Shown here: positions 1 to 64,000 of the stretch, in pieces
Layout of the letters: every line of letters starts with the position of its first letter
Position numbering within the stretch: the stretch's first letter is position 1
Assembly: GCF_000812685.1 (NCBI RefSeq)
Contig: NZ_JWIF01000074.1
Coordinates: forward strand, 62,001-126,000
Direction of reading: 5' to 3'
Source: Halocynthiibacter namhaensis
GTDB lineage: Bacteria > Pseudomonadota > Alphaproteobacteria > Rhodobacterales > Rhodobacteraceae
Length of the DNA: 64,000 bases
The notes under the pieces: model-generated
Database searches by the model: none
Told to the model about the DNA's origin: nothing
The model's input: the letters and a program-made list of their open reading frames with translations, nothing else
Translations under genes and position numbers: made by a program

Positions 1-86
1 CTGCAGCATTTATATACCACATATAACAGATTTCAGCGGGCGGCGCTTTCCTCCCTTCTTACGCCCGCAAACACGGAGCTTATACA

Positions 87-527
87 ATGGCTAAAACACC
101 TGACTTCACCAAAACCATGCAGGATTTCATGGGCAATTTCCCAATGGACACGTCAGCTTTTGAAGCTGCATTTAAAAACAACGCAGCATTTGCCGAAAAG
201 ATGTCAAAAGTTGCTCTTTCAGCGGCTGAAAAATCTGCAGAGATCTCCAGCAAGTGGACAACTGAAGCTTTGACCAAAGCTGGCGACATGTCAGCTGCAA
301 AAGCAGAACCCGCTGACTATGGCAAGTCCGTTACGGATTTCGCTTCTGCATCCACCGAACTGGCTGCAGAAAACATGGCTGCATTCGCTGAAGTTGCCAA
401 AAAAGTTCAAATGGAAACTGTTGAACTGATGATGGCAGCTGGCAAAGAAGCTGGTGAAGATGCTTCTGCTGCTGTGAAAAAAGCAACTGACGGTGTTGCA
501 AAAGCTGCGAAAGCCGCAAGCAAGTAA
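87..527 (+). CDS. phaP: phasin, PHA granule-associated protein
   Basis: This 146-residue protein is rich in Ala, Lys and Glu, almost entirely helical in character, and lacks a signal peptide or membrane segment, as expected of a phasin that coats polyhydroxyalkanoate granules in the cytoplasm. The Ala/Lys-rich C-terminal tail (about residues 125-146) is typical of the family. The ATG has a GGAG ribosome binding site 8 bases upstream. A strong terminator follows, so it is probably expressed as a single-gene transcript. The next gene is phaR, whose product represses phaP in relatives, which supports the assignment. The window begins with CTGCAG, possibly half of a PhaR operator cut by the window edge. 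The family call is firm; the exact phasin subfamily is less so. Confidence 0.88.
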   Translation: MAKTPDFTKTMQDFMGNFPMDTSAFEAAFKNNAAFAEKMSKVALSAAEKSAEISSKWTTEALTKAGDMSAAKAEPADYGKSVTDFASASTELAAENMAAFAEVAKKVQMETVELMMAAGKEAGEDASAAVKKATDGVAKAAKAASK

Positions 528-576
528 TACGTTTACATATCGCGCCGTTTCCTCCTCCCTTCGGTACGCGATGTTC

Positions 577-609
577 AAGGCAGCCTTTCATAGGCTGCCT
601 TTTCTTTTT
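577..609 (+). terminator. rho-independent terminator of phaP
   Basis: A perfect 10-bp stem (AAGGCAGCCT / AGGCTGCCTT) with a 5-base loop is followed by a T-rich tract. It lies 50 bases after the phaP stop and before the phaR promoter region. Confidence 0.9.
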
Positions 610-641
610 CTTGCATTTGTGTGCAGCTCGCATAATCTTCT

Positions 642-652
642 CTGCACTGCAG
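642..652. promoter_or_regulatory. probable PhaR operator (CTGC-N3-GCAG)
   Basis: The sequence CTGCACTGCAG fits the TGC-rich CTGC-N3/4-GCAG operator described for PhaR of Paracoccus denitrificans. It lies 44 bases upstream of the phaR start, where autorepression would act. The match is exact but the element is short, so PhaR binding here is inference. Confidence 0.6.
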
Positions 653-695
653 AAGATCCGTGATAAGGATGTGCAAAGTATAAAAGGGGAAGAAT

Positions 696-1237
696 GTGGG
701 CCAGACTGCCAAGCCATTGTTGATTAAACGCTACGCCAGCAGGCGCCTGTATAACACAGAAACCAGTGATTATGTGACGCTTGAAGACATCGCGGGGTTT
801 ATTCAGGCGGGGCGTGAAGTGCAGATCATTGATCTCAAAAGTGGCGATGATCTTACCCGACAGTATCTATTGCAAATCATTGCAGAACGCGAAAGTCGCG
901 GTGAAATATGTTGCCGATCAATGTGTTGACTGACCTTGTGCGCAGTTACACCAACCATGCGCAAAGCGTTGTGCCTGACTTTTTGGCCTCAAGTTTTGAG
1001 ATGTTGCGCGATGGTCAGTCCCAGATGATGGAAAACCTAGGCACGATGAATCCGATGGCCAACATGCCTGGATTTGAGATTATGAAAGCCCAACAAGAGG
1101 CGTTCATGAAGACGATGACAGCTGGTGTCGTCACCCCAGAGGCGACGCCTGCCGAAGGTAGCAACGAAGGTGAACTGGCGCAAATCAAAGAACAGCTTGC
1201 TGAACTTCAAGCTATGATGAGCAAAATTGGGAAATAG
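696..1237 (+). pseudogene. phaR: PHA synthesis repressor PhaR, frameshifted
   Basis: Two overlapping frames together give one PhaR of about 180 residues. The first frame (GTG at 696, GGGGAAGA ribosome binding site) carries the conserved DNA-binding N-terminus with the IKRYASRRLYNTE motif and DLKSGDDLTRQYLL. It loses homology after ESRGE near position 905 and stops at 929. The second frame picks up exactly where the protein should continue (LPINVLTDLVRSY) and runs to the stop at 1237 with the acidic, Met/Gln-rich C-terminal half. One extra A in the GAAATATG stretch (904-908) would join them as GENMLPIN. As read, only a truncated protein of about 77 residues is made. A sequencing or assembly error is possible. 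Confidence 0.85.
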
Positions 1238-1263
1238 CCCTATCTCTTTCAGGGGAAATCTGG

Positions 1264-2250
1264 ATGGTTGAAAGTTCGGGGAAAGTTACCCTCTGGGCCA
1301 TTGAAATCTTCTTGGCCACCGCAGACGAAGGCGCGATTTCTGCTGCGGCTCGGCGTGTGGGGGCCAGTTCGTCTGCGGTGTCACAACAGTTATCAAGCTT
1401 GGAAACGGCCCTAGGTGCTGTCCTGTTGGACCGGTCCACGAGACCCGTCAGCTTGACACCGGCAGGTGCAATGTTTCGTCGGCGTGCCTTGGTGATCTTG
1501 AACGAGGCCGAGCAAGCAAGGGTAGAACTTGCCAGTTCAGATTTCTCAACGCTGACGCGCTTTCGCATTGGAATTATTGAAGATTTCGACGCAGACGTGA
1601 CGCCAGCGCTGTTATCAGAGATGGCGTCAGATTTATCGGATTGCCAGTTTTTACTGGAAACTGGTGCAAGCCATAAATTGAATGATTTATTGGATTCGCG
1701 TGCGTTGGACGTGATTGTGGCCGCCGATATGGGGGCTGCTGCGGACTGGATGGAGGTGCACCCATTGATGGAAGAACCCTTCATCGTTGCGGTGCCCAGG
1801 GGGGTGGTGAAGCAAGGCCTTGAAGGGGCCGCCTTCATTAATGCTTTGGGAAATCTTCCATTGATTCAATACACGCCACGCCATGTAATGGGGCGCCAAA
1901 TTTCCGCGCATCTCGCGCAGCAAAATCTACGACTTTCTCACCGCTTTGAGCTGGACAGTTATCATGCGATTATGTCGATGGTCTCCCAAGGGGCAGGGTG
2001 GAGTATCCTAACCCCACTGGGCTTTTTACGTGCTCAAAGATTTCATGATGGTGTCGATTTATTCCCACTGCCTTTTGCGCCTCTGTCTCGCACTATTTCT
2101 CTATATGCGCGGCGCGATGTACTGGGCGAAATTCCGGCGCAGGTCGCCTGCCGTTTGCGGAATCTGTTGCAGCGTGTGACGATTGATCAGGCCCGTCAGC
2201 ATATGCCTTGGCTTGGCGATCAGCAGAGAATTCTTGAACCCAAGTGTTAA
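1264..2250 (+). CDS. LysR-family transcriptional regulator
   Basis: 328 residues, the usual LysR length. The N-terminal winged helix (residues 8-66) shows the typical pattern: AISAAARRVGASSSAVSQQ then LE..LG..LLDRSTRPVSLTPAG. The rest is the effector-binding periplasmic-protein-like domain (about 90-310). The start has a CAGGGGAAA ribosome binding site and sits 26 bases after phaR on the same strand, so read-through from phaR is possible. The nearest other gene, the aminotransferase, is convergent, so no target can be read from a shared divergent promoter. The effector is unknown. Confidence 0.85.
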   Translation: MVESSGKVTLWAIEIFLATADEGAISAAARRVGASSSAVSQQLSSLETALGAVLLDRSTRPVSLTPAGAMFRRRALVILNEAEQARVELASSDFSTLTRFRIGIIEDFDADVTPALLSEMASDLSDCQFLLETGASHKLNDLLDSRALDVIVAADMGAAADWMEVHPLMEEPFIVAVPRGVVKQGLEGAAFINALGNLPLIQYTPRHVMGRQISAHLAQQNLRLSHRFELDSYHAIMSMVSQGAGWSILTPLGFLRAQRFHDGVDLFPLPFAPLSRTISLYARRDVLGEIPAQVACRLRNLLQRVTIDQARQHMPWLGDQQRILEPKC

Positions 2251-2270
2251 CCATAGACCAGAGCTGAGGG

Positions 2271-2305
2271 GCTGCGACGCAAAGACAGGATCATTGTGTC
2301 GCAGC
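2271..2305. terminator. hairpin between convergent genes
   Basis: GCTGCGAC and GTCGCAGC form a perfect 8-bp stem around a 19-base loop, between the stop codons of the LysR and aminotransferase genes. There is no good T-run on either side, so a terminator role is only suggested by position. Confidence 0.4.
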
Positions 2306-2309
2306 ATTG

Positions 2310-3506
2310 TTAAGATTTACACGTTAGATTTACCAGGTCCGCAGCGCGTGTCAGAGCGTTAATGATATAATCCAATTCGTCCCGCTTCAGGCGTGCAGGC
2401 AGTCGTACATCACAGGCGCTCATTAGCATCTTGCGGGTCATGGGCAACTCGCCTTGGTCATCGATGAACTGCCAATTCCAGAAGGCGCGTGCGTTGTTCT
2501 CTGTGGTGCCAAACACTTGTACGGCAACCCCTTGTTCGGAAGACGCGGCGACATAGGCCTGCGTTTCTTCTGCGGTGAAATTCACGAGGTTAAACTGAAT
2601 TGAATCAGGGGCACGTAGTTCCGGCGCAAGGGCTGGGGGAACATCAAGCCATGCAGATTGATTCAGGCCCTCAGCAACATAATCATGGTTGCCACGACCA
2701 TCTTCCACACGGCGCGGTACTTCGGCAATTTGTGGGCGGATCACAGCAGCGGAAAGATTTTGCATACGCAGGTTATAAAGTGGCAGCTTGTTTTGCCATT
2801 TCTCGAATGCATCGTGCAGAACCGGATGCTTTTTCCAGTTGTGTTCATAGGCGCCTGACATGATCACGGCCTGTGCCACAAGATCAGCATCATCGGTGAC
2901 AAGAATGCCGCCTTCGCCTGCGTTGATCAACTTGTAGGATTGGAACGAGAAGCAGCCGATTTTGCCAATCGTGCCGATCTTTGTACCATTCCAAAGTGTG
3001 CCAAGGGAATGGGCCGCGTCTTCAATTACAGGGATGTTTGCCGCGTCACAAAGCGCCATGATTGCGTCCATGTCGGATGTGTGGCCGCGCATGTGGCTAA
3101 TGATGACGGCTTTCGTCTCAGGCGTTAGTTTGGCTTTGAAATCATCTAGATTCACGCGGTAGTTGGCGCCGACCTCAACAAGAATTGGCTTACATTCAGC
3201 GTGGACAACTGCAGAGGGCACAGCTGCGAAGGTGAAGGCTGGGATCAACACACGGGCGTCTCGGGGCAATTGCAGTGCCTTAAGAGACAGGAACAATGCG
3301 GCAGAGCAGGAGGATACAGCTAGGGCGTATTTTGTGCCCATAAACTCTGCGAATTCCTGTTCTAGAAGGGCCACTGGGGAATTCTCCGGGGCGGTGTAGC
3401 GGAACAGATCGCCAGATTTTAGCAGGCGGTCAATTTCGGCGCGGGCGGCTTCAGGGATGGGTTCGGCGTTGTATACGTTTGGGGCCTGAACTGCGGTATC
3501 TTTCAT
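2310..3506 (-). CDS. DegT/DnrJ/EryC1/StrS-family PLP aminotransferase
   Basis: 398 residues with the fold-type I features of the DegT/StrS sugar aminotransferase family. The expected PLP lysine is K192 in FSFQSYKLINAGEGG, and the ring-nitrogen aspartate is D163 in VIEDAAHSLGT. The substrate is probably a nucleotide-linked keto sugar or similar carbonyl compound. No neighbouring sugar-nucleotide or polysaccharide genes are present to narrow this, which is unusual for the family. It is transcribed alone: a terminator separates it from the ABC transporter genes upstream on the same strand, and it converges with the LysR gene. Confidence 0.8.
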   Translation of the reverse strand: MKDTAVQAPNVYNAEPIPEAARAEIDRLLKSGDLFRYTAPENSPVALLEQEFAEFMGTKYALAVSSCSAALFLSLKALQLPRDARVLIPAFTFAAVPSAVVHAECKPILVEVGANYRVNLDDFKAKLTPETKAVIISHMRGHTSDMDAIMALCDAANIPVIEDAAHSLGTLWNGTKIGTIGKIGCFSFQSYKLINAGEGGILVTDDADLVAQAVIMSGAYEHNWKKHPVLHDAFEKWQNKLPLYNLRMQNLSAAVIRPQIAEVPRRVEDGRGNHDYVAEGLNQSAWLDVPPALAPELRAPDSIQFNLVNFTAEETQAYVAASSEQGVAVQVFGTTENNARAFWNWQFIDDQGELPMTRKMLMSACDVRLPARLKRDELDYIINALTRAADLVNLTCKS

Positions 3507-3584
3507 GACGGTCGCCTCTCTTTTCGAAATTCTAAATTCTTACTTCAGAAAAACAATAAGTAGGGGGTGCTGAGAAATCCATAG

Positions 3585-3620
3585 AAAAAGCCACAAGAGG
3601 TGTCATTCCCTTGCGGCTTT
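3585..3620 (-). terminator. terminator of the ABC transporter operon
   Basis: On the minus strand AAAGCC-G-CAAG pairs with CTTG-T-GGCTTT across a 12-base loop and is followed by T5. It lies just after the stop of the last permease gene. Confidence 0.75.
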
Positions 3621-3643
3621 GTGGTTTTTGGGCCGTATTTTGC

Positions 3644-4483
3644 TTAGCGGATCAGCTTTGGGCGGTATTTGATCTTCTGTCGGCTGTTTGACGGCAGATG
3701 CCGGTTCAACCTTTTGTTGATCCATCCGTAAATTCCGATGACCACGAGGGTCAGGAGGATGAAGTAAAATGCCAAAATTGGGTAGGGGACGAAGGGATTG
3801 AACGTCTTATCCGCGAAGTAACTTGCGTAATACAACGCGTCGCCCTGCTGACGCCAGGCGGGGAAGCTTGAGAAGAAGACCAATGTTGTCGCATGGAACA
3901 TGAAGATTGCTTCGTTGGTATATCCAGGCCAACCCAAGCGCAGCATGGTTGGGAAAATGATGCGGCGAAACCGTGCCCAGCCTGATAACCCATAGGCATC
4001 TGCGGCCTCAATGTCGCCCTTGGGGATGGATTTCAACGCTCCATAGAAAATCTCGCCGGCATAGGCGGACGTGTTGAGGAACAGCACAATCAGCGCGCCC
4101 ATCCAAGCTTTGGTCAGCCAACGGGTTTCAACGGTGATTTCTGCGAATCCGAGGTTAATGTCCATGCCCAGTTTTGGCAGCAACACGAAGGTTTCATAAG
4201 CTAGGAAAAATTGGATAAACAGGGGGGACCCCCTGAAAATAAATACAAAAATCTCGGCCGGTTTGCGGAACCATGGATTACTACTGAACTTTCCCAAAGC
4301 CACGGCGGTGGACATGAAAAATCCAAAGAACAGCGCCAAAACACCGAAATAGACATTCCAGATCATGCCGGACCCAATCAGGGTGAATTGATCGCACAGC
4401 GTAAAATCTGACTTGGGCAACAGGCGTTCGCCATAGCCCAACGAGCGGAAAGCATAGCTTTGTACAGTGTCCCAACAGCTCAT
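3644..4483 (-). CDS. polar amino acid ABC transporter permease (HisM type)
   Basis: 279 residues with several hydrophobic spans and the cytoplasmic EAA loop of binding-protein-dependent permeases (GALKSIPKGDIEAADAYG, about residues 150-167). It would pair with the HisQ-type permease encoded just upstream: the genes overlap by four bases (ATGA), so translation is coupled. This is the last gene of the four-gene operon ATPase, binding protein, permease, permease. The C-terminal tail is rich in Arg and Lys. The family is clear; the ligand is not shown by the permease. Confidence 0.85.
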   Translation of the reverse strand: MSCWDTVQSYAFRSLGYGERLLPKSDFTLCDQFTLIGSGMIWNVYFGVLALFFGFFMSTAVALGKFSSNPWFRKPAEIFVFIFRGSPLFIQFFLAYETFVLLPKLGMDINLGFAEITVETRWLTKAWMGALIVLFLNTSAYAGEIFYGALKSIPKGDIEAADAYGLSGWARFRRIIFPTMLRLGWPGYTNEAIFMFHATTLVFFSSFPAWRQQGDALYYASYFADKTFNPFVPYPILAFYFILLTLVVIGIYGWINKRLNRHLPSNSRQKIKYRPKLIR

Positions 4484-5361
4484 GATGTGGCCTTTCTTGC
4501 GGCTTCGCCCCCGGCAGTGGCTTGGCCGTGTGTGAGGCGTGCCATCACGCGATTTAGGATGAGTTCACTGAGTTTGGTCAGGGTGAGATAGAACACGAGC
4601 AGACCAAGGAAATACCACAGCCGCCAATCTGGGTGCGGATAGGCAAACGCGTTGGTTTTAAGCCCACCCAGCTCTTTTGCCCAATACACAACATCACGCA
4701 CCCCAAGTAGGAACAGTAGGGGGGTGGCTTTGATTAGGATCATCCATAGATTGGACAGGCCGGGCAGGGCGTAAACCCACATTTGTGGCACTAGGATGCG
4801 CCAGAAAGTTTGACGGTTTGACATGCCATAAGCTTCGCCGGTTTCCATTTGGGCGCGGGGCACAGCCCCCATAGCGCCATATAGAACATTGGCCGCAAAG
4901 GCGCCAAACACGATGGCAAAGGTCAAGACTGCCAGCGAAAACCCATAGCTTTGGTGCACGAAGGTCGAAGATTCGGATAAGGGCATTTTGGCAGCGCTAC
5001 AGACGACAAAATCATTCCCCTGACGAATGGCATCGGGCCAATCGGGGCATTTGATTTTGTGACGCAGCCACTCAATCCCTTGATCAAGGGCGATGACGAA
5101 AAATAGGAAGAATGCGATATCTGGCACGCCGCGCACAACTGCGGAATATGTCTTGCCCAACCAGCGCAGAGGGGCGAAATGCGAACGGGCTGCGGTCGCG
5201 CCAACAAAGCCAAAAAGCAAAGCGACAGGGGCCGTGATCGCAAGCAACAGTAGCACGGTGAAGATCGATGAAAAGGCAGTCAGGTGCTTGGTCGTTGTCA
5301 TGTAACAACTGATCCAGGCCCAGCCTTCGATCAATGAGGGGTCAGCGCAGTAAGAAAACAT
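4480..5361 (-). CDS. polar amino acid ABC transporter permease (HisQ type)
   Basis: 293 residues from the ATG at 5361. A longer frame reaches a TTG at 5403, but that codon sits in the T-run of a terminator hairpin, so the internal ATG is preferred. The protein has multiple membrane spans and the EAA loop GAMGAVPRAQMETGEAYG. Compared with enteric HisQ it carries an insert between spans (a region with CPDWPDAIRQ and VVCSAAK, about residues 105-135), including two cysteines. It overlaps the HisM-type gene by four bases. Together the two permeases form the membrane channel of the importer. Confidence 0.82.
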   Translation of the reverse strand: MFSYCADPSLIEGWAWISCYMTTTKHLTAFSSIFTVLLLLAITAPVALLFGFVGATAARSHFAPLRWLGKTYSAVVRGVPDIAFFLFFVIALDQGIEWLRHKIKCPDWPDAIRQGNDFVVCSAAKMPLSESSTFVHQSYGFSLAVLTFAIVFGAFAANVLYGAMGAVPRAQMETGEAYGMSNRQTFWRILVPQMWVYALPGLSNLWMILIKATPLLFLLGVRDVVYWAKELGGLKTNAFAYPHPDWRLWYFLGLLVFYLTLTKLSELILNRVMARLTHGQATAGGEAARKATS

Positions 5362-5401
5362 CAGGGTGCCATCGGTAGGAGCAGATTGAACAATGGTGTT
5401 C

Positions 5402-5432
5402 AAAAAAGGGGAAGGCCTGCGTGGCCTCCCCC
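5402..5432 (-). terminator. intra-operon attenuating terminator
   Basis: On the minus strand GGGG-G-AGGCC pairs with GGCCT-T-CCCC around a 5-base loop and is followed by T6. It lies between the binding-protein stop and the HisQ-type start, where it would lower permease expression relative to the binding protein. Confidence 0.7.
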
Positions 5433-5448
5433 AATATTTCGACGCAAA

Positions 5449-6171
5449 TTAGAATGTTTGCGCTTCGTCACCGAAGTACTGAGTGATCAGAGCGTTCAAT
5501 GTGCCGTCGTCTTTCATGGTCTGAATAGCAGCATCAAATTTCGCGCGCAATTCACCATCAGATTCACGCAGGCCCATGCCGATGCCACCACCAAGTGGGA
5601 CAAGGTCGCCAACGATCATCAGCTCACCGCCGGATTCAGCTGCGATTGGCTTTACGTAGTCTTCGTCTGCAAATACAGCGTCAACTTCGCCGTTTTTCAC
5701 AGCCGCAACAGTTTCGTCAGGTGTTGCGAATTCAACCAATGTTGCGCCAGATTCAGCAACGTGACCCGCCTGGATAGTTGCGGCCTGTGCGGAAATCACA
5801 GCGGTCGACACGTCAACGTCGGCAGATGTCGCCATATAGGCAGATGCTGAAGGAGGTGTGTAGTTTTGTGTGAAATCAATGACTTCGTCGCGTTCGTCGG
5901 TGATGGACATGCCCGCGATGATTGCGTCGTAGTTGCCGGACACAAGGTTTGGAATAATTGAATCCCACTCGTTGATCACCCATTCACATTCCAGTTCCGC
6001 GCGTTTGCACAGCTCGTCACCCACTTCACGTTCAAAACCAGCGATCTCGCCGTTGTCGTCGATGAAGTTATATGGAGGGTATGCGCCTTCAGTGCCAAGA
6101 CGAACAGTGTCAGCAACACCCATGCCGGTCATAAGGGCCAGGGTTGCAGCGGATAGGATCAGTTTTTTCAT
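5449..6171 (-). CDS. polar amino acid ABC transporter substrate-binding protein
   Basis: 240 residues: a short signal peptide (MKKLILSAATLALMTGMGVA) followed by a type-II periplasmic binding protein of the His/Lys/Arg/ornithine-binding group. Family motifs seen are GTEGAYPPYNF near the N-terminus, SGNYDAIIAGMSIT, and GEVDAVFADEDY before the C-terminal lobe. GGAGA precedes the ATG. A terminator hairpin directly downstream would make this the best-expressed gene of the operon apart from the ATPase. The acidic residues around the pocket suggest a basic ligand such as arginine, ornithine or histidine, but this is inference. Confidence 0.85.
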   Translation of the reverse strand: MKKLILSAATLALMTGMGVADTVRLGTEGAYPPYNFIDDNGEIAGFEREVGDELCKRAELECEWVINEWDSIIPNLVSGNYDAIIAGMSITDERDEVIDFTQNYTPPSASAYMATSADVDVSTAVISAQAATIQAGHVAESGATLVEFATPDETVAAVKNGEVDAVFADEDYVKPIAAESGGELMIVGDLVPLGGGIGMGLRESDGELRAKFDAAIQTMKDDGTLNALITQYFGDEAQTF

Positions 6172-6202
6172 TTTTCTCTCCCGAAAGTTAAGCGCGTTAT
6201 TG

Positions 6203-7003
6203 TTAGTCTGCAGTCGTTGCGCTTAGGAACTGTTGCAGACGTTCGGTTTGTGGGTTTTTGAACAGGTCGGCTGGCGCGCCTTGTTCTTCAATGCGGCCTT
6301 GGTGCAAAAACACGACGTGATCAGACACATCATGGGCCATTTTCATGTCATGCGTCACAATCAACATTGTGCGCCCTTCTTCGGCCAAGGATTTGATAAC
6401 TTTTACAACTTCCTGTTCTAGTTCAGGATCAAGCGCGGATGTTGGTTCATCAAAAAGTAGGGCTTTGGGTTCCATGCACAAGGCGCGCGCGATGGCGGCA
6501 CGTTGTTGTTGGCCACCAGAAAGCTGCGCGGGCCAAGCATCACATTTGTCGCCAATGCCCACTTTGTCGAGGTATTTGCGCGCAGAGGCTTCAGCCTCGG
6601 CCTTATCGCGCCCCAATACAGTAATCGGTGCCTCCATGACGTTTTGCAGGATCGTCATATGGGACCAAAGGTTGAACTGTTGGAAAACCATAGAAAGATT
6701 GGTCCGCATCTCGCGTATTTGATCTTTATCGGAAGGGCGACGATCATGACCTACACCCTTCCAGCGCACGGGATCACCGCAAAACAGGACTTCACCCTGT
6801 TGGCTATCTTCGAGCAAGTTACAACAACGTAAAAGCGTCGATTTACCTGATCCGGATGACCCAATCAGTGACACCACATCGCCGCGGTTTGCGTGAATAT
6901 CAACACCTTTCAACACTTCCAGCTGACCATAGGCTTTGTGCAGGTCACGGATTTCGATAACAGGCTCGGCCTGTGGGGTATCGGAAGATTCGGTTTTATT
7001 CAC
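6203..7003 (-). CDS. polar amino acid ABC transporter ATPase (HisP type)
   Basis: 266 residues with all the ABC ATPase motifs: Walker A GSSGSGKST, Q-loop VFQQFNLW, signature LSGGQQQR, Walker B ALLFDEPTSALD and the switch histidine in IVTHDM. The insertion before the Q-loop (VRWKGVGHDRRPSDKD) is typical of the HisP/OccP branch, which serves importers of basic amino acids and opines. It starts with GTG and is the first gene of the operon, so the promoter should lie in the 140 bases before it. The N-terminal 14 residues (SSDTPQAEP) are an unconserved extension. Confidence 0.88.
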   Translation of the reverse strand: MNKTESSDTPQAEPVIEIRDLHKAYGQLEVLKGVDIHANRGDVVSLIGSSGSGKSTLLRCCNLLEDSQQGEVLFCGDPVRWKGVGHDRRPSDKDQIREMRTNLSMVFQQFNLWSHMTILQNVMEAPITVLGRDKAEAEASARKYLDKVGIGDKCDAWPAQLSGGQQQRAAIARALCMEPKALLFDEPTSALDPELEQEVVKVIKSLAEEGRTMLIVTHDMKMAHDVSDHVVFLHQGRIEEQGAPADLFKNPQTERLQQFLSATTAD

Positions 7004-7143
7004 GTTTTATATCTCTGAGCGCAACTGTTTGGGTTGCCGGGGATTAGTCCTGAAAACCACATTGATTGCAACGCCAAATCGGATGTTTCTCGGAGCGTTT
7101 TATTTGTCAGATGAATATTTTGGCTCAATACTGCTGTTTACTC

Positions 7144-7575
7144 TTATTGCACGCGCTGACGGGCTTTGGCAGAATCAACGTCACTTAGACCAAGTAGATT
7201 GGCGACCAGGCGCAACTGCGTGTCTTCTTGTGCGTCTCGTTCACCGTCTGCAAGGGCGATGGCCCAAAGGGTTTCCATAATTTCAAGACGTGCTTCGTGT
7301 TTGACAGCGTCTTTGATTGCCTGAGTGAAACGCACGGTATCAGGCGCCTCGCTTTCTAGGGTTTCTGCATCGTGGCGAAGCTGTAAGGCAGCGGATTCGT
7401 TGAGTTGATAACGATCAGCAAGGCGTCGTGTGATTTCCCGGGCCTCGCTGTCAGCATAGTCGCCATCGCTGCGTGCAACACGCACCAATAGGGCCGCGAG
7501 CGCCAGGCGCGCATCGGGGGCTGACAGGGGGGCAGGGGCGGGGGCCGTCATACGGCGCAGTAGATCAGCAAACAT
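7144..7575 (-). CDS. TerB-like (tellurite-resistance/DjlA-type) helical protein
   Basis: 143 residues from the ATG at 7575; a TTG 36 bases further upstream extends the frame but is less likely. After a Pro/Ala-rich linker (PAPAPLSAPD) comes an all-helical domain with two acidic pairs, ARSDGDYADSEAREI and ALADGERDAQEDTQL. These are the metal-binding style motifs of TerB. The protein has no membrane segment. TerB-like proteins are often small partners of membrane-stress systems, but no other ter gene is here, so no precise role is claimed. Confidence 0.7.
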   Translation of the reverse strand: MFADLLRRMTAPAPAPLSAPDARLALAALLVRVARSDGDYADSEAREITRRLADRYQLNESAALQLRHDAETLESEAPDTVRFTQAIKDAVKHEARLEIMETLWAIALADGERDAQEDTQLRLVANLLGLSDVDSAKARQRVQ

Positions 7576-7632
7576 ACCAAAGATATATGCATGAATTATT
7601 TGTGGTGCCAATATTGTTTTTAAATATGCGCG

Positions 7633-7947
7633 TTACGCCGCGCAGGCAGATTGGTATCGTTTGTTCAGAATTTCGAAAACCAAATCCATCGAATGTCGTA
7701 GGGTGTCAGGAGATAGCTTATACCATGTCTCAAGGCCTTTGCGTTGCCGCGTGACAAGCCATTTCCGTTCCATTTCGCGGAGGTGGTGGACAAGTGAGCT
7801 GTCGTTTATCTGCGTTTCAGCTTGAATACGCGAAAAGTTTAACTCGCTTCCCCGCGCTTCAGATAGCAGGCGAAAAATCTTTATTCGACGCGGGTGAGAT
7901 AATGCGCCTAAAGCCGAAGCTAGGTCGCTGTTTTCACAAGTGTGCAT
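7633..7947 (-). CDS. ArsR-type winged-helix regulator
   Basis: 104 residues with an ArsR-like winged helix. ALGALSHPRRIKIFRLL is the first helix pair and INDSSLVHHLREMERKWLV the recognition helix, followed by the wing (TRQRKGLETWYKLS). The Cys-based metal site ELCVCDL of true arsenic sensors is absent. Two cysteines, one near each end (C4, C102), are not in a known sensor arrangement. Its 5' region contains the CTAGAAAA tandem repeat about 95 bases upstream. Target and signal are unknown. Confidence 0.75.
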   Translation of the reverse strand: MHTCENSDLASALGALSHPRRIKIFRLLSEARGSELNFSRIQAETQINDSSLVHHLREMERKWLVTRQRKGLETWYKLSPDTLRHSMDLVFEILNKRYQSACAA

Positions 7948-8040
7948 TTATGTCTCCTTTTGCAGAGATCATCACTACCTGTGGTTAATTTCCCGTAAAT
8001 CGGAATAAACTGTTGTGTCTGCATGCATCTCACCATTTTC

Positions 8041-8100
8041 CTAGAAAACTAGAAAACTAGAAAACTAGAAAACTAGAAAACTAGAAAACTAGAAAACTAG
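8041..8100. repeat. octanucleotide tandem repeat, CTAGAAAA x 7.5
   Basis: Seven perfect copies and one half copy of CTAGAAAA, directly followed by a run of G7 (8100-8106). It lies between DUF1330 and the ArsR-type gene, in the likely promoter region of the latter. CTAG is normally one of the rarest tetranucleotides in proteobacterial DNA, yet eight copies are packed into 60 bases. Perfect short-unit arrays can change copy number by strand slippage. Confidence 0.97.
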
Positions 8101-8120
8101 GGGGGGTAGACCCGAAGCCT

Positions 8121-8414
8121 TTACTCTCCATAGCCTTCGACGATAACCAAATCCCCTTGTGATACAGGATCACGCAACGCTTTTGCCGCTTGGTATTCGG
8201 GGCTTTGGTAACAGGCCATCGCAGTTTCATAGTCGGTGAATTCTATCACGACATGACGCGCCTTTGCTTGCCCTTCCATAACCTCGCCAGCCCCGCCACG
8301 GATCAGAAATTTGGCGCCGTATTTCGCGAACGGTTCTGCGTTGGCTGTGCGATAGGCCTCATAGGCAGCTGGATCAGCTACATCTACATGGGCAACCCAA
8401 TAAGCTTTCGGCAT
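8121..8414 (-). CDS. DUF1330 family protein (dimeric alpha-beta barrel)
   Basis: 97 residues from the ATG at 8414. A GTG two codons upstream is possible, but GGAAGG is spaced 8 bases from the ATG. The sequence has the DUF1330 pattern: AYWVAHVDVADPAAYEAYR, FAKYGAKFLIRGG, HVVIEFTDYETAMACYQSPEYQ. Members form small ferredoxin-like dimers and have no firmly known reaction. It is preceded by the pyrG terminator and followed by the octanucleotide repeat, so it is probably transcribed alone. Confidence 0.85.
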   Translation of the reverse strand: MPKAYWVAHVDVADPAAYEAYRTANAEPFAKYGAKFLIRGGAGEVMEGQAKARHVVIEFTDYETAMACYQSPEYQAAKALRDPVSQGDLVIVEGYGE

Positions 8415-8432
8415 ATTCACATCCTTCCAAAG

Positions 8433-8462
8433 AAAAGCCCCGCCGGACGGATCGGGCGGGGC
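8433..8462 (-). terminator. terminator of pyrG
   Basis: GCCCCGCC and GGCGGGGC form an 8-bp GC stem just after the pyrG stop. On the minus strand it is followed by TTTTC. Confidence 0.85.
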
Positions 8463-8468
8463 AGCGTG

Positions 8469-10112
8469 TTAAACGAGACGAGAGGTGTCCATGGCAGCTC
8501 GGACGAAGTCAGCGAACAATGGATGGGGTTCGAATGGCTTAGACTTAAGCTCTGGGTGGAATTGCACGCCGATGAACCAAGGATGGTCTTTCCATTCTAC
8601 GATTTCAGGCAGACGTCCATCTGGCGACATGCCCGAAAATTGCAAACCACATGCTTCGAGTTGTTCGCGGTATTTTACATCAACTTCATAACGATGGCGG
8701 TGGCGTTCCTCGATCGCGGTGCCGCCGTAAGCCTGCGCCACGCGTGAGCCTTTAACAAGGGTTGCATCATATGCGCCCAAGCGCATGGTGCCCCCTTTTT
8801 CATCGTCGGCTTTGCGTTGCACCTTGGTGTTGCCTTGGATCCATTCTTTCAGGTGATAGACCACGGGCTCAAACCTCTTCTCGCCGGACTCATGGTCGAA
8901 CTCTTCAGAACCCGCATCCGTCAGGCCGGCTTTGTTACGCGCGGCTTCGATCACAGCCATTTGCATGCCGAGACAAATGCCAAGATAAGGCACTTTGTTT
9001 TCGCGGGCATATTGCGCCGCTTTGATTTTGCCTTCTGTGCCACGTTCACCGAAGCCGCCAGGCACCAAGATGCCGTGGAAACCCTGCAGGTATGGGGTGG
9101 CATCTTCTTGATCAAACAGCTCCGCATCGACCCATTCGATTTTCACCTTGGTCCGATTTGCCATGCCACCATGGGTCAGGGCTTCGGCGATAGACTTATA
9201 CGCATCTTCAAGTTGGGTGTATTTGCCAACGATGGCGATTTTCACTTGGCCTTCGGCGTTGATGATACGTTCATGCACATCGTTCCAGCGATCCAACTTC
9301 GGGGCAGGGGCGTGGGCCATATCAAAGGCAGCCAAAACCGCGCGATCCAGGCCTTCGCGATGATACACCAGCGGCGCTTCATAGATGGACTTCATGTCCT
9401 GTGCTGCAATCACAGAATCTGGACGCACATTACAGAACAGGGCAAGTTTTTCACGTTCTTTTGCAGGAATTGGCCCTTCCGAACGACAGACCAACACATC
9501 CGGCGCGATCCCAATAGAGCGCAATTCTTTTACAGAGTGCTGGGTTGGCTTCGTCTTCAATTCACCCGAGGCCGCCATATATGGCAACAGCGTCAAGTGC
9601 ATAAACACGCAATCACCACGTGGTTTATCATTGGCAAACTGACGGATCGCTTCAAAAAAGGGCAGACCTTCAATGTCGCCTACAGTGCCGCCAATTTCGC
9701 ACAGCATGAAATCAACTTCATCTTCGCCAATGTTGATGAAATCTTTGATCTCATTGGTCACATGCGGAATCACCTGAATGGTCTTCCCCAGGTAATCGCC
9801 ACGGCGTTCCTTGGCCAAGACGTTGGAATAAACGCGGCCCGACGAGATAGAATCAGTGTTGCGTGCCGCAACGCCGGTGAACCGTTCATAATGCCCAAGG
9901 TCCAGATCGGTTTCTGCACCATCATCGGTGACAAAAACTTCGCCGTGTTCAAACGGTGACATAGTGCCTGGATCAACGTTCAGATAAGGATCAAGCTTGC
10001 GCAGACGTACCGTATAGCCACGTGCCTGAAGCAACGCGCCCAAGGCAGCAGATGCAAGACCCTTGCCGAGACTTGAAACAACTCCACCTGTGATAAAGAC
10101 AAATTTGGCCAT
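8469..10112 (-). CDS. pyrG: CTP synthase
   Basis: 547 residues, the normal length. The enzyme makes CTP from UTP, ATP and glutamine. The N-terminal synthetase domain begins [15 protein letters not shown] and includes [11 protein letters not shown]. The C-terminal class-I glutamine amidotransferase domain shows the nucleophile elbow [10 protein letters not shown] (Cys) and the FIGVQFHPE histidine-glutamate pair. The open frame extends 234 bases further upstream, but the family N-terminus fixes the start at the ATG used here. A terminator follows. The gene lies downstream of secG on the same strand with 277 bases between them. Confidence 0.97.
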
Positions 10113-10389
10113 TGGCGCTGGCGCTCCCCGTGATGATAATTGACTGATCTGAGGCTTCAAAAACCACAGTATCACGGGGTTTGTCATATAGCGGATTCGG
10201 GGCAATCTGGCAATGGCCAGCACCGCCAAACCATCGAGAAATACAAAATTCCGCCGAAAGCAAAACGCAAGATACTGTGGGGTACAAACGCCCCGAATCA
10301 AGTTATTGTGGTTGTAGGATGTCATTTTGGGGCGCAAGCACCCCAAAAGAATTCATATGTTTTGGTGCAAGCCGAAGAGGTTCTTCGGT
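10113..10389. other. secG-pyrG intergenic region with GC-box hairpins
   Basis: No gene is supported here. Two similar short hairpins occur: GGGG-8-CCCC at 10279-10294, and TTTTGGGG-8-CCCCAAAA at 10325-10348. In addition GATTCGGGGC (10194-10203) is repeated inverted as GCCCCGAATC (10290-10299). The 10325 hairpin lies 42 bases past the secG stop but has no following T-run on either strand. The region should hold the pyrG promoter. Confidence 0.5.
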
Positions 10390-10791
10390 TTACTCGCTGG
10401 CTGCGGGCGTTTCTGTTACTGGGGTAACATATTCAGGAACTAAGCCTGCATCACCGGTTGAAGGTGGCAGCAAAGACCCTTCACCAAGTGGATTGTCAGG
10501 AATTTCAACCGTCGTAGGCGCGGTGCCTCCGATTTGGTCAATCACAGAACCACCATTGGAGTTTTTCGCAGCAAAGATTGTCAGGGCAATTGAAGCCGCG
10601 AAGAACGCGATACCAAATAGCCAGGTCAATTTCCCAAGCGCGGTTGCCGCTGCACGGCTGGACATTGCGCCACCACCGGCACCGCCGCCACTGCCCATCC
10701 CAAGGCCACCGCCTTCAGAGCGTTGAAGCAGAACAACAACGATCAAGCAGAATGCGACGATCAGAAGAATGACGAGAAGTACGTTTTCCAT
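10390..10791 (-). CDS. secG: preprotein translocase subunit SecG
   Basis: 133 residues. Two membrane helices (about residues 3-23 and 55-75) flank the conserved cytoplasmic loop LLQRSEGGGLG followed by a Gly-rich stretch. This is the SecG signature; SecG is the small subunit of the SecYEG channel. The C-terminal tail (about 80-133), rich in Pro, Thr and Glu, is longer than in E. coli, as is common in alphaproteobacteria. It is transcribed divergently from purA with 214 bases between the starts. Confidence 0.93.
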   Translation of the reverse strand: MENVLLVILLIVAFCLIVVVLLQRSEGGGLGMGSGGGAGGGAMSSRAAATALGKLTWLFGIAFFAASIALTIFAAKNSNGGSVIDQIGGTAPTTVEIPDNPLGEGSLLPPSTGDAGLVPEYVTPVTETPAASE

Positions 10792-11005
10792 GGAGCAGGC
10801 CTTGCGAATGTGAGTTGTGCTTATTTATGCGCAAGCGACGTTCCCCGCAACCCCTGTGCTTGGGCGGAACGGAAATTCTGTTTGATCTTGTTCCGATCTG
10901 GTCGAAATTGCGCCCTCTGCGTCATATTAACGGTAGCCGGGAGGCGGCGCAGACGTTATAGGGGCTTCGGTTTACTTACATATCTGCAGAACAGGTGGAA
11001 ATATC

Positions 11006-12301
11006 ATGGCCAATGTTGTCGTAGTCGGCGCCCAATGGGGCGACGAAGGAAAAGGCAAGATCGTTGACTGGCTTTCAGAGCGCGCGGATATCATCGCACG
11101 TTTTCAAGGCGGTCATAATGCGGGCCATACACTGGTCATCGACGGGAAAGTTTATAAGCTGAACGCGCTGCCTTCTGGTGTCGTGCGTGGTGGCAAGCTT
11201 TCAGTTATTGGTAATGGCGTGGTGCTTGATCCATGGCACTTGATCAAAGAAATCGAATCCATTCGTGGTCAAGGCGTTGAAATTTCGCCCGAATCTTTGA
11301 TGATCGCAGAAAACACGCCGTTGATTTTGCCAATTCATGGCGAACTTGATCGGGCGCGTGAAGAAATTGCGTCTAAAGGCACCAAGATCGGCACAACCGG
11401 TCGCGGCATTGGCCCAGCATATGAAGATAAAGTTGGTCGTCGTTCCGTGCGTGTTGCTGATCTGGCTGACGATGCAACTTTGGAAGCCCGCGTTGACCGC
11501 GCACTTCAGCACCATGATCCGCTGCGCAAAGGTCTGGGTATCGAAGCCATTGACCGCGATGCGCTGGTTGCGCAACTCAAGGAAATCGCGAAAGAGATTC
11601 TGCCTTATGCTGCGCCGGTTTGGAAAGTTCTCAATGAGAAACGCAAAGCGGGCAAGCGAATCTTGTTTGAAGGTGCGCAAGGCGCGCTTTTGGATATTGA
11701 TTTCGGCACATATCCTTTTGTGACGTCCTCCAACGTGATTGCTGGCCAAGCGGCAACAGGTGTTGGTATGGGGCCAGGCGCGATTGATTACGTTCTGGGT
11801 ATCGTGAAGGCTTATACCACACGTGTTGGCGAAGGTCCGTTCCCGACTGAATTGGATGATGAAGATGGCCTGCGCCTCGGTACCCGTGGTCATGAATTTG
11901 GCACAGTCACGGGTCGTAAGCGTCGCTGCGGTTGGTTTGATGCAGCTTTGGTTCGTCAAACCTGTGCGACCTCCGGTGTGACAGGCATTTCATTTACAAA
12001 GCTTGATGTTCTGGACGGATTTGAAACTCTGAAAATTTGCGTCGGCTATGACCTTGATGGCAAAGCATTGGACTATCTTCCAACCGCCGCCGACGAACAA
12101 GCACGTTGCAAACCCATCTATGAAGAGATGCCAGGTTGGTCTGAAACCACAGAAGGCGCGCGCAGCTGGAACGATCTGCCTGCCAATGCGATTAAATACA
12201 TAAAACGCGTTGAAGAATTGATCGAATGTCCTGTGGCAATGTTGTCGACATCTCCCGAACGTGAAGATACCATCCTTGTAACTGATCCGTTTGAAGACTG
12301 A
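11006..12301 (+). CDS. purA: adenylosuccinate synthetase
   Basis: 431 residues, full length. The enzyme joins IMP and aspartate using GTP in the first step from IMP to AMP. The GTP-binding P-loop [11 protein letters not shown] is at residues 8-18, and [22 protein letters not shown] and the aspartate loop [12 protein letters not shown] are present. AGGTGGA precedes the ATG. It shares a divergent promoter region with secG. The DUF2842 gene follows after 11 bases and is likely co-transcribed. Confidence 0.97.
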
Positions 12302-12312
12302 GGAAACGACAC

Positions 12313-12573
12313 ATGTCTCTGACATATAAAACGCGTAGGCGTCTGGCACTGTTCCTGCTTTTGATATGGATGCCATTTTATATCATTGCAGCTGTTACGA
12401 TCATGGGGATGTTGCCGCGCCTTCCATTTGTATTGGAATTGGCTGTGTACATCTTGTTGGGGGTGCTTTGGGTTGTGCCGTTTAAGCCCGTGTTTATGGG
12501 GGTTGGCAAAGCTGATCCAGATGCGGAAACACCATCGGACGTCACTGTTAAAGTCGCTGACGTATCTGAGTGA
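12313..12573 (+). CDS. DUF2842 family small membrane protein
   Basis: 86 residues with two membrane helices (about 11-31 and 40-60) and a short acidic C-terminal tail. The N-terminus YKTRRRLALFLLLIWMPFYI and the second segment ending WVVPFKPVFMG match the alphaproteobacterial DUF2842 family, whose function is unknown. GAGGAAA gives a good ribosome binding site 11 bases after purA, so the two genes form an operon that ends at the terminator downstream. Confidence 0.85.
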   Translation: MSLTYKTRRRLALFLLLIWMPFYIIAAVTIMGMLPRLPFVLELAVYILLGVLWVVPFKPVFMGVGKADPDAETPSDVTVKVADVSE

Positions 12574-12602
12574 AGGGCGCATGCCTTAATGAAAACACCA
12601 AG

Positions 12603-12628
12603 AAAAGCGCCCTTTGTGGCGCTTTTTT
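12603..12628 (+). terminator. terminator of the purA-DUF2842 operon
   Basis: AAAAGCGCC and GGCGCTTTT pair across a 6-base loop and end in T6. The 190 bases after it, up to the convergent gene, show no supportable gene. Confidence 0.92.
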
Positions 12629-12818
12629 GTATCTATCCTACTGCGATGACATCACGGACCAATTGCGTATGAACTTACTTAACGCACAGGTGACTTCCTG
12701 AACTGTTCTGGGACGCGGTACTCTCAAGATCAAGCTGCCGGTTCATGAACTTATATCGGCCGCAGGCAATGCGACGCTGTACTTGCATAAGCGACCAAAT
12801 CAGTTTTCGCGGCACGAT

Positions 12819-14915
12819 TTATGGATGAAATTGTGATGTTTCCGAAATGCTGAACAGGCCACGGCTGGCCCGGACAAGCACTTGGGCGCGCACCAGATTT
12901 CCGAAGGCGCGTAGACTATCTTTGCGACTGAAGCTGCCCTCGTCCATGACGCTTGCAACCAATTGCATCACTTGCGGACGACTGAATTGCGCGTGCCCCT
13001 CAATCCAAGTAAGCCATGCGGCCGCCGCTTCCAGATACTCGCCACAGTTCTCAGCGCCTTTGTCATCTGCGAAGCTCTGGAAATTCTCCCAAGGGGATGT
13101 CAAAGCCTCATCCTGAACGACTTCGAGGCTCGCCAAGTCAAGTGCAATCGAGCTGCGTTGTACGCGCCGTGGAGTGATCGGCTGCACTTGCGAAGCTTTT
13201 GAAACCGGAACGTCAGAATGAGCCGCATCATCGTTTGACGGGGTGGAAATACGTTGCTCGGACACCAGAATCAATGGCGGCGGGCGGGTATCATTGCGAT
13301 CGGCCTGATCAGAAGGTTTGACGCGACGCGCACGGCCTTGGTCTGGGGTTGGTTTAACAACCGAAGCCAGATCCGCACGATAGGCTTCAATATCTTCGTC
13401 TTGATTGGGGACGCGACGGATGCGCCGATCGGCAACAGTTGCAGCCACAGCCGCGCGCAAATGTGAGATCGCAGATCGCCTGTTCTGACCGTCAGGATTT
13501 TCAAGTTGGGAATTGGTCTCATCGATCAGACGGCTGACGGACACATCGTGTTCATTCGGTGTTTCACCGTCGTCGCGTGCAAGAGGATGATCCAATCTGT
13601 CCTGCGCGGCGTCGATATGAGATCGGTCGAGTGTTGCAGGGTCACTCTCTTGCATATCATCATCGGATAATTGTGATAACTCCCGGATGAGATCCGCTTC
13701 CGCGGCCTCCGAAAGTGATCCGGCGTCAGGGGTGGCTGCGGCCAAATCGTCGAAACCTTGTTCTTCAGGCGCCTGATTATCTGAGGGAACGACAGCATCT
13801 TTATTCGATGGCGCATCATTTGGGGTTAACAGCAAGATAGGCAGCGTTTTACCATCTGTTGCGGCCTCCTCTTCATCAGTGTCTGGAAGGTCGGAGACAA
13901 CCTGATCCAAGATGAGAGGCACAGCAAGATCACCCGCATCTTCTTCGGATTCTAGCGTCGTGATAACCGTTTCAGGTTTGGCTGTTTTGGCTTTTTCCGC
14001 GAAGTCGTTTTGCTCCGTGAGAGCTGCGTCGCTTGCCTCAGGTCCCTCGAATGTGGACTGTGTGGCTTCATGGGGTGTGGTCTTGGCCTCAATCGCTTGA
14101 ATGCGGGTTTCCGGTTTAGCGGATACTTCGCGGGTTTGAGTGTCCATATCTGGGTTTTTTGGGTCCGCGCTTTCCGGGGCTGAAGGGCTCGCGTCAATAT
14201 CGACATATTCTTCGGACGCACCGTCCAAACTTTGCGACTGATTTTCGTTGGAAACTGGGGTGCCGTTATCATTGGAATACATGTCTTCCAGCGCCGCTGC
14301 GATGTCGGGCGTTGGGGGCGAAACTGTGGCGGATGCTGCTGCGTGTTGATCTTCAGAGAACTCGTTGGGCGGTAATGCGTCTGTGTTGCGGGCGACAACC
14401 GCGCGAATGCGTTCGAGCTTGTCCAATGCAGAGACTGATTCTATGGCATTGTCATCGCTTGAATGTTCTTGCGGGGCCTCGGTTTGCGCAGTTTCTTGAT
14501 CGCTATCATCATCTGTCTGATGAAGTTCGGAAAGGGGGGCAGGTGAGGTGTTTTCCGTCAGAATCGGATCGGCTGGTGCCAATACCGGCGCGTCTTCTAA
14601 TGGGACGTCGTCGTCATGTGCCGACGTGGGCGTATTTTCAACGTTAAGGGGCTGCGCGCGTAGGGTAACATGATCATCCGGACCAAGTTCTGCCACGATA
14701 TGATCAGTGGGATGGGCGCCGTCGTCCCCGGCTGCCACAGCCGCAAGAACATCCAGATCATGCCGCATTTCGGAGGTGCCAAATGACGGATCTTGGGTCG
14801 CAATTTCACGGAAATGTTCCGTGATCAATTTCATCGTCGTAAATGAATCCTCAAATCCTTCCAATGTGCATGAAAACGTCCCATAAGAAACGGTCAAGAT
14901 TTTGTTCGAACTCAT
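12819..14915 (-). CDS. large acidic Rhodobacterales protein of unknown function
   Basis: 698 residues from the ATG that begins MSSNKILTVSYGTFSCTLEG; the frame is open 147 bases further upstream, but this N-terminus is the conserved one. Three parts can be seen. Residues 1-60 are a conserved N-terminal domain. Residues 60-560 are a long, low-complexity, strongly acidic region rich in Asp, Glu, Pro, Ala and Thr, probably disordered. The last 110 residues are a compact domain with helices around SPWENFQSFADDKGA and AWLTWIEGHAQFSRPQVM. Relatives in databases are sometimes labelled CheA, but no histidine kinase motif is present. It is divergent from the thiamine pyrophosphokinase gene. Confidence 0.7.
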   Translation of the reverse strand: MSSNKILTVSYGTFSCTLEGFEDSFTTMKLITEHFREIATQDPSFGTSEMRHDLDVLAAVAAGDDGAHPTDHIVAELGPDDHVTLRAQPLNVENTPTSAHDDDVPLEDAPVLAPADPILTENTSPAPLSELHQTDDDSDQETAQTEAPQEHSSDDNAIESVSALDKLERIRAVVARNTDALPPNEFSEDQHAAASATVSPPTPDIAAALEDMYSNDNGTPVSNENQSQSLDGASEEYVDIDASPSAPESADPKNPDMDTQTREVSAKPETRIQAIEAKTTPHEATQSTFEGPEASDAALTEQNDFAEKAKTAKPETVITTLESEEDAGDLAVPLILDQVVSDLPDTDEEEAATDGKTLPILLLTPNDAPSNKDAVVPSDNQAPEEQGFDDLAAATPDAGSLSEAAEADLIRELSQLSDDDMQESDPATLDRSHIDAAQDRLDHPLARDDGETPNEHDVSVSRLIDETNSQLENPDGQNRRSAISHLRAAVAATVADRRIRRVPNQDEDIEAYRADLASVVKPTPDQGRARRVKPSDQADRNDTRPPPLILVSEQRISTPSNDDAAHSDVPVSKASQVQPITPRRVQRSSIALDLASLEVVQDEALTSPWENFQSFADDKGAENCGEYLEAAAAWLTWIEGHAQFSRPQVMQLVASVMDEGSFSRKDSLRAFGNLVRAQVLVRASRGLFSISETSQFHP

Positions 14916-15020
14916 GATCATACAGCTCACTTTTGTTTTCGGCACTTTCTGCGTATCTGGCAGAAGTTTACAATTATGCACACAACCGAGGTTTTTCCTG
15001 TATAAATTTAGGGCGGAAAT

Positions 15021-15767
15021 ATGACGGACAGTTCCACAATGACTGAAATACCTGAAAACCACTGTATTGTATATGATTGTGCGCCTGTTTTGCTGGTGGG
15101 AGGGGGCGAAATATCAGCGAAGTCGTTAGAATTGTTAGCAGTATTTCCGGGCAAATTTGTGGCTGCCGACGGTGGAGTAGCTCATATTCTGGACGCCAAT
15201 CATCAACCAGAGGCGGTTATAGGCGATTTCGATTCTCTTACCCCGGACTTGCTATCCGCACTTCCAAGTGAGTGTCTGCATCGGATTTCCGAACAAGATA
15301 GTACCGATTTTGAAAAAGCGATTTCCCGTATCGATGCGCCGCTGATTTTGGCCGTTGGATTCACAGGGGGGCGGCTTGATCATGAACTGGCGGTGCTGCA
15401 CGGAATGTTGGCGTTTCCAGAACGGGTTTGCATTTTGATCGGCGCCGAAGATATTCTGTTTCTTGCCCCGCCCCATATCGACCTAGACCTGCCTGCAGGC
15501 ACGCGTTTTTCTGTGATGCCTCTGGCCCTGGTTATTGCCGAAAGTGAAGGGCTGAGATGGCCTTTGGGTGGGCATGAATACGCGCCAGGCTTTAGAATTG
15601 GCACATCAAACGAGGTGCAGCCTGGGGAAGGGGAGGTCGCAGTGTCGCTGGATGTTGATCGGCCCACCATGTTGGTGATTCTGCCAAATGAACATTTAGA
15701 TCGTGTTACTAGTTCTCTGCTGCGGGTGTCGTCGCACGGCGTGCGATGGCCTGCTCGCGCCAAATAA
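15021..15767 (+). CDS. thiamine pyrophosphokinase
   Basis: 248 residues. The enzyme transfers pyrophosphate from ATP to thiamine to make the cofactor TPP. Family motifs are AADGGVAHIL, VIGDFDSLTPD, DSTDFEKAI and GFTGGRLDHELAVLHGML, which carry the metal- and nucleotide-binding aspartates. GGGCGGA lies upstream of the ATG. A second ATG six codons in is possible. The 3' end overlaps the convergent DMT transporter gene by 59 bases. No thiamine transporter genes are adjacent. Confidence 0.9.
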   Translation: MTDSSTMTEIPENHCIVYDCAPVLLVGGGEISAKSLELLAVFPGKFVAADGGVAHILDANHQPEAVIGDFDSLTPDLLSALPSECLHRISEQDSTDFEKAISRIDAPLILAVGFTGGRLDHELAVLHGMLAFPERVCILIGAEDILFLAPPHIDLDLPAGTRFSVMPLALVIAESEGLRWPLGGHEYAPGFRIGTSNEVQPGEGEVAVSLDVDRPTMLVILPNEHLDRVTSSLLRVSSHGVRWPARAK

Positions 15768-16671
15768 TATACAATCCAGCAGATGTGGTGACGAGAATTC
15801 CAATCGCTGCCAACCCGTTAGGAAAGTCCTGAAACATCAACCAACCGATAATGGTTGCGAATGGGATCTCGAGATACTGCATCGGGGCAAGCGTTGCGGA
15901 TGGGGCGTAACGTAGGCTCCAGGTCATCAGCAAATGCCCGATTGTGCCCAACGCCCCGATCAATGCCAAATACCCCCAAGTTCCAGCGGTTTCCGGGGAT
16001 TTGAAGATGATGGCATCACCAATCAGACCTTCGGGCGGTGCGACAAGGCCAAGCAAGGCCAAAGGTATGAGTATAAGCAATGCAATGCCGCCAGAAACCG
16101 CCTGTAACGCAATGGGGTCGGCTTGACGTGCAATCTGGCGTGTAACCAACATGAATAGAGCGAAGTCCACGGCGACACCAAGAGGCAGAAACGCCGGTGC
16201 GCCGACCTGTGCAAAGCTGGGCTGCACGACCAAAAGTGTACCGATAAACCCAACGATACAGGCGAAAATTCGGTGACGTCCGATGGTTTCATTCAACACG
16301 AAACGGCCAAGGATCAGCATGATAAACGGCATGACAAAAGCGATGGCAATGGCGTCGGCTAAGGGTAAGTAACGCAATGCGCTGAACATCATGCCAATGC
16401 CGAGGATATGAAGAACCGTGCGTGCAATCACCAACCACAAGGTCGTTCCGCTGCTGCGCCAAGGCAGACGTCGGATCATGACCAGTGGAAGAAGCAGGAT
16501 GACTTGTGCGGCAAAACGCACCATGACAAGTTCCAACAACGGAAGTCGGTCACCAAGAATTTTCGCAAATGCATCCCCGGCCGGGGCCGAAATGCAAAAG
16601 CCGAGCATTAAGAGAATGCCAAGAAGGGGACGATCAAATTGGGCGTCGGGCTGATGTGTCTGTGTGCTCAT
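15709..16671 (-). CDS. EamA/DMT-family transporter
   Basis: 320 residues with about ten hydrophobic spans arranged as two EamA repeats (roughly 15-145 and 160-300). Typical features are an early GDAFAKILGDRLPLLELVMVR segment, ALRYLPLADAIAIAFVMPF, and the C-terminal half with LRYAPSATLAPMQYLEIPF. Such proteins move small metabolites across the inner membrane. The substrate cannot be inferred. Its last 59 bases overlap the convergent thiamine pyrophosphokinase gene. Confidence 0.87.
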   Translation of the reverse strand: MSTQTHQPDAQFDRPLLGILLMLGFCISAPAGDAFAKILGDRLPLLELVMVRFAAQVILLLPLVMIRRLPWRSSGTTLWLVIARTVLHILGIGMMFSALRYLPLADAIAIAFVMPFIMLILGRFVLNETIGRHRIFACIVGFIGTLLVVQPSFAQVGAPAFLPLGVAVDFALFMLVTRQIARQADPIALQAVSGGIALLILIPLALLGLVAPPEGLIGDAIIFKSPETAGTWGYLALIGALGTIGHLLMTWSLRYAPSATLAPMQYLEIPFATIIGWLMFQDFPNGLAAIGILVTTSAGLYIIWREQAIARRATTPAAEN

Positions 16672-16720
16672 ATCGCCAGGCTATGGAGCGCGGCACAAAG
16701 GTGCAACCGCTTTCCGGCTT

Positions 16721-17779
16721 TCACATGACAGAGGCGTCGAACATGGGTTTGTCATTGGCGAGAGAACGATGCACGAACCGCTGCACTTGGGCTTTCTTGA
16801 CTTTGGCTGCGCCGACTTTGTGAAGCCCGTGTTGCTGCAATTTTGGAAAAAGGGTTGCGATTTCTTGCCGTGCCTCGGAGGATAGAGCCGTCAGGGTTTG
16901 ATCGCCCAGGTATAGGCTTTCACAGGCCAAACCAGCGGAGGTCAAAAGTTCATGTTCTTTCAACAAAATATGATAATAACTGACCGCTTCACAGCTGTCG
17001 TCTTGAAAAACACCGGGAATACAGGTCAGCTGATGGGCGGGCACAAATATTTGATCTTGTCCGAACATGCGCCGAGCGATTGCAGAGCCCAGAACAACAC
17101 GGTGTTGACGTGACAGGCGCAGGTCACGCAATGGCAAACCATTGCCCAAAGAACATTGTGAAATCACGATGGGGCGCAATTTGGGATTTGTGTGCAGAGC
17201 GGCTTGGTTCACAGTGCTGCATCCGATCCACTGAATTCTCTGTGCGGGTTGGTTCCGGACGCTGACCAAGTCACCAGCTTTAAGTGTCTCGATGGATCGT
17301 TCGCCCGATGGCGTATTGATCAACGTGCCATCCGCAAAACAAATGATATCGGAGACTGCCATCGTACCGGCTGCTTCGGATTCCGTTAGGGACAGCGTGC
17401 CCGTGGCAGAAATTCGACTGAGATCAAAATCTTCCGAAAACAGAATGAACATATCGCCGTTTGACGCTTCCCAGAAGGCAAAATCGGCACCAGCCCCAAA
17501 ACCACTGCCGCTAGAGGAAATACCGTTCGTGTTAATACGGTTGAGCGTGGTGGCAGAGCTGTCACCAGGAAAGGTGACGTTTAAACTGTCATTCCCATTC
17601 AATTGACCGTTATTGTTGGCGTCATCCATTGTGGCGTTCAAATCAAATCCCGTCCCAACAACGGTCATACCTGTCAGATTTGCTAGATTATTACTGCCGG
17701 AACCGGTGAAACTTGATGGCGTAAGCGGATCAATCGCGAAAAACTTCGAAAAATCGACGACGCCAGAGATGATGGCCAT
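16721..17779 (-). CDS. Hint-domain (Hedgehog/intein-type) protein
   Basis: 352 residues. The first 140 residues are rich in Gly, Ser, Asn and Asp, with no signal peptide, as in proteins exported by type I systems. A Hint domain follows from about residue 146: IICFADGTLINTPSGERSIE with the splice-type Cys147, LKAGDLVSV, and the SRQHRVVL histidine block. In Rhodobacterales these C-terminal Hint modules are common and are thought to act as autoprocessing units. No intein-like C-terminal Asn or extein partner is seen, so splicing is not implied. A long palindrome lies 82 bases upstream of the start. Confidence 0.82.
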   Translation of the reverse strand: MAIISGVVDFSKFFAIDPLTPSSFTGSGSNNLANLTGMTVVGTGFDLNATMDDANNNGQLNGNDSLNVTFPGDSSATTLNRINTNGISSSGSGFGAGADFAFWEASNGDMFILFSEDFDLSRISATGTLSLTESEAAGTMAVSDIICFADGTLINTPSGERSIETLKAGDLVSVRNQPAQRIQWIGCSTVNQAALHTNPKLRPIVISQCSLGNGLPLRDLRLSRQHRVVLGSAIARRMFGQDQIFVPAHQLTCIPGVFQDDSCEAVSYYHILLKEHELLTSAGLACESLYLGDQTLTALSSEARQEIATLFPKLQQHGLHKVGAAKVKKAQVQRFVHRSLANDKPMFDASVM

Positions 17780-17860
17780 GACTGCTTACCCGAAAACTAT
17801 GAAATACACATCTTTGCGGCCTGTCCGCACGAAATTGATACACATGTCTCGGAAATGCGT

Positions 17861-17904
17861 CAACATAAACGAATCATTAATTTTTAAATGATTCGTTTAT
17901 GTTG
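17861..17904. repeat. perfect 18-bp inverted repeat with 8-base spacer
   Basis: Arms 17861-17878 and 17887-17904 are exact reverse complements (CAACATAAACGAATCATT). The element is AT-rich, lies 24 bases after the sdaA stop and 82 bases before the Hint gene start (both minus strand), and lacks a T-run on either side. It could form a hairpin acting as a weak terminator or mRNA 3' stabiliser, or be an operator. Confidence 0.9.
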
Positions 17905-17927
17905 GAATTTTAAGTTTTCGTTTGAAA

Positions 17928-19304
17928 TCAACAGTTAGGAATGTTGACAGCCAGGCCACCCAGAGAGGTTTCCTTATACTTATTGTGCATGTCTTCACCG
18001 GTCTGCCGCATGGTTTCAATTGCGCTGTCAAGGGGGACAAAGTGCTCACCGTCGCCGCGCAGGGCAAGGGACGCCGCCGAAACCGCTTTGATTGCACCTA
18101 AGCCATTGCGTTCGATACAGGGCACCTGAACGAGTCCTTTGACCGGGTCACATGTCATGCCAAGATGATGTTCAAGCGCGATTTCTGCTGCGTTTTCAAC
18201 TTGCTGTGGGGTCGCCCCCATAACGGCGGCCAGACCTGCCGCAGCCATAGCACTGGCAGATCCCACTTCGGCCTGACAGCCCGCTTCGGCACCAGAAATA
18301 GACGCGTTATGTTTGACCAAGCCGCCAATCGCCGCTGCCGTCAATAAGAAGTCACCGATCTTGGATGGGACCGCGCCGGGCACATGATCAAGCCAATACC
18401 GGATTGCTGCCGGTAAAACACCTGCAGCCCCATTGGTTGGTGCCGTTACAACTTGCCCACCCGCCGCGTTTTCTTCGTTCACGGCCATGGCGTAAACGCT
18501 CATCCAGTCGTTGATGGTATGCGGGGCAACGAGATTGATGCCACGTTCCGCCTGAAGCGCCTCGTGGATCCCTTGCGCGCGACGGCGCACATACAGGCCA
18601 CCGGGCAGGATGCCATCCGTGACCAAGCCACGATTGATACAGTCGTTCATCACATTCCAAAGACGATCAATGCCTTGTTCAAGTTCAGACGGGCTGCGCT
18701 TTACCAATTCATTTGCGCGCTTCATCTCAGCAATGCTTTTGCCGCTTTTAACCGCCATCTCAAGCATTTCTTTTGCGGATTCAAATGGATAAGGGAATTC
18801 AGATCCAGGTTCAGCCGCTGTGGCGGGGTTTTCCAATTCATCAGCGGTTAGAACGAAACCACCGCCGATTGAATAATATGTTTCACGTAGGATCACATCG
18901 CCTTGGTCATCCGTGGCCATCAGTTGCATGGCGTTGGCATGGCCGGGCAGGGGGTTATCGTAATCGAAAATCATGTCTTTTTCGATGTTGAAATGCAGGG
19001 TGCCTAATCCGTCAGGAGAGATCTTGCGAGTCTTACGGATCTGGGCAAGGGCCTCTTCGGCTTTGTCATTGTCGTAATCATCGGGCACAAATCCGGCAAG
19101 GCCCAAGATGGTCGCGCGATCCGTTGCGTGACCCACACCCGTGAAAGCCAGCGATCCGTGCAATGAGGCGCGCAGACCTTCCACATGGAATGGGCTGCTG
19201 CGCAATTTGTCTAGGAACAATGCGGCCGCAACCATCGGCCCCATTGTATGGCTTGAAGATGGGCCAATGCCGACCTTGAACATATCGAATACGGATAGAA
19301 ACAC
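17928..19304 (-). CDS. sdaA: L-serine ammonia-lyase (L-serine dehydratase)
   Basis: 458 residues, the single-chain iron-sulfur form that deaminates L-serine to pyruvate. The start [21 protein letters not shown] is the family hallmark. Cysteines of the 4Fe-4S cluster are in [12 protein letters not shown] and in [19 protein letters not shown]. The chain ends in Cys (NIPNC), the C-terminal tail that inserts into the active site in characterised enzymes. The start codon is GTG behind a G-rich stretch. It is transcribed alone and divergently from rpiA. Confidence 0.94.
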
Positions 19305-19525
19305 GCGCGCCCCCTAGAACTGGCCCTAGACCTGATCGCCTCGGTGTAATGGGAAGATTGAACACTTCATTATCCAAAAGCGACGTATTCACGGGGCATT
19401 GCGTAGAAAGGCGCCAAAATGCAACAAAACCTTACCAATTCCATTCGACTTCGGCTGATTTCCCCTCTCGCCTGGATAGGGTAGGTTGCGTATAAAGCGG
19501 CATCACATCAACAGAGAGTCGTCCC

Positions 19526-20308
19526 ATGACCCAAGATATGTCCCCCATCGAGAAAGCTAAATTCGTAGCTGCGCAACGTTCGGTACAATATGTTGAAGAT
19601 GGGATGAAGGTCGGACTGGGCACGGGGTCGACCGCCGCGATGATGGTGAAATGTCTCGCGGATCGTGTGCGCGAGGAAGGTTTGAACATTCAAGCGGTTC
19701 CCACTTCCACACGCACCGCAGATCTTGCACGCAGATTGGGCATTAAGGTTATCACATTGGATCAGGCCCGCTGGCTTGACGTGACGATTGATGGCGCGGA
19801 TGAGTTTGATTCAAATCTCAACTTGATCAAAGGGGGCGGGGGGGCGCATTTGCAGGAGAAAATCGTCGCAACCGCATCTGATCAGATGGTTGTGATCGCG
19901 GATGCAGCGAAATCTGTTGAAACGCTTGGGGCTTTCCCTTTGCCCGTTGAAATCTTGGCCTTTGGTGGTGAAACAACCAAGGCATTGATCGAAGAAACCC
20001 TTGTGGGCATGGATGTTCTTGGGCGCGAAGTGACACAGCGCATGAAGGGCGATACGCCTTTTCTCAGCGATGAGGGTAACCACATTCTTGACCTGCACTT
20101 AAACCGCATAGGCGATGCCCGCCAACTGTCTTTGATGCTGAACCAAATCCCCGGCGTGGTTGAGAATGGATTGTTCATCGACATTTGTGACGTAGTTGTG
20201 ATCGGTCATGGGGATGGAAAAATCGAGCTGCGCGATCTACATGCAGGGACAATCACAGAAGAAACAGCTGCGCCCGGTGAAAGCGACAACCTGTTCTCTG
20301 ATATATAA
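19526..20308 (+). CDS. rpiA: ribose-5-phosphate isomerase A
   Basis: 260 residues. It interconverts ribose 5-phosphate and ribulose 5-phosphate in the pentose phosphate pathway. Motifs include VGLGTGSTAAMMV (phosphate loop), TIDGADEFDSNLNLIKGGGGA with catalytic acids, and the lysine block HLQEKIVA. It is longer than E. coli RpiA (219) because of a C-terminal extension of about 30 residues. A second ATG four codons in is an alternative start. Gor follows after 47 bases on the same strand, probably as an operon supplying and using NADPH. Confidence 0.95.
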   Translation: MTQDMSPIEKAKFVAAQRSVQYVEDGMKVGLGTGSTAAMMVKCLADRVREEGLNIQAVPTSTRTADLARRLGIKVITLDQARWLDVTIDGADEFDSNLNLIKGGGGAHLQEKIVATASDQMVVIADAAKSVETLGAFPLPVEILAFGGETTKALIEETLVGMDVLGREVTQRMKGDTPFLSDEGNHILDLHLNRIGDARQLSLMLNQIPGVVENGLFIDICDVVVIGHGDGKIELRDLHAGTITEETAAPGESDNLFSDI

Positions 20309-20355
20309 AACCGCATATAAGCGGCTGACGAGTTTTAGCGCGAGAGGATACCGCC

Positions 20356-21732
20356 ATGACATTCGACTACGATCTATTTGTGATTGGCGGGGGCTCTGGT
20401 GGGGTTCGTGCTGCGCGTGTGGCTTCTGCAGAAGGTGCTAAAGTTGCCTTGGCCGAAGAATATCGCATGGGTGGCACCTGTGTGATCCGGGGCTGTGTGC
20501 CGAAAAAGCTGATGGTTTTTGCATCTGGTTACAAAGACTTGGTGCAGGATGCGCAGGCCTATGGCTGGGATGCCTCCGTTGGTGATTTCGACTGGAATGT
20601 CTTCCATCCGAAAATGCATGCGGAATTGGATCGCCTTGAAGGCATCTATCGCAACATTCTGAAAAACAACAATGTTGAGGCTTTCGATGCCCGTGCGACG
20701 ATCAAAGATGCGCACACTGTGATCCTATCTACTGGCCAAGAAATCACTGCGAAACATATTCTGGTTGCCACAGGCGGCACGCCCTTCACCCCGAATGTGG
20801 AAGGTGCAGAACACACAATCACCTCGAATGAGATCTTCCTGCAAGAGAAACTGCCAGAGCGCATTTTGATTGTTGGCGGCGGTTTCATTGCCTCTGAGTT
20901 TGCCTGCATCATGCATGGTCTGGGCGTGAAGGTGACGCAATTCTATCGCGGTGAAATGATCCTGCGTGGCTTTGACAAAGGCTCCGCCACTCATATTGCC
21001 GATGCAATGAAATCGCGTGGTATTGATCTACAATTGGGTGCGGATGTGGCGAAGATCGTGAAAACCGATGCCGGTCTGGAAGTGACTGGGAAAGATGGCA
21101 GCACCCAAATCTTTGACGCTGTGATGTATGGCACAGGTCGCGTGCCTGCTACCAAAGGCATGGGTCTTTCTGAGGCCGGCGTGAACCTTGGCCGTAAGGG
21201 CGAAGTGCTGGTGGATGCTTATTCCCAGACCTCTGTTCCTTCAATCTATGCTGTGGGCGACGTGACCGACCGCATCAACCTAACGCCGGTTGCGATTCGC
21301 GAAGGTATGGCCTTTGTGGAAACTGTGTTTAAGGCCAATCCAACGCCGGTGGATCACGAATTGGTGCCATCTGCCGTGTTCACACAGCCTGAATTTGGCA
21401 CAACCGGCCTGACTGAAGAAGAAGCGGTTGCATATGCTGCTGAGCATGGCCCGGTGGAAGTATACACAACGGCGTTCAAAGCCATGCAATCCGGGTTTGC
21501 CGGGCGCGAGAATAAAGTCTTCATGAAGCTTTTGGTCGATCAGCACAAACGCACGGTTCTGGGCTGTCACCTTGTGATGGACGGCGCGGGCGAGTTGATT
21601 CAGCTTGCGGGCATTCCTGTGAAAATGGGTGCAACCAAGGAAGATTTCGACCGCACCTGCGCTGTTCATCCAACGATGGCCGAGGAACTTGTGACCATGA
21701 AAACGCCGTCTCACGTGATTGGCGGCGCATAA
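20356..21732 (+). CDS. gor: glutathione-disulfide reductase
   Basis: 458 residues. A FAD enzyme that reduces oxidised glutathione with NADPH. The FAD fold begins YDLFVIGGGSGGVRAAR. The redox disulfide is C42/C47 in GGTCVIRGCVPKK. The NAD(P) fold is ILIVGGGFIASEFACI, and the dimer-interface catalytic histidine is in CAVHPTMAEELVT. GGCGGA-like purines precede the ATG. It follows rpiA and ends at a hairpin terminator before hflK. Confidence 0.95.
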   Translation: MTFDYDLFVIGGGSGGVRAARVASAEGAKVALAEEYRMGGTCVIRGCVPKKLMVFASGYKDLVQDAQAYGWDASVGDFDWNVFHPKMHAELDRLEGIYRNILKNNNVEAFDARATIKDAHTVILSTGQEITAKHILVATGGTPFTPNVEGAEHTITSNEIFLQEKLPERILIVGGGFIASEFACIMHGLGVKVTQFYRGEMILRGFDKGSATHIADAMKSRGIDLQLGADVAKIVKTDAGLEVTGKDGSTQIFDAVMYGTGRVPATKGMGLSEAGVNLGRKGEVLVDAYSQTSVPSIYAVGDVTDRINLTPVAIREGMAFVETVFKANPTPVDHELVPSAVFTQPEFGTTGLTEEEAVAYAAEHGPVEVYTTAFKAMQSGFAGRENKVFMKLLVDQHKRTVLGCHLVMDGAGELIQLAGIPVKMGATKEDFDRTCAVHPTMAEELVTMKTPSHVIGGA

Positions 21733-21761
21733 AGCGCGCGAAAATCGGATAAAAATGCATT

Positions 21762-21796
21762 AAGCCGGGCGGAGATCCTCCTCCCGGCTTGAATTT
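21762..21796 (+). terminator. terminator between gor and hflK
   Basis: AAGCCGGG and CCCGGCTT pair around an inner GGAG/CTCC stem, followed by a weak T-tract (GAATTTT). Confidence 0.7.
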
Positions 21797-21861
21797 TACC
21801 CAAAAGACGTCCACTTAGGGTGTTGAACTTTTACACATGACCAAAGAGGGAATAAACCCGT

Positions 21862-23013
21862 ATGTCAGGTAACAACGGCGGCCCTTGGGGCGGCGGAGGC
21901 GGCGACCGCAACAAAGGCGGAGATCGCAACAAAGGCGAAAATGATGGGGGCCGCAATGGCCAACGTCCGGGCAATGACGGCCCGCAAATCCCTGAAATCG
22001 ACGAATTGATGAACAAAGGCCGCGAACAGCTGCGTGTTCTGATGGGCGGCGGTGGCAATCGCACCGGCGGCGGCGAAAGTGGACCCACGCCAGAAATCGG
22101 CAAAGGTGCCGTGGTTCTGGGCCTCTTGGCTGCAGTTGGCCTTTGGCTGGTTGCCAGTACCTATACAGTTAAACCAGAAGAGCAATCGGTCGAACTGTTC
22201 CTTGGCAAATATTCATCCACCGGTGGACCCGGCTTGAACTTTGCCCCTTGGCCACTTGTTTCTTATAATAAGTTCCCGGTCACACGCGAGCAAATCGTCG
22301 ACATCGGCGTTGGCGGACGTGGCTCTGAGGCGGGCCTCATGTTGACGGGTGATGAAAACATCGTTGATATTGATTTCCAAGTTGTTTGGAACATCAATGA
22401 CCCAGCACAATTCATGTTCAATCTGCGTGATCCGAACCTGACAATTGCGGCTGTGTCTGAATCCGCGATGCGTGAAATCATTGCACAATCTGAACTTGCG
22501 CCGATTTTGAACCGGGATCGTGCGTCTATTGCGCTGCGTCTGGAAGAACTGATTCAATCCACGCTTGATAGCTATAATTCCGGCGTGAATGTCGTGCGGG
22601 TCAACTTTGACCGTGCTGATCCACCTGAAAGCGTAATCGACGCCTTCCGTGACGTGCAAGCTGCGGAACAAGAACGCGACCGTCTGCAAAAAGAAGCGGA
22701 TGCTTATGCGAACAACGCCCTGGCGCAAGCCCGTGGTGAAGCCGCACAGGTTCTGGAAGTTGCCGAAGGCTATCGCGCCCAAGAAATCAATGGTGCCGAA
22801 GGTGAAGCCAGTCGTTTCACAGCCGTTCTTGGCGAATATCAAAAAGCACCAGAAGTAACACGTCGTCGTCTTTACCTTGAGACAATGGAAGAAGTGTTTA
22901 GCAATGTGGATAAAATCATCCTCGACAGTGACGCGGGTGGTGCAGGCCAAGGTGTTGTGCCTTACCTACCACTGAATGAACTTCGCCGCAATTCCACCGG
23001 AGGGAACAACTGA
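21862..23013 (+). CDS. hflK: FtsH protease modulator HflK
   Basis: 383 residues. The N-terminal 65 residues are Gly-, Asn- and Asp-rich and probably flexible. A membrane helix (about 75-97) anchors the protein, and a SPFH/band-7 domain follows (about 100-310) with a coiled-coil region rich in Glu, Ala and Arg. HflK and HflC form a large membrane cage around the FtsH protease and limit its action. The stop codon overlaps the hflC start (TGATG), giving translational coupling and equal amounts of both. Confidence 0.93.
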   Translation: MSGNNGGPWGGGGGDRNKGGDRNKGENDGGRNGQRPGNDGPQIPEIDELMNKGREQLRVLMGGGGNRTGGGESGPTPEIGKGAVVLGLLAAVGLWLVASTYTVKPEEQSVELFLGKYSSTGGPGLNFAPWPLVSYNKFPVTREQIVDIGVGGRGSEAGLMLTGDENIVDIDFQVVWNINDPAQFMFNLRDPNLTIAAVSESAMREIIAQSELAPILNRDRASIALRLEELIQSTLDSYNSGVNVVRVNFDRADPPESVIDAFRDVQAAEQERDRLQKEADAYANNALAQARGEAAQVLEVAEGYRAQEINGAEGEASRFTAVLGEYQKAPEVTRRRLYLETMEEVFSNVDKIILDSDAGGAGQGVVPYLPLNELRRNSTGGNN

Positions 23014-23894
23014 TGCGTAAATCCGCCCTTCTGCTGCCAGTCCTGGCAGCCCTAGCTTTCCTTGGCATGTCTTCTGCCTATATCGTGACTGAAATCGAAA
23101 ATGCGCTGGTTCTGCGGTTTGGCCGCGTTGTTGAGGTGAGAGAGGATCCTGGCCTCTATTTCAAAGTGCCGTTTATGGATGACGTTGTGCGTTATGACAG
23201 CCGCATTTTGTCGCGTGATGTTGAACCGCTTGAGGTCACACCACTTGATGATCGTCGCTTGGTTGTTGATGCGTTCGCGCGTTACCGCATTGCGGATGTC
23301 AGCCAGTTCCGTTTGGCCGTTGGTGCTGGTGGCGAAGCCGCTGGTGAACGTCGCTTGGATTCAATCCTGCGCTCGAAAACGCGTGAAATTTTGGGTTCGG
23401 TCAGTTCAAACGACATCCTGAGTTCTGATCGTGCCGTGCTTATGCTGCGTATTCGCAATGCCGCTATTGCCGAAGCAGAGGCCCTCGGTCTTGAGGTCAT
23501 CGACGTGCGTTTGAAACGTACGGATTTGCCACGCGAAAACTTGCAGGCGACCTTTGATCGTATGCGGGCTGAACGTGTGCGTGAAGCAACTGATGAACGT
23601 GCCCGTGGTCGTGAAGCCGCCCAGCGGATCACAGCGCTTGCCGATCGTACTGTGGTTGAACTTGTGTCTGACGCGCGTCGTCAATCTGAAATCATCCGTG
23701 GTGAAACCGATGCGCAGCGCAACGCGATCTTTGCTGAAGCTTACGGTGCCGATCCAGAATTCTTTGAATTCTATCGCTCGCTTTCCGCTTACCGAGCTTC
23801 CCTGAAAGGCAGCAACACCACCATGGTTTTGTCACCTGACAGTGAATTCTTTAACTATCTCGGCAACGCAACAGGCGCGGCCCCGGCAGAATAG
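23013..23894 (+). CDS. hflC: FtsH protease modulator HflC
   Basis: 293 residues with an N-terminal membrane anchor (residues 5-25) and a SPFH domain. The family signature ALVLRFGRVVEVREDPGLYF sits at about 31-50, and the helical ARGREAAQRITALADR region extends the coiled coil. It is the partner of HflK, encoded with a one-base overlap. The terminator after it closes the hflKC operon, so the protease gene downstream has its own promoter. Confidence 0.93.
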   Translation: MRKSALLLPVLAALAFLGMSSAYIVTEIENALVLRFGRVVEVREDPGLYFKVPFMDDVVRYDSRILSRDVEPLEVTPLDDRRLVVDAFARYRIADVSQFRLAVGAGGEAAGERRLDSILRSKTREILGSVSSNDILSSDRAVLMLRIRNAAIAEAEALGLEVIDVRLKRTDLPRENLQATFDRMRAERVREATDERARGREAAQRITALADRTVVELVSDARRQSEIIRGETDAQRNAIFAEAYGADPEFFEFYRSLSAYRASLKGSNTTMVLSPDSEFFNYLGNATGAAPAE

Positions 23895-23916
23895 GCGCTG
23901 CTCTCAAAAATGTGAG

Positions 23917-23947
23917 AAGGACCGGCAAGGAATTGCCGGTCCTTTTT
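23917..23947 (+). terminator. terminator of the hflKC operon
   Basis: A perfect 12-bp stem AAGGACCGGCAA / TTGCCGGTCCTT with a GGAA loop runs into a short T-run. Confidence 0.93.
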
Positions 23948-24121
23948 CGTTGGATAGGCGGAATTTGCGATTTTCCACCGATAATAGGCCGTTTTTGCAC
24001 CAAAGCGGTTGAAAAGTTGGACCAGACAGCAAACTATAGAGACAACCCCGGCAAGATCTGTCGGGCGAATAGCAAGGCCGCGTCACCGTGATCGGTCTGC
24101 GTCTCGAAAAGGAGTTTCGGA

Positions 24122-25600
24122 GTGAAACCTAAAGCAATTGCGCTTGCCGTTCACAAGTCTCAACATAAATCTCTGATGCAGGGGCTGTGGCTGACCATTC
24201 TCGCCAGCGCGCTACTTTTGGCCCAGGCCATACAAGCGAACGCCCGCCCGGATAGTTTCGCCGACCTTGCAGATCAGGTCAGCAACGCGGTGGTGAATAT
24301 CACCACGACAACAACGGTCGCAGCACGCGGCGGCCCGGCACCGGTGGTGCCCGAAGGATCCCCCTTTGAGGATTTCTTCCGCGAATTTAATGACCGTAAC
24401 AACCGGGATGGTGGCCAAGGCCAAGCCCCACGCCGCAGTCAAGCGTTGGGATCAGGTTTCGTCATTTCGGAAGATGGCTTCATCGTCACTAATAACCATG
24501 TGATTGAGGGCGCGGATGAAATCCTAATCGAATTCTTCACAGGCGAAGAGCTGCCCGCGACCCTTGTTGGTACGGATCCAAACACTGACATCGCATTGCT
24601 AAAAGTCGAAACGGACGAAGTTCTAACCTTTGTGCCCTTTGGCGACAGCGACATCATGCGCGTTGGCGATTGGGTGATGGCGATGGGCAATCCACTGGGG
24701 CAGGGGTTCTCTGTTTCGGCTGGGATCGTGTCGGCGCGCAATCGCGAATTGTCTGGCACCTATGATGATTACCTTCAGACCGATGCTGCGATCAACCGCG
24801 GCAACTCTGGTGGTCCGTTGTTCAACCTGAACGGCGAAGTGATCGGCGTGAACACGGCGATCCTTTCCCCCAATGGTGGGTCCATCGGGATCGGCTTTTC
24901 CATGGCGTCCAATGTTGTGACTAAAGTTGTCGATCAGTTGAAAGAATTCGGCGAAACCCGTCGTGGTTGGCTTGGCGTTCGCATTCAAGACGTTAGCGAT
25001 GATGTTGCCGAAGCGCTTGGTCTTGCGGATACGGCTGGTGCGTTGATCACTGATGTCCCTGCGGGCCCTGCGGAAGAGGCGGGCCTGTTGCAAGGCGATG
25101 TGATCTTGTCTTTTGATGGGGTTGAGGTCGAAGATACCCGTGGTCTGGTGCGTGAAGTTGGCAATGCCGAAGTTGGCAAAGCGGTGCGCGTGTTGGTTTA
25201 TCGTGATGGCGGTACGGAAACTGTTCTCGTGACCCTTGGCCGTCGTGAAACAGCCGAAGCAGGTGCTGCCCCGATGGAAAAACCTTCCAGCGAGGAACCA
25301 CAGACCGCCGATATTCTTGGTATGACTTTGTCTGCTGTGAATGATGACCTGCGTGCGCAGTTGAGCCTCCCGGACGCGGCCACAGGTCTTGTTGTGATGG
25401 GGCTGGAAGCGGACGGTGTTGCAGCTGCTAAGGGGTTGCAGATCGGTGACGTAATCACTGAGGTTGGTCAGCAGCCAGTGCTTGCCATCGCTGACTTTGA
25501 AGCGCGCATTTCTGAAGCCAAAGAGGCCGGACGTAAATCGCTTCTGATGCTTGTACGTCGTGGCGGCGATCCGCGTTTTGTGGCGTTACCGTTGAACTAA
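24122..25600 (+). CDS. DegP/HtrA-type periplasmic serine protease (Do)
   Basis: 492 residues from GTG with an AAAGGAG ribosome binding site. A membrane/signal segment (about 20-42) sends it to the periplasm. The trypsin-like domain has an intact triad: H126 in TNNHVI, D156 in NTDIALL and S229 in RGNSGGP. Two PDZ domains follow (about 285-370 and 395-485). It degrades or refolds misfolded envelope proteins, which fits its place directly after hflKC. It could be called degP, degQ or mucD; the sequence does not decide. Confidence 0.92.
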   Translation: MKPKAIALAVHKSQHKSLMQGLWLTILASALLLAQAIQANARPDSFADLADQVSNAVVNITTTTTVAARGGPAPVVPEGSPFEDFFREFNDRNNRDGGQGQAPRRSQALGSGFVISEDGFIVTNNHVIEGADEILIEFFTGEELPATLVGTDPNTDIALLKVETDEVLTFVPFGDSDIMRVGDWVMAMGNPLGQGFSVSAGIVSARNRELSGTYDDYLQTDAAINRGNSGGPLFNLNGEVIGVNTAILSPNGGSIGIGFSMASNVVTKVVDQLKEFGETRRGWLGVRIQDVSDDVAEALGLADTAGALITDVPAGPAEEAGLLQGDVILSFDGVEVEDTRGLVREVGNAEVGKAVRVLVYRDGGTETVLVTLGRRETAEAGAAPMEKPSSEEPQTADILGMTLSAVNDDLRAQLSLPDAATGLVVMGLEADGVAAAKGLQIGDVITEVGQQPVLAIADFEARISEAKEAGRKSLLMLVRRGGDPRFVALPLN

Positions 25601-25621
25601 GGTCATTCAGTTCCAAGCGAT

Positions 25622-25656
25622 AAAAAGCCCCCGTCTGTTTCAGGCGGGGGCTTTTT
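25622..25656. terminator. bidirectional terminator
   Basis: AAAAAGCCCCCG and CGGGGGCTTTTT form a perfect 12-bp stem with T-runs on both strands, between the convergent protease and lipoprotein genes. Confidence 0.95.
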
Positions 25657-25659
25657 CTT

Positions 25660-26337
25660 TTAGATATCTGTCAGCAGGTCAGTGTCCGTTTGGGTCTCTG
25701 ATGCTGTTTCCTGAGTGGGGGGAGACACTGCAATTTCAGGTTCCTCATCACGTGGGATCTCGATCAAGCCGAACGCACGTGCAGACTCCAGTGACAAATA
25801 GGCTGAATTTAAACCGGATGCGGTTTGGTATGCTCGGATTGCCGCACGGGTTTTATGGTCAAGGGTTGACGTGACTGCATCGTTGTAATGGCCCCGGGCT
25901 TGCAGGGAACGTTGCAAAGACGCGAGAAATTCTTCCGTTAGCATATTTGCGCAAGGGGTTTCGAAATTTAGAATCTTGCGCGGCGTGATGATCTTTGTCG
26001 TGGTCTCATTGCGCCAAACTGACGGGGCCGTGACTGTGCCATTGCCATTGCCATTGCCATTGCCATTGCTGTCACGCTGTTCGGGTTGCACCAAGACATC
26101 TTGGGTGACGGTTTCAGTCACGGCGGGTTCATAATCCAACGCCCAGCATCCGGGCGCTTTGCCCGCTGAGCGAGGCAATTCAGGCGCGGCGGCGGGAGTG
26201 TACCCAATTTGAATGCCCGTTTCTGGCCCTGAACTGGGATCACTGCCTTGCGGAGCAACGCAGGCCATCAGAGACAGGCAAGGCAGCGCGATATATGCTC
26301 TGACAGCCGCTGATTTCACTGTGAACCTGGGAAACAT
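25660..26337 (-). CDS. peptidoglycan-binding-domain lipoprotein
   Basis: 225 residues. The N-terminal signal ends in a lipobox LMAC (Cys near residue 26), so it should be lipid-anchored. A low-complexity middle contains a run of alternating Asn-Gly. A PG_binding_1-like domain (about 128-175: LTEEFLASLQRSLQARG, HKTRAAIRAYQ) would tether it to cell wall. The C-terminal tail is Glu/Thr-rich. The Asn-Gly stretch is coded by a perfect hexanucleotide repeat, so its length may vary between strains. No enzyme domain is seen. Confidence 0.72.
   Translation of the reverse strand: MFPRFTVKSAAVRAYIALPCLSLMACVAPQGSDPSSGPETGIQIGYTPAAAPELPRSAGKAPGCWALDYEPAVTETVTQDVLVQPEQRDSNGNGNGNGNGTVTAPSVWRNETTTKIITPRKILNFETPCANMLTEEFLASLQRSLQARGHYNDAVTSTLDHKTRAAIRAYQTASGLNSAYLSLESARAFGLIEIPRDEEPEIAVSPPTQETASETQTDTDLLTDI
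26038..26067. repeat. hexanucleotide repeat (GCCATT)5 inside a coding region
   Basis: Five perfect copies of GCCATT followed by a GCTGTC variant. On the minus strand they code alternating Asn and Gly. Copy changes would keep the frame. Confidence 0.95.
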
Positions 26338-26513
26338 ATCGGACCTCGTTTGTTTAGTGGCAAATTAGGGGATTTCGGAACGGGGCGCCAGTCATTCTAT
26401 GCCGGGATTCACGGTTTTGTCCTTTTGTTGCCTGGCATATTCATGGGGGGACCATTTCGGACTGGATTGCGGATCAATTGCGGGCTAAGGATTCATCTCA
26501 GGAACCCTACTGA

Positions 26514-26858
<345 letters not shown>

Positions 26859-26860
26859 CC

Positions 26861-27610
26861 ATGTTTTTCGCGCCGCGTCCAATGCCCCGCCTGTTGCGTG
26901 ATGGCATACGCGGCGCGTTGATGGCTCTGTGCCTGTTGCATATACCCCTACAGGCTGATGCGGGTGATGAAATCACATCGGCGCGCTTTCTTGGGGAAAC
27001 CACACTCTATCCGCATGGGGTCCTTGGGGATAAAGTCGAATTTACCACGTTACGCATTGTGACTGCACGCGGCGCTGTCGACTATAATGTCGCGCCAGAT
27101 CATGTGTTTGAAGATCTTGAACCACGTCTGTGGAACATTGACGCACTGCCTGGTCCCGAGGTGGTCGTGATCCTAAGCAGTGTAACGCAGGGGGCATCCT
27201 TGGCTGTTTTCAATGCAGATGGCCTTCTTGCGCGCACCCCTTTCATCGGTCGGAAAAATCGCTGGCTTGCCCCGATTGCAGCTGCAGATTTGGATGGGGA
27301 TGGGACCGCAGAAATTGCGTATATTGACCGTCCACATCTCGCAAAGATGCTTCGTGTTTGGCGGTTGAGCGCGGGGCAACTTGTTGAAGTAGCCTCGGCG
27401 CAGGGCCTTACAAACCACAGAATCGGTGATGCATTTATTCAAAGCGGGTTGCGTGACTGTGGCAGAGGCCCAGAATTGGTGACCGTCGACGCTGATTGGC
27501 AGCATATTGTGACAACCCGATTTGATGGCACAAACCTTCATAGTCGAGAAATTGCCGAATATCGTGGCCCAGACAGCATAAAAAAAGCGCTTGTTTGTCG
27601 CGGGACTTAG
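26861..27610 (+). CDS. secreted FG-GAP/VCBS-like repeat protein
   Basis: 249 residues starting two bases after the fdxE stop. A signal peptide is visible (hydrophobic stretch GALMALCLLHIPLQADA, cleavage near residue 35). The mature part holds an FG-GAP/VCBS-type unit with the calcium-loop-like DLDGDGTAEIAYID (about 145-158) and beta-strand-rich sequence around it, suggesting a partial beta-propeller in the periplasm. Two Cys near the C-terminal half may form a disulfide. The function is unknown. A second ATG seven codons in is an alternative start. Confidence 0.7.
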   Translation: MFFAPRPMPRLLRDGIRGALMALCLLHIPLQADAGDEITSARFLGETTLYPHGVLGDKVEFTTLRIVTARGAVDYNVAPDHVFEDLEPRLWNIDALPGPEVVVILSSVTQGASLAVFNADGLLARTPFIGRKNRWLAPIAAADLDGDGTAEIAYIDRPHLAKMLRVWRLSAGQLVEVASAQGLTNHRIGDAFIQSGLRDCGRGPELVTVDADWQHIVTTRFDGTNLHSREIAEYRGPDSIKKALVCRGT

Positions 27611-27667
27611 GTCATTTTTATTCTGACACAATCGCGAGGAGGTGGGCGTGACCCCACCAACCTAAGA

Positions 27668-28930
27668 TTACAAAGCGCGCCAACCAATGTCGGAACGGGT
27701 AAAGCCCTCAGGCCACTCGATCTGATCAACTATGGCATATGCGCGTGCTCGGGCTTCTGTTAGGGTTTCGCCCCGGGCAGTCACGTTTAACACGCGTCCC
27801 CCCGTCGCAACGGTCTGGCCGTCTTGCAAAGCAGTCCCTGCATGGAACACCATGTTTTTGCTGTCTTCTACCAATGCGTCCAATCCACCAATGACGGATC
27901 CCTTGTCATAGGCGCCCGGATATCCTTTGGCGGCCATGACAACTGTAATCGCCACATCATTTGCCCAATTTACTTGGACCTGATCCAGCGAACCTTCCGC
28001 CGAGGCGATCAACAGGTCCAAGACCTGCCCCCCAAGGCGCATCATCAACGTTTGACATTCGGGGTCGCCAAAACGCGCGTTATATTCCACTAAGCGCGCA
28101 TGACCGTCTTTTATCATGAAACCGGCGTATAGAACGCCTTGGTAGGGCGTTCCACGTTTTGCCATCTCAGCCAATGTTGGCTCAATGATTTCGCGCATCG
28201 CGGTTGCCGCGATCTCATCGGTTAACACCGGCGCGGGCGAATATGCCCCCATGCCACCCGTATTGGGGCCTTTGTCGCCGTCGAAGACGCGTTTGTGGTC
28301 TTGTGCCGTGCCGACGGGCAGGGCGTTCACGCCGTCACATAGAATGAAATAGGATGCTTCTTCGCCATCCATGAATTCCTCGATGACGACTTCTGCGCCC
28401 GCGTCGCCAAAAGCGCCGTCAAACATGTCATCAATCGCGGCCAAGGCCTCGGCTTCGGTCATGGCAACCACAACGCCTTTGCCCGCGGCAAGGCCGTCAG
28501 CTTTCACCACAATCGGTGCGCCTTGGGCACGGATATAATCTCGTGCGGCATCCGCATCGGTGAAATGTGCCCAAGCTGCAGTCGGTGCGCCCGCCGCATC
28601 ACAAATCTCTTTGGTGAATGCCTTAGACGCCTCAAGTTGTGCCGCCTGTTGGGACGGTCCAAAACACAGGATCCCAGCGGCGCGCAAACGATCGGCAACG
28701 CCATTGGCAAGCGGCGCTTCCGGACCGATTACCACGAAATCAATCGCGTTTTCCTCAGCGAATGCCACAACTGCGCCGCCGTCATTGATATCAAACGCCG
28801 CACATTCTGCGATGGATGCCATGCCTGCGTTGCCCGGTGCGCAAATCAAACGATCACACTTTGGGTTCTGTTTTACCGCCCATGCCAGCGCATGTTCACG
28901 CCCGCCGCTGCCGAGGATCAGGATATTCAT
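27668..28930 (-). CDS. purD: phosphoribosylamine-glycine ligase (GAR synthetase)
   Basis: 420 residues. It joins phosphoribosylamine and glycine with ATP in purine synthesis. The start [18 protein letters not shown] is the family N-terminus; a longer open frame upstream is not used. The ATP-grasp domain shows [28 protein letters not shown] and the metal-binding [12 protein letters not shown]. It is divergent from xseA with 78 bases between starts, so both promoters lie in that gap. Confidence 0.95.
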
Positions 28931-29008
28931 AAAGCACCACCTGTGGTCTTGGGTTTCGTTGATTTGCGTTCTATGGTGGCTTTGAGCACAAAACAAGTAT
29001 GGCGCGAC

Positions 29009-30616
29009 ATGTCCGATCTTTTTGAAGAACCTGCGGAAGCGGGCAACAACACCCCTGAGTTCTCGGTATCAGAGATCGCGGGCGCGGTGAAAAAGACCAT
29101 TGAGGGGGCTTTTGGCCGTGTGCGCGTGCGTGGTGAGGTCGGTCGCGTGACTTTGGCGCGCTCGGGGCATCTGTATTTTGACATCAAAGATGATCGTTCG
29201 GTGATCGCGGGTGTCAGTTGGAAGGGCCAAGTGTCTAAACTTGCGGTGGTTCCCGAAGAAGGCATGGAGATCATCGCCTCGGGCAAGCTCACCACATTCG
29301 GATCACAGTCGAAATATCAACTGACAGTGGACGCGGTTGAGGTCGCAGGCGAGGGCGCTTTGATGGCCTTGCTTGAGAAACGCAAAAAGACCTTAGCCGC
29401 TGAAGGTCTGTTCGGCCCGGACCGGAAGAAAAAGATCCCATTCCTGCCAGAAGTGATCGGCGTGATCACATCGCCCACCGGGGCCGTGATCCGCGATATT
29501 TTGCACCGTTTGGCAGACAGATTTCCGCGTAAAGTTCTGGTTTGGCCTGTGGTCGTTCAAGGCGATGCCAGCGCCGCCCAAGTCGCACGCGCGATTGAGG
29601 GGTTTAACGCCATGACGCCCGGCGGCGCTTTGCCCCGGCCTGATCTGTTGATCGTGGCGCGCGGAGGTGGATCAATTGAAGATCTGTGGGGGTTTAATGA
29701 TGAAACCCTGGCCCGTGTCGCGGCGGCATCTGACATCCCTTTGATCTCAGCTGTGGGTCATGAAACCGACACCACATTGATTGATTTCGTTTCTGATCTG
29801 CGCGCCCCAACGCCGACGGCTGCAGCGGAACACGCGGTGCCAGTCCGGGCCGAGCTTTTGGCTTGGGTGCAGGATCAAGATGCGCGGCTTACCCGGGCTT
29901 TGACACAGGGATTGTCGCGTCGGGGGGAACGCCTGAAGGATTTATCGCGGGCTTTGCCGGACGCTGAAAACCTTGTGAACACTGCGCAGCAACGATTTGA
30001 TCGCTGGGCTGAAAAACTTGATCCGTCGTTGCGCCAAGCGGTGTCGGAAAAACGATTACAGCTTGAAAAAACCTCAGGGGTTCTGCAACCGGCTGCGCTG
30101 CGCGGCCAAATTAAGTCACAGAAACAGCGCCTTGAAGCCTTGTCTGACAGGCTGTCATCCGCACCCGATCGCGGATTGGGCCGTAAACGTCAGGACTTTG
30201 ACGGTCTGTCACGCCGCTTGCGCCCAACACAGGTGCAAACGACCCAGATCAATGGCCGGCGCATGGCGCAGACTTTGTTTCAACGTCTGTCCGTGGCGGC
30301 GGTTGGTCAAGAACAACGTCGGATGCAGCGCCTCGAATCTTTGGATCGGATCCGTCAAACCCTTGGGTATAAGGCGACATTGGCACGTGGTTATGCCGTG
30401 GTGCGCGGCGATGGGGATCTGGTCACAACACAGGCAGATGCATCTGCTGCCGCCACGCTGATGATTGAGTTCGCGGATGGCACGCTGGATGTTGGTGAAC
30501 AGTCTGGTTCCGCAGGTGAACCTTCCCGTCCGACTGGGGGGCGTAAACCCAAGATTATCCGCAGCGGCGTCAAGGATGCAGCGAAAGACGATGGGAATCA
30601 GGGCAGCTTATTCTGA
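29009..30616 (+). CDS. xseA: exodeoxyribonuclease VII large subunit
   Basis: 535 residues from the ATG at 29009 ([12 protein letters not shown]). It is the catalytic subunit of the single-strand nuclease ExoVII. The N-terminal OB domain (about 15-110: [22 protein letters not shown]) is followed by the catalytic domain with [26 protein letters not shown] and [29 protein letters not shown] long coiled coil (about 290-440) follows. The C-terminal part ends GSLF. The open frame extends far upstream over purD, but only the chosen start gives family-like sequence. No xseB is in the window. Confidence 0.94.
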
Positions 30617-30617
30617 C

Positions 30618-31061
30618 CTAAGCCCCAACATCGGGGCCAAGGCAATACAGTGGATCATCACTTTGCTTAAGCTCCACCAAGGTTCGATCTGATTCTATGG
30701 TTGCACCGTCAGGCACGACGGTCATAAGGCCTTGATTTTCAAAGACGGTCCAGCATTGTGGGTCATCGCGGTGATCATAGATGAAACAAATTTGACCGTC
30801 TTCAGGGTACCATTCTCCGGCGACGCAATTCCCGTCAAGAAACGACCAGCGCACCCGACGATTATCGAAATACTCTTCGGCACCATATTGCGCACCAGCT
30901 TGCCCAAATACGAAGGTTTTCCCCAATGTAAGCCGATCAAAAGCCTCAGGGCCTAACGCTCTTGATGATTTGGGGCTTTCCGCAAATACAGCTTGGGTGG
31001 ACAGGGTAAGGGCGCAAATGGCGCCAATGCGATAGACGTTTTTACAAGTAATTTTGAACAT
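30618..31061 (-). CDS. small secreted protein of unknown function
   Basis: 147 residues from the ATG at 31061. A signal peptide (about residues 1-28, ending QAVFA) is followed by a mature domain with four Cys (in DGNCVAGEWYP, GQICFIYD, DPQCWTVF and LYCLG) that could form two disulfides in the periplasm. The GKTFVFG...YFDNRRVRWSF...GEWYPEDGQICFIYD pattern recurs in roseobacter secreted proteins, as far as I recall, but no function is known. The stop lies two bases from the xseA stop (tail to tail). Confidence 0.68.
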   Translation of the reverse strand: MFKITCKNVYRIGAICALTLSTQAVFAESPKSSRALGPEAFDRLTLGKTFVFGQAGAQYGAEEYFDNRRVRWSFLDGNCVAGEWYPEDGQICFIYDHRDDPQCWTVFENQGLMTVVPDGATIESDRTLVELKQSDDPLYCLGPDVGA

Positions 31062-31237
31062 ACTCAAAAACTATCGCCAGATGCAGACCCTGACCAGTGC
31101 GAAAAACGTCAATTGCTGCGCCTCTGACCCTCAAATTGTCGTTTTTTTGAATGGTGAAAATCCTACAAGAGGCTATGTTTTGCCCAAACTACATAGCCAG
31201 ACGTCGGATTCCCGGCGGAGCGAACGGAGGATTGGTC

Positions 31238-32917
31238 GTGGATAACAGAGCAGGGGTCTGGAAATCAGGCAAAGGCAAGGGCCGTCACACACCAAAAGGC
31301 CGTCAGCTTGACGACCAAGCACATCAGGATGTGCTGGACCTATTGGGTGATCGCCCACGTCGTCGTGACCTTTTGATCGAATTTTTGCATTTGGTGCAGG
31401 ATAAGTTCGGTCATATCTCAGCTGCACATATTCGCGCCTTGGCGGAAGAATTGCGCACAGGTCAAGCCGAAGTGTTTGAAGTTGCAAGCTTCTACGCTCA
31501 TTTCGACGTGGTGCGCGAAGGCGAAGCTGTTCCACCGGCGCTGACTATTCGCGTTTGTGACAGCCTGTCATGTGAAATGGCTGGGTCTGAAGCGCTGCAA
31601 AAAGCTTTGGAAGACGGGCTTGATGCCTCTGAGGTGCGTGTGATTCGTGCGCCATGTATGGGGCGTTGCGACACAGCTCCGGTGCTTGAAATCGGTCACA
31701 ACCACATTGACCATGCGACGCCTGAACTGGTGAATAAGGCGATTGCGGCGGGCGACACTCATGCGCATGTCCCTGATTATGAAACGCTTTCTGCCTATGT
31801 TGCAGACGGCGGCTACGCCGAGTTGAAATCCCTGCGCGCCAATGGCGACTGGGAAGCTATTCAGGCAAACCTGAAAGAAGCGGGCCTGCGCGGTCTTGGT
31901 GGTGCTGGTTTCCCATCTGGCATGAAATGGGGCTTTGTACGCGCCAACGCAGGCACTCGTTATCTTGCCGTGAATGGCGATGAGGGCGAGCCAGGCACAT
32001 TCAAAGACCGCTATTATCTTGAACGCACACCGCATCTGATGCTGGAAGGCATGTTGATCGCGGCTTGGGCTGTCGAAGCAGAGACCTGCTTTATCTACAT
32101 GCGCGATGAATATCCTGCGGTTCTTGAAATTCTTGCGCTTGAAATCAAAGCCTTGGAAGATGCAGGCCTTGTTGAACCAGGATATATTGAACTGCGTCGC
32201 GGCGCGGGTGCGTATATCTGTGGTGAAGAAAGCGCGATGATCGAAAGCATCGAGGGCAAACGCGGCATGCCACGTCACCGCCCGCCTTTCGTGGCCCAAG
32301 TTGGTATCTTCAATAAGCCAACGCTTGTGCATAATGTTGAAACCCTTCTGTGGGTTGCACGCATTTGCCGCGAAGGCGCATCTGTCCTGAATTCCGTTGA
32401 GAAAAACGGCCGCAAAGGTTTGCGCAGCTATTCCGTATCTGGTCGTGTGGCGAAACCTGGCGTGCATCTTCTGCCTGCCGGTTCCACCATCACCGATATC
32501 ATTGAAGCCTGCGGTGGCATGTTAGAGGGTCACAGTTTCAAAGCCTATCAACCCGGCGGCCCAAGCTCTGGCCTGCTGCCTGCGCATATCCATGATGTGC
32601 CACTTGATTTCGACACGCTTCAGCCGCTGGGCACCTTTATTGGGTCCGCAGCTGTGGTCGTTCTGTCTGACAAAGACAGCGCAAAAGAAGCGGCGATCAA
32701 TATGCTGCGGTTCTTTGAAGACGAAAGCTGTGGCCAGTGTACCCCGTGCCGGGTAGGCTGTGAAAAAGCTGTGAAGCTGATGGAAAAAGACACCTGGGAT
32801 CAAGGGCTGTTGGAAGAGCTGGCGACGGCGATGGGGGACGCGTCCATCTGTGGTCTTGGCCAGGCGGCGCCAAACCCGATCCGTCTGACCATCAAGCATT
32901 TCGCTGACGAAATCTGA
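31238..32917 (+). CDS. NuoE-NuoF fusion, formate dehydrogenase beta subunit type
   Basis: 559 residues from a GTG with GGAGG seven bases upstream. The N-terminal thioredoxin-like domain holds a [2Fe-2S] site of NuoE type: C107-x4-C112 and C140-x3-C144. The NuoF part follows, with the NADH site GLGGAGFPSGMKW, NGDEGEPGTFKDR, the FMN loop GAGAYICGEESAMIESIEG, and the 4Fe-4S ligands SCGQCTPCRVGC plus a last Cys in SICGLG. Such fusions are the diaphorase (beta) subunit of soluble NAD-linked formate dehydrogenases, passing electrons to NAD. No catalytic alpha subunit or fdsC/fdsD gene is adjacent; a lysoplasmalogenase gene follows instead. Confidence 0.85.
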   Translation: MDNRAGVWKSGKGKGRHTPKGRQLDDQAHQDVLDLLGDRPRRRDLLIEFLHLVQDKFGHISAAHIRALAEELRTGQAEVFEVASFYAHFDVVREGEAVPPALTIRVCDSLSCEMAGSEALQKALEDGLDASEVRVIRAPCMGRCDTAPVLEIGHNHIDHATPELVNKAIAAGDTHAHVPDYETLSAYVADGGYAELKSLRANGDWEAIQANLKEAGLRGLGGAGFPSGMKWGFVRANAGTRYLAVNGDEGEPGTFKDRYYLERTPHLMLEGMLIAAWAVEAETCFIYMRDEYPAVLEILALEIKALEDAGLVEPGYIELRRGAGAYICGEESAMIESIEGKRGMPRHRPPFVAQVGIFNKPTLVHNVETLLWVARICREGASVLNSVEKNGRKGLRSYSVSGRVAKPGVHLLPAGSTITDIIEACGGMLEGHSFKAYQPGGPSSGLLPAHIHDVPLDFDTLQPLGTFIGSAAVVVLSDKDSAKEAAINMLRFFEDESCGQCTPCRVGCEKAVKLMEKDTWDQGLLEELATAMGDASICGLGQAAPNPIRLTIKHFADEI

Positions 32918-32950
32918 CGCTAAAGAATAGGCGTCTTGCAAAGGGCCGCC

Positions 32951-33610
32951 ATGTTTTTATTCGATGTGAAGATCATGATCTTGACCGCTGCCATTTTGGC
33001 GGCGGTCTATTTTTTTGCCTATTGTTACAAAGCAGCAAGTTGGACAAAAACCACGGTTAAAACCATGTCGGTTTTCTTGCTGGGCGCTGTGGGTTTTATC
33101 GGCGGGGCCGAGGGGCTTTTGATCGCAGGCCTGGTGATGTCAGCCCTTGGAGATTTCTCGTTGTCGCGCGATCAAGAACCCATGTTTCTAGCCGGGGTCG
33201 GGGCGTTTGCGATGGCCCATGTCACCTATGTGATCCTATTCCTGACGACGCCGGGGGCGGGGATGCATCACCTATCCAGCACGGATTGGTGGCTGATCCT
33301 GGGTCTGTTAGCCTATGGTACGGTAATGATGGTGGCACTTTATAAAAATGCGGGCGATTTACGCTTTGCTGTCTGCTTTTACGTGCCAATCATCTTGGCG
33401 ATGGGCGTGTCGGCCTTAATGATGCCGGGCGGCTATCTTGGAGTGACTGTTGCAGCGTTTCTGTTCATGTTGTCTGACAGTGTTTTGGCGTCCGAAATGT
33501 TCCTGCTGCGTGAAAACCACCCCCTGCGACGCGTGACGCCGTTTGTGATCTGGTCAACATATTGGTTGGCGCAAGTCGGGTTTCTTCTGGCCTATCCCGT
33601 GGGATTATAG
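32951..33610 (+). CDS. lysoplasmalogenase (YhhN family)
   Basis: 219 residues from the ATG at 32951 (AAAGGG upstream). About eight hydrophobic spans. YhhN/TMEM86 motifs are present: MSALGDFSL with its conserved acidic residue, FLAGVGAFAMAHVTYV, and LFMLSDSVLA near the C-terminus. Characterised relatives cleave the vinyl-ether bond of lysoplasmalogens. It begins 33 bases after the NuoE-NuoF fusion and may be in the same transcript. The last six bases overlap the convergent kinase-like gene. Confidence 0.85.
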   Translation: MFLFDVKIMILTAAILAAVYFFAYCYKAASWTKTTVKTMSVFLLGAVGFIGGAEGLLIAGLVMSALGDFSLSRDQEPMFLAGVGAFAMAHVTYVILFLTTPGAGMHHLSSTDWWLILGLLAYGTVMMVALYKNAGDLRFAVCFYVPIILAMGVSALMMPGGYLGVTVAAFLFMLSDSVLASEMFLLRENHPLRRVTPFVIWSTYWLAQVGFLLAYPVGL

Positions 33611-34381
33611 TCCTGTCGCTTGCACCACGTCGCGCCCTGCAAACAAGTCAAAGACCATGGGGATTGCTTTGAATTCTTTTGCTTTTCCGGGTTTTCGCCA
33701 TTGAATGGGCTTGGTAAGCCAGTCGACCCATCTCATTCGATCACAATAGTCCACAGCGCGTTCCCAAGTGCCATGTGGGTTTTGGGCGCGGTAGGTTTCC
33801 AACGCGATGGACAGCTCAGGAGTTATCCCTTGGCGGCTGGCTAGGGCGGAATGTGCGAAGATCAGCAGATCCTGCATATGGCCTTTCTTGGTGTTGCGTT
33901 TGGGTGCGAAGCGTTCAAAGTCGAGCAGGGTGATTTTGCTGTCTTTCCAACAAAAATCGCGGATCGCAGGCCGCCCATGGCTGATGTTTTTTGTGTGGAG
34001 CTGTGCCAAAGCATCCCCGGCCGCAACGAAAGCAGGCATGCGATCTTTGAGTGATTTTTCGGGGCTTTGCAGAAGATGTTGAAGATTGTCACCGCTGTCA
34101 GACAGCACAAAATAACCGGGACCTTCCGCAATGATTTCTGGCACGGCAGCGTTCAAAGCGTTCAGTTGATGCAGAGCTTGGCGTTCTGTCTCGAAGCTGC
34201 TGGCGGCGTTACCTTTTTGCAATCGCATCCGCAGAGACAGACCTTCTTCACGTTTGACCCAGTAAAATGCGCCTTGATGTTCTAAGCGTGAAACGCGCGC
34301 GTTATTCTGGGCAAGATGGGCTTGAACCGCACCATTTAGGCCGGATGGAGGATGTGAATCTGATGATGTCATAAACCGCAT
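33605..34381 (-). CDS. protein-kinase-like (Bud32/lipopolysaccharide-kinase-like) protein
   Basis: 258 residues with the order of small protein-kinase-like enzymes: a lysine strand (FYWVKREE, K43), a candidate alpha-C Glu (FETERQAL), a hinge-like LSDSGDNLQHLL, a catalytic-loop-like HGRPAIRD (135-142) and a metal-site-like LLDFERF (D154). The loop differs from the usual HxDxxxxN. It resembles proteins labelled Bud32-like or lipopolysaccharide-kinase-like. The substrate is unknown and could be a lipid, sugar or protein. The start is uncertain: an ATG three codons downstream is equally placed and neither has a strong ribosome binding site. Confidence 0.65.
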   Translation of the reverse strand: MRFMTSSDSHPPSGLNGAVQAHLAQNNARVSRLEHQGAFYWVKREEGLSLRMRLQKGNAASSFETERQALHQLNALNAAVPEIIAEGPGYFVLSDSGDNLQHLLQSPEKSLKDRMPAFVAAGDALAQLHTKNISHGRPAIRDFCWKDSKITLLDFERFAPKRNTKKGHMQDLLIFAHSALASRQGITPELSIALETYRAQNPHGTWERAVDYCDRMRWVDWLTKPIQWRKPGKAKEFKAIPMVFDLFAGRDVVQATGL

Positions 34382-34496
34382 ATAAAAGCTTCGTGTGGGT
34401 GTTTCAAACCCAGAAAGGGGAAAATCGCTGATGCCCCTTCCATCTGCGCCTTGGGTGGCTTAACTGAATGGAGGTAATTTCCCGAGGGGGCAGGCG

Positions 34497-35510
34497 ATGT
34501 CGTTCTTTAAAAAACTCAAAAACCGTCTGACACGCAGTTCTGATAAACTGGGTGATGGCCTAGATGCGATTGTCGAGGATTCCGTTGCAGAGGCTGAGGC
34601 AACTCCTGATGTCGATGATGGCCCCGGGTTGGTGTCGCGTGTGCTTGGGCGTGGCACGCCCGGGGCGCCGAAACGTGAGCTCGATGATGAAATGTTGGAA
34701 CAGCTCGAAGAGCTGTTGATCTCGGCTGATATGGGCGTGGACACCGCATTGCGTGTCACGGCAAACATGGCTGAGGGACGGTTTGGCAAGAAATTATCGA
34801 CCCAGGAGATCAAAGACCTTTTGGCGGAGGAAGTGGCGCGGGTGATGGAACCTGTTGCGCGCCCTATGCCGCTTTACGCCAAAAAGCCCCAAGTTGTTTT
34901 GGTCGTGGGTGTGAATGGCGCCGGCAAGACCACGACGATTGGGAAGCTGGCCAGCCAGTTTCGCGCTGCGGGGAAGTCCGTGGTGATTGCCGCCGGTGAT
35001 ACATTCCGTGCGGCAGCTGTTGAACAATTGCAGATCTGGGGCGAGCGTGCAGGCGTGCCTGTTTTGACCGCACCGGAAGGATCCGACCCGGCCAGTCTTG
35101 CCTTTGATGCGATGGTTCAGGCGGAAGCGGACGGTGCAGATCTTTTGTTGATCGACACCGCAGGCCGGTTGCAAAACCGCCAAGATCTGATGGAAGAGCT
35201 GTCAAAAATTGTGCGTGTCATTCGCAAGAAAGACGAAACCGCGCCACATAACACTTTGCTCGTATTGGATGCGACCACGGGGCAAAATGCGTTGAACCAG
35301 GTTGAGACCTTTCAAAAGCTTGCGGATGTGACCGGGCTTGTGATGACCAAACTTGATGGCACGGCCCGCGGTGGTGTGTTGGTTGCATTGGCTGATAAAT
35401 TTGGCCTGCCGATTCATGCGATTGGCGTCGGCGAGCAGATTGACGATTTGGATGCGTTTGACCCAGAAGATTTTGCAAAGGCCCTAACCGGCGCGGGAGA
35501 TCTAAGCTGA
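34497..35510 (+). CDS. ftsY: signal recognition particle receptor FtsY
   Basis: 337 residues. This GTPase docks ribosome-SRP complexes at the membrane. The short acidic A-domain (1-55) is followed by the N-domain four-helix bundle and the G-domain: G1 GVNGAGKTTT (about 138), DTFRAAAVEQL, G3 DTAGRLQN and G4 TKLDGTARGG. The chain ends like other FtsY (GVGEQIDDLDAFDPEDFA). Its stop overlaps the next start (TGATG), so translation is coupled to the downstream gene. Three further genes follow on the same strand with almost no gaps. Confidence 0.96.
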   Translation: MSFFKKLKNRLTRSSDKLGDGLDAIVEDSVAEAEATPDVDDGPGLVSRVLGRGTPGAPKRELDDEMLEQLEELLISADMGVDTALRVTANMAEGRFGKKLSTQEIKDLLAEEVARVMEPVARPMPLYAKKPQVVLVVGVNGAGKTTTIGKLASQFRAAGKSVVIAAGDTFRAAAVEQLQIWGERAGVPVLTAPEGSDPASLAFDAMVQAEADGADLLLIDTAGRLQNRQDLMEELSKIVRVIRKKDETAPHNTLLVLDATTGQNALNQVETFQKLADVTGLVMTKLDGTARGGVLVALADKFGLPIHAIGVGEQIDDLDAFDPEDFAKALTGAGDLS

Positions 35511-36349
35511 TGACCTTCAAAACACCAATTTTCGCCCTTGCTTTTGTTGGTTTGGCCTCACCTTTGTTGGGGGAAACCGATTGCGGATCCGAATGGGTTT
35601 TGATCGGCAGAGCTCTGAACGCACAGGCATCGGGTGCTGTCCTTGATGGATCCCAATGTCACGTAGAAAACGTTACTTGGCTCGGATCTGCGACCGCCGA
35701 CAGCTTGAATTGGAACATTCCTGATCTGACCCAGGCCGTTTTGGACGATCGCCTGCCTTATTCCGTAAATATCAAAATTTCCGGCATGGTTGAGGATAAT
35801 CCGTCCCCGGAAATGGGGGCATTGGCCGGAAAACCGGTGGACTTAGCGCTTGATTATTCTTGGGATACGACAAGCCGAATCCTTAATTTATCCGAGATCG
35901 CAGCAACATTTGATGATGGTCAAAGCGCCCGGGTGCAAGGCAAGCTGTCTGGCCTTGATTTGTCATCGATGCAGATCTCAGCTATGCAGGCGGCTTTAAC
36001 GGATTTGGACGTGCGCCTTTCTGGCGATGATCTGCTGGCGCTGATCTTAAACCCAGCGCTTGAAGAACTTGCTGAAAATGAAGCATCTCAGGTGAAAGCC
36101 GCGCATGATTTCGTTGATCAGTTGCCACAAGCCAGCTTTGATTTGGGCACAAGACTGGCGTTGAAATCACTGGCAACCGCATTGCCCACCCCCAAGGATG
36201 TGCGTATCACGATGACATCTGAAACGGGTCTTTCAGTCCTGCGTATGATGCCGGTGATGAGGCAAGATGACCCCAACATGGCCGAGATCCTTGCTATCTT
36301 GTTCTCAGGAGCAACCGTTGATGTCACATATCCTTGGAATGTTGAATAA
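35510..36349 (+). CDS. secreted protein of unknown function, coupled to ftsY
   Basis: 279 residues with a signal peptide (about 1-21, ending LLGETDC; no clear lipobox). Two Cys near the N-terminus of the mature part could pair. The rest alternates beta strands (SVNIKISGMVED, DLALDYSW, ARVQGKLSGLDL, DVRITMTSE) with a helical middle, giving the look of a periplasmic beta-rich lipid- or membrane-facing domain. I do not recognise a family. It shares one base with ftsY and is followed six bases later by an EamA transporter. Confidence 0.65.
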   Translation: MTFKTPIFALAFVGLASPLLGETDCGSEWVLIGRALNAQASGAVLDGSQCHVENVTWLGSATADSLNWNIPDLTQAVLDDRLPYSVNIKISGMVEDNPSPEMGALAGKPVDLALDYSWDTTSRILNLSEIAATFDDGQSARVQGKLSGLDLSSMQISAMQAALTDLDVRLSGDDLLALILNPALEELAENEASQVKAAHDFVDQLPQASFDLGTRLALKSLATALPTPKDVRITMTSETGLSVLRMMPVMRQDDPNMAEILAILFSGATVDVTYPWNVE

Positions 36350-36355
36350 CCGACC

Positions 36356-37258
36356 ATGAGCGCTTGGCTGATCTCTCTGGAAGGCACTGAAGCAGGGCAC
36401 CAACTGGCCTTGGTGTTGGCTTTATCTGCGGCTTTTTTGCATGCTGTCTTTGGCGCAATGCAAAAGGGCCGTTTTGACCCATGGGTTATGCGTGGGGCGA
36501 TTGATCTTTCCTATTTCGTGATAGCGGCGCCAATCGCCTTGTTCGTGGTGCCATGGCCGGAACCCCACATGTGGCCCATCTTCGCCGGCGCTTTTGTTAT
36601 TCATTTCATTTATAAATACCTACAAGCATCTGCTTATCAGCGCGGTGCCTATACTGTGGTCTATCCTGTGGTGCGTGGCATGGGGCCGTTGTTCACGATC
36701 ATTGGCGCGGGTTTTGTCTTCAACGAGACCTACTCGCTGACGCAATGGGGCGGGGTAATGTTGCTGGTGGGCGGGATTTTCGGGCTGGCCTTGTACAACT
36801 ATAAAACCATGCTGACGGATCGCCGCGAGCTGCTGCAGGCATTGGGACTTGCCGTGCTGACCGGGGCGATGGTTGCGGTTTACACGACCTATGATGCATG
36901 GGGCATTCGCGCCACGGCGGATCCTTTCACTTTCCTTGCTTGGTTTTTCATGCTTGATGGGCTTGCGATGCCATTCTTTGGCTGGCAACGTTGGAAGATG
37001 ATCACCCCACGCCCGCCGATTATCCCGCTGTTCAAACGTGGGATCGCGGGGGCTTTCATTGCTTATGCTTCTTTTGGCTCGGTGATGCTGGCGACACGGC
37101 TTGATAAGGTCGGGGAGGCGGCGGTTTTGCGGGAAACCAGTGTCGTTTTCGCAGCTGTTATTGGTGTTGTATTCTTGAAGGAAACCGTCGGGCCGCGTCG
37201 ATTGTTTCTTATGGCGCTGATTGCGCTTGGCGCGGTTTTTGTCGAAACAGGAGGCTGA
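36356..37258 (+). CDS. EamA/DMT-family transporter
   Basis: 300 residues with about nine or ten hydrophobic spans in two repeats. Features of the family include YLQASAYQRGAYTVVYPVVRGMGPLF in the first half and ATRLDKVGEAAVLRETSVVFAAVIG in the second (each conserved core shorter than shown in total alignment). The chain is unlike the DMT protein encoded at 15.7-16.7 kb, so the two are not recent duplicates. It lies between the secreted unknown and yciB, with gaps of six bases and one base, and is almost certainly in the ftsY operon. The substrate is unknown. Confidence 0.82.
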   Translation: MSAWLISLEGTEAGHQLALVLALSAAFLHAVFGAMQKGRFDPWVMRGAIDLSYFVIAAPIALFVVPWPEPHMWPIFAGAFVIHFIYKYLQASAYQRGAYTVVYPVVRGMGPLFTIIGAGFVFNETYSLTQWGGVMLLVGGIFGLALYNYKTMLTDRRELLQALGLAVLTGAMVAVYTTYDAWGIRATADPFTFLAWFFMLDGLAMPFFGWQRWKMITPRPPIIPLFKRGIAGAFIAYASFGSVMLATRLDKVGEAAVLRETSVVFAAVIGVVFLKETVGPRRLFLMALIALGAVFVETGG

Positions 37259-37259
37259 T

Positions 37260-37880
37260 ATGAGCCCAGACGAACGTCACGAAAAAGAACTGAAACCCTG
37301 GGTCAAGCCTTTGCTGGAATTCGGACCGATCCTGTTGTTCTTCGTGGCATATGGCCGGTTGAAAGCGCAAGAATTCACGATCCTTGGCGAAGTCTATTCT
37401 GGTTTTATCGTTGCTACGGGTTTGTTCATTCCCTTGCTGATGATCACGACCTTCATCCTATGGCGTTTGACAGGTCATCTGTCAAAAATGCAAATTATGA
37501 CGCTTGTGTTGGTGGTGGTTTTTGGGGGGCTGACAATTTGGTTGAATGACGCAAGTTTTTTCAAAATGAAGCCAACAATCCTGTATATATTCTTCGCGTC
37601 CGCACTTGGCGTTGGTCTATTGCGCGGCGAAAGCTATATGCAGACCATGATGGATTCCGCACTGCCTTTGACCGATGAGGGCTGGTTGATTTTAACAAAA
37701 CGCTTGGCGCTCTTTTTTGTCGCCTTGGCCGTTACCAATGAATTTGTTTGGCGCACCATGTCAGAAGACGCCTGGGTGAAATTTAAAACCTTCGGTCTCA
37801 TGGGGGCGATGTTCGCGTTTTTCTTGGCCCAAAGCAGCCTGCTTGCGCGCCATTCAACGGAAGACAAAGACGAAAGCTAA
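37260..37880 (+). CDS. yciB: septation protein A / YciB inner-membrane protein
   Basis: 206 residues from the ATG at 37260, with GGAGG five bases upstream overlapping the end of the transporter gene. Five or so membrane spans; the N-terminal KPWVKPLLEFGPILLFFVAY and later LTDEGWLILTKRLALFF and NEFVWRTMSEDAWVKFK are the YciB/IspZ hallmarks. YciB helps maintain the cell envelope and septation in E. coli. It ends the ftsY cluster. A GC-rich imperfect hairpin follows at about 37890-37914 without a T-run. Confidence 0.92.
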   Translation: MSPDERHEKELKPWVKPLLEFGPILLFFVAYGRLKAQEFTILGEVYSGFIVATGLFIPLLMITTFILWRLTGHLSKMQIMTLVLVVVFGGLTIWLNDASFFKMKPTILYIFFASALGVGLLRGESYMQTMMDSALPLTDEGWLILTKRLALFFVALAVTNEFVWRTMSEDAWVKFKTFGLMGAMFAFFLAQSSLLARHSTEDKDES

Positions 37881-38348
37881 AGGTATGAGGGGGCGGCCCC
37901 TCGTGCCTCCCCCATGTTGATTGCCCAAAAATGTGCAACACATTCTTAGCTGGGATATTTTAGGTGGGTGGGGGAGAGCTGAGAGTTTGATGGCCACGGA
38001 CAGAAATGCGGTCTATATTTGTCGAACGTCAGACAAATTTTACCTTCGCGTCAAAAGTTGGCCTGTCCTGCGAGACGCAGACGTATGTATCACACACAAC
38101 GAATGCCCGGTTTGGGTCCAATGTAACAATTGCTGTAGTATGTACGACTGGCTTCTATCCCCAGCTAACCAAAAACCTTCGACAATTGCTCGCGTGTTGA
38201 ATGGGGCTTGTGGCAGCAGCAAACAATGCGATTTTTTCCAAAATCAAACGTTTAAGTGCACCAAAGTTTCTCAAATGGTGGTAACTCAATATATAAGTTA
38301 GACATGTTTCTCATGTGCACCACACGTAACCAGTTTTCAGGAGTTTGC
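37881..38348. other. AT-richer intergenic stretch without a supported gene
   Basis: 468 bases. The only frames are short, have non-ATG or poorly placed starts, and an odd composition rich in Cys and Asn. By eye the base composition is more AT-rich than in the neighbours, like the gene that follows. The last 70 bases should hold its promoter (ATATATAAGTTAG at about 38289-38301). Nothing else is recognised. Confidence 0.5.
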
Positions 38349-39278
38349 ATGCTGCCTACTATTGCATACGATATAGAAATGGCTTCTTTCCCCGTAGGTG
38401 AAGTTGCCCTTGATAAAGATCATGGTTGGGTGTTTGGCTTGCCACGCGGCATTCGCACTGAAGAATGGCCCCTTGATCCGGTCACAGGGTCTCCTTTGAT
38501 GCATGGTTTCACCCTTCTGTTACCAGAGCAGTATCGATGTCATGGGCCAGAGATTGTTGGACTTAGCTTTTTCGCGACCCCTGCGGACTTAAACGATGGG
38601 GGTGCGCAGACAGACAAAATTTTTTCTGATTTAATCCTAAACGGTACGCACGCGATCAAACCGACGTTTGATGAACGGATGTGGAATATGGCACGCCTGA
38701 AGTCATCCACGGATCCATGGCGTGCGTATCGAAGTCATGCTGCAAACAAACACCCCCGTTTACATAGGATTACCGATGTTCTTGATTACCATTATGCGAT
38801 CATTTTGTTGACGGCTGAAGAGATCAACGGCCCTCAAACAGCACCACCAAACTTACCCATGCGCGATGGTAAAAAGCCAACGTGGATGACCAAAGGAGCT
38901 GCTGCCAATCTTGAACTCTATGAACACAAGAACCTAGGCGCTGTTCCAGAAAACCGGATCGATTGGAATCTTGCTATAAAATTCAACCCACGTGTTAATG
39001 ACCCAAATGCTGGCAAAACTCCGTTGGAAGATTGGGGAGATAATTCTACGGCATCAGGTTACATCAACTCGCATGATCGTGAGAATAACTATGCTTTGCA
39101 TGGGTGGGCAAAGGACCATGGTTCTGAGCATATCGGCGGAACCATGCGCTCGGTACAAGGTATCCCTGAGATGTCCCCTTACTATGTCGAGTTCGAAGAA
39201 TATTTTGGCGGGTATAATTTTGGGTCTGGCAACGCGCAGCTTGACTTCAAAGAAATGAAATTCGACTGGGCTTGCTAA
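38349..39278 (+). CDS. unknown protein, weak YwqG/DUF1963 resemblance
   Basis: 309 residues from the ATG with CAGGAG five bases upstream. It is soluble, with no signal or membrane segment. The N-terminal pattern GLPRG...EEWPLDP..G.PLMHGFTLLLP...GLSFFA and the C-terminal HIGGTMRSVQGIPEMS with GSGNAQLDFK-MKFDWAC recall the YwqG/DUF1963 fold, whose members often occur as single accessory genes. This is a pattern judgement, not a search result. Codon use and surrounding AT-richness differ from neighbours, suggesting acquisition. No toxin gene is next to it. Confidence 0.6.
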   Translation: MLPTIAYDIEMASFPVGEVALDKDHGWVFGLPRGIRTEEWPLDPVTGSPLMHGFTLLLPEQYRCHGPEIVGLSFFATPADLNDGGAQTDKIFSDLILNGTHAIKPTFDERMWNMARLKSSTDPWRAYRSHAANKHPRLHRITDVLDYHYAIILLTAEEINGPQTAPPNLPMRDGKKPTWMTKGAAANLELYEHKNLGAVPENRIDWNLAIKFNPRVNDPNAGKTPLEDWGDNSTASGYINSHDRENNYALHGWAKDHGSEHIGGTMRSVQGIPEMSPYYVEFEEYFGGYNFGSGNAQLDFKEMKFDWAC

Positions 39279-39501
39279 AAATTCCTATGAATGTCCCCCC
39301 CAAAGACCGTTTGTTGAAGGTATTTTTCTTGAAGAAGTCATTGGGGTAAATGCAGCGAAAGCTCACTTTGTCCCGCGTTATCGACCTAGGGGGCCCCTGT
39401 GATGATCGTGCGCTTGGGGGCCGCAACTCTTGACGTCGGGGTCAATATTGCGTGATGAGGTTCAGGAAACCGGCGACATTAAGATGAATATTTGCTGCGC
39501 C

Positions 39502-39536
39502 CGCCCTGTACTCAGCAATACAGGGCGCTTCATTTT
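39502..39536 (+). terminator. hairpin terminator downstream of the YwqG-like gene
   Basis: CGCCCTGTA and TACAGGGCG form a perfect 9-bp stem with an 8-base loop, followed by CTTCATTTT. It lies 223 bases after the gene, so it may instead end a longer untranslated region. No gene is seen in the stretch before it. Confidence 0.6.
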
Positions 39537-39574
39537 GATCTAACGAAATCCCGCAGGGGTGGGGCAGAACCCCC

Positions 39575-40282
39575 TCATCCTTTGCGTTTGAATAACAGAT
39601 CTTGGGCCTTTTTGTCATCTTGCAGGTTGGATCTGTTTTCAGCAGCCAAAGCTTTCCCAGCAATCACTCCTGGACGTGCAGAAACCGCATCCAGCCAGCG
39701 TTTCATATGGGGTTTATCTGATAGATCCTGTTGCTGGCCTTCCCATAAAATGGCCCAGGGCCAGATCGCGATATCTGCGATGGAAAAGAAATCTCCGGCC
39801 ACGAATTCGCGATCAGCAAGGCGACGGTCTAACACGCCATAGAGGCGCGCGGTCTCATTGCGATAGCGGTCTTGGGCGTAGGGGATATCTTGGGGGGGAT
39901 CCATTGCTGGGGCGTATTTTAGGAAGTGATGCGCCTGTCCTGCCATGGGGCCGAGTCCGCCCATTTGCCACATAAGCCACTGTTCAACTTCAATGCGATC
40001 GCGCTGGGTTTCACCATATAGCTTACCGGTTTTACGCGCGAGATATTGCAGGATTGCGCCGCTTTCAAAGATCGACACCGGCGCGCCATCAGGCACATCG
40101 TGATCTACAATGGCCGGCATTCGATTGTTCGGCGCGATTTTTAGAAACTCAGGCGCAAATTGGTCGCCCGCGCCAATGTTTACCAAATGCGTTTGGTAGG
40201 GCAGGTTAAGTTCTTCCAAGGCAATGGAAATTTTCCAACCATTGGGCGTGGGCCAATAGTGCAGGTCGATGGGCTGTGTCAT
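39575..40282 (-). CDS. glutathione S-transferase, nu-class/YfcG-like
   Basis: 235 residues. The N-terminal thioredoxin fold starts IDLHYWPTPNGWKISIALEE; the PNGWK motif is typical of nu-class/YfcG-type enzymes that use glutathione to reduce disulfides. ESGAILQYLA is the gamma-glutamyl-binding SNAIL-like motif. The all-helical C-terminal domain includes FSIADIAIWPW. AGGAG precedes the ATG. It is divergent from metZ. No partner gene is adjacent. Confidence 0.88.
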   Translation of the reverse strand: MTQPIDLHYWPTPNGWKISIALEELNLPYQTHLVNIGAGDQFAPEFLKIAPNNRMPAIVDHDVPDGAPVSIFESGAILQYLARKTGKLYGETQRDRIEVEQWLMWQMGGLGPMAGQAHHFLKYAPAMDPPQDIPYAQDRYRNETARLYGVLDRRLADREFVAGDFFSIADIAIWPWAILWEGQQQDLSDKPHMKRWLDAVSARPGVIAGKALAAENRSNLQDDKKAQDLLFKRKG

Positions 40283-40374
40283 TGCGGCGTCTCCTTACAT
40301 TCCGTTTTGATGATTGCAGGTTCTGACGCGGGAGCAAGAGCGAATAGGCTCGGGTCGTGCACATAATCGTGACT

Positions 40375-40437
40375 GAGTTTGGCCGTGGCGGGGTTTGGCC
40401 GTGATTGGGTTTGGCCGTGATTGGGCTTGCCAGAATC
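40375..40437. repeat. 16-bp tandem repeat, about 3 to 4 copies
   Basis: Two perfect GGGTTTGGCCGTGATT units (40391-40422) are preceded by a 13/16 match and followed by a degenerate copy starting GGGCTTG. The array lies between the GST gene and the metZ leader. It is not part of the riboswitch. Confidence 0.9.
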
Positions 40438-40525
40438 GGGCTTGGCAGCGAGACCCTCAAATCCCTCATGTTTGCTTGATGTGATGAAACACTTGACCCG
40501 ACTCACTGCCTGGCGCTATCCACGT

Positions 40526-40585
40526 GCTGTGGTGATTTGATCTACCGGATTGCAGGCCACGTTAAATATACTGCTAAAGAGGTCT
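40526..40585 (+). promoter_or_regulatory. SAM-II riboswitch
   Basis: The stretch has the conserved order of the SAM-II (metA) aptamer: GTGGTGATTTG, CCGGATTGCAGGCCAC, GTTAAATA and CTGCTAAAGAGG. GTGG (40529-40532) pairs with CCAC (40557-40560) as P1, and GCAG (40552-40555) with CTGC (40571-40574) as the pseudoknot. SAM-II senses S-adenosylmethionine in alphaproteobacteria and represses methionine genes. Here it precedes a terminator and metZ. Confidence 0.93.
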
Positions 40586-40599
40586 GGGTTTACCTACAT

Positions 40600-40628
40600 C
40601 CCGTGCCTTTTTGGTACGGGTTTTTTTT
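40600..40628 (+). terminator. leader terminator after the SAM-II aptamer
   Basis: CCCGTGCC and GGTACGGG (one G-T pair) close on a T5 loop and are followed by T8. Its place between aptamer and metZ suggests control by premature termination. Confidence 0.92.
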
Positions 40629-40666
40629 GGTTCGGCGTTAGGCCGGACAACAATGGAAGATATGAG

Positions 40667-41857
40667 ATGACTGAGCGCAAACAGAAATATCACCCCCGCA
40701 CGCAGCTTGTGCATGGTGGCACCACACGCAGCCAATTCGGCGAGCTGTCTGAGGCGATGTATCTGACGCAGGGCTTTGCCTATGACAGTGCCGAACAGGC
40801 CGAAGCGCGGTTTATCAGCTGCCCCGACAATGAATTTATCTATGCACGCTATGGCAATCCGACTGTGCGGATGTTTGAGGATCGCATTGCGATGCTTGAA
40901 GGCGCTGAGGCGGCTTTTGCAACGGCCTCTGGTATGGCGGCTGTGAATGCTGCGCTGACGGCGCCATTGAAGGCGGGCGATCATGTGGTGGCTGCGAAGG
41001 CCTTGTTTGGCTCGTGCCTTTATATTCTTGAGGACATCCTGCCGCGTTTTGGCGTTGAGGTCACTTTTGTGGATGGCACGGATTTGGGCGCGTGGGAAAA
41101 GGCGCTGCGCGCGGACACCAAGATCGTGTTCTTTGAATCCGTTGCCAACCCAACGCTTGAAATGATCGATGTCGAAGCTGTTTGTAAGCTTGCGCATGAC
41201 GTGAATGCTACGGTTGTGGTTGACAATGTTTTCGCAACGCCAGTTCTGTCACGCATGTTGGAACGCGGGGCGGATGTCGTGGTGTATTCCGCAACCAAAC
41301 ACATCGACGGGCAGGGGCGTTGTCTGGGTGGTGTGATCCTTGGATCTCGCGAATTTGTGCGTGGGACCTGTGAGACCTATTTGAAACATACCGGCGGATC
41401 CATGAGCCCGTTTAACGCCTGGGTGATGTTGAAGGGCCTTGAAACCATGGACCTGCGTGTGCGTGCGCAAGCGGATAACGCGATGCAGATTGCGAGTGCA
41501 TTGCAGGGGCATGAAAAACTAGAGACAGTTATCTATCCTGGTCTTGCAGATCACCCTCAGCATGATTTGTGCAAAGCTCAAATGCAGGCGGGTGGTACGG
41601 TGATTGCGCTGGTTTTGAAGGGCGGGCAAGCGGAAGCCTTTCGCATGCTGAACGCCTTGGACATCGTGACGATTTCGAACAACCTTGGGGATGCCAAAAG
41701 CCTTGTGACCCACCCGTCCACCACGACGCACCAACGTTTGTCTGATGAGCAACGTGCGGAATTGGGCATTGGTGACGGGCTTGTACGTCTATCGATTGGT
41801 CTTGAAGACGCGGGTGACTTAATCCAAGATCTCAAAAACGCCTTGAGCGCCGTATAA
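40667..41857 (+). CDS. metZ: O-succinylhomoserine (or O-acetylhomoserine) sulfhydrylase
   Basis: 396 residues from the ATG at 40667; the frame is open upstream through the leader but the family N-terminus fixes the start. This PLP enzyme forms homocysteine from acylated homoserine and sulfide. Cys/Met-metabolism family motifs: YARYGNPTVRMFEDR, the PLP-phosphate loop ASGMAAVNAA, VVDNVFATP and the PLP lysine in VYSATKHIDGQGR. The SAM-II riboswitch upstream is independent support for a methionine role. Confidence 0.93.
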   Translation: MTERKQKYHPRTQLVHGGTTRSQFGELSEAMYLTQGFAYDSAEQAEARFISCPDNEFIYARYGNPTVRMFEDRIAMLEGAEAAFATASGMAAVNAALTAPLKAGDHVVAAKALFGSCLYILEDILPRFGVEVTFVDGTDLGAWEKALRADTKIVFFESVANPTLEMIDVEAVCKLAHDVNATVVVDNVFATPVLSRMLERGADVVVYSATKHIDGQGRCLGGVILGSREFVRGTCETYLKHTGGSMSPFNAWVMLKGLETMDLRVRAQADNAMQIASALQGHEKLETVIYPGLADHPQHDLCKAQMQAGGTVIALVLKGGQAEAFRMLNALDIVTISNNLGDAKSLVTHPSTTTHQRLSDEQRAELGIGDGLVRLSIGLEDAGDLIQDLKNALSAV

Positions 41858-41954
41858 ACCCGCCGCGTTCCTCCGCCCATTGAGGACCGAGGAGCGCGGC
41901 CCGGCATTGGCCAGGCGGGACATCGTTGTTATCGTTTTTATGAGGGATTTTTTC

Positions 41955-43028
41955 ATGAGTAGATTTTCATCTTCACGCCGTCCAGCCATAATTTATGGCA
42001 TCGTTATGTGGGCCATTTCGTTCGTTATCGCTGGCTTTCTCATCCAGTTGGGCGGGTCAATCATTGCGGATGTACCACTGTCCAGCGCACCAATCCACCA
42101 AACGGATTTTGTTGATCAAGTCGCGGAAGAAACCCTGAACGAGAAAATCGCGGGTCTGCGCGTTGCACAACGGGATGGGGCGCGAGACGTTGAAGATTTG
42201 CAAGCCAAACGCGCGGCCTCGGAACAAGAATATCTCAGCGCGCGTACCAGTTTTGACAATTGGATCAAAACCCGCAGTGCCACGGAATCTCAAGATCAAA
42301 ACCCAGAAGTGATTGCGCGCAGTCAGGGCCTGGATGCTTTGAATGCCGCGCGAAATGATGCGCGCCGTGAATTGCAAGCGGCGCAGGCTGGGCAGCTTAA
42401 CTTGTCGCGTCAGGAAGAAGACCTTCACAGTGAACAATCGGCGTTGCATAGGGCCGCTTATGCGCCTTACCAAAAGGCGCTGCGTGCTGAAACGCTTAAG
42501 ATATTCCTGATCCGTTTGTTGATTTTACTGCCTCTTTTATTGGTCTCTGCGTGGTTGATTGCCAGAAAACGTCAAAGCGCTTACTGGCCATTGTTTCGGG
42601 GGTTTATCTTCTTTTCCGCCTTTGCATTCTTCGTGGAACTGGTGCCCTATCTGCCATCTTATGGTGGGTATTTTCGGTCCACCGTTGGCTTGGTCATCGC
42701 GGGGGTTGCGGGGAAATACGTGATCACTGCTATGCGTCGTTACCTTGAGAAAAAGAAGTCTGAGGAAAGCAAAACGGAAGCTGAGCGTCGAAATATGATT
42801 TCATATGAGGTGGCTTTGAAAAAGATGTCATCGCAGATTTGCCCCAGCTGTGACCGAAGCTTTGGTAGCAAAAAAGACGTGATATCCGACTATTGTGTGC
42901 ATTGTGGTTTCTGTCTTTACAACAACTGCAGCAGCTGTGATGCGCGGGACAATTCTTTCCATAAGTTCTGCGGTACATGTGGCACGCAAAAGGCGGATCT
43001 GGATTTGACCGCATCCCCATCCGCATAA
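41955..43028 (+). CDS. membrane protein with coiled coil and C-terminal zinc ribbons
   Basis: 357 residues from the ATG at 41955 (GAGGGA upstream; an ATG five codons earlier lacks one). Order: one membrane helix (about 12-34), a charged helical region of about 130 residues rich in Ala, Gln, Arg and Glu that looks like a coiled coil, two or three more membrane helices (about 175-265), a basic cytoplasmic linker (EKKKSEESKTEAERR), and a C-terminal zinc-ribbon pair with CPSC, CVHCGFC, CSSC and CGTCG. I do not know a function. It lies alone between metZ and folE2. Confidence 0.7.
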   Translation: MSRFSSSRRPAIIYGIVMWAISFVIAGFLIQLGGSIIADVPLSSAPIHQTDFVDQVAEETLNEKIAGLRVAQRDGARDVEDLQAKRAASEQEYLSARTSFDNWIKTRSATESQDQNPEVIARSQGLDALNAARNDARRELQAAQAGQLNLSRQEEDLHSEQSALHRAAYAPYQKALRAETLKIFLIRLLILLPLLLVSAWLIARKRQSAYWPLFRGFIFFSAFAFFVELVPYLPSYGGYFRSTVGLVIAGVAGKYVITAMRRYLEKKKSEESKTEAERRNMISYEVALKKMSSQICPSCDRSFGSKKDVISDYCVHCGFCLYNNCSSCDARDNSFHKFCGTCGTQKADLDLTASPSA

Positions 43029-43070
43029 TTGTGGATAGGACGGGTGAACCTTAGCGTCGGCTGAAGGCAT

Positions 43071-43145
43071 ATGCCGCAAAATAGCGTGGTAAATGCCGCA
43101 AAACCCGATTGCGCCGCCGGAATTTGCGCGGTATTTGCCGCGAAA
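43071..43145. repeat. helically phased repeats in the folE2 leader
   Basis: ATGCCGCAAAA occurs at 43071-43081 and again exactly 22 bases later at 43093-43103. A variant TTGCCGCGAAA follows at 43135-43145, 42 bases on. A spacing close to two helical turns suggests a binding site for a regulator on one face of the DNA. The regulator is unknown. Confidence 0.7.
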
Positions 43146-43186
43146 GCTGTTATAGTGATTGCAGAAAATTGCCTCAGGGGTCCGCT

Positions 43187-44287
43187 ATGGATACGTTTAA
43201 CCCAGAAACCAAATCTGTTTCACGCAAGGATGCGGAAGCGGCGTTAAAGCTGTTACAGGACTGGGCGGCTGAGGCCACGGTCACGGAAGTTGCTGAATTG
43301 CACCCTTCCGTTGCGCGCCTTCTGCCTGGGCAGGAAGTTGCGAATTACCCTGCCTTGGCAAGGGCTTATCCTGAAGAGTTTACCGTTGATGAGGCGTATA
43401 AAGCGTCTTTGCCGGATCTCCAAAATGGTCCTGAAAGCCTGATCAAAGGCGCCAAACGTAATATTCAGCACGTGGGGATTTCAAATTTTCGCCTGCCGAT
43501 CCGTTTTCATCGCCGCGATGGGTCGGACATCACGCTTGAGGCCTCAATCACAGGCACCGTCAGCCTTGAGGCGGGGCGCAAGGGCATCAACATGTCGCGT
43601 ATCATGCGCACGTTTTACACCCACTCAAAGAAGACGTTTTCCTTTGATGTGATCCAAGATGCGCTTGCCGATTACAAAACGGATCATGACACATTTGATG
43701 CCCGTATTCAGATGCGCTTTTCTTTCCCTGTGGAAGTGACAAGCCTGCGTTCTGGCCTTGCAGGTTATCAGTATTATGATGTGGCACTTGAGTTGACGGA
43801 AACCGCTGGCGAGAAAAAACGTATCATTCACTTGGATTATGTTTATTCATCCACATGCCCATGTTCTCTGGAATTGTCAGAACATGCGCGCCAAGTTCGC
43901 GGCCAACTGGCAACGCCGCATTCCCAACGTTCTGTTGCGCGTGTGTCTGCGGTGATGGGCCCATCCGAGGACCGTTTGTGGTTCGAAGACTTGATCGATA
44001 TTTGTCGCAAGGCCGTTCCGACCGAAACCCAAGTCATGGTGAAGCGCGAAGACGAACAAGCTTTTGCTGAGCTTAATGCCGCCAACCCGATCTTTGTGGA
44101 AGATGCAGCGCGTTTGTTTGCTGAAGGCATGCAGAATGAAACCCGAGTTGAGGATTTTCGCGTCATCGCCAGTCATCAGGAAAGTTTGCACAGTCATGAT
44201 GCAGTGTCCGTTTTGACAGAAGGGGATACCTTTCTATCTGAAAGTATCGATCCAAAATTATTTAGCACGCTGTTCCACGTCGGTTAA
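43187..44287 (+). CDS. folE2: GTP cyclohydrolase I, FolE2 type (GCYH-IB)
   Basis: 366 residues from the ATG at 43187. It makes dihydroneopterin triphosphate from GTP for folate and related pteridines. FolE2 hallmarks: IQHVGISNFRLPI, KGINMSRIMRTFY, and the catalytic-metal Cys region SSTCPCSLELSEHARQ, with YDVALELTETAGEK between. FolE2 can use metals other than zinc and in many bacteria is induced in zinc shortage; here the upstream phased repeats are the only regulatory hint and do not match a Zur box I recognise. It is monocistronic by position. Confidence 0.93.
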   Translation: MDTFNPETKSVSRKDAEAALKLLQDWAAEATVTEVAELHPSVARLLPGQEVANYPALARAYPEEFTVDEAYKASLPDLQNGPESLIKGAKRNIQHVGISNFRLPIRFHRRDGSDITLEASITGTVSLEAGRKGINMSRIMRTFYTHSKKTFSFDVIQDALADYKTDHDTFDARIQMRFSFPVEVTSLRSGLAGYQYYDVALELTETAGEKKRIIHLDYVYSSTCPCSLELSEHARQVRGQLATPHSQRSVARVSAVMGPSEDRLWFEDLIDICRKAVPTETQVMVKREDEQAFAELNAANPIFVEDAARLFAEGMQNETRVEDFRVIASHQESLHSHDAVSVLTEGDTFLSESIDPKLFSTLFHVG

Positions 44288-44408
44288 CAAAATCCAAGTG
44301 GCCTGACCGTTCTATATGAATGGTTTATGCATAACATATGCGTAGAATATGCTGGGTATATTCTGGCAATCTCTTGACAGTTTGCAGTTGCTGGGTGAAG
44401 CCTATTGG

Positions 44409-45857
44409 ATGTTTGATTTGCGCCCTGTGGGCTATGTAATCGGCCTCCTGGTGGCCTGTCTCGGGATGACCATGTTGGCGCCTATGGCCGTGGACTTGCG
44501 CGATGGCGACGGGCATTGGGTCGTGTTTCTTGAAAGCTCGGTGATCACCACATTGACGGGTGGTTTGGTTGCCCTGGCCTCGATGAATGGGGTGCGCGAA
44601 GGCCTTACCATTCGCCAAACCTTTCTATTGACCACGGGTGTCTGGGTTGCCCTGCCGATGTTCGGCGCCTTGCCCTTTGCATTGGGTGTTCTCGAAGCCA
44701 GCATGGTTGATGCGTTTTTCGAAGCTATGAGCGGGCTGACAACCACCGGTGCCACCGTCGTGTCTGGGCTTGAGGATTTGCCCCGAAGCCTGCTGTTGTG
44801 GCGTGGGCTTTTACAGTGGTTTGGCGGCGTTGGTATCATCGTTGTCGCAATGGTATTTCTGCCTGAGTTGCGCATTGGTGGTATGCAGATCTTTAAGTCC
44901 GAAGGGTTTGATACGTTTGGAAAAATTCTTCCACGCGCCACCGAAATCTCTAGCCGTATCTCGGTGATATATGTTGGTTTGACCCTTGCGTGCACCATTA
45001 CATATATGGCGGGTGGCATGGGGCGTTTTGATGCGGTGGTTCATGCGATGACCACTGTGGCGACAGGGGGATTTGCGAATTATGATAGCTCGTTTGGTGA
45101 ATTTTCGCCCCTCGCACAATATGGCTGTGTTGTCTTCATGCTGCTCGCCGCTTTGCCCTTTGTGCGTTACGTCCAGCTGATTTCTGGCAGTGCTCAGCCT
45201 TTGCTTCGCGACAGCCAAGTACGGGCTTTTTTTGGCACCGCAGCGGCGTTGATCCTGTCCTTATCCCTGTGGCGTTGGAACGTCGAAGGTGGCACCGATG
45301 AAGCCCATTTTCGTGAAGTTCTGTTTAACACGGTGTCGATCTTGACCGGCACGGGATACGCCAGCGCGAACTATATGCTATGGGGCAGCTTTGCGGTCAC
45401 GCTGTTCTTTATCATTGGCCTGATTGGTGGTTGTGCGGGGTCTACCGCATGTTCGATTAAGATTTTCCGCTATCAACTTTTGATCACCTCAGTGAAATCG
45501 CAGATTCGCCAAATCCATTCGCCTCACGGTATGTTCGCGCCCAGATATGAGGGCAGAAAAGTGCCCGAGGATGTTTTGAGCTCTGTAATGTCGTTCTTTG
45601 TGTTTTTTATCGTGACCCTGGGCGTTATTGCTGTGGCATTGGGCATGACTGGCTTGGATTTCACCACTTCAGTTTCGGGGGCGGCTGCTGCTTTGGCGAA
45701 TATTGGCCCCGGCCTTGGAGACAAGATTGGTCCCGCAGGAAACTTTGCGGGGCTCAGTGATACGGCGAAATGGATCCTGACAGCAGCGATGCTGATAGGG
45801 CGACTTGAATTGATGGCGGTCTATGCCATTCTGACGGTGAACTTCTGGAGAGACTGA
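44409..45857 (+). CDS. trkH: Trk potassium uptake channel TrkH
   Basis: 482 residues if started at MFDLRPVGYVIG, which has GGTGAAG upstream and matches the family length; an ATG 60 bases earlier (44349) would add 20 residues. The four MPM repeats show the selectivity-filter turns SGLTTTGATV, TTVATGGFANY, ILTGTGYASA and ALANIGPGLG. TrkH needs TrkA, whose gene is not in the window. It is followed after one base by the thiamine-diphosphate enzyme gene, so the two are co-translated or at least co-transcribed. Confidence 0.92.
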   Translation: MFDLRPVGYVIGLLVACLGMTMLAPMAVDLRDGDGHWVVFLESSVITTLTGGLVALASMNGVREGLTIRQTFLLTTGVWVALPMFGALPFALGVLEASMVDAFFEAMSGLTTTGATVVSGLEDLPRSLLLWRGLLQWFGGVGIIVVAMVFLPELRIGGMQIFKSEGFDTFGKILPRATEISSRISVIYVGLTLACTITYMAGGMGRFDAVVHAMTTVATGGFANYDSSFGEFSPLAQYGCVVFMLLAALPFVRYVQLISGSAQPLLRDSQVRAFFGTAAALILSLSLWRWNVEGGTDEAHFREVLFNTVSILTGTGYASANYMLWGSFAVTLFFIIGLIGGCAGSTACSIKIFRYQLLITSVKSQIRQIHSPHGMFAPRYEGRKVPEDVLSSVMSFFVFFIVTLGVIAVALGMTGLDFTTSVSGAAAALANIGPGLGDKIGPAGNFAGLSDTAKWILTAAMLIGRLELMAVYAILTVNFWRD

Positions 45858-45858
45858 C

Positions 45859-47454
45859 ATGAACACATCCCTGACCCGCCCACTTGGTGCGCAGATGTCC
45901 CATATGCTGAAAAATCGCGGTGTGGATGTGATTTTTGGCATTCCCGGCGTGCACAATGTCGAACTGTACCGTGGCATTGAAGAAGCTGGCATTAAACATG
46001 TTTTGGCCCGTCACGAACAGGGTGCGGGGTTTATGGCAGACGGCTATGCCCGTGCGACCGGCAAGCCTGGCGTGGCCTATCTGATTACGGGGCCTGGCCT
46101 GTGCAATGCGATGACGCCGATGGGGCAGGGATATTCAGATTCTGTGTCGATGTTGGTGATTTCATCTTGCTTAGACGAAGTGGCAAACCGCCGTGGGCAA
46201 TTGCACCAAATGAAAGATCAAGAGGGGGCCGCTCGGACTGTGTGCGATTGGTCAGAGACCGCTTTGACGGCAGATGCCGCTTATGGGTTGATCGACCGCG
46301 CCTTGGTTGAGTTCGAGACCAAACGCAAACGCCCCAAGCACATACAAGTTCCAATCGATGTCCTAGGTGCGTCGGTCGCCGGGCCATCAGATGATGGTTT
46401 GCGTGGCAGCCTTCCACTGGCCCGGCCTGAGGACGTTGCGGCTGTGGCTGAGTGGTTGGGGTCTGCGAAACGCCCGATGTTTATTTTTGGTGGAGGTGCT
46501 GTTGCGGGCTACAATGAGGCCCGCGAACTGATGGCTTTGACCGGTGGTGCGTGTTTTACGACCTATGCAGGTCGCGGTGTCGTTGCTTCGGATAATCCGT
46601 TGAATTATGGCGCTTATCTTTCCACTCCAGACAGCACGCGTGAGATCGAAAGCGCAGATTTGGTGATCGCGGTTGGCACTGAACTTGCTGAGGTCGACAT
46701 CTGGCGGACAACGATTGGCAAATGCGCCACTTTGGTTCGTGTGGATATCGATGCCGAAAGTCTGCAAGATGCCCACCGGGCAGATTTGCCTGTGATGGGG
46801 GATGCAAAAACCTTCATGCGGGATGTGTCCGATTTGCTGGCCGGGCATAAGCACAACAGCCAATGGGATGCGGCGCATGTGAAATCTTGCATCGCGGGTT
46901 GGCGCGCCGAAACCGATGCGGCCCGTCCAGGTGTTGCGAAGTTCGGGGATGCTTTGGCAGAAATATTACCCGAAAATACGATGATATATTCCGATATGAC
47001 GCAGATTGCTTATGTGTTGAAAAACACGCAACCTGTGGATCGCCCGGGGCATTGGCATCACCCATATGGCTTTGGAACCTTGGGCTATGCCCTGCCTGCT
47101 GCGATTGGTGGTAAAGTCGGGGTCGGTGATGATCCAGTGATTTCCATTATCGGTGATTATGGCTTCCACTACACCATGCAGGAACTTGGCGTTGCAGTCG
47201 AGTTGGGCCTGAGCTTGCCAATTATTCTTTGGGACAATGGGAAGCTAAAAGAGATCGAAGACGCGATGGTGCGCAGTCAAATCGCGCCAAATGCGGTCAT
47301 CGCGCAGAACCCAGATTTCTGTAAATTGGCCGAAGCCTTTGGGGCGAAGGCCGTTGCACCGGAAGACATCGCGGGCTTCAAAATCGCCGTGACAGATGCT
47401 TTGAACGCGGATGGGCCGACATTGATCTACATCACCCCGGATGTGGGGGACTAA
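45859..47454 (+). CDS. thiamine-diphosphate enzyme, probable 5-guanidino-2-oxopentanoate decarboxylase
   Basis: 531 residues, with the three-domain layout of the acetolactate-synthase superfamily: Pyr domain with VIFGIPGVHNVELY and the catalytic Glu in ARHEQGAGFMADGYA, a central domain, and the PP domain with the TPP-metal motif GDYGFHYTMQELG...NNGK-like WDNGKLKEIE. The N-terminal part is closest, in my judgement, to AruI of the arginine transaminase pathway, which decarboxylates 5-guanidino-2-oxopentanoate to 4-guanidinobutanal. No arginine transaminase gene is next to it. It begins one base after trkH. Confidence 0.8.
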   Translation: MNTSLTRPLGAQMSHMLKNRGVDVIFGIPGVHNVELYRGIEEAGIKHVLARHEQGAGFMADGYARATGKPGVAYLITGPGLCNAMTPMGQGYSDSVSMLVISSCLDEVANRRGQLHQMKDQEGAARTVCDWSETALTADAAYGLIDRALVEFETKRKRPKHIQVPIDVLGASVAGPSDDGLRGSLPLARPEDVAAVAEWLGSAKRPMFIFGGGAVAGYNEARELMALTGGACFTTYAGRGVVASDNPLNYGAYLSTPDSTREIESADLVIAVGTELAEVDIWRTTIGKCATLVRVDIDAESLQDAHRADLPVMGDAKTFMRDVSDLLAGHKHNSQWDAAHVKSCIAGWRAETDAARPGVAKFGDALAEILPENTMIYSDMTQIAYVLKNTQPVDRPGHWHHPYGFGTLGYALPAAIGGKVGVGDDPVISIIGDYGFHYTMQELGVAVELGLSLPIILWDNGKLKEIEDAMVRSQIAPNAVIAQNPDFCKLAEAFGAKAVAPEDIAGFKIAVTDALNADGPTLIYITPDVGD

Positions 47455-47549
47455 CGACGTTCATGATGCACGGGCGATGCTGGAAACCAGTTCCAAAGCC
47501 GGGATGAACTGGACCTCGGCCACGTGGACATGAGAATATGTATAAATGT

Positions 47550-47577
47550 AAAAGGCGCACCAAATGGTGCGCCTTTT
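47550..47577. terminator. bidirectional terminator
   Basis: AAAAGGCGCACC and GGTGCGCCTTTT form a perfect 12-bp stem with a 4-base loop between the convergent TPP-enzyme gene and the gene ending at 47599. Confidence 0.93.
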
Positions 47578-47598
47578 CAACGTGATATCGTATGGGGC

Positions 47599-49380
47599 TT
47601 AGTTCCAGCAGCTGACCAGAACGGTCATATCCGCAGCCAGCGCGGTCAATTCTTCTGGGGCGATTTCCGCAGTATCTTCTGGCGCCGTTGGCGTGATGTC
47701 ATTGGCGAACAAAAGATCTACGATTGCGGTGCTGCGTGCGGCAAAGCGGGTGATTTCTGGTAGCCTCTGGCCTTCTGGGGACGTGGCGGGCTTCAGCATG
47801 CCGATTACTGCACCGGATGTGTCAAAGACTGGACCGCCCGCATCACCAGGCTCTGCAAGAAGGGCAAGACGCTGGATCGTATCTTCGCCATTCAGGCCAC
47901 GGATGTCTTCCAGGCGCCCATAGGTCAGGGTTGCCGCCGGCAGTACACCTTCAAACGGAAAACCAGCGATAATGACATCGGATTGAATGCGTGCGACACC
48001 GTCCCGCATCGCTGCAACGGCGGTGGGGGCAAGGCGTGATTTCGGGCGCAAGGCTGCTATACCAAGAGTGCTGTCAGAGAAAATGACTTCGGCCTCAGTA
48101 TCGTGGTTCAAAGTGATCTTGCTGCATTGCGCGATCACATCTGTGGTTGTCAGAGTGGTGCCGTCTGACGCGACGAAAAATCCAGAGCGGGATAGGGCTG
48201 GCTTGCGGATCTCAAGGCCAGAGATCAAATCGATGCTTTGGTCTTCGCCTGGTGCGCCGGCGGACAGGGGCAGAGTGGTGCCGGTGTTGGGGGTGAAGTT
48301 CGATTGCATTGCGCTTAACACGCGGGTGCGACGGCGCTCATCGCCAACGGGCCAAACCAGCGTAAAGCCCTTCACTTCACCATTGGCGAAGCGGGCTTCC
48401 GTGTGGCTGATGAAGTCACTGTTCTCACCGGTAAGAGTGAAGCTGTTGGCTTCTTTGCTGCGAGGGCCTTGTGGGGGAACCACATCAAGGGTTTGCATGA
48501 TGTCGTAGAGACCATGGAGCGTGGCTTGCGTACCAGCTTGTGAGATCAAAAGCACCCGCACGCCGCTGTCATCTTTGGCGTCGAAGTGCACAAATGGGTA
48601 TTCCTCGCTTGATCGGGTGATCAGGGCCGAGGGGATATCAAGGGTGATGCCAGCCTGCGCGTCATGGTGCGATACCATCCCAATACCGGCAAGGACTTCG
48701 TTATAAGTATCAACAAGTTGACGGCGTTGGAGCGTGGTTAAAACCCCAGTTTCCTCAAAGCCATTCGCGGCTTGCCACGCGGACATTGAGCGACGTGTTC
48801 CACGACCAAATGATCCATCAATCGCTGCGTTATAAAACCCGTCCCATTGCATCGCGACCTGTAGTTCTTTGCGTTCATCGCGCGTTAGATTTCCTTCAGA
48901 ACGACGGGCTTCACGTGGGGTCTCATCTGGCAAAATGGGAGAAGAGACCTCAAGAACAGTCTCGGCGGGCACCACAGGTTCCGCTGGGGCAACTGGGACA
49001 ATCGGATCTGCGGGCACCGTAGATTCTGGGTTGGCCAAGGCCGTGGCCCCCGTGGGCCAAAACTGGCGCGAATAATCGGAACTGATGGTGATGTAAGAAT
49101 CGCGCGGGATCGCCCCACTGGATTTCAACGTACGCATCCGGGTTTCGGCATCAGTTGCCGTATAGGGACCAAGCGCGATGGCATACCAACCAGAATTCAT
49201 CCGGAACCCATTGACTTCAAACAATTCATTCGACCAAGCCCGTGCACGTTGTTGGGCAGCTTGCAAATTGGACTTGGCTTCGATTTGAACAAAAGATGTA
49301 TTTTGTGCGGAAGCAAAGGACGTCGAACCGATCACGAACGAGGGGACTATAAGGAAGGCAGCGAAAAGGCGCGAAAGCAT
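47599..49380 (-). CDS. SPOR/peptidoglycan-binding protein with an inactive trypsin-like domain
   Basis: 593 residues from the ATG at 49380 (the open frame upstream has no signal peptide). Order: signal peptide (1-26); SPOR-like domain (about 28-100); Pro/Val-rich linker; PG_binding_1 domain (about 165-225: LQVAMQWDGFYNAAIDG, TRRSMSAWQAANGF); a mixed domain; and a C-terminal trypsin-like fold (about 400-575). In the last, every catalytic position is changed: TTTDVIAQC puts D414 where TNxHV needs His, TLGIAAL puts G440 where TDIAL needs Asp, and GDAGGP puts A514 where GNSGGP needs Ser. It should bind, not cut. It likely works at the cell wall, possibly at the septum. Confidence 0.8.
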   Translation of the reverse strand: MLSRLFAAFLIVPSFVIGSTSFASAQNTSFVQIEAKSNLQAAQQRARAWSNELFEVNGFRMNSGWYAIALGPYTATDAETRMRTLKSSGAIPRDSYITISSDYSRQFWPTGATALANPESTVPADPIVPVAPAEPVVPAETVLEVSSPILPDETPREARRSEGNLTRDERKELQVAMQWDGFYNAAIDGSFGRGTRRSMSAWQAANGFEETGVLTTLQRRQLVDTYNEVLAGIGMVSHHDAQAGITLDIPSALITRSSEEYPFVHFDAKDDSGVRVLLISQAGTQATLHGLYDIMQTLDVVPPQGPRSKEANSFTLTGENSDFISHTEARFANGEVKGFTLVWPVGDERRRTRVLSAMQSNFTPNTGTTLPLSAGAPGEDQSIDLISGLEIRKPALSRSGFFVASDGTTLTTTDVIAQCSKITLNHDTEAEVIFSDSTLGIAALRPKSRLAPTAVAAMRDGVARIQSDVIIAGFPFEGVLPAATLTYGRLEDIRGLNGEDTIQRLALLAEPGDAGGPVFDTSGAVIGMLKPATSPEGQRLPEITRFAARSTAIVDLLFANDITPTAPEDTAEIAPEELTALAADMTVLVSCWN

Positions 49381-49476
49381 GTGGGTACCCTGTCTGGAAA
49401 GTTGAATTCCGTGGTAGCTAGCAGAATGAACCCGGCTTGCACATGCCGATGAGCGGGACGTGGAATTTTGATGTGA

Positions 49477-49528
49477 AGGTGCGGCAGAATTGTTGTGGGG
49501 AAGACCCACAACGTCAACTGCCGCACCT
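49477..49528. repeat. nested two-tier hairpin
   Basis: An outer perfect 11-bp stem (AGGTGCGGCAG / CTGCCGCACCT) encloses a second stem TTGTGGG / CCCACAA. It lies 10 bases past the nuclease-like gene stop and 97 bases upstream of the start of the pseudo-protease gene, both read on the minus strand. Neither strand has a T-run after it. Confidence 0.88.
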
Positions 49529-49538
49529 CGCAATTGAA

Positions 49539-50897
49539 TTATGCTTCATATTCCTTTGCGTCTTCTGAAATGGCATCTGTTGAGACATCCGTTGCTGACG
49601 CGCGATCGTCTCTGATCTTGGGCGCGCTTTTTTTCCAAGCCATTAAATTTGAACCGATCTCCCGGTAAAATGTAGGAACAATACCCTCAAGATCTGAAAT
49701 GAAGTTTGCTTGTTGAGTGAACCGCGCACCAAGCCTTTTTGAATGGAAAATATGAAAGCTATGCGGCGATAGGTTCTCTTTCCCTTCCGACGCTTTGTCC
49801 GAATTTTCACGCAGCATAGCGACTGGGAATTGTGTTGGATCATTGCGCCCCGGCCACATTAACCGGATGAACAAATCGTCTGTCTTTTCTGTCTTTACCT
49901 GCTTTAAAAGCCAATTTAGGCGAGCTTTTGTCGATACCTTATCTTCAGGTGCCCGCAGCGTCATACCGACATCGATGCAGCGTCGTGTTATGTCTGCAGT
50001 GACCTCAAGAACTGCCGCAGTATCTGGAATTTCCAAGGACGCAGTAAGCTGACGGTGTTCACGTAATGCGGTGATTTCATCCTTCGTTCTTAGGGTGAGG
50101 TCGCTGTGATGTTTTCGGCTGAGGCGTTCGCTGACGTGGGTTTCGGTCATGCGACTTAGAATGAATGACAAGTCCCGTGTTTCCTGATGCCATGCACTGA
50201 CGACGGTTGCTGCATCGGGGGACTTAGAAGGGATAACGCCGCCGCTAGAAACAAGTTTGTTTAGCTCGACCCATTCTTTGGGCATACGGTCAAAGCCTTT
50301 CACACCAGCACTTTCGTGGGACAGAAACCTTCTGAGTTCATTCAGAAGCATGCTTTGGTCTGCGTCGGTGACATTTTCTTGATTGAGCAACAGATCTGCC
50401 ACGGTCAAAATATACATCCAAGACCAATGAAAGACTGGGATCTTCGATTTGCTTTTTTGTACTTCTTCAATTGGATGTGCGGCGGGGGTGGTTGCGAACT
50501 GGTTTGAAATCGTAATGACGCAATCAATTGCATTGTCTTTTGCGAGTTGGCGGTATTTTTCGATTTGGGGCGCATTAAGATCGTTTGAACCAACCTTGGC
50601 TTCAATCAACGCTCTCCATTCGCGGCTTCCGGTTTTGAGCACAATAAGGCCATCAGGGCGGTCTTTTGTATCACTCGGGCGATTTTTTAGAACAACCTCT
50701 GTGTAGGTTTCAACTTTGGTTCGCACGCCAACACGCTGCCCAACACTTTGCATGAGGTCAGCGCCGAATTCGTCGACTTTAGCCAAGCAAGCCAGAACAA
50801 TTGATGTCGTTCGACCTTCTTTTGATGTGGTTGATAGAAGAGGAAAAAGACGCGCTTGTTCGCCTTGAATAAGGTATTCGGGAAGTTTTTCTGACAT
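49539..50897 (-). CDS. orphan PD-(D/E)XK nuclease-like protein
   Basis: 452 residues. The N-terminal region (about 60-130) has the PD-(D/E)XK pattern: RPDGLIVL (P81, D82), EWRALIEAKVG (E99-A-K101) and QIEKYRQLAKDN with the supporting Gln and Tyr, then strand IDCVITISNQF. The remaining 300 residues are mostly helical and unrecognised. It is soluble, and GLARF-like start LPEYLIQGEQARLFPLLS recurs, as far as I remember, in uncharacterised accessory proteins. Composition is more AT-rich than glyQ next to it. No methylase, helicase or toxin neighbour is present. DNA is the expected substrate but this is inference. Confidence 0.68.
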   Translation of the reverse strand: MSEKLPEYLIQGEQARLFPLLSTTSKEGRTTSIVLACLAKVDEFGADLMQSVGQRVGVRTKVETYTEVVLKNRPSDTKDRPDGLIVLKTGSREWRALIEAKVGSNDLNAPQIEKYRQLAKDNAIDCVITISNQFATTPAAHPIEEVQKSKSKIPVFHWSWMYILTVADLLLNQENVTDADQSMLLNELRRFLSHESAGVKGFDRMPKEWVELNKLVSSGGVIPSKSPDAATVVSAWHQETRDLSFILSRMTETHVSERLSRKHHSDLTLRTKDEITALREHRQLTASLEIPDTAAVLEVTADITRRCIDVGMTLRAPEDKVSTKARLNWLLKQVKTEKTDDLFIRLMWPGRNDPTQFPVAMLRENSDKASEGKENLSPHSFHIFHSKRLGARFTQQANFISDLEGIVPTFYREIGSNLMAWKKSAPKIRDDRASATDVSTDAISEDAKEYEA

Positions 50898-51102
50898 AAA
50901 ATAAATCCATTAAAAGGTGTAAATATCAAACACGCACAACTACAACATGTCAAATTTTGTCCAAGCGGGGCACATAGGGTTAGGCCGTGTTACACGGGTT
51001 GTCTGACAAATAGCCGTTTTGAGCCACATGGTTGAGTTGCATTTCCTTCCATCCCACCCTATTGGATGTTCAACATATATTGCGATAATGGCGGGCTGAC
51101 CG

Positions 51103-52032
51103 ATGGCGGGTACACATAACAAACCGACTTGTTTCCAGGAGATCATTCTCCGTTTGCAAAACTATTGGGCGGCTAAGGGCTGTGCGATGATGCAGCCTTA
51201 CGACATGGAAGTGGGCGCGGGAACGTTTCACCCTGCCACAACTTTGCGTTCGCTTGGGACCAAACCTTGGGCTGCGGCCTATGTACAGCCATCGCGTCGC
51301 CCAACTGATGGACGTTACGGTGAAAACCCCAATCGTTTACAGCATTATTACCAATATCAGGTACTGATCAAACCCAGCCCCTCTAACTTGCAAGAATTAT
51401 ACCTTGGGTCGCTTGAAGCGATCGGTGTCGACATGGAAATGCATGACATCCGTTTCGTTGAGGATGACTGGGAAAGCCCAACTCTGGGGGCTTGGGGCCT
51501 TGGTTGGGAAGTTTGGTGCGACGGCATGGAAGTGTCTCAGTTCACCTATTTTCAACAGGTTGGTGGCCATGATTGCACCCCTGTATCCGGTGAGTTGACG
51601 TACGGGCTGGAACGTTTGGCGATGTATGTGCTGGGCGTGGACCATGTTATGGACATGCCGTTTAACGCACCAGATGCTTTGATCCCGCTGACTTATGGTG
51701 ATGTGTTTAAACAGACCGAGGAAGAATACGCGCGTTGGAACTTTGACGTGGCAAACACAGAAGTTCTGCTGCGTCACTTTGAAGAAGCCGAAGCGGAATG
51801 CGAAGCGATCCTCGCGCAGGAACATGATGATCCCAAAACGGGGAAGCGCATCATCATGGCGCACCCGGCCTATGATCAATGCATCAAGGCCAGCCACATT
51901 TTTAACCTGCTGGATGCGCGTGGCGTGATTTCTGTGACGGAACGGCAAGCTTACATCGGGCGTGTGCGTGCGTTGTCAAAGCAATGTGCTGACGCCTTTG
52001 TGCTGACCGCGGCTGGTGGCGCGGCTGCTTAA
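51103..52032 (+). CDS. glyQ: glycyl-tRNA synthetase alpha subunit
   Basis: 309 residues, normal for the class-IIc catalytic alpha chain of bacterial GlyRS (alpha2-beta2 type). Motifs: [57 protein letters not shown] and [12 protein letters not shown]. It needs the beta chain GlyS, which usually lies just downstream in this group. Here a terminator and a minus-strand gene follow, and no glyS is in the window. The start ATG follows ACCG without a strong ribosome binding site. Confidence 0.96.
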
Positions 52033-52054
52033 GTGGCCATTTTTTGAATTTGGA

Positions 52055-52088
52055 AACACCCGTTAGGTAAACCTGACGGGTGTTTTTT
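52055..52088 (+). terminator. terminator of glyQ
   Basis: AACACCCGT-T-AGGT pairs with ACCT-G-ACGGGTGTT and is followed by T-rich sequence, 23 bases after the glyQ stop. Confidence 0.92.
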
Positions 52089-52104
52089 ATTGCAGACTGG
52101 AACG

Positions 52105-53538
52105 TTACGGCAGAACCTTGCCCGGATTCATGATGCCTTTTGGATCCAACGCGGCTTTGATCTTGTGCATCGCGGCAAGGGCGACCGGATCTTTCTGTCG
52201 TGCCATGGACGGGCGTTTTGAGCTGCCAATCCCGTGTTCCGCACTAAAGGATCCGTTTAGATCCGTGACCAAATCTTCTATCGCTTCCATCACACGGGTT
52301 TTTAGTGCTGGATCAATGCCGCCGAGGTTATCCTGGGGAAGCACACCATAGTGAATGTTACCGTCGCCCAAATGGCTGACGATGGTGCTGCGCATGCCCG
52401 GTACAATTGGGGCGAGGGTTTCACGGGCGCGATCCAGAAAGCACTCAACCTGGTCAAGGGGTACCGAAACATCAAAATCAATTGCTGGGCCTTGCGCTGT
52501 GGCAACCTCATAAGCGCTTTCGCGGATATGCCAAAATGCCTCGCGCTGGCTGTCGTTCTGGGCAATGGCTGCGTCCAGAACCTCGCTTGCCTCAAATCCA
52601 TCTGACAAGGCTTCTTCAAGCAAGCCCTCAATCAAGGGGCGCCCGTCTTCGCCGGGGCTGGCAAGCAGTTTCGACGTCGCGCCGAGCTCTGTTAGGATGT
52701 TGACCTTGCCGGGTGTTTCCAATGGAAATGCGCGATCACGATTAAGAGATTGATACCCTGTGATGTGGTTTTCGGGCATATATTCAAAAGCTTCGACAGC
52801 GCCACCGCTGGTGTCCTGCAGTCTACGCAATAGGCGAAGGGCAGCGGACAACGACGAAACTGACACCAAAGCGGTTGCACGGGCAGTGGGGGCGGGGTGC
52901 AGTTGCAACACGGCACGGGTGACGACGCCAAGCGTACCCTCAGCCCCGATTATCAGGTCTTTTAAGGCATATCCGGTGTTGTTTTTGTAAAGCGCGTTCA
53001 TCAAATTCATGATGCGTCCCCCTGGTAAAACAACTTCCAGGCCCAAAACCAAAGCGCGGGTGTTGCCATAGCGCAAAACATTGGATCCCCCGGCATTTGT
53101 TGAAATATTTCCGCCGATCATGCAGCTGCCACGAGCGCCGAAAACCAAGGGGAAAATCAGGTCGTGTTTTGCGACGGCGTCATGAAGGTTTTGCAGGATG
53201 ACGCCAGCTTCGACCGTGACGGTTCGGGTCTCGACATTCACATCGTCAATTGCATTCATGCGCGCCAAGGATAGAACAATTTGGCGCTCGTCTGTGGTTG
53301 GGGTCGCGCCACCTGCAAGGCCTGTGTTGCCGCCTTGTGGAACCACGGGTGTGTTGGTCGCATCGGCCAATTCAAGGATTTGCGCGACCTCGGCCGTACT
53401 GGCTGGGCGTACGACCGCGAGGGATTTTCCGATTTTATCACCAAAGACATCAGTATCAAAACCGGCGCGCTCATCATCGCCGGACAAGACATGTTTTTCT
53501 CCGCAAATGTCACGAAGTGCTGAGATCAGGTCAGTCAT
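52105..53538 (-). CDS. FAD-linked 2-hydroxyacid dehydrogenase/oxidase (GlcD/DLD type)
   Basis: 477 residues from the ATG at 53538. The FAD-binding PCMH domain shows VVPQGGNTGLAGGA and GSCMIGGNISTNAGGSNVLRYG; the C-terminal FAD-oxidase domain ends with VSHLGDGNIHYG (metal-site His) and FSAEHGIGSSKR, DPKGIMNPGKVLP. The family includes D-lactate, D-2-hydroxyglutarate and glycolate dehydrogenases. Its first eight bases overlap the end of the sulfatase gene (ATGACTGA), so translation is coupled and the two enzymes probably share a pathway. The exact substrate is not shown. Confidence 0.87.
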   Translation of the reverse strand: MTDLISALRDICGEKHVLSGDDERAGFDTDVFGDKIGKSLAVVRPASTAEVAQILELADATNTPVVPQGGNTGLAGGATPTTDERQIVLSLARMNAIDDVNVETRTVTVEAGVILQNLHDAVAKHDLIFPLVFGARGSCMIGGNISTNAGGSNVLRYGNTRALVLGLEVVLPGGRIMNLMNALYKNNTGYALKDLIIGAEGTLGVVTRAVLQLHPAPTARATALVSVSSLSAALRLLRRLQDTSGGAVEAFEYMPENHITGYQSLNRDRAFPLETPGKVNILTELGATSKLLASPGEDGRPLIEGLLEEALSDGFEASEVLDAAIAQNDSQREAFWHIRESAYEVATAQGPAIDFDVSVPLDQVECFLDRARETLAPIVPGMRSTIVSHLGDGNIHYGVLPQDNLGGIDPALKTRVMEAIEDLVTDLNGSFSAEHGIGSSKRPSMARQKDPVALAAMHKIKAALDPKGIMNPGKVLP

Positions 53539-55192
53539 GTGTATAATCCTTTCGCGCCGCCCCGATGTATTTTTCACGGGCCTCTTGAGGGACGTCATCT
53601 TCCTCATAGTGGCCGATAAATATGCCAACGCCGCCACCAGGTGTGTTACCTTGGCGCGGGATGATTTGCGCATCTGACATGGTGACGCGTTGACTCATCC
53701 TGCGGCCCCATTGCCCAAGACGATCATACATTTTTCTAATGATGTCAGCGTGATCTAGGCTGTTCCCAAGATCTGTGTATTCATTTGGATCATTTCGAAG
53801 ATCAAATAGCATAGGGGCGAATCCGCCTTCGGAATGCATGAACTTCCAACGATGATCTGTGATCATGAACAAGCGCGCGTCTGTGGGGCTAAGGCCAAGT
53901 TCGGCGCACATGGGTGTGCAAGAAAAATCATATTCGCTGACGGCCCAGTCGCGCCATTTAGGTGTTTCACCACGCAGCAAAGGCATAAGCGATTGCCCCT
54001 CGCAAATGTGGTGGGGGATTTCGCCACCGGCCACGTCAATGAAGGTGGGCAACAGGTCAATGGCCTCGACCAAAGCATCGCAAGTTTCCCCGCGCATAGC
54101 ATCTGGCGATGGATCATAGATGATCAAAGGAACCTTGACTGAAGCCTCGTGGAATAGGTCTTTTTCGCCCAGCCAATGATCCCCAAGATAGTCACCATGA
54201 TCTGATGTAACGACGATCATCGTATCGTCCATCCGACCCGTGGCCTGGAGATGTGCGAACAGGCGTCCCATCTGATCATCGGCTTGTTTGATCAATCCCA
54301 TATAGGCGGGAATGACCTTTTGCCGAACCTCGTCACGGGCGAATGTCTTGCCAACCTGATTGTTCATGAAGGCGTCGTAAACGGGGTGTGGGGTTTGGCG
54401 TTCAATCGGTGATTTTATTGCAGGAACAACATGTTCTGATCCATACCTGTCGTGATAAGGGGCGGGCACGATATAGGGCCAATGGGGTTTGATATAGGAC
54501 AGGTGACACAACCAAGGATCATCACCTTGAGCGTCGATGAAGTTAATCGCCTCATCGGTTAACCACGGTGTTTCGCTGTCTTCTTCCCGAATGTTGGCGG
54601 GTTTGTTGGCGTGTTCCATGAACCAACCCGAGGCGAGGTTGCCTTCGTGGATACCGGCGTTGGCGAACTCGGCCCAGGGGTTTTCACCGGGATAGCCTTT
54701 GGATTTTAGATACTCATTATAAGGGGATCGTTTTTCATCGTAGAACCCCTTTGGTCCCTCAGCCCACAGCCCATCATCACGGGCCCATACGTCAAAACCG
54801 CATTCCTCTTGGCGGGCTCCGATGATGCTGTCGGGGGCCAGTCCAAGACGTTTCATGCCCTCTACATCGGCTTTCATATGGGTTTTCCCAATGAGGTGAC
54901 AGGACATGCCGCTAGCACGCAAATGGTCGCCCATTGTCATTTCACCCACACGCAGAGGAAATCCGTTCCATTGCGCGCCATGGGACGATGCATATCGCCC
55001 CGTGTAGGTTGACATGCGCGAGGCACCACAGACGGGGGATTGCACGTAGGCACGTGTAAAACGGGTGCCTTTCGCAGCAAGGGCATCCAGGTGAGGGGTG
55101 TGCAAATGGGGGTGGCCCGCACAGCTGAGATAGTCAAACCGCAACTGATCAAACATGATGAACAGAATGTTCTTCGCCGTTGTTGAACTCAT
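53531..55192 (-). CDS. sulfatase / phosphonate monoester hydrolase family enzyme
   Basis: 553 residues of the alkaline-phosphatase superfamily. The formylglycine signature CxAxR is C55-GASR in QSPVCGASRMSTYTGR, so Cys55 should be converted to formylglycine. Metal ligands are visible in MFDQLRFD near the N-terminus and TSDHGDYLGDH in the second half. No signal peptide, so it acts in the cytoplasm, as phosphonate monoester hydrolases and some choline-sulfatase relatives do. It hydrolyses a sulfate or phosphonate ester, substrate unknown. It overlaps the dehydrogenase gene downstream. A formylglycine-generating enzyme is not encoded nearby. Confidence 0.87.
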   Translation of the reverse strand: MSSTTAKNILFIMFDQLRFDYLSCAGHPHLHTPHLDALAAKGTRFTRAYVQSPVCGASRMSTYTGRYASSHGAQWNGFPLRVGEMTMGDHLRASGMSCHLIGKTHMKADVEGMKRLGLAPDSIIGARQEECGFDVWARDDGLWAEGPKGFYDEKRSPYNEYLKSKGYPGENPWAEFANAGIHEGNLASGWFMEHANKPANIREEDSETPWLTDEAINFIDAQGDDPWLCHLSYIKPHWPYIVPAPYHDRYGSEHVVPAIKSPIERQTPHPVYDAFMNNQVGKTFARDEVRQKVIPAYMGLIKQADDQMGRLFAHLQATGRMDDTMIVVTSDHGDYLGDHWLGEKDLFHEASVKVPLIIYDPSPDAMRGETCDALVEAIDLLPTFIDVAGGEIPHHICEGQSLMPLLRGETPKWRDWAVSEYDFSCTPMCAELGLSPTDARLFMITDHRWKFMHSEGGFAPMLFDLRNDPNEYTDLGNSLDHADIIRKMYDRLGQWGRRMSQRVTMSDAQIIPRQGNTPGGGVGIFIGHYEEDDVPQEAREKYIGAARKDYTHD

Positions 55193-55251
55193 TTGGATCC
55201 CCCGTTTTTCTATGTTTGTGACATAGCTGAAGGGTCAGGCAAAGGGATATG

Positions 55252-55821
55252 TTAGTCTTGGCGTTTGGCTGTGCATAACAACGTAACGGCGGCCTTTCGT
55301 GCATCCCCTGCGGGATCGTCGACGACGCCCATAACGGCGGCGACGATGGCCCCTTGTGCAAGCAACCAGATGCTCAAAGCGATATCGGCTGGGGAAGAAA
55401 AACCGGCCTTTTTTGCCAGGTCATGGTAATAGGCCAGCGCCTGCCTTTGATGGGCGCAGGATTGTTGGTGAATAGGATGGTCCACGTCTTGAAATTCGGC
55501 GCAGGCCTTGATGAACAGGCAACCGAAAAACCCTTTTTGCGCGAACCATTCTGCATGTGCGTCAAAGACCGCCAACAAGCGGGATTCGGCCGTATCCCCC
55601 AGCGCTTCGATCCGAGAGACCATCCATGCTCGAAATTCTTCGTCACGCAGCTGGATTACAGCCAAGATAAGATCGTCTTTCGTGCGAAAGTGATTGTAGA
55701 TCGCAGTCTTAGAAATACCGGTCTCTTTTGCGACCAGATCCATGCCACTGGCGTGAAAACCATGACGATAATAGACATCCAACGCTTTGCGGACCAGTTC
55801 GTCTTTTTTGCTCGGGCGCAT
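55252..55821 (-). CDS. TetR-family transcriptional regulator
   Basis: 189 residues from the ATG at 55821 with GGAGA five bases upstream; an upstream open frame is not used. The N-terminal helix-turn-helix is typical: KALDVYYRHGFHASGMDLVAKETGISKTAIYNHF (continuous core shown only in part as GISKTAIYNHF). The C-terminal half has two Cys (in FGCLFIKACAEF), fitting a sensor of electrophiles or oxidants, as in related NemR-like repressors. It faces the NTF2-like gene across a promoter with a clear TetR palindrome, so it probably represses that gene pair and itself. Confidence 0.85.
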   Translation of the reverse strand: MRPSKKDELVRKALDVYYRHGFHASGMDLVAKETGISKTAIYNHFRTKDDLILAVIQLRDEEFRAWMVSRIEALGDTAESRLLAVFDAHAEWFAQKGFFGCLFIKACAEFQDVDHPIHQQSCAHQRQALAYYHDLAKKAGFSSPADIALSIWLLAQGAIVAAVMGVVDDPAGDARKAAVTLLCTAKRQD

Positions 55822-55882
55822 TGGATCTCCTTCGATTTTGGCAAAGTTACTGAACTTGCGGGCGAGAGACAAGTCTGAGCGC

Positions 55883-55911
55883 TTGACTTTAAATACCGAT
55901 CGGTACATTTA
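55883..55911 (+). promoter_or_regulatory. TetR operator within a promoter
   Basis: TTGACT (55883-55888) fits a -35 element. TACCGATCGGTA (55894-55905) is a perfect 12-bp palindrome just after it, where a bound repressor would block RNA polymerase. A further half-site ATCGGTA lies at 55924-55930. The -10 element (CATTTA region) is poor, so promoter strength is uncertain. Confidence 0.7.
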
Positions 55912-55954
55912 GTAAAAAGAATGATCGGTAATGTTTGAAAGCAAAGGAATGCAA

Positions 55955-56380
55955 ATGCTGCGCCACCCACTTCCCCCGTTCACCCATGAAACGGCCATTG
56001 AAAAAGTTCGCCTTGCCGAAGACGGCTGGAATTCGCGCGATGCAGCGCGGGTGACACAGGCCTATAGCGACGATTCCATTTGGCGAAACCGCAATGTGTT
56101 TTTGCGCGGCCACGATGAAATTGAAGCGTTCCTATCTGGAAAGTGGGATAAGGAACGACAGTATCGATTGATCAAAGAATTGTGGGCCTTCAGTGGAAAT
56201 CGGATCGCCGTGCGCTATGCGTATGAGTGGCATGATGCGGATGGGCAGTGGTGGCGTTCATATGGAAATGAGAACTGGGAATTCGACGAAGATGGACGCA
56301 TGCGCGAGCGTCATGCAAGCCTGAATGACTTGCAAATATCCGAAACAGATAGATTGGCCCATTGGGCGGCGCCCCGATGA
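55955..56380 (+). CDS. nuclear transport factor 2-like (DUF1348) protein
   Basis: 141 residues if started at the ATG at 55955, which has AAAGGA six bases upstream; earlier in-frame ATGs at 55931 and 55949 lack one. The sequence is the DUF1348/SnoaL-like type: [68 protein letters not shown]2-like folds form a cone-shaped pocket, but no reaction is known for DUF1348. It stands under the TetR operator with the flavin-binding-like gene downstream, so it is likely part of a small inducible stress response. Confidence 0.85.
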
Positions 56381-56423
56381 CCATGCCAGCTTGTCTGATC
56401 TTGGACTTTAAGGAAAAAATACA

Positions 56424-57059
56424 ATGACATATCCCTTCGCAGATATCCTTTTTACCGACGACGTGAAACAACTTCAGACGGATGCTGGATCGCGTGAAGG
56501 GTATGAAAAAATGGTGACACGCTCTGACCGCCAGCAAGGTGGTCAGACAATAGGTGTTGATGAAAAAGCCTTCATTGAAGCGCGTGATGGATTTTATCAA
56601 GCGTCGATTTCCTCGTCCGGTTGGCCCTATTTGCAGTTCCGGGGCGGGCCTGCGGGCTTTGCCAAGGTCACGGGTGAAAGAACTATCGCTTGGGCGGATC
56701 TGCGCGGAAACCGGCAGTATATTTCCGCGGGCAACTTGCATCATGAAGATCGCGTCGCGCTGTTCATGATGGATTATCCCAATCGATCGCGCCTAAAAAT
56801 CTTGGGGCGTGCCAAAATTCTAACCCTGGAAGACGCACCTGATCTGCTGGAACAAGTTGCAACGCCAGAAATGAATGGTCGTGCCGAACGCATCATCGAA
56901 GTGACGGTCGAAGCGTTTGACTGGAATTGCCCAGCCCATATCCCACAGCGATTTACAGTATCCGAGTTGGACCCACATCTTGGGCCTTTGCGCGACCACA
57001 TTGCGAAGCTCGAAGCCGAAAATTTGTGGCTGAACGCGCGACTGGATGCCAAAGAATAA
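56424..57059 (+). CDS. pyridoxamine 5'-phosphate oxidase-like (flavin-binding split barrel) protein
   Basis: 211 residues, no signal peptide. The split-barrel pattern is clear: DGFYQASISSSGWPYLQFRGGP, TIAWADLRGNRQYISAGNL, DRVALFMMDYPNRSRLKILG. These proteins bind FMN, F420 or heme and often act in redox detoxification. The C-terminus (IAKLEAENLWLNARLDAKE) is a short coiled-coil-like helix. AAGGA precedes the ATG, 43 bases after the DUF1348 gene. The pair is probably co-regulated by the TetR repressor. Confidence 0.82.
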   Translation: MTYPFADILFTDDVKQLQTDAGSREGYEKMVTRSDRQQGGQTIGVDEKAFIEARDGFYQASISSSGWPYLQFRGGPAGFAKVTGERTIAWADLRGNRQYISAGNLHHEDRVALFMMDYPNRSRLKILGRAKILTLEDAPDLLEQVATPEMNGRAERIIEVTVEAFDWNCPAHIPQRFTVSELDPHLGPLRDHIAKLEAENLWLNARLDAKE

Positions 57060-57076
57060 CAGCTTCAAGCGGGGGG

Positions 57077-58186
57077 TTAGGGAAGCTTACCTGTCTCAAA
57101 TAGGCGTATTTTCAATCCACCATTAGGGATGGGTTTGCCTTCCGACTTGAATTTCAAACCGGTCGCTCGTGCGAGGCCGGCGTCGGTTGTGATGATCCCG
57201 ACGCGCCAACCTGAAAAACGTTCCAACAAGACCTTCCCAAGCGCGCCGTACAGGCCAAAAAGCAGCTTTTTATTGCCAATACGCGCGCCATAAGGCGGGT
57301 TAACAATGACAATACCTGGCGCGCAATCTGGACGTTGCAGATCGCTTACTGGCCCGGTTTGAAATAAGGTCGCGTCGGAAATGCCCGCGCGTTCCGCGTT
57401 TTGCTGTGACATGCGCACAGCACCCTGATCGCGATCTGACCCGAAGAACTGCAATTGTGCTTGGCTTGCTGGCTGGGAACGCATTTTCTGCCAAACATTC
57501 GCGTCAAAGGTTGCAAGTTTTTCAAAGGCAAAGCTGCGGCTACGTCCTGGCAAAAGTTTGGCGGAAATTTCGGCGGCCTCAAGAATAAAGGTTCCGGATC
57601 CGCACATTGGATCAAGCACGGCCTGGCTGCCGTCATAGCCCATTTCATACAGGAACCCGGATGCCAGAGTTTCGCGCATGGGGGCCTTGTTTACCGCGAC
57701 TTTATGGCCACGTTTGTGCAGGCTTTCGCCCGTGGTATCGACGCTGAAGACGCAATTATTGTCATCAATTCGCAGCTTTAGACAGATGTCTGCATCCGCT
57801 GATATTTCTGCGCCTAAGGTTTCTTTGATTGCCGTTTCTACACGCTGTTTCGCGGCACCGGCATGGTATATTTTGGACTTTTTGTTGGTTGAAACTTCTA
57901 CACGAATGGGGTGGTCTGCGCGCAAAACATCCGCCCATGGGAATTTACGAGACCGCTTGTCCAACTGCGCAAGATGAAAGGCCCGAAATTCACCAATCCG
58001 CGCAAGTACGCGCGTGGCTGTTCGCAGTGTCAGGTTCGCCCGCCAAACTTCGCCCCAATCACCTGTGCAGGTAACACCGCCAGGGGTGATTTTTGGGTTT
58101 TCAAAGCCAGCGGCTTGCGTCTCGGCAAGAAGGACGGCTTCAAGGCCTGGGGCGATCGAGAGAAATATTTCAAAATTCGTATCCAT
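57077..58186 (-). CDS. THUMP-domain rRNA methyltransferase (RlmL N-terminal type)
   Basis: 369 residues. An N-terminal ferredoxin-like plus THUMP region (about 1-155) binds RNA, and the class-I SAM methyltransferase domain (about 160-369) shows AVLDPMCGSGTFILEAAE (SAM motif I) and the base-methylation motif VNPPYGARIG. This matches the N-terminal half of RlmL, the 23S rRNA m2G2445 enzyme, as a separate protein. The target is inferred from family resemblance. It converges with the flavin-barrel gene across 17 bases. Confidence 0.87.
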   Translation of the reverse strand: MDTNFEIFLSIAPGLEAVLLAETQAAGFENPKITPGGVTCTGDWGEVWRANLTLRTATRVLARIGEFRAFHLAQLDKRSRKFPWADVLRADHPIRVEVSTNKKSKIYHAGAAKQRVETAIKETLGAEISADADICLKLRIDDNNCVFSVDTTGESLHKRGHKVAVNKAPMRETLASGFLYEMGYDGSQAVLDPMCGSGTFILEAAEISAKLLPGRSRSFAFEKLATFDANVWQKMRSQPASQAQLQFFGSDRDQGAVRMSQQNAERAGISDATLFQTGPVSDLQRPDCAPGIVIVNPPYGARIGNKKLLFGLYGALGKVLLERFSGWRVGIITTDAGLARATGLKFKSEGKPIPNGGLKIRLFETGKLP

Positions 58187-58324
58187 GCGCCGTATTAACG
58201 TAGAAGCTTCGTGCTGGCGACCGAATTCGCGGTGATTTGCTATTTATGGGGGGGCTTGTACCGGCGCGGGCGTGGTTCACGCCACCTGTGACATATCATC
58301 TGTTTGGATACCAATGCCGTGGAG

Positions 58325-58354
58325 ATGTTGGGACGAGACAAATCGCCCCAACAT
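58325..58354 (-). terminator. hairpin downstream of scoB
   Basis: ATGTTGGG-A-CGA pairs with TCG-C-CCCAACAT around a 6-base loop, 13 bases after the scoB stop on the minus strand. There is no following T-run, so termination is uncertain. Confidence 0.5.
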
Positions 58355-58366
58355 AATATCTTGATC

Positions 58367-58993
58367 TTAGTTGACGATGGTGGCTTCTGTTGCCGCGCGA
58401 ATTTCTTCGTCTGTCACGCCGTCGGCCAGTTCCAGCAGCTCCAGGCCGCCTTCAACAACGTTGAACACACCAAGGTTGGTGATGATCATGTCAACAACGG
58501 CTTTGCCGGTCAGGGGCAGGGTGCATTCTTTCAAAAGCTTGCTTTCGCCCTTTTTGTTGGTCTGGTCCATGACGACCACAACACGGCCAACACCAGCCAC
58601 CAGATCCATCGCGCCGCCCATGCCTTTAACCAGCTTGCCCGGGATCATCCAGTTGGCCAGATCACCGTTTTCGGCAACTTCCATAGCACCCAGAATCGCC
58701 ATAGCGATTTTGCCGCCACGGATCATGGCAAAGCTTTGCTCTGAGCCAAAGTAAGATGTGCGGTCAAGTTCGGTGATGGTCTGCTTACCCGCGTTGATCA
58801 GATCCGCGTCAATCGCGTCTTCCGTCGGGAAGGGGCCCATGCCCAACATGCCGTTTTCAGACTGTAGCGTCACGTCGACGCCCTCAGGAATATAGTTGGA
58901 AACCAGCGTCGGAATGCCGATGCCCAAGTTCACATACCAGCCGTCCTGCAGTTCCTTTGCGGCGCGTGCCGCCATTTGATTACGATCCCACAT
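58367..58993 (-). CDS. scoB: 3-oxoacid CoA-transferase subunit B
   Basis: 208 residues. With subunit A it moves CoA from succinyl-CoA to a 3-oxoacid such as acetoacetate. The catalytic glutamate is E46 in LQSENGMLGMGP, the subunit B signature; LGIGIPTLVSNY and VVMDQTNKKGESKLLK are also family-like. The gene lies 40 bases after scoA on the same strand. A hairpin follows. Names atoA, pcaJ and ctfB are used for close relatives; substrate preference is not visible. Confidence 0.9.
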   Translation of the reverse strand: MWDRNQMAARAAKELQDGWYVNLGIGIPTLVSNYIPEGVDVTLQSENGMLGMGPFPTEDAIDADLINAGKQTITELDRTSYFGSEQSFAMIRGGKIAMAILGAMEVAENGDLANWMIPGKLVKGMGGAMDLVAGVGRVVVVMDQTNKKGESKLLKECTLPLTGKAVVDMIITNLGVFNVVEGGLELLELADGVTDEEIRAATEATIVN

Positions 58994-59033
58994 GTTCTGT
59001 CTCTTTCTGTAAATCTTCAGGTGCCTGACGGCA

Positions 59034-59729
59034 TTAAGCGGCGGTTACGGTGCGCTGTTCGATGCGCTTCTCGTGGTCACCTTTGATCACGCGGTGCACA
59101 TAGATGCCGGGCGTGTGGATCAGATCAGGGTCAAGCGAACCTGTTGGGACGATCTCTTCAACCTCAGCGATGCAGATCTTGCCACAAGTGGCGGCGGCTG
59201 GGTTAAAGTTACGGGCGGTTTTACGATAGATCAGGTTGCCCTGTTCGTCGGCTTTCCAGGCTTTCACAATCGCCAAGTCGGCTTTGATACCCGTTTCCAG
59301 AATGAAGGTTTCACCGTCGAAATCTTTGTGCTCTTTGCCGTCGGCAATCACGGTGCCAACGCCGGTTTTTGTATAAAAACCTGGGATGCCAGCCCCACCT
59401 GCGCGCATGCGTTCCGCAAGCGTGCCCTGTGGGTTGAATTCCAGTTCAAGTTCGCCGGACAGGTACTGGCGCATAAATTCAGCGTTTTCACCCACATAGG
59501 AAGAAATCATTTTCTTAACCTGTTTGGTTTGCAGCAGAATGCCGATGCCAAAATCGTCAACGCCGGCATTGTTTGACGCAAATGTCAGGTCTTTTACACC
59601 ATCTTCCTTGATCGCCTGTAGCAGCAGTTCAGGAATGCCACAAAGGCCGAACCCGCCGGAGGCGATAAACATGCCGTCAGAAAGAACGCCATCCAGCGCT
59701 TCTTTTGCGGAACCATAGATTTTTTTCAT
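59034..59729 (-). CDS. scoA: 3-oxoacid CoA-transferase subunit A
   Basis: 231 residues from the ATG at 59729 with GGAGA six bases upstream; the longer open frame is not used. Subunit A signature: GGFGLCGIPELLLQAI, then ASNNAGVDDFGIGILLQ and the glycine loop GGAGIPGFYTKTGVGT. It pairs with ScoB in ketone body or 3-oxoacid use; in PHB-storing bacteria this helps recover acetoacetate from the polymer, which fits the phasin gene elsewhere in the window. That link is inference. Confidence 0.9.
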   Translation of the reverse strand: MKKIYGSAKEALDGVLSDGMFIASGGFGLCGIPELLLQAIKEDGVKDLTFASNNAGVDDFGIGILLQTKQVKKMISSYVGENAEFMRQYLSGELELEFNPQGTLAERMRAGGAGIPGFYTKTGVGTVIADGKEHKDFDGETFILETGIKADLAIVKAWKADEQGNLIYRKTARNFNPAAATCGKICIAEVEEIVPTGSLDPDLIHTPGIYVHRVIKGDHEKRIEQRTVTAA

Positions 59730-59868
59730 GAGTGTCTCCCAACGCATGAGGCCAGTTTTTTCATGCCTCAATGAATATCTGGTCGCATTTCTGTACGCGA
59801 GATGTTGGGAAGTCAATTGATTGCTGCGCTGCGGCGGGAAATAAAATTTGTTATTTTGCGGGCTGGTT

Positions 59869-59901
59869 AAAATAAAAACACCCAGCCAAGGCCGGGTGTT
59901 T
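59869..59901 (-). terminator. terminator of topA
   Basis: On the minus strand AAACACCC and GGGTGTTT pair around an inner GCC/GGC stem, followed by TTATTTT. It lies 26 bases after the topA stop. Confidence 0.88.
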
Positions 59902-59927
59902 CCATGTTTTTACTGCATTGCAGCGGT

Positions 59928-62609
59928 TTACTCGATGACATCACCGCTGTCAGTGGCCGTCGCTTTCTTCGCAGGCGCCTTTTTTGCAGCAGGCTTTTTC
60001 GCCGTTGTTTTTTTTGCGGCGGGTTTCTTTGCGGCTGTCTTCTTCGCAGCAGGTTTCTTAGCTGCCGCCTTTTTCTTGGGGGCAGCCTTTTTACGTGTGC
60101 CCTTTTTCGCCGCTTTTTCTTCGATCAGCACCATGGCTTCTTCAACGGTCAGATGCTCAGGGTTGGTTTCCTTCGGCAGGGTGGCGTTGACCTTTTCCCA
60201 TTTCACATAGGGGCCATATTTGCCTTCCATGATCTGGATCGGGCCACCATCATCAGGATGATCACCCAGTTCACGCAGGATCTTGGCAGCCGCACCACGC
60301 CCGCCACGGGACGCTACTTTTTCCGCCAAAAGCTGAACTGCCCGATTCATGCCCACTGTGAACACTTCATCCAAATCTTCAAGGTTGGCGTTGGTGCCGC
60401 CCCGGTTCGACGTGGTATCCGCATGTTTCAAATAGGGGCCATAGCGACCAATATTCGACCAGACATTTACGCCATCTTCGGGGTGCGGCCCCAGGAGGCG
60501 CGGCAAGGACAGAAGCTTAACAGCCGTGGCCAATTCAACATCCTCTGGCGGCCATTCTTTTGGAATGGATTGACGGTTCGGTTTTTTGTTTTCTTCAGTC
60601 ACTTCACCACGTTGGGCATAGGGGCCAAAGCGACCTTTATGCACCCAAATGTTGTCGCCTTCATCTTGACCCAACATCTTACCTTCTGGTGGAATCGCGC
60701 TTTCGCTTTCCATGCCAGGGGGGCCGAAGGGGCGCGTGTAGCGGCATTCAGGATAGTTGGAACAGCCAATGAAAGCGCCGCCGGAACGCGCTGTGCGCAT
60801 GGACAAACGACCTACGCCACAGTTTTTACAAGCGCGTGGATCAGACCCATCTTCTGTTGGTGGGAACAGGTGCGGTTCTAGAACTTCGTTAATTTTATCA
60901 AGAACTTCGGTGATGCGCAGTTCCGTGGTTTCACCGATGGCAGCTGAGAAGTCGCGCCAGAAACGGGCCAAGACGTCTTTGTAATCGGCGTTGCCTGCAG
61001 AGACTTCATCAAGTTCATTTTCCAAGTTCGCTGTGAATTCATACCCGACGTATTTGCGGAAATAATTGTTGAGGAACACAGTCACAAGACGACCTTTATC
61101 TTCTGGATAAAGACGGTTCTTGTCCTTGCGTACATATTCACGATCTTGAATCGTCGTCACAACTGAAGCGTATGTGGAAGGACGACCAATGCCGAGTTCT
61201 TCCATGCGTTTCACAAGGGTCGCCTCAGTATAGCGGGGCGGCGGTTGTGTGAAATGCTGATCCGGGGTGACGGATGCCTTCTTGGCGGCTTCACCAGAAG
61301 CGATCTGTGGCAGACGTTTATCGTCTTCATCCACCACATCATCGCGACCTTCTTCATAGACTTTCATGAAGCCGTCAAACAACATCACCTGACCAGAGGC
61401 GCGCAGTTCAATCTGTTTGTCCGCGCTGCCGACAGTCACGGTCGTGCGTTCCATACGCGCCGCTTCCATTTGGCTGGCAAGCGTGCGCTTCCAGATCAAA
61501 TCATATAGTTTGCGCTGATCTGGATCGGCAATCTTCAAATCTTCGGTGGCCTTGGACAGTTCGGTCGGACGAATACATTCATGCGCTTCCTGCGCGTTCT
61601 TCGCCTTGTTTTTATAGACCCGTGGCGACGCAGGGACATATTCCTTGCCGTAACGACCAGCAATCGCATCACGTGCGGCCGTGATGGCCTCGGGTGCCAT
61701 GTCGATACCATCGGTCCGCATATAGGTGATCAACCCGGCCTCATACAAACGTTGGGCGCAAGACATGGTTTGCCGCGCACCAAAGTTGAACTTGCGGCTG
61801 GCCTCTTGTTGAAGGGTCGAGGTCATGAAGGGCGGGGATGGGTTCCGGCTTGCGGGTTTCGCTTCAACGCTTGCAATCGACAGATCACGCGAATTGATCG
61901 CATGGACGGCCAATTCTGCAGCTTCAGTTGTCGCGATATCGAATTTATCCAGCTTTTTGCCACCAAGAACAGTAAGTTTGGCTTCAAAGCTTTGACTGCG
62001 TGGGGTTTCAAGCATTGCTTTAACCGACCAATATTCGCGGTTATTAAAGCTTTCGATTTCCATTTCGCGTTCAACGATCAAACGCAGACAGACCGATTGT
62101 ACGCGACCCGCTGATCGTGCGCCAGGCAGTTTACGCCATAGAACCGGTGACAGGTTAAAGCCCACTAGGTAATCGAGGGCGCGGCGTGCCAAGTAAGCTT
62201 CAACCAATTCCATATCGACATCACGCGGGTTTTTCATCGCTTCCGTCACGGCGGATTTGGTGATCGCGTTGAAAACCACGCGCTTCACAGGCGTGTCTTT
62301 CTTGATGGCCTTACGTTTGGTTAGGGCTTCCTGCAGGTGCCATGAAATTGCTTCGCCTTCGCGGTCGGGGTCGGTCGCGAGGATCAGGTCGTTGTCATCC
62401 GCAAGGGCATCGACGATTGCTTTGACGTGCTTTTTGCTGTCGCTCGCGATCTCCCATTTCATGTCGAAATCGTTCTCTGTATCTACGGATCCATCCTTGG
62501 GTGGCAGATCGCGCACGTGCCCATAAGAGGCAAGAACCACGTAATCATCACCGAGATACTTGTTAATAGTCTTGGCTTTGGCCGGGGATTCGACGACGAC
62601 AACAGGCAT
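59928..62609 (-). CDS. topA: DNA topoisomerase I
   Basis: 893 residues. It relaxes negative supercoils. The Toprim domain begins VVVVESPAKAKTINKYLG with ATDPDREGEAISWH as the metal site. The active tyrosine is Y296 in GLITYMRTDG. After the catalytic core come zinc-finger-like repeats; only the first keeps Cys ligands (CKNCGVG...GCSNYPECRY). Two further Gly-rich repeats lack them. The C-terminal 50 residues are a Lys/Ala-rich tail made of AAKKPAAKKT-like repeats that would bind DNA nonspecifically, as in many alphaproteobacteria. It is 124 bases downstream of dprA. Confidence 0.96.
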   Translation of the reverse strand: MPVVVVESPAKAKTINKYLGDDYVVLASYGHVRDLPPKDGSVDTENDFDMKWEIASDSKKHVKAIVDALADDNDLILATDPDREGEAISWHLQEALTKRKAIKKDTPVKRVVFNAITKSAVTEAMKNPRDVDMELVEAYLARRALDYLVGFNLSPVLWRKLPGARSAGRVQSVCLRLIVEREMEIESFNNREYWSVKAMLETPRSQSFEAKLTVLGGKKLDKFDIATTEAAELAVHAINSRDLSIASVEAKPASRNPSPPFMTSTLQQEASRKFNFGARQTMSCAQRLYEAGLITYMRTDGIDMAPEAITAARDAIAGRYGKEYVPASPRVYKNKAKNAQEAHECIRPTELSKATEDLKIADPDQRKLYDLIWKRTLASQMEAARMERTTVTVGSADKQIELRASGQVMLFDGFMKVYEEGRDDVVDEDDKRLPQIASGEAAKKASVTPDQHFTQPPPRYTEATLVKRMEELGIGRPSTYASVVTTIQDREYVRKDKNRLYPEDKGRLVTVFLNNYFRKYVGYEFTANLENELDEVSAGNADYKDVLARFWRDFSAAIGETTELRITEVLDKINEVLEPHLFPPTEDGSDPRACKNCGVGRLSMRTARSGGAFIGCSNYPECRYTRPFGPPGMESESAIPPEGKMLGQDEGDNIWVHKGRFGPYAQRGEVTEENKKPNRQSIPKEWPPEDVELATAVKLLSLPRLLGPHPEDGVNVWSNIGRYGPYLKHADTTSNRGGTNANLEDLDEVFTVGMNRAVQLLAEKVASRGGRGAAAKILRELGDHPDDGGPIQIMEGKYGPYVKWEKVNATLPKETNPEHLTVEEAMVLIEEKAAKKGTRKKAAPKKKAAAKKPAAKKTAAKKPAAKKTTAKKPAAKKAPAKKATATDSGDVIE

Positions 62610-62733
62610 GAAATTCCTTTCGACTCATAAAGAGTGTATAGCGGCGCAAAATGTGCGAGGGATGGGATGAAAGTCAATGGGGCAATCTGATCACAACATT
62701 ACGAGTGTTGCCCATTGGATGAAATTCAAACCT

Positions 62734-63903
62734 TCATTCTTGGCGCAACAGCCGTAAAACGCCCCCGGTTTTGCGTTCTATGCGTCCGTCGATTTCCAAT
62801 CTGGTTAACAATAGGTCTAGGTCAGGCAAGGTCACGTTGAGATCTTCCATCAGTTGGGTTTCCGCCAAAGGGGCGGTCGTCAATGTGTTGAGAATTTGAT
62901 TGTGCAACTCGGCGACCTCTGCCGGGCGTTTGCGTGGCGGGCGCTTGCGCGGGGAACTGTGGTCGAGGTCGCTGACGGTATCTATCAGTTCGGCAGCGGG
63001 TGTTGGTTGATCTTGAAGCTGGGGAAGGGCGGTTAGAATATCATCGACGTTGCGGATCAAGGTCGCGCCATCGCGGATCAACGCGTTGCACCCGCTGGCC
63101 CGCATATCAATTGGATGCCCAGGAACGGCCAATACATCACGTCCCTGATCCAGCGCGTTTTTTGCGGTGATCATAGATCCAGATTTCAACGCGGCTTCCA
63201 CCACCAAGACCCCCTGACTAAGCCCCGAGATGATTCTGTTGCGCATGGGGAAATGCCGCGCCGTGGGTTTTGTGCCTGCAGGATGTTCAGACAGGATTAA
63301 CCCATTTTTCGCAATGCCGTTATGTAAGGCTTTGTTTTCAGATGGGTAAATCACATCGACCCCGCCTGCAACGACAGCAATGGTGCCAAACGCCAAAGCC
63401 CCGTTATGTGCGGCACTGTCTGTCCCGCGTGCTAGGCCTGAAACCACGATGATCCCATTTTTTCCCAACTCACCGGCCAATCGTTTTGCCATGCGCAACC
63501 CGATGGATGACGCGTTGCGCGCGCCGACAATGGCGACGGCCGGGCGTTGCAATAGATCGATATTTCCCTTTGCCCAAAGTGCTGCAGGCGGATCTGGGAT
63601 GTCTTTCAGGGGGGCGGGGTAGAAGGGGTCGCCCCATAAGATTAAGCTTGCCTTGGCGGCCTTTCCTGCCTTGAGTTCCTGATGGACCTGTTCGCGTGCA
63701 ATAGGCGACCAATCTGGGCGGTCTTGCGCCATGACATCAATGGCGACGCGCGCGGATCCGTGTCGATCCAGCAGGCGATAAAATGTTGTTAGCCCGACCT
63801 TTGGCGAACGGATCAATTGCAGCCGCGCAAAACGTTCCTTTGGATCCGGCGGGGCAAGTTCCGCCGTGTTTCCTGTAAACAGATCGTGGTCAATGTGTTC
63901 CAA
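62734..63903 (-). CDS. dprA: DNA-processing protein DprA (Smf)
   Basis: 389 residues from a TTG start; no in-frame ATG lies near, so the true start could be a little different. DprA loads RecA on incoming single-stranded DNA during transformation. An N-terminal SAM-like helical region (1-95) is followed by the Rossmann domain (about 115-290) with AIVGARNASSIG, VVSGLARGTDSAAH, GGVDVIYPSEN, SEHPAGTKPTARHFPMRNRIISGLS (core GTKPTARHFPMRNRI) and VPGHPIDMRASGCN. The C-terminal winged-helix domain (about 325-385) completes the usual layout. Only 97 bases remain after it in the window and hold no supported gene. Confidence 0.93.
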   Translation of the reverse strand: MEHIDHDLFTGNTAELAPPDPKERFARLQLIRSPKVGLTTFYRLLDRHGSARVAIDVMAQDRPDWSPIAREQVHQELKAGKAAKASLILWGDPFYPAPLKDIPDPPAALWAKGNIDLLQRPAVAIVGARNASSIGLRMAKRLAGELGKNGIIVVSGLARGTDSAAHNGALAFGTIAVVAGGVDVIYPSENKALHNGIAKNGLILSEHPAGTKPTARHFPMRNRIISGLSQGVLVVEAALKSGSMITAKNALDQGRDVLAVPGHPIDMRASGCNALIRDGATLIRNVDDILTALPQLQDQPTPAAELIDTVSDLDHSSPRKRPPRKRPAEVAELHNQILNTLTTAPLAETQLMEDLNVTLPDLDLLLTRLEIDGRIERKTGGVLRLLRQE

Positions 63904-64000
63904 ATCATTCGCCCCAGAGGCCAGATTACCCTGGCACAGACAGTGACACAGAAGCGGTTAATGATTTCTAAAGAAAGTCAGGAGAACACATCCGTTGTGT

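Follow-up and report, generated by a model that had tools for sequence, protein, structure and literature searches.

The minus strand at 47599-49380 of the window, a stretch of 64,000 nucleotides of Halocynthiibacter namhaensis DNA, encodes a secreted protein of 593 aa that combines SPOR-like, peptidoglycan-binding and Mog1/PsbP-like domains with a C-terminal, HtrA-type trypsin-like domain in which all three catalytic residues are replaced. On balance, sequence comparison and the analogy with other inactive peptidases favor a fixed, ancient pseudoprotease that would serve as a non-catalytic, wall-anchored periplasmic adaptor. Few bacterial pseudoproteases of the S1/HtrA type have been studied, MamO being the one found, and the present one is kept by most of the sampled genomes of its family, in company with wall-binding domains and with a clean active sister family for comparison. 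The label of an active trypsin-like peptidase would be wrong for this dead-domain group.

Translation of both frames across 47599-49380 gave the 593-aa product from an ATG start on the minus strand, and 12 stops in the plus frame. The protein begins with a Sec-type signal, read by eye, of about residues 1-26 (49303-49380, on the minus strand as are all parts of this gene), which ends in ASAQ and includes a helix predicted by AF2 at residues 2-17. An earlier note on this DNA had described both a SPOR-like and a peptidoglycan-binding domain. The latter is confirmed by a Pfam match to PG_binding_1 at residues 167-221 (E 1.8e-8, 34.9 bits against a cut-off of 23), which lies in a domain of residues 153-226 (48703-48924). 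The SPOR-like domain (residues 27-110, 49051-49302) is supported only at the family level: alignment A2, whose 26 members include four active paralogues besides the window protein, has matches to PF05036 in 10 members, the best at 1.2e-5, and the AF2 model has the element order beta-alpha-beta-beta-alpha-beta with pLDDT mostly 94-98, but the window protein itself has no Pfam SPOR match at E<=1. The Mog1/PsbP-like domain (residues 227-372, 48265-48702) was recognized by AF2, Foldseek and VIA-align, and the dead trypsin-like domain (residues 393-593, 47602-48204, up to the stop) by a Pfam Trypsin_2 match at residues 399-528 (E 2.6e-13, 51.4 bits against a cut-off of 27.6) and by VIA-align to DegS. 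This domain ends the protein, and Pfam matches at E<=1 include no PDZ, M23/LytM or TauE-type transporter domain. The MarP equivalog NF033740 scored 31.7 bits, below its NCBIfam cut-off of 250, and PHROGs returned one weak, unnamed match for protein P0001. The whole-protein AF2 model, built with 86 sequences, has a mean pLDDT of 91.0 and a pTM of 0.69.

Structure prediction, proposed in the earlier note as a check, yielded a model of the dead domain that matches DegS (Z 20.3, rmsd 2.3, 160 residues aligned by VIA-align), HTRA1 and MarP (3k6z; Z 18.8, rmsd 2.5, 158 aligned). These are the best solved folds for the domain, although the window protein has neither a PDZ domain nor the triad. The middle domain, folded alone as residues 226-372, reached a pLDDT of 93.3 and a pTM of 0.88. 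Its best Foldseek match was PsbP (2xb3, E 1.3e-5), and its best fold match by VIA-align had a Z of 12.6 and an rmsd of 3.6 over 134 of 147 residues, with PsbP in the top rows, followed by Mog1, DcrB and LpqN. At the sequence level, 65 members gave only weak, scattered Pfam hits, and a search against PDB profiles gave nothing up to E 10. PsbP, Mog1, DcrB, LpqN and SciW share the fold of residues 227-372 at about 10% identity, and their functions are not transferable to it.

The catalytic positions were assigned by aligning relatives, among them 27 (other proteins of the class and paralogues within the family) that have an intact H-D-S triad in the same columns, in the motifs TNxHVVxxC, DLALL and GNSGGP. 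In the window protein these columns hold Asp414 (codon 48139-48141), Gly440 (48061-48063) and Ala514 (47839-47841), exactly the three replacements that the earlier note had read. The core alignment comprised 184 unique orthologues, including the window protein, of which 181 keep the domain; ten of these retain one triad residue and none has two or more. Two divergent glyQ-linked sequences (L127 and L129) raise the number of dead rows to 183, with no canonical triad residue in 171, one in 12 and at least two in none. The Asp column is the most uniform (G in 166 and D in four of the 183, namely L121, L124, L127 and L129), and the Ser column follows (A 124, V 25, T 8, S 6). The His column varies more widely (E 97, D 30, A 23, Q 17, S 4, H 2, others 10). 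Given 0/183 with two or more triad residues and 27 relatives intact in the same columns, the loss is neither chance nor an alignment slip, and the domain is well supported as inactive from its sequence. Orthologues with an intact triad, and intact catalytic residues elsewhere in the domain, had been named beforehand as what could overturn this reading; none was seen among the 183 rows, and the loss is supported as ancient and fixed.

Several choices define these counts. The sequences were gathered by similarity to the window protein, which biases the set towards its like. Three DegP sequences (L002, L005, L006), a fragment (L052) and two repeats (L119 of L049, and L107 of L086) were dropped before counting. 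Outside the triad counts stand L066, where the ORF ends before the domain, L141, where the domain lies in another frame, and L123, L134, L139, L142 and L143, where it is absent. L063 is apparently frame-shifted, and its Ser column is unreliable and was scored as non-canonical.

A tree of the domain, built from 58 of the 183 dead rows and the 27 active rows with the triad columns left out, has one branch, of length 1.26 and support 100/100, with all dead rows on one side and all active rows on the other; the bootstrap was not fully settled, and deep forks on the dead side do not resolve. With this single, fully supported branch, the simplest reading of the tree is that the triad was lost once, before the sampled lineages of the family split. 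Outside the family, 24 of 187 genomes of the class matched at E<=1e-10. All of the class-level matches listed were confined to residues 385-592 and none was full-length; the 17 of the 24 that were retrieved were all active (17/17). Searching with an active paralogue gave 20 further loci, some repeating earlier ones, and all 20 carried active His and Ser motifs. None of seven active loci inspected (L128, L130-L133, L135 and L138) has glyQ beside it, the gene that marks the orthologous locus (see later), and for this reason the active family members are taken to be paralogues, or relatives further removed. L128 was considered as an active orthologue, since custom profiles detect the SPOR, PG-binding, middle and trypsin-like parts in it and its triad is intact, but it lacks an adjoining glyQ and groups with the active side, and is read as a paralogue.

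The active proteins were found as unnamed alphaproteobacterial secreted trypsin-like proteases (loci L087-L103, L128, L130-L133, L135-L138 and L140). Like the window protein, they have a Trypsin_2-type domain, the same two cysteines and a similar C-terminal end (TVLVECWK-like); unlike it, all 27 active relatives have an intact triad, a longer substrate-side loop and a clade of their own. L087-L103 form a broad alphaproteobacterial group that has the invariant cysteine pair and varied N-termini (Sel1-, MORN- or PG-binding-like, by eye). Four of the active trypsin-like paralogues, L128 (4992-6812), L135 (6001-7755), L236 and L240, combine a SPOR part with a PG-binding domain, and L128 bears a Mog1/PsbP-like part as well. 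The genome that carries L135 (G054) also has a dead version (L015).

The dead domain has continued to be constrained. Mean pairwise identity over 3000 random pairs of dead rows is 0.443 for the dead domain, close to 0.459 for the SPOR-like and 0.456 for the Mog1/PsbP-like domain, with 0.242 in the linker; the PG-binding domain is the best conserved part at 0.568. Relative to the active proteins there are near-fixed changes at four positions (D440 to G in 166/183, N513 to D in 165/183, Q504 to R in 171/183 and G398 to R in 142/183), and the loop at 527-546, which has 23 residues in 22 of 27 active rows, is shortened to 17-18 in 165 of 183 dead rows. An old active site with re-charged neighboring residues and a shortened loop is what remains. 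Two cysteines, Cys419 (codon 48124-48126) and Cys591 (47608-47610, the third residue from the C-terminus), occur together in all 183 dead and all 27 active rows, with exactly two cysteines per domain in 182/183 and 27/27, respectively, and they presumably form a disulfide. Of eight sequence pairs tried for dN/dS across the dead domain, two were saturated, four close pairs gave 0.03-0.05, and two more diverged pairs gave 0.28 and 0.35. As read from the sequences, the domain has been kept under purifying selection since the triad was lost.

A strong match to the protein (E<=8.7e-40) is present in 337 of 394 genomes of the family and lacking in 57, with the best three candidates per genome scored in this search and in that with L135. 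Those relatives that have species names are of the roseobacter and Rhodobacter types, and the family is presumably the Rhodobacteraceae. The orthologous locus is marked by the divergently oriented neighbor glyQ (51103-52032, plus strand in the window), which by tblastn lies near the gene in 40 of 41 loci with wide flanks (L119, the repeat of L049, included); the exception, L044, is at a contig end upstream. Cruder clustering of ORFs over 40 loci placed glyQ in 27, glyS in 29 and an intervening small protein gene in 20. Among the 57 genomes without a strong match, at least two (G025 and G032) still have the gene next to glyQ in a shortened or diverged form (L134 and L129). Another 20 of the 57 were inspected at the glyQ locus, and all 20 lack every part of the protein there. 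With 57 of 394 genomes lacking a strong match and these 20 glyQ loci empty, the protein is not essential across the family.

Within the locus, parts of the protein come and go. The dead domain is kept in 183 of the 190 non-active rows and is missing in L123, L134, L139, L142, L143, L066 and L141. In five of these (L134, L139, L142 and L143, from one genus, and L123) the trypsin-like domain is gone and the SPOR-like, PG-binding and middle parts remain at the glyQ locus; the four from one genus seem by eye to have two SPOR-like repeats. Conversely, seven rows keep the dead domain without an aligned SPOR part. Five of them (L063, L069, L071, L073 and L076) are likely to be broken assemblies or frames, since another piece of the genome in question matches the SPOR part. 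L125, which lies beside glyQ and has the middle and dead domains but no SPOR part, is the clear case. Together, the loci without the protease-like domain and the SPOR-less L125 indicate that the parts can work, or at least persist, separately. Lineages missing either this domain or the gene altogether are natural experiments. The earlier note had missed the Mog1/PsbP-like domain and the invariant cysteine pair, as well as the existence of an active sister family and of lineages without the protease-like domain.

How such a protein might act can be sketched from its domains and from better known inactive peptidases. The SPOR-like and PG-binding domains would hold it on the cell wall, and because SPOR domains are reported to bind denuded glycan (PMC6895207), the probable target would be division-site glycan that amidases have processed. 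The dead cleft, shaped by a Cys419-Cys591 bond, would bind a peptide or partner protein without cutting it, and binding could recruit or regulate a wall enzyme or an envelope protease, with the Mog1/PsbP-like domain perhaps acting as a second protein-binding module. The models for such binding are the groove of DipM and the non-catalytic work of MamO. In DipM, the groove at the degenerate LytM site has been modeled to dock several targets, and its critical role is reported as confirmed by mutational analysis (PMC10336132). DipM resembles the window protein in carrying an inactive peptidase domain and PG-binding domains in one periplasmic protein, but the LytM factors DipM, EnvC and NlpD have an M23 (LytM) fold with LysM domains (PMC10336132), to which the S1 fold of the window protein is unrelated. 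The idea that a dead HtrA cleft can be a binding groove in wall regulation, as a dead LytM groove can, becomes testable in this family. A location at the septum is less likely than a non-catalytic wall adaptor as such. A more specific and decidedly tentative version is a Rhodobacteraceae-type wall regulator, in which the dead HtrA cleft might read or recruit a partner at denuded septal wall and the Mog1/PsbP-like module might be a second docking surface; if true, it would be a second, unrelated invention of an inactive-peptidase wall regulator, with an HtrA cleft in place of the LytM groove.

The adaptor reading draws on the triad loss (0/183 with two or more residues, 12 with exactly one) and the single dead/active branch, on the identity of the dead domain being close to that of its neighbors, on the new residues, shortened loop and cysteine pair, on the low dN/dS of the four close pairs, on the confident model (mean pLDDT 91) and on the precedents of DipM (PMC10336132) and MamO (PMC4794232). 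Against it count the five glyQ-locus genomes that dropped the protease-like domain and kept the rest, the 57 genomes without a strong match, the two more diverged pairs with higher dN/dS, the seven rows without an aligned SPOR part together with the lack of a Pfam SPOR match in the window protein, and the variable His column (E, D, A, Q), which argues that no single conserved new role resides there. The same five genomes, along with the PG-binding domain being the most conserved part, would also fit a dead domain that is a leftover folded cap, tolerated or stabilizing, while the SPOR-like, PG-binding and Mog1/PsbP-like part does the work. Such a cap is unlikely, as the domain is about as conserved as its neighbors (0.443 against 0.456-0.459), has near-fixed R504, D513 and G440, shows dN/dS of 0.03-0.05 in four of six measurable pairs, and is kept in 183 of 190 non-active rows.

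A partner might be sought among active HtrA proteases, with the dead-domain protein regulating, for example, the DegP encoded in the window (24122-25600, plus strand, about 22 kb away) by competing for or presenting substrates. At E<=0.01 the window genome has three Trypsin_2 matches only: DegP, the dead-domain protein and a secreted S1 protease on another contig. The distance to a degP orthologue was checked in 34 genomes whose contigs are well assembled or come from the same genus. In 14 of them it is 11-29 kb, mostly 18-23 kb, from the dead-protease gene; these comprise all three from the window genus and 11 among the 31 others. In the remaining 20, degP is more than 100 kb off or on another contig. 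The two genes are never shown adjacent, and a near-constant spacing of about 20 kb could equally well come from a chromosome block shared since long ago; the proximity looks like an old, loose block of this kind and may or may not reflect a functional link. The window protein has no PDZ domain in Pfam, and the active sister L135 is not a general partner either: no more than 14 of the 394 genomes of the family match it strongly (E<=2.9e-93), and the window genome is not one of them. Regulation of DegP is an improbable role for the protein.

Still less probable is a pseudoprotease that holds an ion or small ligand between acidic residues 414 and 513 at the old active site. These positions are acidic in 127/183 and 178/183 rows, respectively, but position 414 also reads Ala (23 rows) or Gln (17 rows), and His reaches 20% of rows in none of the domain's columns. 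An Asp preceding the Ser is common in active chymotrypsins (GDSGGP), so that D513 alone tells little. The model for such a site is MamO of Magnetospirillum, an alphaproteobacterial HtrA-type pseudoprotease with non-catalytic roles that is reported to bind transition metal ions (PMC4794232). Its di-His metal site sits at another place, with the first His just before the Asp column, and the corresponding column 439 has no His in 183 rows and Leu in 117. MamO is like the window protein in having a degenerate triad and being kept as a clade (PMC4794232). Its own features include a triad of His, Asp and Thr, a TauE domain and the di-His site (PMC4794232); the window protein has lost all three triad residues and has wall-binding domains. 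Finally, the idea that an ordinary protease decayed recently, or that different residues now catalyze, is very hard to credit and was rejected: active proteins of similar layout do exist in the same family (L128, L135, L236 and L240 with the SPOR part, others without), but no dead row has two triad residues, one branch with 100/100 support parts the two groups, dN/dS is low in close pairs, and a search of the 183 rows for substitutes found no conserved His and no conserved Cys apart from the pair shared with active relatives.

The earlier note had known of no described function for this architecture, and the literature matches listed contain no description of this family, with subscription journals mostly outside their coverage. 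Pseudoproteases, and regulators that are inactive peptidases, are already known as kinds; what is new, as far as seen, is the S1 fold with these domains at this breadth. The available part of a CenKR regulon study (PMC9275681) holds nothing attributable to the dead-protease gene. A SPOR protein, Dshi_0924, has been reported from vesicles of Dinoroseobacter shibae (PMC7901474).

Between glyQ and the dead-protease gene the window has a 452-aa gene (49539-50897, minus strand), for which PADLOC and PHROGs gave no match and Pfam only a hint of an Mrr-type nuclease (E 0.19, below the cut-off). It is present in the three genomes of the window genus and in no other genus's retrieved locus, many of these being short-flanked. 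The window glyQ has no adjoining glyS, which is found on another contig (C58); many relatives keep glyQ, the small gene and glyS together.
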